DNA of 32,542 nt from an uncultured Mycoplasmatota bacterium (GTDB taxonomy: Bacteria > Bacillota_I > Bacilli_A > Mycoplasmatales > Mycoplasmoidaceae). Below are positions 1 to 32,542 of this stretch, piece by piece (position 1 is the stretch's first letter; each line of letters starts with the position of its first letter). The notes beneath the pieces are model-generated. The model saw only the letters and a program-made list of their open reading frames with translations. It made no database searches and was not told where the DNA came from. The translations under genes were made by a program, and so were the position numbers. The DNA lies in assembly GCA_949517355.1 (NCBI GenBank), contig CATDIL010000006.1, positions 1-32,542 of the forward strand. Direction: 5' to 3'.

Positions 1-1
1 A

Positions 2-1768
2 TCAACAATTCCAGATTTTATTGAAAATTTAACCTTTGCAGAAGGTTCTAAATGTACTTCAATTAGTGATCGCGCTTTTGAACTATCACCTATCACTTCT
101 ACAACTTTTCCAAATTGTTTAACTACAATTGGTGTTTCTGCTTTTGAAAATTCTAAATTAACTTCTATAGTATTACCTAGTAGTTTAACAACAATAGGTG
201 CTTTAGCTTTTAATGGTTGCTCACTTTTAAATCGTATTACTTGAGATGCTTGAAGTGGTCACATTAATCTACAAACATCTTCATTCTCTAATGTTTTTGA
301 AGGCATTGGGAAAGTTGTTGTAACCAACCCTAGTGGACATGGCGGTGCAAAATTGCTACAATATTTATATGAAAATGGCGGGTTACCAGCAACATGAATA
401 GGGGCTTTACCTGATGCTGTTTATAACATAGATGAAAATAATGTTTTATTAGGATTTAAAAATGAATTTTTAAATGATCCTGAAGTTTATAGTCAATATG
501 ATATTATGCAAATTCCAGCAAGAGTAACAAAAATTAGTGGAAATGCTTTTTATAATAATTCTGCATCAACAATTCCATCTTTTATCAAAAATTTAACTTT
601 TGCTGAAAATTCTAATTGTTCATCTATTGATCACTCCGCTTTTCGTTCTTGCTCATCATTGGTTTCAGCTGATATTTCAAAAGCGAATAATCTAACACAA
701 ATTAATCAATCTGCATTTATGGAATGTTCTTCATTAACTTCTATTGATTTTTCAAGTACTGTAACATCTGTTGATTTAAATGTTTTTAATGATTGTCCTA
801 GTTTAAATAGTATTATATGAGATCGTTGAACTGGTTCATTCCGTTTTTTATCTAGCGATGCATTCAGTGGTGTTTGTCCAACTGGCGGAATAGTGACTAT
901 AACTAATACTAGTGGTGAACATAGTGAAAATGAATTGCTTCAATGTTTACATGATAATGGTGGGTTACCAGAGAGTTGATTACCTTTACCAGATGAAGTT
1001 TATAATATAGACGAAAATAATGTTTTGCGAGGTTTTACTCAAGAATTTTTAGATAATCCATCTGCTTATGGTGAACGTAGTGTTATGCAAATTCCAGCAA
1101 GAGTAAGATGTGTTGCTGACAATGCTTTTTTTATTCCCGATTCTTCTCAACCAACATCAACAATTCCATCATTTATTACAAAATTAACTTTTGCTAAAGG
1201 ATCTCAATGTTCTACAATTGGTCAAAGTGCTTTTAGAGCATCAGGAACTTCAGGACAAGAGCCTGGTGAAATTACTTACATTGATTTATCGAATTGCACT
1301 AATTTGTTATCAATAGGACAAAGTGGTTTTTGTAGACGTAATAAATTAACTTCTATTAAGTTTCCTAACAATTTATCTTCAATTGGTATGAATTCCTTTG
1401 GATGATGTTATTCTTTAACAACAGTTAATTTATCAAATTGTAATAATTTATCATTAATTGATAGAAACGCTTTTACCCGGTGCAGTAAATTAACTTCTGT
1501 AGTTTTTCCAAGTAGTCTTACTGAAATAGGTATGAATGCTTTTAATTATTGTGTAGTTTTAAATTCTATCATATGAGATGGATGATCAGGTAATACCACC
1601 TGCGGTTATGCATTTTCATCATATTCCACGGGAACTGAAGGCTGCACTATTCTTTCACTAAATCCTATTGATAATGATCACAACAGTGCTGCTTTGCTTC
1701 AATACCTTATAGATAATGGTAATTTAAATAGTGAACGATCAACTGCTGCAGATCCGGAATTAAATTAG
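2..1768 (+). CDS. BspA-like leucine-rich-repeat surface protein, 5'-truncated by window
   Basis: The frame is open from the left edge to TAG at 1766-1768 (588 residues visible) when TGA is read as Trp. The N-terminus and any signal peptide lie outside the window. The protein consists of LRR_5/BspA (Treponema-type LRR) units of the form 'L..I....F..C..L..I.(F/L)P..L..I...AF'. These are grouped in three large modules whose anchor TIPxFI..LTFA starts at nt 5, 569 and 1160. Modules end with IxWDxWxG and a linker LLQxLxxNGGLP..W...LPD.VYNIDENNVL.GF (linkers near nt 353, 935, 1694). The protein ends soon after the third linker. The family is typically surface-exposed and adhesive; function here is inferred. 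Nucleotides 50-216 are identical, inverted, to part of the LRR locus at the right edge. Confidence 0.85.
50..216 (+). repeat. 167-bp perfect inverted repeat, left copy
   Basis: Read by eye, this stretch equals the reverse complement of 32085-32251 with no mismatch. Identity ends with mismatches at 46 and 49 on the left and at 217 on the right. It encodes the same LRR residues in the same frame in both genes. Confidence 0.93.
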
Positions 1769-1832
1769 TTTTATAGGATAATTTTGATATAGAGTTTTTT
1801 AAATATATTTATTATTTAATTTGCATTATTGC

Positions 1833-1838
1833 TATAAT
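1833..1838 (+). promoter_or_regulatory. Extended -10 promoter element of eno-pfkA
   Basis: TATAAT preceded by TG one base upstream (TGCTATAAT, an extended -10). It lies 29 nt before the eno ATG. No convincing -35 is seen. An AGGAG Shine-Dalgarno follows at 1856-1860. Confidence 0.6.
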
Positions 1839-1867
1839 TTATATTATTAATATATAGGAGATAAAAA

Positions 1868-3232
<1,365 letters not shown>

Positions 3233-3239
3233 TTTTTAT

Positions 3240-4256
3240 ATGGCTAAGAAATCTACTAAAGTAAAAAAGATCGCAATATTAGCATCAGGTGGTAATTCAC
3301 CTGGTATGAATAATGCTGTTATTGCTTTATGTAAGAAAGCAATAGCTAAAAAAATTACTCCGTATGTTATTTATGATGGTTACAAAGGATTACTTGAAGA
3401 AAAATTTGTCTTAATCGACCAAGAAAAATTACTTCATATTGAAGAATATAATTCACGTGGTAATATTTTCATTGGATCAGCGCGTAGTCTTGATTTTTAT
3501 AAACCAGAAGTAAAAACTAAAGCTGGTAAGATTTTAAAAAATCATGGAATTGATGTTTTATTTGCTGTTGGAGGAGATGGTACATATAAAGGTGCTGCTG
3601 GTCTTCATAAATATGGTAAAGTTAATGTTATGGGTTTACCAGGAACAATTGATAATGATATTTCAAGCAGTGAACAAACCATTGGTTTCTTTACTTGTTT
3701 AAACAGAATTGTTAATACAATTGATGCATTAAGAGATTCATTTGATTCTCATAGTGGTGTATGTTTTTGTGAAGTAATGGGTAGAGGATTTAGCGATCTT
3801 GCAATTTACGCTGGTGTTGCTACTGATGTAGAAGCTATTGTTACAAAAGATAATCTTAAAACTAAAGAAGAATTCTTAAAGATTGCAAACGAAACTAAAA
3901 ACAACGGTAAACGTTCATGTTTATTTGTAATTACTGAAAGTCTATATGGTAAAGATGGTTTACCATCATTACAAGAAATGGCTAAATATATCGAAAAAGA
4001 AACTGGCAGAGTAACAAGAGTTAATGTTATTGGTCATGTTCAACGTGGTGGAACAACTGATGCATGAGATCGTGCTAATGCTGCATTAATGGCATACAAA
4101 GCCATGGATTGTGTTTTATCTGGTAAGTTTAATAGAGTTATTTCAATGATTAAAGGTCAAATTGTAGATATTGATATTACGAAAGCAACAAATGCAAGTA
4201 GAAAGAAAAACAAGATGAATATCTTGAAAGAACATAAAGAAGTTTGTTTAATTTAA
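3240..4256 (+). CDS. pfkA: ATP-dependent 6-phosphofructokinase
   Basis: Phosphorylates fructose 6-phosphate to the 1,6-bisphosphate. The product is 338 residues, near the family norm of about 320. Visible motifs: N-terminal GGNSPGMN (usual GGDAPGMN, Asp to Asn), GSARSLDF, the nucleotide-binding VGGDGTYKGA, the catalytic PGTIDNDI, VMGRGFSDLA (usual GRxCGxLA) and VIGHVQRGGTTDAWDR. The ATG lies 7 nt after the eno stop without a Shine-Dalgarno, suggesting translational coupling or read-on transcription from the eno promoter. A hairpin terminator follows. The family call is secure; the substitutions at GGD and GRxCG are unusual and could affect regulation. Confidence 0.93.
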
Positions 4257-4263
4257 TTTTTAA

Positions 4264-4292
4264 GACACAGGGTTAATGCTCTGTGTTTTTTC
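4264..4292 (+). terminator. Rho-independent terminator after eno-pfkA
   Basis: Stem ACACAG (4265-4270) pairs with CTGTGT (4281-4286), extended inward by G-U and G-C pairs to a TAAT loop. A T-run follows at 4285-4291. Confidence 0.85.
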
Positions 4293-4305
4293 TTATAATT
4301 TTAAT

Positions 4306-5196
4306 ATGAAAGTTTTAATTAGTCCTGCAAACTATGAAAACGCTCTCGATCTTATTAACATCAATACTGATTATTTAATTATTGGTCAAGAAGGTTTTTC
4401 TGTAAGAAAAAATTATGATTTTTCTTTTGAAGAATTAGAAAAGATAATTTCTCAAAAGAAAGATTCAAAAATTCTTATTTTAGTTAATAGAATCTTTTTT
4501 GAAGAAGACATTGATTCTTTGACTAAATACTTAGTTAATTTATCTAAATTAAACATTGATGGAATTATCTTTGCTGATTTTGGAGTGATTCAAATTTGTA
4601 ATGAACAAAACTTAAAATTTAATTTTTTTTATAATCCTGAAACATTAGTTACAAATTATGGAAGCTTTGATTTTTATTTAAGAAATAAAATTAACAACGT
4701 CTTTGTTTCAAGAGAATTAAGAAAAAAAGAAGTTTTAGAAATCTTAGACAATAAAAATCAAATGAATGTTGCTATCCAAGCAGCAGGATATTCATTTATT
4801 ATGGAATCTAAATGAAAGATGATCGAAAATTTTAATCAAGAATATAACCTTCAAATTTCAACAAATAAAAAACTATTTTTAAGTGAAGAAACAAGAAATT
4901 TTCCAACAATTATTTATCAAGATAAATATGGAACATATTTATATACAGCCTACAGTTTATCAACAATTAAGTTTTTAGATGAATTAAATAAATTAGACTA
5001 CTTATACATTGATTCGTTTTTACATGATGCTAATTGAACATTAGAAATTACTAAATTATATAGGCAAGTAATTAATAATCCAACCGGCATTGATAAATAT
5101 GAATCATTAGAAAAACAAATTTGTAAAAACGAATCTGTTAATAATGGATTTTTAGGAGACACCAGAGATATGGTGTATTTAAGAGATGAAAAATAA
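4306..5196 (+). CDS. trhP1: U32-family protein, cluster-less partner (TrhP1/YrrN-like)
   Basis: A 296-residue protein beginning MKVLISPANYENA, with the TIM-barrel-like layout of U32 peptidase-family proteins. It lacks the U32 cysteine signature, as does B. subtilis YrrN (TrhP1, about 309 residues). That protein acts with YrrO (TrhP2) in prephenate-dependent 5-hydroxylation of wobble uridine in tRNA. The next gene is the cluster-bearing U32 partner and overlaps by 11 nt, matching the yrrN-yrrO pair. The ATG at 4306 is chosen over an in-frame ATG at 4276, which falls inside the upstream terminator hairpin. Its two TGA codons (4813, 5035) are Trp. Function is inferred from pairing and length. 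Confidence 0.7.
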
Positions 5197-6385
5197 AATT
5201 GAATTACTATCACCAGCTGGTGACATTATTAAAGGTAAATACGCTTTAAATTATGGAGCAGATGCTATTTATTTAGGAGCTAAAGCTTATTCGCTAAGAG
5301 CAAGGAGTTCTAACTTTGATTTTAAAGAAGTAGCAGAAATCATTAACTATGCTCATTCATTAAATAAAAAAGTATATCTTGTAACAAACATCGTTTGTCA
5401 TAATGGTCATCTAAGTGCTTTTAATGGTTTTATAAAACAAATTATTCCACTTAAACCAGATGCGTATATTTGCACTGATCCATTCATTATGGATCGTATT
5501 AGACAATATGATAAGAATGCAGAGATTCATGTTTCTACTCAACAATCAATATGTAATTCTAAAGCTGCATTATTCTTTAAGAATAATGGATGCAAAAGAA
5601 TTGTTTTAGCTCGTGAGAATAGCTATGATGAAATAGTTAAAATGATTCAAGCATTAAAAAATGCTATAGATATAGAACATTTTATTCATGGAGCATTATG
5701 TATTGCTTATTCAGGTAGATGCATGATCAGCAATAATTTTTCATTAAGAGATTCTAATGTTGGAGGTTGTGCTCAAAGTTGTAGATGAGTTTACAAAATT
5801 TATGATGAATCTAAAACTTATTCAAATAAGTTTACCATGTCAGCTAAAGATATGAATCAAATATCTAACATGCCAAAATTAATAGATTCTGGAATTAAAT
5901 CTTTTAAGATCGAAGGTAGAATGAAATCAGAATATTATATTGCCACTGTTGTTAATACTTACCGTAAACTAATTGATGAATATTTAACAACAAGTCAAAT
6001 AAAAGATATGAATAAGTATCTTGATGAAATCAAAAATGCTGAAAATAGACCAACAGCACAAGGCTGGTTTGATGGTCATCCAAATAAAGATGAAATGCTT
6101 TATCATGATGTGCAAACTAAAGTCAATCAAATTTTTGCTTTTGTTGTTTACAAAAAAATCTCGAATAACACTTATGAAGTTATTTCAAGAAATAACTTTA
6201 ACAAAGATATGGAATTTACTATTATTGGTCCAAACCATCAGAACATTAAAACAAAAATTAAATTAATTAAAGATGAGCTAGGTAATTTAATTTCCGTAGT
6301 TAAAACACCAATGAGCAAGATAAGTATTACATTTGATCAACAGCTTGAGTTAGATAAAAATGATATAGCAAGAATTGCTAAATAA
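5186..6385 (+). CDS. trhP2: U32-family Fe-S protein (TrhP2/YrrO-like tRNA hydroxylation)
   Basis: A 399-residue U32 family member. The family signature E-x-F-x2-G-A-L-C-x6-C is present as EHFIHGALC...GRC with Cys172 and Cys179. GGCAQSC adds Cys195 and Cys199, the four cysteines expected to ligand a [4Fe-4S] cluster. The N-terminus ELLSPAGD and GADAIYLGAKAYSLRA, and the later SAKDM and FKIEGRMKSEYY, are typical of YrrO/TrhP2 and YegQ/RlhA-type enzymes. These are now known as RNA hydroxylation proteins rather than proteases. It overlaps the preceding gene by 11 nt (ATG inside its last codons), so the two are probably translated together. Its cluster is a plausible client of the SUF machinery in this window. 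Confidence 0.82.
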
Positions 6386-6532
6386 TTTCTTGTTTAGTAT
6401 CATTTTTAATAAAAATCAAAAAAATTTTTTATTCTTAAACAATTGAAAATATAGGGTTTTAGAACAGCTTGTAAAAATTTTTTATAAAAATAGCCTCTTT
6501 GAACCATAGATATATATATGAGAGGACAAATA
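6386..6532. other. Intergenic, AT-rich, no hairpin terminator seen
   Basis: 147 bases between the U32 pair and the small duplicated gene. It has A/T runs around 6418-6432 and a TATATATATG stretch at 6511-6520 that could act as a -10 for the downstream gene. No ORF is supported. Confidence 0.4.
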
Positions 6533-6811
6533 ATGAAGAATTCAAACAAAGAAACTATTCTTATTAAGAATATTGAACAATTAAAACAAACAATTAAAGA
6601 TAGATCATATAATAATTATGAATTTGTCGAACCTATTATGATTAAAGGTGTTAAATATTCTAAACCACAACCAAAAGCTCCAGAATGATTTTCAAATTGG
6701 GTTAAAAACCAATATGAAAAAGATATTAAACACATTAATAATCGTTTAGATAAACATGATCAATTATTTGAAATGGTTCTTGGTCAGTTCAAGAAGCATA
6801 AATGAATTTAA
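6533..6811 (+). CDS. Small charged protein with C-terminal coiled coil, intact paralog
   Basis: A 92-residue protein starting MKNSNKETILIKNIEQLKQ, preceded by a good Shine-Dalgarno (AGAGGA, 6521-6526), which most genes here lack. It has a basic N-terminal segment, a central motif PIMIKGVKYSKP..KAPEWF with TGA as Trp, and a C-terminal heptad-like stretch INNRLDKHDQLFE. This layout (conserved head, Pro-Glu-Trp hinge, coiled-coil tail) resembles the mycoplasma UPF0134/DUF16 proteins, but I cannot confirm membership. A diverged second copy follows 330 bp downstream. Function unknown; soluble, no membrane segment. Confidence 0.7.
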
Positions 6812-6862
6812 TAATCTTAAAAACAGTTTCTTTGTCTCTCGTATGTAAAAGAAGGACAAATA

Positions 6863-7138
6863 ATGAACAATTCAAACAAAGAAACTATTCTTATAAAGAA
6901 TATTGAACAATTAAAACAAACGATTAAAAACAAATCTTATAATAATTATGAATTAGTTTAACCGATTATGATTAAAGGTGTTAAATGTTCTAAACCAGAG
7001 CCTAAAGCTCCAGAATGATTCACAGAGTTTGCTAATGAAGTTAGAGCAAACTTTAACAAAGTTAATAATCGGTTAGACAATGTAGAAAAACGTTTAAATG
7101 AGCACGATCTAATATTTAAGCGTAACAAACTAATATAG
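6863..7138 (+). pseudogene. Nonsense-disrupted tandem copy of the small coiled-coil gene
   Basis: A duplicate of the upstream gene, shifted 330 bp and including its AAGGACAAATAATG start region. The copies match for nearly all of the first 30 codons. At 6959-6961 the GAA (Glu) codon of the intact copy is TAA. After the stop the frame stays open to TAG at 7136-7138 and still encodes PIMIKGVK, KAPEWF and a coiled-coil tail NNRLDNVEKRL. The tail differs from the first copy, so the paralogs diverged before the mutation or recombined. An in-frame ATG at 6968 could restart translation of a 57-residue tail protein. Confidence 0.8.
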
Positions 7139-7154
7139 CTTGTAAATAGGATTT

Positions 7155-8135
7155 TTATTTAGATTTTCTAATAATTGCTTGATAAGCAGTGATGTACGAA
7201 AGTTTTACTACATCTTCAGTAGAGGCGCCACGACTCAAATCATTAACCGGTAAATCTAATCCAATTAGTACTGGACCAATAGCATCATATCCACCCATTC
7301 TTTGAGCAATTTTGTAACCAATATTACCAGCATCAATGTTAGGGAATACATAAATTTTAGCGTTTGTATCCCAATTTAAAGCTTTAGCTTTTTTGTGCAT
7401 TACTTGTGGGACAAATGATGCATCAAATTGAATTTCACCAAAGATTTGAAAAGCTTTCGCTTCTTCGTCATTTTTCAACAATTCATATGCACCTCTTACT
7501 TTATCAACTGATTCTCCGGCACCACTTCCAGCAGTCGAATAACTTAATAAAGCAATTTTTAAATTAGTCATTGACACTATGTCTTTTGCAAAGAAACCTA
7601 GCATCTTAGCAATATTTGCTAATTGTGTTGAGTCAGGATACAAATTAATTGCACAATCGCCAAATATGTATTGATCATCTCCTTTTTCTAGTACAAATGC
7701 ACTACAAACTAATTTTGCTCCAGGAGCAGTTTTGATAATTTGAAGAGCAGGTTTTAAGGTATCCTTTGTAGAATATTGAATACCACAGATTTCTCCATCT
7801 GCTTCTCCCATTTTTACCATTAATGAAGCTAAGTAATTTGGTTGTTTTGCTAATTGTTTAGCTTGATCTTCAGTCATCCCTTTTGCTTTTCTACATTCAT
7901 ACAAGAATGTAGCATATTTTGTTAAATCCATTTTTTCAATTACTACATAATCTAAATCAATTCCTGAAAACACTTCAGTTTCTGTTCTGAAAATCAAAAT
8001 TGGTCTAACTATGTTGTTTGCTTTCAATTGTTTAGCAGCGTCATAAATGCTTTGATCTCAACCTTCTGCATAAACAATTGCTGGTTTATATTGATTGTTT
8101 GCTAATTTTTTATTTAAAGTGTCTGTAAAACTCAT
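7155..8135 (-). CDS. pta: Phosphate acetyltransferase
   Basis: Interconverts acetyl-CoA plus phosphate with acetyl phosphate, the first step of acetate/ATP production. The product is 326 residues, the normal size of the single-domain enzyme. Starting at ATG 8133-8135 it reads MSFTDTLNKKLANNQYKPAI, with a TGA Trp at 8058-8060. Family features: SYSTAGSGAGESVDKVRGA, GEIQFDASFVPQVMHKKA, FPNIDAGNIGYKIAQRMGGYDAIGP and the closing LDLPVNDLSRGASTEDVV. It is transcribed divergently from coaD across 61 bp. Acetate kinase is not in this window. Confidence 0.95.
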
Positions 8136-8170
8136 AATATTTCTTTCATTTCTTAATACCATTAATTATA

Positions 8171-8176
8171 TATAAT
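8171..8176 (+). promoter_or_regulatory. Putative -10 for coaD in the pta/coaD divergent gap
   Basis: TATAAT, inside the palindromic TAATTATATATAATTA, 20 nt before the coaD ATG. The palindrome means the opposite strand carries a similar element for pta. Confidence 0.4.
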
Positions 8177-8196
8177 TAATTTACGCTTTTACATTC

Positions 8197-8634
8197 ATGA
8201 AAAACGCTATTTTTCCAGGTTCATTTGATCCTATTCATGGAGGTCATATTGACATAATCAAACGTGCTAGTAAATTATTTGATAATTTATATATTGTTGT
8301 TTCAGTAAATATTAGTAAAAAATCAAAACCTCTTAAAGAGCGTTATTTAGAAACTAAGAAAGTAGTTGATGGTTTAAAATTAAAAAATGTTAAAGTTTTT
8401 ATGAACGAAAACTTTACAATTGATTTTGCAAATAAACACAAATGCAAATATATTGTTCGTTCATTAAGAGACACAAAAGACTTTAAATATGAATTAACAA
8501 TGGCTCAATCTAACTATAAGTTAGAGAGCAATTTAGAAACAATATTGTTTTTTTCTAATCCTTCCTTAACTAATATTTCTTCTCATGCTATTAGAGAAAT
8601 ACAAAAGAATATGAAAGCTTTAAAAAAGGATTAA
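8197..8634 (+). CDS. coaD: Phosphopantetheine adenylyltransferase
   Basis: Transfers AMP from ATP to 4'-phosphopantetheine, the penultimate CoA step. The product is 145 residues, slightly shorter than E. coli CoaD (159). Motifs: nucleotidyltransferase FPGSFDPIHGGHIDII (G-x-F-D-P-x2-x-GH), YIVRSLRDTKDFKYELTMAQSNYKL, and the C-terminal NISSHAIREI replacing the usual ISSS-x-xRE. No Shine-Dalgarno is seen before the ATG. Its stop overlaps the stop of the convergent CBS membrane gene by 4 nt. coaX lies on the other side of that gene, so two CoA-pathway steps are encoded close together. Confidence 0.95.
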   Translation: MKNAIFPGSFDPIHGGHIDIIKRASKLFDNLYIVVSVNISKKSKPLKERYLETKKVVDGLKLKNVKVFMNENFTIDFANKHKCKYIVRSLRDTKDFKYELTMAQSNYKLESNLETILFFSNPSLTNISSHAIREIQKNMKALKKD

Positions 8635-9872
8635 AGTTTTGTTATTTCGTATTTTAAGCTATTACCTTTTTGAGATTTTACAACCATTACCGAAAAGTTT
8701 TTATTTTCATAATGATCATGTCATTTGTTATGAGAGAATTTAAAGATTGACTTTAAATATGTTTCTAAAGTAATCTTTTTATTTTTAATCTTAATACCTA
8801 TATGTTCTAACATAAAGTTATAAGCATTAACATCAGGATCTACAACTCATGTAAATGAGTTGATTGTTTGAATAGTGTTAACTAAATCTTTTTCATCATA
8901 AATTTTACCAACTAATTGCTCAAGAATAATTTCCATAGTAATAATTCCTGATAGTTTCTTAGAATCTTTTTTATTAACAACACCTAACATGTGAGTGTTA
9001 GTTCGTTGCATTATTCTTAATGCATCATCTAAGTTTGTATTGCATGTAACAAAATGTAATGGATTTAAAAAATCATTTATCTTAAATGATTTACTAATAT
9101 TTTTGTTGATCGCTCAAGCTTCTAAAATGTCTTTTCCTAAAATGAAGCCAATTGCTCTATCACGATTATTAATCACTGGCATTCTAGAATATTGAGTTTT
9201 AGTAAATTTTTTCATAATATCTGTAAAATTATCAGAAGTATCAATATATACATATCTTCTAACCATAGCACTTGACACAGGTGTATCGTCAAATTTTAAA
9301 GCATTACTTACTAAACTAGCTTCGTCTCTTTCTAAAACACCTTCTTTTTGAATCTCTTTTACAAGATACTTAACTTCTCTTTCACTTGCTGTTAATTGTT
9401 TAGTATCTTTATCAAATATCAGAAAGAAGATATAACTAATTGGAAAAAATAAATAGTAAAACGCAAGAATTGTTCATCAAAAATAATTCATTCATTCTAG
9501 TGAACGTTTTCTAGCAATTGATTTTGGTAAATATTCACAGAAAATTAAAACTATAAAAGCTAGCACACCTGTTGCTAATGCTACATAAATAGCTTGTCCG
9601 TTTGCTTCTACTACATATGTCACCAAAGAAGAAACTACAATATTGCAAATGGTGTTACCAACAAGAATTGCTCCCAGTGTAAGTGAATAGTTATTAAGTA
9701 TCTTAATAACAGATTTATTTTTAATGGAATCTAATTTAGTGTTATTAGTTCATGACAATCACTGATAAGGCTTAATATTAGTAATCGATATTTCATTACC
9801 AGAGAAAAGACTACTTAAAATACTTAATAAAACTATAAATATAGAAACAATAATGTTGGTGCCAATACTCAT
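8631..9872 (-). CDS. CorC/HlyC-like membrane protein (DUF21-CBS pair-CorC_HlyC)
   Basis: A 413-residue protein, start ATG 9870-9872. The first ~150 residues form a DUF21 transporter-type membrane region with hydrophobic helices, an N-terminal FSGNEISITNI motif (usual FSG.E.A), and FCEYLPKSIARKRS, the conserved E..PK segment. A linker TASEREVKYLVKEIQKEGVLERDEASLVSNAL leads to two CBS motifs (SSAMVRRYVYID..., RMPVINNRDRAIGFILGKDIL; HMLGVVNKKDSKKLSGIITMEIILEQLVG). A short CorC_HlyC-type tail ends the protein. The family is implicated in Mg2+/Co2+ efflux or homeostasis and historically called hemolysin-related. The stop overlaps coaD's stop. Only 29 bp separate its ATG from that of coaX. Confidence 0.88.
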
Positions 9873-9887
9873 ATAATATATTTTATA
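9872..9887. promoter_or_regulatory. Interlocked divergent -10 elements, CBS protein gene / coaX
   Basis: On the plus strand TATAAT (9872-9877) is 24 nt before the coaX ATG and shares a base with the ATG of the opposite gene. On the minus strand TATAAA (9882-9887) lies 9 nt before that gene's ATG. Both are inferred from sequence alone. Confidence 0.4.
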
Positions 9888-9901
9888 AAATTAAATCATT
9901 T

Positions 9902-10648
9902 ATGAAACTAATTATTGATGCTGGTAATACAAATATTAAAATTGGTTATTACAAGAATAATAGACAAATTAACTTTGTTAATTTTCCTAAAGAAAACATT
10001 GAAAAAATTTCTTTACCAAAAGTTAATGAAAAAATTAGTTTAGTTGCTATTGGTAGTGTAATTCCTAGTTTTAATGAAAGAATTTCAAACAAGATTTATA
10101 AGGTTTATAAAATAAAACCAATTATTATTTCTAATAAAATGTTTACCAAACATTTTGATCTAAAAAAATTTGATCTTAATGAAATTGGCACTGACATTTT
10201 AGGGCTTGCTTTATATTTGAAGGCTAACTATAAAAAAGCTATGGCTATTAGTTTTGGAACAGCCATATTCTCAGTAGCTGTAAACAATAAACAAATTTAC
10301 GGTGTAATGATTGCTCCTGATTTTTTATTAGCTCTTGATGATTTAAATAAGTTAACTGAATTGACAAGAACCAATAATTTTAACAAAAATAAAAAAATAC
10401 ATAACTGATTTAAATTTGGTAATAACACTCCAAAAGCGCTAGCAGCAGGAATTAATCACTTATCTAAAGGGTTTATTGATAATATGTATGATTATGCTAA
10501 AAAGGAAATTAAAGTTAATAAACTTTATGTTTGTGGCGGAAGAAGTAAAGAAATCTATTTTTTAAATTCTAAAGAATATAACAAAAAAATAATAACCTTG
10601 TCTGATCCGATCATTGAAGGTTATTATTATTTGGTTAAATCTTTATAG
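9902..10648 (+). CDS. coaX: Type III pantothenate kinase
   Basis: Phosphorylates pantothenate, the first CoA step. The product is 248 residues, typical of CoaX. The ASKHA-fold phosphate-1 motif IIDAGNTNIKIG is at residues 4-15 with Asp6. EIGTDILGLA carries Asp98, the expected catalytic position in the G-x-D motif. The third motif reads ISFGTA (117-121), where most CoaX have (I/V)D-x-GTA; here Asp is Ser. The C-terminal YVCGGRSKEIYF is the adenine-side GG motif. One TGA Trp is at 10406. The stop is 1 nt from the stop of the convergent lipoprotein gene, with no terminator between. Call secure by overall pattern. Confidence 0.88.
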
Positions 10649-10649
10649 A

Positions 10650-13600
10650 TTAGTTAGTACGTTTTCAATCTGCTACTCAAGATTGACCTAATTGATCGTT
10701 GAATCTACGGTCATAAACATTGATTTTTTTACCGTTGAAAACTTTCTTAATAATATCACTAATTGCTTTTGATTGAATATCTGAGTTCATTGCATATTGA
10801 ACTGCAATTGATCTTAAAATGTTTTTACCAGCTGTTTCTCCACCAAAGATTTTTACTAAGTGGTTAGTAATATTTTCATATTTGTCTCCATCAGCAGTTG
10901 AGTTTAAATCTCTATTACAGAATTGAATCATATAAGCACGTGCATATGTACTTCCATCAATTCTGATTGCTGCCCCACCTGATTTGTTTTTGATTTCAAC
11001 ACCACCAATTTGGTTATCATCAAAGTTAAAGCCTTTGAACATTTCGTCTTTAATAACATCTGGATTTCTTAATTGATCTAATAAAATGTCTTTGTATTGT
11101 TGAGGAGTAACTAAATCTCTACCTTGTGCATCTTTTCCTTGATCGATCAAGTTAACAGCAGTATTAAACGCTTCATTATTAGGGATGCAATTTCTAATGT
11201 TAAGAGCATAACTCTTAATTTCAGAAATATCTTGTGAAGGTTCAATAGCATTAATTAATTCTTCTCTTGAACCATATTGATATAATGAACCTTCACCTTT
11301 CTCACCTGCTTGAGGATTGTGTAAAGATGAAACACTGTCATATAAATGTTGGTTGTTTCTATTAAAGATAATATCAGAAACTTGTGTATCCATTTGTGAA
11401 GATGAACGAGATGTTTGAATTCCTAAGAAATTCATTGCTGGACTCAATGTACTGATATTAGAGCCAGTTCCTGAATAGTAAGGCATTGTGGCATAATTGT
11501 AATAATTACTCATCTCTACAAAAGATTTATTCATGGCTGGTTCATCACCAGTTATGTCAGTTTCTTGATAAGTTTTATCATACATACCTAAATAGTTTGG
11601 ATTGAAACCATAAATGTTTTCAAAATCACTAGGATTAGAACATTGGTTGTTAAAACTTGCATTAAATGGAATTAAATCTTTTTCATATCAAACAATAGCA
11701 GCTGAAACGTTCTTACCTACATCTGATTGAAGTCTATTAATCAATTCTTTATTGTTATCATTAGTTAATCACGATAGTGTTGCTAATGTTAGTTGGTAAT
11801 TAATTGCATTAGATGAATAATTTTGTGAACCACTTGTTTCAATAGATTTGTATTGGTTTGAATTTCATGCATTATTTATTGCATCTTTCAATTGATTTGC
11901 AGTAATTGGCTTACTTGAAGAATAATAAGTTAAAGGAAGATCACTTGTGAAAGCAGAAGAAGATTTATAAATAGCAGTTAATTCATTAGCATAAGTGCTT
12001 TCGATTGAAGATTGTGTATCATTAATGTATTTAGTGTAGGCATTGTATTTAACAATGTTACTGAATATATCGCTTCCACCAAAAGCATTAAATGCAGCAT
12101 TGATTGCATCATTTGCTCATTTGTCTTCATCTTGTCCACCATCTCTCTTAATTAAAATATGTTCAGAATATTTTAACATTCCATCTTTTGAAGTCTCTGG
12201 TTGAGCATTGTGTGTTCAAAATGTTTGGATAGCATTATTTGCATCTGCTGCCACTTTATCTAAGTCTTTCTTAGATAAATTAGTAATATTGTGACCATTA
12301 ACTGAAGGCAAGTAGTTAGAATCAAATCCATAAATTAAATTAGATGCAGTATATGTACTTGCAGCTGTTAATAAACTAGAATCTATTGAGAAAACTGAAG
12401 TTACATTTCCATCATTTAATACAAACGGTAATGGATTAGCTAAACCGTTTTTATAAATGTCAGATGTAATGTTTCCGGTTTTGATAAACATATCATTCTT
12501 AACATATTTAGAATTGTTTTGGAATAATTTTTTGTTTGCATCATCAAGAGTTTTTAAAACTTTATAGTAATTAAAATATGTACTTTGAGCATTAATTAAG
12601 CCGTTGATGTAATCAAATGTTCCATCTCCTCATAGGTTTTCTTTAAAGATTGTTTCTTTATCGTCACCTGTTTTAGCTGTATGAGCTTCTATTTTTTTTC
12701 CTCAAATTTCTAAGATGATGTCATCAGCGTTATTAGAGAAGTATTCTTTTAATTTAGAATTTAAAGTCATACCACTACCTTGGTTTCCATAACCTAAACT
12801 TTCATTTAATGAACGGAATTTTAACACATTAGCTTCTGTTGCTCATTTATCTGATTGACTACTAATGTATGATGCACAATCTAAACCTATTACATGAACA
12901 CCAAAACTATCACGTATTAAAATTAATGGTAATTTTTTATCAGAGTTATCTAACAATCTAACTGCAGGTGTTACATATCTTACACCGTTACTTTTTGTAG
13001 TTTTAGCATATGGACTTGAGTTTTGGTTGAACAAATATGAGCTGAATGAATCGCCTTTTGCTAAAGTTGAATTTCCATCATATTCAAATAATTTTGATAA
13101 ATCAATACTATATTTGTCTGAAGGTTTATCTTCATCGTTTGTAAAGAAGAAATTAGATAAAATATCAGTGTCTTGATATTTTGATGGAATTGATAATTTT
13201 GCATTCAAGTAGTCATTATCAATATGTGTTTGACCATTACCAAAATAACCATTTCATAAATCACTAACAACTCCAGCAAAAGAAATATCTAATGAACTAA
13301 AAGCAGAATTACCTTCAGTAATCATTAATGTTGCAGAATCTTCTGTATATGATTTATCGATATTAATTGCTCCGTTGTTTTGATCAATAAAGTTATGTTG
13401 ATCATTTCATACAGCAGAGAATTGATAGTATAAGTCATTACCGACCTGAGATGAACTAATAGGAGAAGTAGGAGCAGCAAATGCTGGGTATTCATAACTT
13501 GCAGATAGTTCTCCATCTTTTAATGTAGTGTTGGTTTTATCGCTATCTCCACCAGAAGAAGGAATTTTATTAGCATTATAAATTGAATTTATACCAGCTG

Positions 13601-14348
13601 TTGGTGCTGCATATTTTCATAAACACATTGCAGTAGAAATCGGTCTAATAACAGCCATGTATTTTTCAAATACATAATTTTGAATTACAGCAAATTGGTT
13701 AGCAATTTTAGCTGTATCATCATTTGAGAATAATGGATCATTGTAGCTAAAGAAACCAATTTTATTTCAATTATCAGAAGAAGAAATTTGTTGTTTGCTT
13801 GGAGTGTTTACTGTTGGAGAACGTTCATCAGTTGCATCGTTTTGTGATAATTTTAAGTCATCTGTATTAAAAACAGCATCTATGAAACTTGTTCTTACAT
13901 TTTTTACTATTTCATTACGAATAAAAGCATCTTTAGTTCCACCAACTGGATCTAATACTTCATTTTGAAAATAATATTCTCAATCGTTTTTATGATTAGA
14001 TTTGTATGAAGAAACTTTGTCATCATATGCAGACTTTGCATCTTTTTCTCATTTAGTTCAGTTGTCTTTATATGATGTTTGAGAGTCTTTGTTTGTTTTA
14101 TATCAATCATATAAAATGTCATCGACTAGTTTTTGTTTAAATGCATCATAACCAGTTGCGTTTGTTAATGCGTTTGTAAACTCCTTATCGATTGTAATAT
14201 CGGTTGCAAATAATGTAGAATCTCCTTTGTCCACCATGTTGTCAAGAACATCTTGACTAACACTTGCACATGAAGTCGTAGTAGTTGTAACTACTAGTCC
14301 AGTCGCTAATAATGCTGCTGTTGATAATAATAATTTCTTTAGTTTCAT
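10650..14348 (-). CDS. Giant mycoplasma-type surface lipoprotein
   Basis: A single 1232-residue frame with many TGA Trp codons; I checked the gaps between TGA-bounded segments for TAA/TAG and found none. N-terminal MKLKKLLLSTAALLATGLVV followed by TTTTTSC is a lipoprotein signal with the acylated residue probably Cys27. The -3 position is Thr rather than Leu, as tolerated in mollicutes. There is no other membrane segment, so it should be anchored on the outer face. Near the N-terminus the pattern NEVLDPVGGTKDAFIRNEIV... resembles the large MG307/MG338-type (DUF3713-like) lipoproteins of M. genitalium/M. pneumoniae; this is recalled similarity, not verified. The rest is Asn/Ser/Tyr/Asp-rich. 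Function unknown. Confidence 0.85.
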
Positions 14349-14366
14349 AGTAAAATATATTTTTAT

Positions 14367-14380
14367 ATTATATGTATAAT
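14367..14380. promoter_or_regulatory. Back-to-back divergent -10 hexamers, lipoprotein / suf operon
   Basis: TATAAT on the minus strand at 14367-14372 is 18 nt before the lipoprotein ATG. TATAAT on the plus strand at 14375-14380 is 24 nt before the sufC ATG. Only 2 bp separate them, so the two promoters must compete or be co-regulated. Confidence 0.5.
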
Positions 14381-14404
14381 AATAAAAAGATTGTATAAAA
14401 TAAT

Positions 14405-15172
14405 ATGTTACATAAATTTCAAGTTAAAGATTTAAATAGCCAAATTAATGGTCAAAATTTTATAAGGAATATCGATTTAAGCCTTAAAACCGGTGATATA
14501 TTAATTGTTTTTGGCCCTAATGGAGCTGGAAAATCATCACTTCTTAAATCTTTAATGGGACATTATAATTACCCTATTACCAAAGGTAAGATTTTATTAG
14601 ATAACAAAGATATTACCAATTTACCAACAGATGAAAAGGCAAGAATGGGTTTGTTTTATTTTAACCAAAACCCAATGGAATTAGAAGGAGTTCAAATGCT
14701 TGAATTCTTTAAGTTAATGACTAAACATCAAAATCAATCATTTATTGATTTTTTTAAGAAAATTAATAATTCAATGAAAGAAGTTGGTCTTAAAAACGAA
14801 TTATTAAAAGCTTCAGTAAATGTTGGTATGTCAGGTGGAGAGAAAAAGCGTAATGAAATTTTACAATCTATGATCTTAAATCCAAAAATTGTTTTGATTG
14901 ATGAAATTGACTCAGGATTAGACTTAGATGCTATTAAAATGGTAACAGATTATATCAATCAAAACAAATCCAAATGAATAACAATCATTGTAAGTCATCA
15001 TTTAGACTTTTTAAAGAAGATAAAACACAATAAGTCTATCGTTTTGATTGATGGAGAAATAGTTGCTAAAAACCAAAAAGATATTATTAATTATATTAAT
15101 AATAACGGTTATAAATCTTTCTTTAAAAAGCAACAATCTAAGACATTGCCGATTGCTTGTTGCAACAAATAA
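14405..15172 (+). CDS. sufC: Fe-S assembly ATPase SufC
   Basis: ABC-type ATPase of the SufBCD scaffold complex, cytosolic. The product is 255 residues, the usual size. Walker A GPNGAGKSS, Q-loop YFNQNP, ABC signature MSGGEKKRNE (the SufC form has SGGEKKR), Walker B IVLIDEIDSGLD and H-switch VSHH are all present. One TGA Trp is at 14975. First gene of a five-gene suf operon, with sufD starting 1 nt after its stop. No Shine-Dalgarno before the ATG. Confidence 0.96.
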
Positions 15173-15173
15173 A

Positions 15174-15779
15174 ATGATCAAAAATAAATCATTAATTTTA
15201 GACAAAAATAAAGCTCAAAAAATCATTAAAAAAATTAATGATAATTTTTTAATTGTTTTAAATGATTTAAATGATAAAAATATTAATAAAACTATTCATT
15301 TAGATTTTGCTAAAAACAGTGCTTGTAAAATCTATTGCATTATTGTTAATTTTAATAACATAAAAGAATATATTTTTAATTTAAATCAAGATTTAAATTC
15401 ACATGTAGATATCAAAGTAAAAATCTTTGGTTTTAAAAATTCATATACTAAGGTATTGATAAATAGCGACATTCCTAAAAACGCTCAAAAAATATACTTA
15501 AACCAAGAAATTAATGGGTATTTATTTTCAGATGATGCAACAATTTTAGCTACTCCGTCAATGAATGTTTCTAATAACAAAATTGTTGCTAATCACTCTG
15601 TAAATGTTGGTTCAATTAATCCAGAAAAATTATTTTATTTAATGTCTCGTGGGATTACAAAAAAATCAGCAATTAATTTGTTAATTAAATCTGAATATCA
15701 ATATTTAAAAGATTTAAATATTTCTAATGCTGAATATTACTATAAAAAAGTGGATAATAAGATTAGTAAAAACATTTAA
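15174..15779 (+). CDS. sufD: Truncated/minimal SufD
   Basis: A 201-residue protein, half the normal SufD size (about 420). The recognisable part is the C-terminal core: ATPSMNVSNNKIVANHSVNVGSINPEKLFYLMSRGITKKSA. It aligns with the SufD/SufB C-terminal motif (HGATVG..D..QLFYLxSRGI). His141 sits where the conserved interface histidine of E. coli SufD (His360) is expected. The upstream ~130 residues are a short beta-rich stretch; the N-terminal helical domain is missing. ATG 15174 is chosen because it follows sufC by 1 nt; an in-frame extension back to 15063 would lie inside sufC. Identity rests on the C-terminal motif and its operon place. Confidence 0.82.
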   Translation: MIKNKSLILDKNKAQKIIKKINDNFLIVLNDLNDKNINKTIHLDFAKNSACKIYCIIVNFNNIKEYIFNLNQDLNSHVDIKVKIFGFKNSYTKVLINSDIPKNAQKIYLNQEINGYLFSDDATILATPSMNVSNNKIVANHSVNVGSINPEKLFYLMSRGITKKSAINLLIKSEYQYLKDLNISNAEYYYKKVDNKISKNI

Positions 15780-15781
15780 CA

Positions 15782-17008
15782 ATGGCAAAGATTAAATTAA
15801 CAAATTACAAGAAAGATTTTCCTTGATTTAATAATAATAAAAATTACACATATTTAGATAGTGCTGCTACTGCATTAAAACCAAAATGTGTAATTGATGC
15901 TATTGTTGATTATTATTCAAATGCTGGAACTAATCCGCATAACACTGATTCTTCGTTTAGTTACAACATTTATAAAAATGTTGAAGTAGATATCAGAGCA
16001 AAATTGGCTAATTATTTTAAATGCGAACCATCTGAAATAATTTACACTTCAGGTGCTACTGAATCATTATGTTTATTTGCTTTTGGATTAACTAAATTTT
16101 TAAATAAAAATGATGAAGTTTTATTAACTAGCCATGAACACACTTCTAACATCATTCCGTGGCTACAAGCAAATAAACAGCATGATTTTAAAATTAAAAT
16201 TATAGATTTTAAAAATTCGATTCCTAATGAACAAAAAATCGTTAATAGTGTTTCTAAAAATACTAAAGTTTTAAGTTTTTGTAATGTTTCTAACCTATAT
16301 GGTTATGAATTAGATGTAGCAAAAATTTCTAAAGCTGTTAGAAAGATTAATAAAAACATCATTATTATTGTTGATGCTGCACAAGCAGTTAGTCATCATG
16401 TAATTAATTTAAAATCATGAAACATTGATTTTATGGCTGCTAGTGCTCATAAAATGTTTGGCCCAACAGGAATTGGATGTGCATACATAAACAAAAAATG
16501 ATTAGATAAGTTAGACCCAATCAAACTTGGTGGCTCTATGAATGCAGAAGTTACAAAAGAAAACTTTACATACGCACAAGCTCCTTACAAGTTTGAAGGT
16601 GGAACATTAAATGTTTCGGGTATCATCGGATGAGGCGCAGCTATTGATTACATCAATAAGATAGGAATTGATAACATTAATAAGCGAATTAAATTATTAA
16701 AATCATATGCTGATAGTAAATTAAAAACTATTAAAAATTTGAATTATTACAATTTGTCAATTCCTGCACCAACGATGATCTTTAATTTTAAAAATGTTCA
16801 TTCTCAAGATTTAGCTAGTTATCTTGGTAATAAAAACATTATTGTAAGATCTGGGTTGTCATGTTCTAAACTAATTGGATGCTCTACAGGTATAGATTCA
16901 TATGTTAGAGCATCATTAGCATTTTATAATGATTATCAAGACATTGATAATTTATATAATGCTCTTAAAAATTTTAAGAAAGGAGATGAATTGGACCATG
17001 TCCTTTAA
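15782..17008 (+). CDS. sufS: Cysteine desulfurase SufS
   Basis: PLP enzyme that extracts sulfur from cysteine and passes it to SufU. The product is 408 residues, normal length. It starts MAKIKLTNYKKDFPW and YLDSAATALKP. Further motifs: YTSGATESL, SHEHTSNIIPW, the PLP site VDAAQAVSHH and SAHKMFGPTGIG with Schiff-base Lys224, FEGGTLN, and the active-site loop RSGLSCSK with catalytic Cys361 (usual RTGHHC). Two nt separate it from sufD. Its last 11 nt overlap sufU. Confidence 0.96.
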
Positions 17009-17444
17009 TGAAGATAAAGATATAAGAAGAATGATTATTTTGGATCATTATGAAAATCCAAAATATTTTGTTAGTGAAAAACAAAAAATTGATTCTTCTT
17101 ATCAATCATTTAACAATAATTCTCCAACATGTATTGATAATATTACAGCTTATGTTAAACTCAATAAAGATAAGATTGCTGATATTAAATTACAAGGAAT
17201 AGGATGTGCTATTGCTACAAGTTCAACAGACATTATGGCTAGTATGTTAATAGGAAAATCTATCAAACAAGCTAACCAAATAATTAGCAATTATTTGGAT
17301 ATGATTGCTCAAAAGAAATTTGATGAAAAACAATTGCAAGATTTATACGTCTTTAGCAATGTTAATAAACAAGCTAATAGAATTAATTGTGCAAAGGTTG
17401 GCATTCTTGCTATAAAAAACGCTTTAAATAATGACAAAAAATAA
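16998..17444 (+). CDS. sufU: SufU sulfur acceptor
   Basis: A 148-residue IscU/SufU-like protein. The three zinc/sulfur cysteines of SufU are present: Cys45 in SPTCID (usual NPxCGD; the Asp is kept but Gly is Ile), Cys70 in GIGCAIATSS and Cys131 in RINCAKVGIL. In Firmicutes SufU receives persulfide from SufS. The start is set at ATG 16998 because AAAGGAG (16979-16985) lies 12 nt upstream. An in-frame ATG at 16986 abuts the Shine-Dalgarno and is less likely. Overlaps sufS by 11 nt and sufB by 14 nt, implying coupled translation. Confidence 0.93.
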   Translation: MSFNEDKDIRRMIILDHYENPKYFVSEKQKIDSSYQSFNNNSPTCIDNITAYVKLNKDKIADIKLQGIGCAIATSSTDIMASMLIGKSIKQANQIISNYLDMIAQKKFDEKQLQDLYVFSNVNKQANRINCAKVGILAIKNALNNDKK

Positions 17445-18819
17445 TTTTAATAAAAAATACCAATACGGTTTTAAAGATGTTAATAAACCTTTAGTGCAAT
17501 TGAAAAAAGGTTTATCAGTTGATGTAATTAAAACTATTTCAAAAATTAAAAATGAACCAAAATGAATGGCTGATAATCGTCTTAAAGCTTTTCAAGCATT
17601 TAAGAAGATTAAAAATCCTAAGTGAGGACCAAATTTAAGTTTTATTAATTTTGATGATTACATTTATTATTCATCAGTTATTACAGGTGGTTATAAAACT
17701 GATTGAAATGAAATTCCAGACAATGTTAAAAACACTTTTAAAAAACTAAATATTTCAGATGAACATGCAAAAGTGTTGTCTGGAGTTAATGATCAATATG
17801 ATTCAGAGAATGTTTATCATTCATTAGAAAAAGAACTTCAAGAAAAACATGTTATTTTTTCTAACATTGAAACAGCAATTAAAGAACACCGTGAATTGGT
17901 AAAAAAATATTTTGGAAAGCTTGTTCCTATGACTGATAACAAATATGCAGCACTAAATACTGCTGTTTGATCAGGTGGAAGTTTTTTATACGTTCCTAAG
18001 AACGTAAAATTAGATAAACCTTTACAATCTTACTTTCGAATCAATACAAAGTCTGTAGGACAATTTGAAAGAACATTAATTATTATCGACGAAGGAGCAA
18101 CAGCTCATTATGTAGAAGGGTGTACCGCTCCAATTTATGATAAAAACAATTTACATGCAGCTGTTGTAGAAGTGTTTGTAGAAAAGAATGCTAAGTTTAG
18201 ATATTCTACAATTCAAAACTGATCAGACAATGTTTTAAATTTAGTTACTAAAAGAGCACGTGTAGAAGAAAATGCAGTTATGGAATGAATTGATGGTAAT
18301 TTAGGTAGTGGCCTAAATATGAAATATCCTGCGACATATTTAGTTGGTAAAAACGCTTCTAGCAAATGCATTAGTATTGCAGTGTCTCATAAAGGAGTGA
18401 TCCAAGACACAGGTGCCAAAATGATTCATCTTGCGCCCAATACTAAATCTTTAATTATTTCTAAATCTATTGCTCATAGTGGTGGAGAAGCAAACTATCG
18501 TGGTTTAGTAAATATTACTAAAAATGCGTCATATAGTATGGCTACTGTTACTTGTGATACTTTGATATTGGACTCAATATCAAAGAGCGATACCATCCCT
18601 ACTGAAATCATTGCTAATAAAACATCTTTTTTAAAACATGAAGCAAAAGTTACTGATTTAGATAAAGAAAAAATGTTTTATTTAAATTCTCGTGGAATTA
18701 ACGAAGAAGATGCAAAGCATCTGCTTGTATTAGGGTTTATGGAAGAATTTATTAATGAACTTCCTATGGAATACGCTGTTGAATTAAACAGATTATTAAA
18801 ACAAGATTTAACCAATTAA
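17431..18819 (+). CDS. sufB: Fe-S scaffold protein SufB
   Basis: Core scaffold on which SufBCD builds clusters. The product is 462 residues, full length (B. subtilis about 465). Motifs: N-terminal [54 protein letters not shown] and [29 protein letters not shown] contains Cys375 at the conserved persulfide/cluster position. [22 protein letters not shown] contains His403. The start overlaps sufU by 14 nt. Its stop overlaps the convergent yigZ by 12 nt. Contrast with SufD: SufB is complete while its partner is halved. Confidence 0.96.
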
Positions 18820-19389
18820 TAAATAATTTTTATTAATTAACTCTGCTTTAGATTGTTTTAAAGATGAAATGTTTTCTTTGTTTTCATAAACAAAGAAAGA
18901 CACTTGTTCATTAAATTCTTTTTTAATAATAGAATTATTAAAAAGATTTTGGTATTTTTTTATCTGTTCATATGAAAAATTTATTCTGTATAAACTCACC
19001 ATTTCTACTTTTATCAACTTGTTTGTACAAATTAATTTTTCTGATAAATTACTAAATGCCTCTTTTAAAGGACCTACTCCAAATTTGATTCCACCAAAAT
19101 ATCTAATGATAACAATCATGCAATATGATAAATTATGTTTTTTCATATTGTTGTATATAGGAAATCCAGCAGTTTTATTAGGCTCTCCATCGTCAGAATA
19201 ATAAAACTCTTCTTGGTTATTACCAAGAATATAGCTATAACAAAAATGGCTTGCATCATGATAATCTTGGTGCAACTGTTTTAAAATTTCTCTAACTTTG
19301 TTAGAATCGTCAATATTAAATGCCAGACAAATAAATTTTGACTTATTGATTGTTTCTTTGTAAGATTTATTTGTTTTAAAGCGAAACAT
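18808..19389 (-). CDS. yigZ: YigZ/IMPACT-family protein
   Basis: A 193-residue member of the YigZ (IMPACT, UPF0029) family. The N-terminal domain carries the hallmark DASHFCYSYILG, YSDDGEPNKTAGFPI and RYFGGIKFGVGPLKEAFSN (usual SDDGEPSGTAGxPI, RYFGGIKLGxGGL). A short C-terminal ferredoxin-like domain follows. The ATG at 19387-19389 is preferred to an in-frame ATG at 19419 because it gives the expected N-terminus MFRFKTNKSYKETINKSKF. Bacterial members' role is unsettled (translation-linked in eukaryotes). Convergent with sufB, divergent from proS. Confidence 0.9.
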   Translation of the reverse strand: MFRFKTNKSYKETINKSKFICLAFNIDDSNKVREILKQLHQDYHDASHFCYSYILGNNQEEFYYSDDGEPNKTAGFPIYNNMKKHNLSYCMIVIIRYFGGIKFGVGPLKEAFSNLSEKLICTNKLIKVEMVSLYRINFSYEQIKKYQNLFNNSIIKKEFNEQVSFFVYENKENISSLKQSKAELINKNYLLIG

Positions 19390-19432
19390 AGTTTTATTAT
19401 AAATACTAATAAATATCAAAATAATTCTTATA

Positions 19433-19438
19433 TATAAT
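19433..19438 (+). promoter_or_regulatory. Putative -10 for proS, near-leaderless
   Basis: TATAAT ending 10 nt before the proS ATG; predicted transcription would start only a few bases before the codon. No Shine-Dalgarno. Confidence 0.4.
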
Positions 19439-19448
19439 TATTTAATAT

Positions 19449-20867
19449 ATGTCTAATTCAAAAATAATACCATTAGAAAAGGATTTTGCTAAGTGGTACA
19501 CTAGTGTTATAGAAAGTGCCAAATTAGTTTCTTATTCATCTATTAAAGGAACAATGATTTATCGTCCAAATGGCTGAGCTATTTGGACTAATATTCAAAA
19601 AGAATTAGACAAGAGATTTAAGAAAATTGGTGTTTTTAACGTTCAACTACCTTTGTTTATTAAATTATCTGATTTTACTAAAGAAGCTGAACATGTAGAA
19701 GGTTTTGCTCCTGAAGTATTTATGGTAACTAAAAAAGGAAAAGAGGATCTTGTTGATCCTTATGTAGTTAGACCAACTTCAGAAGTATTATTTTGTAATT
19801 ATTTTAAATCTATCACTAATTCTTATCGTGATTTACCTATTAAGGTAAATCAATGATGTAGTGTTTTTAGAGCTGAAAAAAACACTAAACCATTTTTAAG
19901 AACTAGTGAATTCTTTTGAAACGAATTGCATACAATTCATTCATCAAAACAAGAAGCGTTTACTTCTACTATAGAATGCATTAATCTTTATAAAAATTTT
20001 GTAGAAAATTTTTTATGCATTCCAACATTAATGGGACAAAAAACTGAAGGAGAAAGATTTGCTGGTGCAGACAATACTTTCACAATTGAAACAATTATGA
20101 AAGATGGTCAATGCTTGCAAGCAGGAACCAGTCATTATTTAGGTCAAAATTTTTCTAAAACATATGATATCAAATTCACTAATAAAGAAAACCAACTAGA
20201 ATATGTTTATCAAACTTCAGTTGGTTTATCGACAAGAATCATAGGCGCAATTATTATGTCTCATGCAGACAATGACGGATTGGTATTGCCTTTTGGTGTA
20301 GCACCAACTCAAGTTGCAATACTACCAATTGGTTTTGATAAGAACCCAATTATTTTAAATAAAGCTAAAGAATTAGCAGATCAATTAAGCAAACATTACT
20401 CTGTTTACTTAGATGATTCAAATAAATCATTTGGATTTAAAATTTCTGAACAAGAAACAAACGGGACTCCTATTTGCTTAGTTTTAGGTGGAAAAGAATT
20501 AGAAAATAATTGCGTTACAGTTATTACAAGAATTTCAAAAGAAAAAACTCAATTGTCAATTGATCAAGTTGCTAATTCAATTGAAAGTTTATCAATTGAA
20601 TACAATAAACAATTATTTTCTATTGCAAAGCAAAGAATGGATCAGTCAATTGTGAAAGCTAATACTTTTGAAGAAGTATTAAGTATTGTTAACGATCACA
20701 AAGTGGCATTAGCTCCTTGAGGCGGAACGCCAGAAGAAGAAAAAATGTTGAAAGTTAAATCTAATGGAATTACTCCTAGATGTATTCATTCAGAAATCTC
20801 TGGAGCAAAATGTTTCTTTACAGGTAAACCTGCAAAGAACTTAGTTTACTTTGGAAGGGCATATTAA
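19449..20867 (+). CDS. proS: Prolyl-tRNA synthetase (archaeal/eukaryal-type)
   Basis: Charges tRNA-Pro. The product is 472 residues, the short type-3 ProRS without the editing insertion, as found in mollicutes. Class II motifs: RPTSEVLFCNYF, the motif 2 loop [45 protein letters not shown], the HYLGQNFSKTYDI segment, and motif 3 SVGLSTRIIGAIIMSHAD followed by GLVLPFGVAPTQVAILP. The anticodon-binding domain follows. It ends YFGRAY, with the C-terminal Tyr strictly conserved in this ProRS type. Start chosen by extending the frame to the only upstream ATG. Heads a run of plus-strand genes through ptsH. Confidence 0.95.
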
Positions 20868-20869
20868 AC

Positions 20870-21334
20870 ATGATTAAACCTGACAAACTAATACATGTTC
20901 ATTACAACAAACAAAATAGAATAATTTTTAGTCTAACATACACTTTAATTTTTTGTATTTTATTTGTTTTGATAATTGGTGCATCTATCATGTGTGCTAA
21001 AGGTGTACAATTTCCAAATAGTGGGAAAGATGATTTTGATCCATCACATAAAGGGTGATATGTATCAAACGATTTGTTATTCGGGTTTGGCATTGCTTTG
21101 TTTGTTTTAACATTGATATTAGGATTTTTTCTTTCATTTTATCTTGTTTACTTATTCAAAGCTAGTCAAGCTTTGTATTTCAATACAAAGAGATACAAAA
21201 ATAATGTTAAAAAATATGAAGGTGTTAATTTAACAAGATATTCAAAAAAACAACTTAAATGACTCTATAAACTTAAATACATTAATAAAAATGATTATCT
21301 TGTAACTAAAGCAAATTTTAAAAAGAAAAAATAA
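20870..21334 (+). CDS. Two-TM membrane protein with SHOCT-like tail
   Basis: A 154-residue protein starting 2 nt after the proS stop. Membrane segments are at about residues 20-44 (IIFSLTYTLIFCILFVLIIG) and 68-95 (LLFGFGIALFVLTLILGFF). Between them is a polar loop with KGVQFPNSGKDDFDPSHKGW. The basic C-terminal tail LTRYSKKQLKWLYKLKYINKNDY recalls SHOCT-type helical hairpins (oligomerisation modules). That resemblance is my inference. It precedes, by 1 nt, the degenerate GGDEF/EAL membrane protein, so they are likely co-translated. Function unknown. Confidence 0.75.
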
Positions 21335-21335
21335 A

Positions 21336-22859
21336 ATGGCTGATTTCATTAAAGTTTTTTTTGCTGTATCAACACTATCTATTTTATCATTATTAATATT
21401 TTTATTTTTAGTGTTTTATATAAAAAGTGTTTTTTTTCATACAATTGAAAGAAAAAAATATTTAATAATTAGTTTCAATTATTTAATTGGGATTATCTTT
21501 GGTGTTGTATTATCTTTAATTTTTGAATTAATTTTTAAGATTAAACCATATGATTCTGTTGGTAATAATCATGTATTGTTGAATGCAATATTTTTCATGT
21601 CCTGCACATTTGCTATTGCTTTTTGATACTCAAAAAGAACAGCAATCGGATATTGTTTTGGATGTTTAATAGCATGATTTATTTATTTAAAAACATGAAA
21701 TTGTGATGAAATGTTTGATCTTTTATACATCTTAATTATGTTTGCAATTTCTATAACGTTTGTTGGAACGTTTAAATCAAACAAACTTTACTATTTTGCT
21801 CCTTTAATTTCTGCGGCATTAATGTTGATTTTAATTTTATCAACTAAAAGTTATCGTGTTGATTGATTTCAATATGCAGTGTGAGCAATATTTATTGTTT
21901 TTGCTTATCTATGCATCTTAATTGGTAAATTAATTAGTCTACTATTTGATCAATTGAATGCAATTAGATCAAAAATTTATTATGAAAATACTTACTTTGT
22001 AAATCCTGTTTATGCCAAGGAATATTTCATTGATTTTATGAGTGAGAACAAAATCAAAGAAGGATATATTACAAAGATTGATTTAAGCAAGAATTCTATT
22101 GAAAATTTAGAACACGTGGTTAAAATTATTAAAGAAAATTTAGTTAGATTTAAACATATGTTTTTTAAAACTGATCCTTATAACTTCTTTGTTTTCATAG
22201 AAGCTACTAAAGATAAACGAGTTGATCAAACATTAACTTATATTGCTAAATTGTTGCACACTCAAAACATTGAAGTTGATTTCTTGATATCGATATACGG
22301 AATTCATTCGTGCATTTTTGATGAATTAGTCCAATATGCTAAATTAATGACAAAACTAGAAATTACAAATCAAGCATTTGTTTTTGAACCACAAATTTTA
22401 TATAAAGTTTCTAGCCAAGTGCAAAAATTTTATTTATTAAATAAGAACCTTCAATTAAATAGAATTAGCATTGATTTTACAAAAGATACAATAAATGAAA
22501 AACAAGTTTGTATTCCTCAAATTTCCTATCCAATCGATTTAAACGAGGATGTTTTAAAGAAAAATTACCCTGCTCAAATCAATGATATTTATAGACTAAT
22601 TTCTAATAACATTATTTATTCATATATTTATTCAAAATATCATGGAAATTATTTATTGGTTTTACCTTACCCAATTGAATATTTTGATTCTTCAGATTTT
22701 AAACCGTCCGAATTTGTTAGTTCATTTGTTAATAACTTCGGCAGACAAAACATAGAGAATGTTATCTTAACATTAGATTTAGAAAAAATAAACAATTTAA
22801 ATAGAGTTAATAACAATATTTCTGAATTAGAAAAATACGGAGTTAAAGTATATAGATAA
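21336..22859 (+). CDS. 7-TM protein with degenerate GGDEF- and EAL-like domains
   Basis: A 507-residue protein, one frame with TGA Trp at 21624 and later. Residues 1-205 hold about seven hydrophobic helices. From about 215 to 325 the layout follows a GGDEF domain: NTYFVNPVYAKEYFIDFM (DxLTGLxNR region), ITKIDLSKNSIE (the ID-D-FK strand), then KTDPYNFFVFIE at about 278-289 in place of R.GGDEF. From about 330 on it resembles the first half of an EAL domain: VFEPQILYK, LLVLPYPIEYF...FKPSEFVSSFV, NIENVILTLDLEKI and ISELEKYGVKV. The frame stops where DDFG would begin. The GGDEF and EAL residues are all missing, so cyclic-di-GMP catalysis is unlikely. Directly upstream of cdaM (19 bp gap). Confidence 0.72.
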
Positions 22860-22865
22860 TTAATA

Positions 22866-22871
22866 TATAAT
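22866..22871 (+). promoter_or_regulatory. Possible leaderless promoter of cdaM
   Basis: TATAAT ends 7 nt before the cdaM ATG, so a transcript from it would begin at or next to the start codon. It sits in the only gap between the 7-TM gene and cdaM. Confidence 0.4.
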
Positions 22872-22878
22872 TTTATAT

Positions 22879-23529
22879 ATGTCTACTGCAATCTTAGTTT
22901 TATTAATATTTGTTATTATCATCTTAACATGTGTATTGTTTTTACAATTTATTAATACTTTTTCTCATTTAGAAGCCCATTCTTTTTTTAAATATTTTAG
23001 AAAAAAGAAAGATGATAGTTTTGACAAAATGGTTTCATTTGCTAATAAACTGTCAAGTGCTCTATTAAAAATGTCAACAGACAAAGTAGGCGCATTAATC
23101 ATTATTGAAAAAAACCAAAGTTTGCAACAATACATTAATATTGGAAGTAAGATTGAATCTGAATTTTTACCAGAATTAATTTATACAATTTTTTACAACA
23201 AGAAATCTCCATTACATGATGGAGCAATAATTGTAAGAGACTGAAAAATTGTTTCAGTATCAAGCTATTTGCCTACAAGTAAAAGAATTGTAAATATTTC
23301 CTATGGAGCAAGACATCGTGCTGCATTTGGTATTACAGAAAAATTTGATTGCTTTGCCTTTGTTGTTAGTGAAACTACAGGTCAAATTACTGAAGTACAT
23401 TTAGATGAAGTTAATAAACTTTCAAATATTCCAGAAAAATTAACAAACCAAATTATTAAAATATTTACTACAGCTAATGCTGTTACTCCTCCACTTAATT
23501 CAAAGAAAGTAAAGAAAAATGGTAAATAA
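22879..23529 (+). CDS. cdaM: Diadenylate cyclase (CdaM-type)
   Basis: Makes c-di-AMP from two ATP. The product is 216 residues. One N-terminal membrane helix (about residues 4-26) is followed by a basic linker and the DisA_N (DAC) domain. Catalytic DGA is at 114-116 in SPLHDGAIIV, and RHR at 145-147 in GARHRAAFGI. The FVVSETTGQI strand also fits. The single helix, instead of three, matches the CdaM subtype described in M. pneumoniae (MPN244). The usual partner CdaR is not next to it. The last 11 nt overlap the cardiolipin synthase gene. Confidence 0.95.
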
Positions 23530-25075
23530 TAAACAAAGAATTTGAGGCTATACTTTTGCTGCTTTATTATTCATAGTAATCTTTGCAGGATTAGTAGCTT
23601 TAATTGTCTATGATTTTGATAATCCTGCTACCATATTTGGCACAATTTTAGCAATTCTTGTTATTGATTTCTTTTTTGCCGCTTACATCATGGCAAGTCA
23701 AAGATATACAATTATTAAATTGTGTTGAGTATTTGTTGTGTTAGCTTTTCCAATGATTGGAGTTATTATTTTTTTAATCTTTGGTACAACCCCATTCAAA
23801 AGAAAAGAATGAAATGAATATAACAAATTCCAAGCTCATTTTATTAAACATGAAAAATTTTATCCTAGAAATCAGTTGCCATTAACAACTGAAGAATACA
23901 ATGTATTCTCATATGTTAAAAATAATTCTTTTAGACCAATATATAAATGAAATAGTATTAAGATTATTGCAAGCAATTCTAATCTATATAAAGAATCAAT
24001 AAAGTTGTTACTTTCAGCTCAAGAACACATTCACATTCAAATGTACATTATTCATGATGGTTTTTGATGAAAGACTGTACAAAAAATTTTGATTGATAAA
24101 GCTAAGCAAGGTGTTAAAGTTAGAATTATTTATGACTGAGTCGGGTGTCTAAATAGACTTCCTAGAAAAGATATTAAGAATTTAAGAAAAAACGGAATAG
24201 AAATAGTAAGTTTTAATCCACATGGTATAAATGTCTTTAAAGGAAGCACAAACTATCGCTCCCACTGTAAGGCTATTATCGTTGATAATAAAAAAGCAAT
24301 TTTTGGTGGAAGTAATATAGGAGATGAATACTTATCTGTATCCAAAGATTACAACTATTTTTCAGATCTTAATTTCATGATCTCAGGAGAAATTGTTAAT
24401 AGTCTTAACTTATTGTTTTGTCAACATTATTGCTTTTTTTCTGAAATTAAAAAAGGGTCTAAAGAATTTGATGAAATATATAATAATTTAAATAAAATTT
24501 TAGTTCCTAAAAAAGCAACAAATACTACATGTTGTCAGTTAGTTGATTCTTCCCCTGAATATCAAGGTAAGTCTGTTAAAAATTCATTAGTAAATTTAAT
24601 TTTAAAAGCTAATAAATCAATTGACATTGTTTCTCCTTATTTTGTGCCAACAGAAGATGTCCTTGATGCTTTGATCATCGCTTCAAGAACTGGTATCAAG
24701 ATTAGAATAATATTTCCTGGTAAATGTGATGATAAAGCATTTACTAGAACTATTAATCGAAGTTATTATCAAAGATTACTAGATGCAAAAATTAAAATTT
24801 ATGAACATAATGGATTTATCCATTCAAAAGTATTAATTATTGACAATAAAATCATTTTTACTGGTAGTTTTAATTTAGATTACCGTTCATTATGAATTAA
24901 TTTTGAAAATGGTTTAATTATCAAAGATCTTAAATTAGCAAACAATCTTGATAAAACATTTAAATTTTATTTAAGTAATTCAATACCAATTGATAAAAAA
25001 ATAGCAGATAAATATTTTAATTTTTGACATAAAATTCAAATTAACTTAATGGAAATTTTCTATCCTCTTTTATAG
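23519..25075 (+). CDS. cls: Cardiolipin synthase (phospholipase D family)
   Basis: Joins two phosphatidylglycerol molecules into cardiolipin at the membrane. The product is 518 residues, the usual Cls length. Two to three N-terminal helices (about 9-32, 38-58, 65-88) and the spacer PFKRKEWNEY precede two PLD domains. HKD motif 1 is HCKAIIVD starting at His249, with IFGGSNIGDEYL. Motif 2 is HSKVLIID starting at His435, with FTGSFNLDYRS. It starts inside cdaM (11-nt overlap), which ties membrane lipid synthesis to c-di-AMP production at the translation level. Confidence 0.95.
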
Positions 25076-25115
25076 AAAATTATTTTAAAAAATATTTTTT
25101 ATTTTTAATAAATTA

Positions 25116-25121
25116 TATAAT
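25116..25121 (+). promoter_or_regulatory. Putative -10 for ptsH
   Basis: TATAAT 20 nt before the ptsH ATG, in a 66-bp AT-rich gap after cls. No hairpin terminator separates cls from ptsH. Confidence 0.4.
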
Positions 25122-25141
25122 TAATATATAAGTAAAAAAGT

Positions 25142-25405
25142 ATGAAATCAATCAACGTTAAAATCATTGATCCAATTGGATTACACGCAAGACCAGCTTC
25201 TAAAATTACTAATGAAGCTTCTAAATATAAATCTGATATTAAAATCGTAATGGATGGTAAATCTGCTAATGCAAAATCATTAATTAACTTAATGGCGTTA
25301 GGTGTTAAGAAAAACAATAAAATTGAAATCCAAGCAAAAGGATTAGATGAAGCTGATGCTATTGCAGGAATTCAAAAAGTTCTTAAATCTTCTAAACTAA
25401 TATAG
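25142..25405 (+). CDS. ptsH: Phosphocarrier protein HPr
   Basis: Small cytosolic PTS carrier passing phosphate from enzyme I to EII proteins. The product is 87 residues, normal length. IDPIGLHARPAS contains the phosphorylated His15. SANAKSLINLMALG contains the regulatory Ser46 and its surrounding helix (substrate of HPr kinase in Firmicutes and mycoplasmas). Probable acceptor/donor for the PtsG at 28653-31046. Confidence 0.97.
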   Translation: MKSINVKIIDPIGLHARPASKITNEASKYKSDIKIVMDGKSANAKSLINLMALGVKKNNKIEIQAKGLDEADAIAGIQKVLKSSKLI

Positions 25406-25412
25406 TTAATTT

Positions 25413-25691
25413 ATGTCTCTTGAACACACTGTCTTTATCACAGTTGGTGTGATTTGTTTTATTGCATGCGTTCCGCTAGCTTGATGATTTTGACATAGTT
25501 ATAAATATCCTGTGTCCGAAAATGAAATTGCTTATAGCAATTGATTCATGTCTTGAATTAAAAAGAATAAAGCAACTATCATTCTTTTGTTCACAGTTGT
25601 AATATTCTTTACAGGCATAAGTTTAGTTAGTTGTTTATCAATTGACATGAGCGACAAAGACTTGCAATTAGTTTACAATATCTTAAATTAA
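25413..25691 (+). CDS. Small two-TM membrane protein, unknown
   Basis: A 92-residue frame full of TGA Trp codons. MSLEHTVFITVGVICFIACVP begins a first helix at about 7-27 ending in WWFWH. The second helix is at about 57-76 (ATIILLFTVVIFFTGISLV). Starts 7 nt after the ptsH stop and ends at the bidirectional terminator, so it is the last gene of that transcript. The second helix is followed by SCLS, not a lipoprotein signal by position. No family recognised. Confidence 0.7.
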
Positions 25692-25727
25692 AAAACCTCC
25701 TAAAATTATTAGGGGGGTTTTATTTTA
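25692..25727. terminator. Bidirectional rho-independent terminator
   Basis: AAAACCTCCTAA pairs with TTAGG(G)GGGTTTT (one bulged G, one T-G pair), loop AATTA at 25704-25708. T-rich runs follow on both strands. It separates the plus-strand ptsH transcript from the minus-strand S1-protein/tRNA-Arg transcript. Confidence 0.85.
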
Positions 25728-25728
25728 A

Positions 25729-25805
25729 TGGCGCACTCTATAAGAGTCGAACTTACAACCTTTTGGTCCGAAGCCAAATGCTCTATCCAGTTGAGCTAAG
25801 AGTGC
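25729..25805 (-). tRNA. tRNA-Arg (UCG)
   Basis: The cloverleaf folds with acceptor GCACTCT/AGAGTGC, D arm GCTC...GAGC, anticodon stem TTTGG/CCAAA with loop CTTCGGA (anticodon TCG), and T arm GTAAG-TTCGACT-CTTAT. CCA is encoded. The 5' end directly abuts the stop codon of the upstream S1-domain gene, so it is probably released from that mRNA by RNase P. Confidence 0.93.
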
Positions 25806-26153
25806 CTATTTATCCTCTTTATATAATTTATCAAGAGTATTGTTATACAACTTTTCAAAACCTGAAGTAGTTGGAATAATCTTATTATGATGTTTTAACA
25901 ACTTAGGATTAATTCGCTTATACGAAAAGTTGTATAAATTCTTTTCTTCATCCAATTTGATTAATATAAAATCATATTCATTACCTTCTTTAAAGAAGTC
26001 ATTAAGATTATTTACTTTATAGTCAGATACTTCTGATATATGGCATATACCATTTACTCCTGAAACAGATAAGATTAAATATGTTGGGTTGATCTTAACA
26101 ACCAAACAATTATAAACTTTATTTATTTTGAAGTAATCAGACAATACATTCAT
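25806..26153 (-). CDS. S1-domain RNA-binding protein
   Basis: A 115-residue protein with an S1/OB fold over residues ~8-75: YNCLVVKINPTYLILSVSGVNGICHISEVSDY, then FFKEGNEYDFILIKLDEEKNLYNFSYKRI. The small size and single S1 domain recall the Firmicute YugI/GSP13 (CvfD) proteins that bind ribosomes or mRNA. The ATG at 26151-26153 is chosen because TATAAT (26161-26166, minus strand) ends 7 nt upstream, giving a leaderless mRNA. An in-frame ATG at 26195 would overlap the divergent nfu start. The stop codon TAG is immediately followed by tRNA-Arg. Confidence 0.78.
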   Translation of the reverse strand: MNVLSDYFKINKVYNCLVVKINPTYLILSVSGVNGICHISEVSDYKVNNLNDFFKEGNEYDFILIKLDEEKNLYNFSYKRINPKLLKHHNKIIPTTSGFEKLYNNTLDKLYKEDK

Positions 26154-26160
26154 TAAAAAT

Positions 26161-26166
26161 ATTATA
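26161..26166 (-). promoter_or_regulatory. Possible leaderless promoter of the S1-protein gene
   Basis: TATAAT on the minus strand ending 7 nt before the chosen ATG. The overlapping TATACT on the plus strand (26164-26169) could serve nfu, 24 nt before its ATG. Confidence 0.4.
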
Positions 26167-26193
26167 TACTTAAATAGATTAGTAATTCTCATC

Positions 26194-26472
26194 ATGAGTA
26201 AAAATCAATCAAACAACATTTTAACTAGAGTAAAAGATTTACTTGAAACTGTAAGAGTTTATATCAATGCGGACGGTGGTGATATAGAATTTGTTAGTTT
26301 AGAAAATAAAGTATTAACTTTAAAAATTTTAGGCGCATGTGTAGGCTGTCCATTTATTGGAGCAACATTCGATGAGGGTGTTAAAACTTTATTTTTATCT
26401 GAATTTAAGGATGAATTGAAGGATGTTGTTTTTGTTTCAAATCATCCTACAGATAATAAACCTATATTTTAG
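26194..26472 (+). CDS. nfu: NifU C-terminal-domain (Nfu) Fe-S carrier
   Basis: A 92-residue single Nfu domain: VRVYINADGGDIEFVSLENKVLTLKILGACVGCPF with the cluster-binding CxxC at Cys49 and Cys52. Stand-alone Nfu proteins take clusters from the SufBCD scaffold and hand them to apo-proteins. Together with sufCDSUB it completes an assembly-plus-delivery pathway. The 3' end overlaps the convergent trigger factor gene by 11 nt. Confidence 0.93.
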   Translation: MSKNQSNNILTRVKDLLETVRVYINADGGDIEFVSLENKVLTLKILGACVGCPFIGATFDEGVKTLFLSEFKDELKDVVFVSNHPTDNKPIF

Positions 26473-27772
26473 GTGCAATTTGTTTAATTATTTCGTCAAA
26501 TAACTTTTGTTGAGTTAAGAAGACTTTTAAACCTTCTAATCTAGTTGCAAAAGTTTGTTTTAATTGTTCAGCTGGTGTGCCATAGTATCTTGCTAATTTT
26601 TCAAAGTATTCATTTAGATCTTTTTCAGACACTTCAATTTTCATAATTTCAATTAGCTTTTCAATTGCTAATACAAGAACAAGGTTCTTGCGAACTGTTT
26701 CATCAACATTTTTTAAGAAGTCTGCTTCAGATTTATGACCTAGTTGAGTATCAATGTATTTAAGATAATCAACATTTGCTTGTTGTGCACGGTTTTTAAC
26801 ATCAGAGATAATTCTGTTCTTTTCATCCTTTAATAAAGATTCAGGAATGTAGCTGATCTTAGTCATTTCAATTAATTCTTGAGAAATTAATGGAACTACT
26901 GCATCTCTTGCTTGTAATTTCTTCATTTCAAGAATTTGTTCTCTAATATGCTTTCTTAAATCTTCTAATGTATTAACATTAGGTAAATTAAATTTTTTAG
27001 CATATTCATTATCAATGTTAGGTTTAGTAATTTGTTTAATATTGTTTACTGTAATTGCAAATTTAGTTTTTTTACCAGCTAATGATTTTTCGTGATAGTC
27101 TTCTGGGAAGGTAACAAAAATATTTTTCTTATCACCTTTTTTAAGACCAAGCAATTGGTCTTCAAATCCTGGAATAAATGATCCAGAGCCTATTTCAAGA
27201 TCAAATGCTTTTGCAGTTCCGCCAGGAAATGGTTTGTCATCTAAGAATCCTTCAAAGTCAATATTAGCCATATCACCTTTAGTAATAATTTGAGAATCTT
27301 TATCAGCTAACATTCAGTCGTTCTTTGTCATACGATTGATTTCAAAATCAATTTCTTTATCTTCTACAACTGGATTTGTATATTTAGTTTTTAATGAACT
27401 AATTTTAGGGACTGTAATTTCAGGATAGTTTTCAAAAACAAAGCATATTTGCAAATCATTCTTTCTAAGTTCTTTAATATCAATGTTTAAAGCATCAACA
27501 ATGATTTTTTTATTATCAACTTCTTTAGATGAAGTTAATTCGCGATATAGTTCATCTATCATCGGTTTTAAAGCACGGCTTAAAACTTCTTGTTCACTAA
27601 TTTTACTTTTAGCAACTTCTGCAGGCACATGTCCTTTTCTAAAACCTTGAATATTTAAATTAGAAGCTAAAGCTTTGTAAGCTTTTGCTTGTTGATCTGC
27701 TCATTTTTTGTCATCTGCTTTAACAATTATTTCTGTTTTATTATTTTTTGATTCATTACTAATGATTTTCAT
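26462..27772 (-). CDS. tig: Trigger factor (ribosome-associated chaperone/PPIase)
   Basis: Binds nascent chains at the ribosome exit. The product is 436 residues, normal. The N-terminal ribosome-binding domain has the signature GFRKGHVP (usual GFRKGKVP). Residues ~165-250 are the FKBP-type domain (ANIDFEGFLDDKPFPGG, IGSGSFIPGFEDQLLGLKKGD). The C-terminal arm extends to KQIAPKI. Start ATG 27770-27772 with AAAGGA upstream. A minus-strand TATAAT at 27800-27805 is a probable -10. One TGA Trp is at 27314-27316, just before a Met that mimics a start. Confidence 0.95.
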
Positions 27773-27799
27773 ATTTCATTCCTTTTTATAAGTACATTT

Positions 27800-27805
27800 A
27801 TTATA
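27800..27805 (-). promoter_or_regulatory. Putative -10 of tig
   Basis: TATAAT on the minus strand, 27 nt before the tig ATG. Confidence 0.45.
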
Positions 27806-28252
27806 TTAGTCATAAATAAATAATATTTATATTATTTAAAAAAATTTTTAAAAAATAATAACATTCTATGCTCTAATAATATTGCAGATAGAATTATGAT
27901 GGTTCTTTCTGAATTCAATAAGAAAAAGAATTTAAAATAAGGAATTATTTGTTTTTAAATTAATGTAATTCTAGGTTAGAGTTAAATTAGTCTAAAAGTG
28001 AATAAGGAGTTATTAAAACAAGCATCATAAAGTGTTTAATTATCAAAAGTTATTAATTTAAAAACAAATTTGTAATTTTAGATAATTAGATTAATAAAAA
28101 TGTAAGTTCTTTAAGTTCTTTGGAATATTAATTCAAAAATAACTTAATAATATTATTTGTAAATATCATGTTATAAATAATGAACCTGAGCAATTAGGTT
28201 TTTTATTTTTTTATAAAATAATAATAATTTGTGGTATATTTATATATACGTT
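27806..28252. other. Gene-poor stretch with a possible ORF relic and a hairpin
   Basis: About 450 bases without a supportable gene, unusually long for this window. A short frame on the plus strand around 27862-27939 reads NNILCSNNIADRIMMVLSEFNKKKNLK then TAA. It has no start or upstream continuation and may be the tail of a decayed gene. At 28183-28212, AACCT/AGGTT with an 8-nt loop followed by a T-rich run looks like a weak terminator on the plus strand, although no gene precedes it. The last 40 bases hold AT-rich promoter-like sequence for the tRNA cluster. Confidence 0.35.
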
Positions 28253-28327
28253 GGCCACATAGCTCAGCGGTAGAGCAACCGGCTGTTAACCGGTTGGTCG
28301 TAAGTTCGATCCTTACTGTGGCCGCCA
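28253..28327 (+). tRNA. tRNA-Asn (GUU)
   Basis: Acceptor GGCCACA/TGTGGCC, anticodon stem ACCGG/CCGGT with loop CTGTTAA (anticodon GTT), T loop TTCGATC, encoded GCCA end. First of three tightly packed tRNAs. TATATATA just upstream is a likely -10. Confidence 0.96.
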
Positions 28328-28332
28328 TTAAT

Positions 28333-28409
28333 GGCCTGTTGGTGAAGTGACTTAACACACACGCCTTTCACGCGTGCATTCATGGGTTTGAATCCCGTAC
28401 AGGTCACCA
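28333..28409 (+). tRNA. tRNA-Glu (UUC)
   Basis: Acceptor GGCCTGT/ACAGGTC (one G-U), anticodon stem CACGC/GCGTG with loop CTTTCAC (anticodon TTC), T arm ATGGG-TTTGAAT-CCCGT, encoded ACCA. Five bases after tRNA-Asn. Confidence 0.95.
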
Positions 28410-28412
28410 AAT

Positions 28413-28488
28413 GGAGTGTTAGCTCAGCTGGGAGAGCATATGCCTTACAAGCATAGGGTCGGGGGTTCGATCCCCTCACACTCCACCA
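28413..28488 (+). tRNA. tRNA-Val (UAC)
   Basis: Acceptor GGAGTGT/ACACTCC, D arm GCTC...GAGC, anticodon stem TATGC/GCATA with loop CTTACAA (anticodon TAC), T arm GGGGG-TTCGATC-CCCTC, encoded ACCA. Three bases after tRNA-Glu. Confidence 0.96.
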
Positions 28489-28507
28489 TTTACAACAAAT
28501 TTAATAA

Positions 28508-28533
28508 AGACTAGCACATGCTGGTCTTTTTTT
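28508..28533 (+). terminator. Rho-independent terminator of the tRNA cluster
   Basis: AGACTAGC (28508-28515) pairs with GCTGGTCT (28520-28527) with one G-U, loop ACAT, then a run of T to 28533. Confidence 0.88.
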
Positions 28534-28619
28534 GTTAATAATTCTTAATAAAAATAATTGTATTGAAATTAGAGTTTCTGCCACTATTGATAAAATAGCA
28601 ATTATATATTTAAAATTAT

Positions 28620-28641
28620 TATAATAAATGATATTTATTAT
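28620..28641 (+). promoter_or_regulatory. ptsG -10 box overlapping a palindrome
   Basis: TATAAT at 28620-28625 is 27 nt before the ptsG ATG. A 9-bp-arm inverted repeat, ATAATAAAT-GAT-ATTTATTAT (28621-28641), starts within the -10 and ends just before the GAGG ribosome site (28643-28646). It could be an operator or an mRNA leader hairpin. It is pure A/T in the arms, so chance is possible. Confidence 0.4.
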
Positions 28642-28652
28642 TGAGGTTTCTA

Positions 28653-31046
28653 ATGAAAACAAAATTTTTTAAAAAGATAAATTTCCACAAACATAAAGAA
28701 AATAAAAGTAGTGGCAATGTAAGAGAGTTTATTGCTAAGCTTTCTCGTGGTTTAATGTTACCAATTGCAATGTTGCCAATTGCTGGATTATTTTTAGGAA
28801 TCGGAAATGCTATTGCCTCTAACTGTCCTAGTGGAAGTTTTGGTAATATTTTCGGAATGGTTATTAAAGCACCTGGTCAAGTTATCTTTGATAATTTAGC
28901 AGTTTTATTTGCTGTTGCAATTGCTATTACATTTACAGGAGATATTGGTGTTGCTGGTTTGTCTTCGTTTGTAGGTTGAATTGTATTTTGTGCATTACAA
29001 AGTGCATTTATTATTACAAAAACACATGTAAATGATGATGGTGTTGTAGTAACAGACTGATATAGATTCTTGTTCTATACATTTGAAGGAAGCAAAGGAA
29101 TAACAATGTTTAATTCCATCTTCACATCAAATGTCGGTATTAAATCATTATGTACATCAGTATTTGGTGGATTAACTGTTGGATTTACTGTTGCGATGTT
29201 ATACAACAAATTTAAAAATATCCAACTTCCACAAATTATTGGATTCTTCTCAGGAATCAGATTTATTCCAATTGTCACTTTCATGACAATGATTCCTTTA
29301 TCTATTTTATTTTCATTAGTATGACCTGGTATTGGTATGGGATTATACTATTTAGGTTACGGATTAGGCTATATTGGAGACAAAACATATGGCTTTAATT
29401 CTTTTATCTTTGGATATATTGAAAGAGCGTTAGTTCCGTTTGGATTACACCATGCATTCTATACACCATTATGATATACAGCAGTTGGTGGCCAAATTAA
29501 TTTTAGTGAAGCTGCTAAACAAATAGTTTGTGATGGACATACTTATACTAGCTGATTTGATTTTGCTAAATCTGTGTCTCCTACATCATTTATAAATGGT
29601 ACAGCAATTGATGGTGATCAATCTTGTTGATTTATCTTATCTCAATTAGCAGGTAAGACTGTTACAATTGATGGTGATCAAGTTCATTTAACATTTGCAA
29701 ACTTACCTAAATTAATCGACTCTTCTTCAACTGTTAATGTAGGTCAATATATGCAAGGTAAATACCCATTCATGATGTTTGCATTACCAGCAGCAGCTGC
29801 TGCAATGATAACTGTTATTCCTAAAGGAAATAATAGAAAAGTAGCTAGCTCAATTATTCTTTCTGCTGCTTTAACAAGCTTCTTAACCGGTATTACTGAA
29901 CCATTAGAATTTACATTCTTATTCTTGGCTCCTTGATTGTATTGAGGATTCCATGCATTCTTCTGTGCAATATCATTCTGATTTATGAATCTATTAGGTG
30001 CTCACATAGGTATGACATTCTCTGGTGGATTAATTGATTTCTGTATCTATGGTATATTACCTGATAGTTTAGGTGCAGGTGCTAATTGCTACTGGGCTGT
30101 TGTAATTGGACTTGTTTTAATTCCTATTTACTACTTCTCTTTCTATTATCTTATCAAGAAATTTGATATTAAAACTCCAGGAAGAGATGGAGCAGGTCTA
30201 AACTTGTTCTCTAAAAAAGATTATTTAGCTGCAAAAGAAGGTAAAACTTCTGAAATCAACAAAATATCTAATGCAATAATTGATGCTTATGGTGGTAAAG
30301 CAAACATTAAAAATGTTGATGCATGTATTACTAAATTACGTGTTCAAGTAATTGATGCTAATAAAGTTAATAAGAAACAATTAATGGACTTAGGGGCACG
30401 TGGTGTAGTTAACCCTTCTAAGCAATCGGTATATGCTGTATTTGGTACACAAGCTGATAGAATTAAGAACGAAATGAAAGATATAATTTCTGGAAGATCA
30501 CCAAGTATCAGTAATTTAAAATTAGAAACCCCTTCTATAACTAACAATACACAACAAGTTAAAACTGTTAAGGAATTAATGAAAGTGTTTGCACCAGTTG
30601 ATGGTAAAGTTGTTTCTTTAACAAAAGTTAAAGACGAGACTTTTAGTCAAAACATTATGGGTAAAGGTTTTGCAATCATTCCAAATAATGGAAACTTTGT
30701 TTCACCAGTTAATGGAACAGTTACATTAGTTAATAATCATGCTTTTTCTATTAGATCTGAACAAGGATATGATATTCTAGTTCACATTGGTATAGACACA
30801 GTTAAACTTGCAAATAAAAAGGGTCGTAAATATAAAAATATTTTTAAGTACAAAGTTAAAGTTGGAAAAAATGTTAAAGTTGGAGATAAGATAGTAACAG
30901 CAAATTTACATTTTATTAAATTTAATAAATTTGACACTATTACTCCAGTAATTATTTTAAATGAAACATTAGGTTCTGCTAAAATTAACGGCTTTAAAAA
31001 TAACACTGATGTAAAAGCTAAAACCCAAGTTATTGAAGTTAAATAA
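28653..31046 (+). CDS. ptsG: PTS glucose-family transporter, fused IICBA
   Basis: Imports and phosphorylates glucose (or a related sugar) using HPr-P. The product is 797 residues, longer than the typical 650-700. EIIC spans about 25-510 with [44 protein letters not shown], and [26 protein letters not shown] spans about 535-620 with [11 protein letters not shown] (phospho-Cys558). EIIA spans about 640-797 with [12 protein letters not shown], His696 in NNHAF, and phospho-His711 in [11 protein letters not shown]. The ATG at 28653 follows GAGG by 6 nt; an upstream TTG at 28641 is rejected. The order IIC-IIB-IIA matches PtsG of other mollicutes. Confidence 0.93.
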
Positions 31047-31080
31047 ACATTTAACATTTAATCTTAAGTTTTAAAAAAAT

Positions 31081-31102
31081 TAGCATCTCTGCTATTTTTT
31101 TT
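31081..31102 (+). terminator. Terminator after ptsG
   Basis: TAGCA (31081-31085) pairs with TGCTA (31090-31094), loop TCTC, followed by eight T. The A-run before the stem would allow it to act on the minus strand too, where the LRR locus ends. Confidence 0.75.
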
Positions 31103-31155
31103 AATTTTATTTGTTAAGATATAGTATCAACTGAATTATTAAAAATAAATGATTT

Positions 31156-31788
31156 TTAATTTTTGCAAAAAAAAGCATTAAACCATAATGTTCATAGTTT
31201 TTCACATTGACTAATATCGACATTAGATAAATTAGTTGATGAAATTGAATATTTACCAATTTGTGTTAATGATAAAGGCAGATTTATTGATTCAAGACTT
31301 ATACAATTATTAAAAACATAATCTGTAATATTACTTAGCGAAGAAGGTAATTTTACTTTAGCAAGTGAAGTGCATTCTTCAAATGCATATCTTGCTAGTG
31401 TAGTCAATTTATTACAATTAGACGAATCTACATCTACTAATTTTAATCAATCGAATGCATGTTCATCAATTGTTACTAAAGAATTATCATTTTCAACTTG
31501 AACATATTTAATATAATCTGGTAGTTTTTCAAACGCTCAATCAAGTGTTAATGAAATATTAGATGGAATTGTAACAGCATTACAATTTGAATATTTTGAA
31601 TATATTTCAGGATCAGTAAAATTCACTTTTAATCCTGATAGTTGTGCGTTATCCATTGTAAAAACTTCATTTGCAGGTAATGATATCTTAGTTATTTTTT
31701 TGGTATATGAAGAAGAAATAAACGCAATTCAAGAAGCAATTCCGCCATTACGAAGCAATAGTTCAACCTTTTGGTAAACCTTTAGTTT
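31156..31788 (-). pseudogene. Out-of-frame 3' segment of BspA-like LRR locus
   Basis: An open frame (stop TAA at 31156-31158, upstream stop at 31789-31791) encoding degenerate LRR modules. It contains LPANEVFTMDNAQLSGLKVNF..PEIYSKY, equivalent to the linker LPD.VYNIDENNVL.GF...DPEVYSQY of the left-edge protein. Then come VTIPSNI, LPDYIKYVQVENDNSLVTIDEHAF and LRR units, with an end of WFNAFFCKN. It continues the module order of the neighbouring segment but in a different frame, overlapping it at 31748-31788. This fits a frameshifted gene tail. A separate small protein from the ATG of MDNAQLSG (about 193 residues) cannot be excluded. Confidence 0.6.
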
Positions 31789-32542
31789 TTAAAAATGCAA
31801 GCAATGCTGCACTATCATTACTACCAATAGGATTAGTTACAAGAACTGTTCCATTTTGACAAACACCACCGAATGAAGAAGATTGATAAGTAGTATCACC
31901 ATTTCAAGCATCTCATGTAATACTGCTTAAATTTGAACAGTTACCAAAAGCACTACCATTAATTCATTCTAAACTACTTGGAAATGTTACAGAAGTTAAT
32001 GCTGAACAAGAAAAAAAGGCACGAGTACCAATTGTAGATAAATTAGTACAATTTAGTAGATCAATTGAACTTATATTATTACATCCATTAAAAGCTAAAG
32101 CACCTATTGTTGTTAAACTACTAGGTAATACTATAGAAGTTAATTTAGAATTTTCAAAAGCAGAAACACCAATTGTAGTTAAACAATTTGGAAAAGTTGT
32201 AGAAGTGATAGGTGATAGTTCAAAAGCGCGATCACTAATTGAAGTACATTTTGATCCTTCAGCAAAAGTTAATCTTGTAATAAACGATGGAATTAGTGTT
32301 ACATTGAAGACTTATTAAAAAAAGCTCAATGATTAATAGTTGTAACGCTAGCTGGAATTTCCATAGTATCACATGTGTCTTCATATTTATTTAAATCAAT
32401 TCTAGATTTAAACCCTAATAAAACACCATTATCATCAATGTTATAAACACTTTCAGGTAGTTCTGGACCAGTAGTTATTCTTCATGATTCTGGTAATCCA
32501 CCATTATCTAATAAATAGTTAAGTAATGCTTCACTATTGTGA
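31748..32542 (-). pseudogene. Frameshifted BspA-like LRR gene, runs off right edge
   Basis: Two overlapping frames encode one LRR protein. From the right edge to TAA 32299-32301: HNSEALLNYLLDNGGLPESW, LPESVYNIDDNGVLLGF, MEIPASVTTINHWAFF then NKSSM and stop. The second frame (open below 32312, ending TAA 31748-31750) resumes with TLIPSFITRLTFAEGSKCTSI, LRR units, SSITWDAWNGD, and a terminal SAALLAFLKTKGLPKGWTIAS. In the left-edge gene the same two parts (GNAFYNNSAS and TIPSFIKNLTF) are contiguous in one frame, so an indel has occurred near 32300-32323. An A7 run lies at 32317-32323. Contains the right copy of the 167-bp repeat. Confidence 0.75.
32085..32251 (-). repeat. 167-bp perfect inverted repeat, right copy
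   Basis: The reverse complement of this stretch equals 50-216 base for base. It is translated in the same LRR phase (KCTSISDRAFELS...) in both loci. Sequence diverges immediately outside. Confidence 0.93.

Follow-up and report, generated by a model that had tools for sequence, protein, structure and literature searches.

Several described proteins, among them LapD, MorA, DosP and PA0575, share the order membrane region, GGDEF domain, EAL domain. LapD has no catalytic activity and transmits its signal through a change of conformation; it has a periplasmic domain flanked by two transmembrane helices, together with a HAMP domain. Degenerate GGDEF domains also occur in c-di-AMP metabolism, as in GdpP (including that of M. 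bovis), a phosphodiesterase with DHH-DHHA1 domains. A different solution is represented by CdaR (YbbR), a membrane protein encoded next to a diadenylate cyclase, which has one transmembrane helix and extracellular YbbR domains and contacts the cyclase CdaA through transmembrane helices (PMC10243994). In the coral mollicute Ca. Oceanoplasma callogorgiae the EAL protein U1 is membrane-bound and top-transcribed, and a possible use of c-di-GMP has been inferred from it, a result described as strange given that mollicutes use c-di-AMP (2024; PMC11535214). In the papers on mollicute c-di-AMP that we consulted there is no mention of a CdaM-adjacent protein of the kind described below, which is not proof of absence.

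The protein family described here has the same tandem folds as LapD, MorA, DosP and PA0575. Like LapD it is a dead GGDEF–EAL protein, but it carries seven membrane helices, and it differs from the tandem systems in being linked to a diadenylate cyclase, in occurring in an organism in which no c-di-GMP synthase was found and in the erosion of its EAL domain, which in the window protein is cut short. It resembles CdaR as a membrane protein encoded beside a diadenylate cyclase, yet shows no relation to CdaR in sequence or fold. With GdpP it would share the re-use of a degenerate GGDEF domain in c-di-AMP metabolism, although it has an EAL domain in place of DHH. U1 is likewise a membrane EAL protein in a mollicute, a likeness taken from its description only; the family offers another reading of mollicute EAL proteins such as U1, if U1 belongs to it.

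The window, that is, the whole stretch of 32,542 nucleotides that was analysed, is one contig of a 636-kb mollicute assembly in which TGA is read as tryptophan. The features that concern us are as follows.

20870..21334, plus strand: 154-residue protein with two transmembrane helices, ending 1 nt before the 7TM gene; restricted to the window's subclade.
21336..22859, plus strand: whole gene of the 7TM–pseudo-GGDEF–pseudo-EAL protein, 507 residues (open reading frame under table 4 with five TGA tryptophan codons; homologues; AlphaFold2).
21336..21950, plus strand: membrane part with seven predicted helices, residues 1–205; long helices span 2–220 in the model (AlphaFold2; hydropathy of relatives).
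21951..22385, plus strand: degenerate GGDEF domain, residues about 206–350 (AlphaFold2, PDB fold matches, alignment with the YfiN GGDEF domain).
22173..22187, plus strand: DPYNF, residues 280–284, at the GGDEF position (alignment with DosC).
22290..22310, plus strand: SIYGIHS, residues 319–325, a family-specific near-invariant motif with Y and G at 98% weighted (family alignment).
22386..22856, plus strand: degenerate EAL domain, residues 351–507, stopping right before the DDFG position (AlphaFold2, PDB fold matches, alignment; full-length homologues match Pfam EAL).
22879..23529, plus strand: cdaM, diadenylate cyclase with one transmembrane helix, 216 residues (Pfam DAC, NCBIfam CdaM).
23519..25075, plus strand: cls, cardiolipin synthase, whose first 11 nt overlap cdaM (profile matches); in the inferred ancestral operon it also follows mgtE.

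The genes proS, that for the 154-residue protein, the 7TM gene, cdaM and cls look like one operon, and in a promoter scan around the window genes sites were no more numerous than in shuffled sequences. The product of cdaM matches Pfam DAC at 8e-34, and its best NCBIfam model is CdaM, at 207 bits, yet below the cut-off of 225 bits. The two-helix 154-residue protein, which sits between proS and the 7TM gene, has a weak AmaP-like match (0.0016, far below the cut-off).

AlphaFold2, run on an alignment of the window protein and 18 homologues (18 sequences), gave a model with a mean pLDDT of 78.5 and a pTM of 0.51, so that the relative placement of its domains is not trustworthy. Along the chain it shows seven long helices, then a GGDEF-type domain from about residue 224 to 349 and then an EAL-type domain from about 352 to 507. 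All 15 Foldseek matches below 0.001 in the PDB were GGDEF proteins or tandems of GGDEF and EAL, with MorA (4rnh, 9.8e-7), PA0575, LapD (6pwk) and DosP at the top, and the GGDEF half aligned with YfiN at a Z score of 14.0 (rmsd 2.6 over 135 residues), which places it in the GGDEF fold. For L132, a full-length homologue that belongs to another family, the model (pLDDT 82.7) matched GGDEF–EAL tandems at an E value of 3.7e-19 and single EAL domains with a TM score of about 0.75. The positively charged loops of the 7TM part suggest that its N-terminus lies outside and its C-terminus in the cytoplasm. Neither the Pfam scan nor the model showed a HAMP or periplasmic domain in the window protein, which has seven helices instead, and Pfam gave no match to DHH or YbbR. 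The preliminary description, made from the letters of the DNA, had read the protein as membrane helices, a GGDEF-like fold with DPYNF and a partial EAL-like fold cut before DDFG, free of DHH and YbbR motifs and 19 bp ahead of cdaM. The model, the PDB fold matches, the DosC/DosP alignment and Pfam bear this out; structure prediction, which might have returned an unrelated fold, gave GGDEF–EAL, and a genuine cdaM does begin after a gap of 19 nt.

On its own, the window protein gave nothing significant in sequence searches of Pfam, NCBIfam and the PDB, so that the earlier reading went beyond what routine annotation would yield; a PDB search with profile A1 was also without significant matches. 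The connection to the EAL family comes through full-length relatives in f5, which we take to be Spiroplasma, and in f7 and f8. These match Pfam EAL (PF00563) above its cut-off, at up to 2e-22, and the window protein aligns with them, so that its relation to EAL proteins is one of homology through intermediates, beyond a shared fold alone. EAL-like proteins of f4 and of genomes G111, G038 and G061 were considered as further members and rejected. The f4 protein is a different one of about 600 residues (L186:2897-4690, L188:3997-5781), with one or two transmembrane helices and a conserved gene cluster; it matches the EAL profile, though no diguanylate cyclase was found in f4.

In an alignment of 71 family members with E. 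coli DosC and DosP, DPYNF of the window protein falls exactly in the GGDEF column, and its end (LEKYGVKVYR) lies just short of the DDFG column. Not one of the 71 has a GG[DE]EF motif. The EAL glutamate, the asparagine, the EITE glutamate, the aspartate pair, the lysine, the AEGVE glutamate and the glutamine are gone in nearly all of them, although single residues around the EAL motif itself are uncertain because the alignment is gappy there; DDFG is intact in one member, a Spiroplasma protein. The family is thus an EAL homologue rather than a c-di-GMP phosphodiesterase. The C-terminal end of the EAL domain is eroded stepwise: it is whole in f5, f7 and f8, lacks the last strands in f1 and f11, and in members of the window's clade breaks off at the DDFG strand. 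Some positions are newly near-invariant, namely the pair Y321-G322 (in SIYGxHS), Y445, F455 and R420. The dN/dS of the window gene against its two nearest relatives is 0.13 and 0.19, and each of the three segments, including the truncated EAL domain, stays below 0.31. Such low values, together with the conservation, indicate a pseudo-enzyme maintained under purifying selection and not a decaying gene. The motif losses and the lack of a detected diguanylate cyclase in the order lend good support to the earlier proposal that a dead c-di-GMP enzyme gave rise to the protein.

That survey covered 320 Mycoplasmatales genomes, in which no recognisable diguanylate cyclase was found, the sole GGDEF match over the cut-off being GdpP; c-di-GMP is therefore an unlikely ligand of the family. 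YbbR/CdaR was found in none of the 320, the window genome included. The window genome encodes a separate DHH-DHHA1 phosphodiesterase of 323 residues elsewhere, next to a thiI-like gene. With cdaM and this enzyme, and with neither a recognised c-di-GMP synthase nor YbbR, c-di-AMP can be made and degraded in this organism, and the usual partner of the cyclase is missing.

A single-sequence search, which reached five other genomes of the genus, gave the first impression of a genus-limited gene; the loci upstream of cdaM and a profile search overturned it. By profile the family is present in 90 of the 320 genomes, as a single copy in each and in 22 of 50 genera, and an EAL search added G244 and G245, which raises the count to at least 92. 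Outside the order, a sample of the class (other Bacilli) yielded no full-length relatives, only weak partial GGDEF/EAL matches. The family tree has long branches and weak deep forks but mostly tracks the taxonomic families, which indicates mainly vertical inheritance, and the family is apparently ancestral to Mycoplasmatales. It has been missed by annotation because Pfam does not recognise the highly diverged sequences of many genomes and because TGA tryptophan codons split the gene under the standard code.

Forty-three genomes hold both the family gene and a diadenylate cyclase gene. In 31 of these, from 12 genera and four taxonomic families (f1, f7, f10 and f11), the former lies directly upstream of cdaM; 28 are measured same-strand pairs, and in G029, G117 and G267 this junction can be read at the ends of contigs. 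The gap in the 28 ranges from −14 to 119 nt, some of the reading frames overlapping. In two f8 genomes cdaM lies, on the same strand, about 3.3 kb beyond the family gene. The pair persists amid many different outer neighbours, and the cdaM-adjacent state is scattered across the family tree; the ancestral order is inferred to be secG-rnr-smpB-[family]-cdaM-mgtE-cls. Linkage to cdaM in relatives, which the preliminary description had named as a point on which its proposal could fail, is accordingly conserved. Two of its suggestions need correction, however. The protein is not special to "this lineage", given at least 92 genomes and its seemingly ancestral status in the order, and regulation of c-di-AMP synthesis cannot be all that it does, given the genomes that hold the family with no diadenylate cyclase gene detected.

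These number about 49, so that a strict co-occurrence between the family and cdaM could be rejected; 41 belong to f5 (Spiroplasma and relatives) and eight to f1. In f5 and in the f1 groups g23 and g25 the family gene commonly lies directly upstream of mgtE. The protein must thus have some role independent of a diadenylate cyclase and is not solely a regulator of CdaM. Conversely, many cdaM-bearing mycoplasmas lack the family, so that CdaM does not need this protein in general.

The predicted fold, the loss of catalytic residues, the conservation, the purifying selection and the repeated adjacency to cdaM, in an order with no detectable CdaR or diguanylate cyclases, make the family a strong candidate for a missing regulator of the c-di-AMP synthase of mycoplasmas. 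A GGDEF–EAL-type c-di-GMP enzyme would have become catalytically inactive at an early stage of mollicute evolution and been retained as a membrane sensor or scaffold. A cue from the envelope, from osmotic conditions or from ions would be sensed by its seven helices and relayed by the cytoplasmic pseudo-GGDEF and pseudo-EAL part. In c-di-AMP makers the main output would be control of the co-encoded, single-helix CdaM, probably by direct contact, and the protein would fill the place that CdaR/YbbR holds in Firmicutes. That such a pseudo-enzyme sensor or scaffold has the control of CdaM as its main role in c-di-AMP-producing members is, in our estimate, an even chance. Membrane sensing, contact with CdaM, the direction of regulation and the nature of the cue are steps that we infer; possible precedents for the mechanism are CdaR–CdaA for a co-encoded membrane partner, LapD for a dead GGDEF–EAL transducer and GdpP for a dead GGDEF domain in c-di-AMP turnover. 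If the proposed function is true, the family would plainly illustrate how a signalling domain can outlive its messenger and be re-used for another. It provides a definite candidate, spread over many genera, for the control of the mollicute synthase without CdaR. A bolder version, tentative and rather doubtful, is an order-wide exchange of messengers, with a dead c-di-GMP transducer rewired to c-di-AMP and its remodelled GGDEF/EAL surface binding CdaM, perhaps also c-di-AMP or MgtE, in a sensor–synthase–transporter module that replaces CdaR in wall-less bacteria. Because MgtE of B. subtilis is a c-di-AMP-binding protein (PMC8844918), such a module suggests itself naturally, although its sensor must also have something to do where the synthase is lacking.

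The same property of MgtE also fits a rival reading. Placed before mgtE in genomes where no cyclase was detected, and within an inferred ancestral order family-cdaM-mgtE-cls, the protein might primarily be a sensor of Mg2+ homeostasis that acts on MgtE or on the state of the membrane, in which case a shared physiological task would account for the link to cdaM. We regard this as unlikely, since the family protein stays with cdaM in the window genome, where no MgtE was found (the assembly is about 90% complete), since in genus g1 its gene lies beside cdaM and apart from mgtE, and since one Spiroplasma group (L140-L143) has the gene with no adjoining mgtE. Adjacency to cdaM could itself in part be the inertia of an old operon, in which rnr, smpB, mgtE and cls, partly unrelated in function, have also been kept in many genomes. 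Inertia as the full account, with an unrelated membrane protein left beside cdaM by the slow decay of rnr-smpB-x-cdaM-mgtE-cls, seems improbable to us: the pair persists where all outer neighbours have changed (e.g., L044, L046, L050, L055 and L107), reading frames overlap or nearly overlap in other genomes, and the family is entirely absent from the seven g1 genomes in which a DHH-DHHA1 phosphodiesterase gene precedes cdaM.

The remaining alternatives assign a ligand or a substrate to the EAL domain. LapD, a receptor whose GGDEF and EAL domains are both dead, is among the best fold matches, and with c-di-GMP an improbable ligand where diguanylate cyclases were not found, a remodelled EAL pocket might bind the c-di-AMP made by the neighbouring CdaM, the 7TM part serving as a LapD-like effector or feedback device. 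This we consider quite improbable, for the ligand-binding and metal residues of the EAL domain are lost, a large part of the barrel is absent in the window's clade, and Spiroplasma retains the protein without a cyclase gene. An active phosphodiesterase, whether for c-di-GMP, as suggested for the coral-mollicute EAL protein, or for c-di-AMP, would fit the EAL ancestry and the above-cut-off Pfam matches in Spiroplasma, but it is hardly credible when catalytic and metal residues are gone in essentially all 71 members, no c-di-GMP synthase was found in the order and a DHH-DHHA1 protein already covers c-di-AMP hydrolysis.

Other arrangements around cdaM were also seen. In part of the window's genus (L048, L056, L060 and relatives) cdaM directly follows the DHH-DHHA1 phosphodiesterase gene, beside thiI, so that synthase and hydrolase share one operon and sometimes overlap. 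Genome G116 has two tandem cdaM copies after the 7TM gene (L133:4342-5601). In f7 genomes without the 7TM protein (L068, L071, L073, L076), a protein of 100–136 residues with one C-terminal transmembrane helix is encoded directly before cdaM, at a gap of 1–9 nt in the three that were measured; it may represent a second kind of membrane partner of CdaM, unrelated to the 7TM family.
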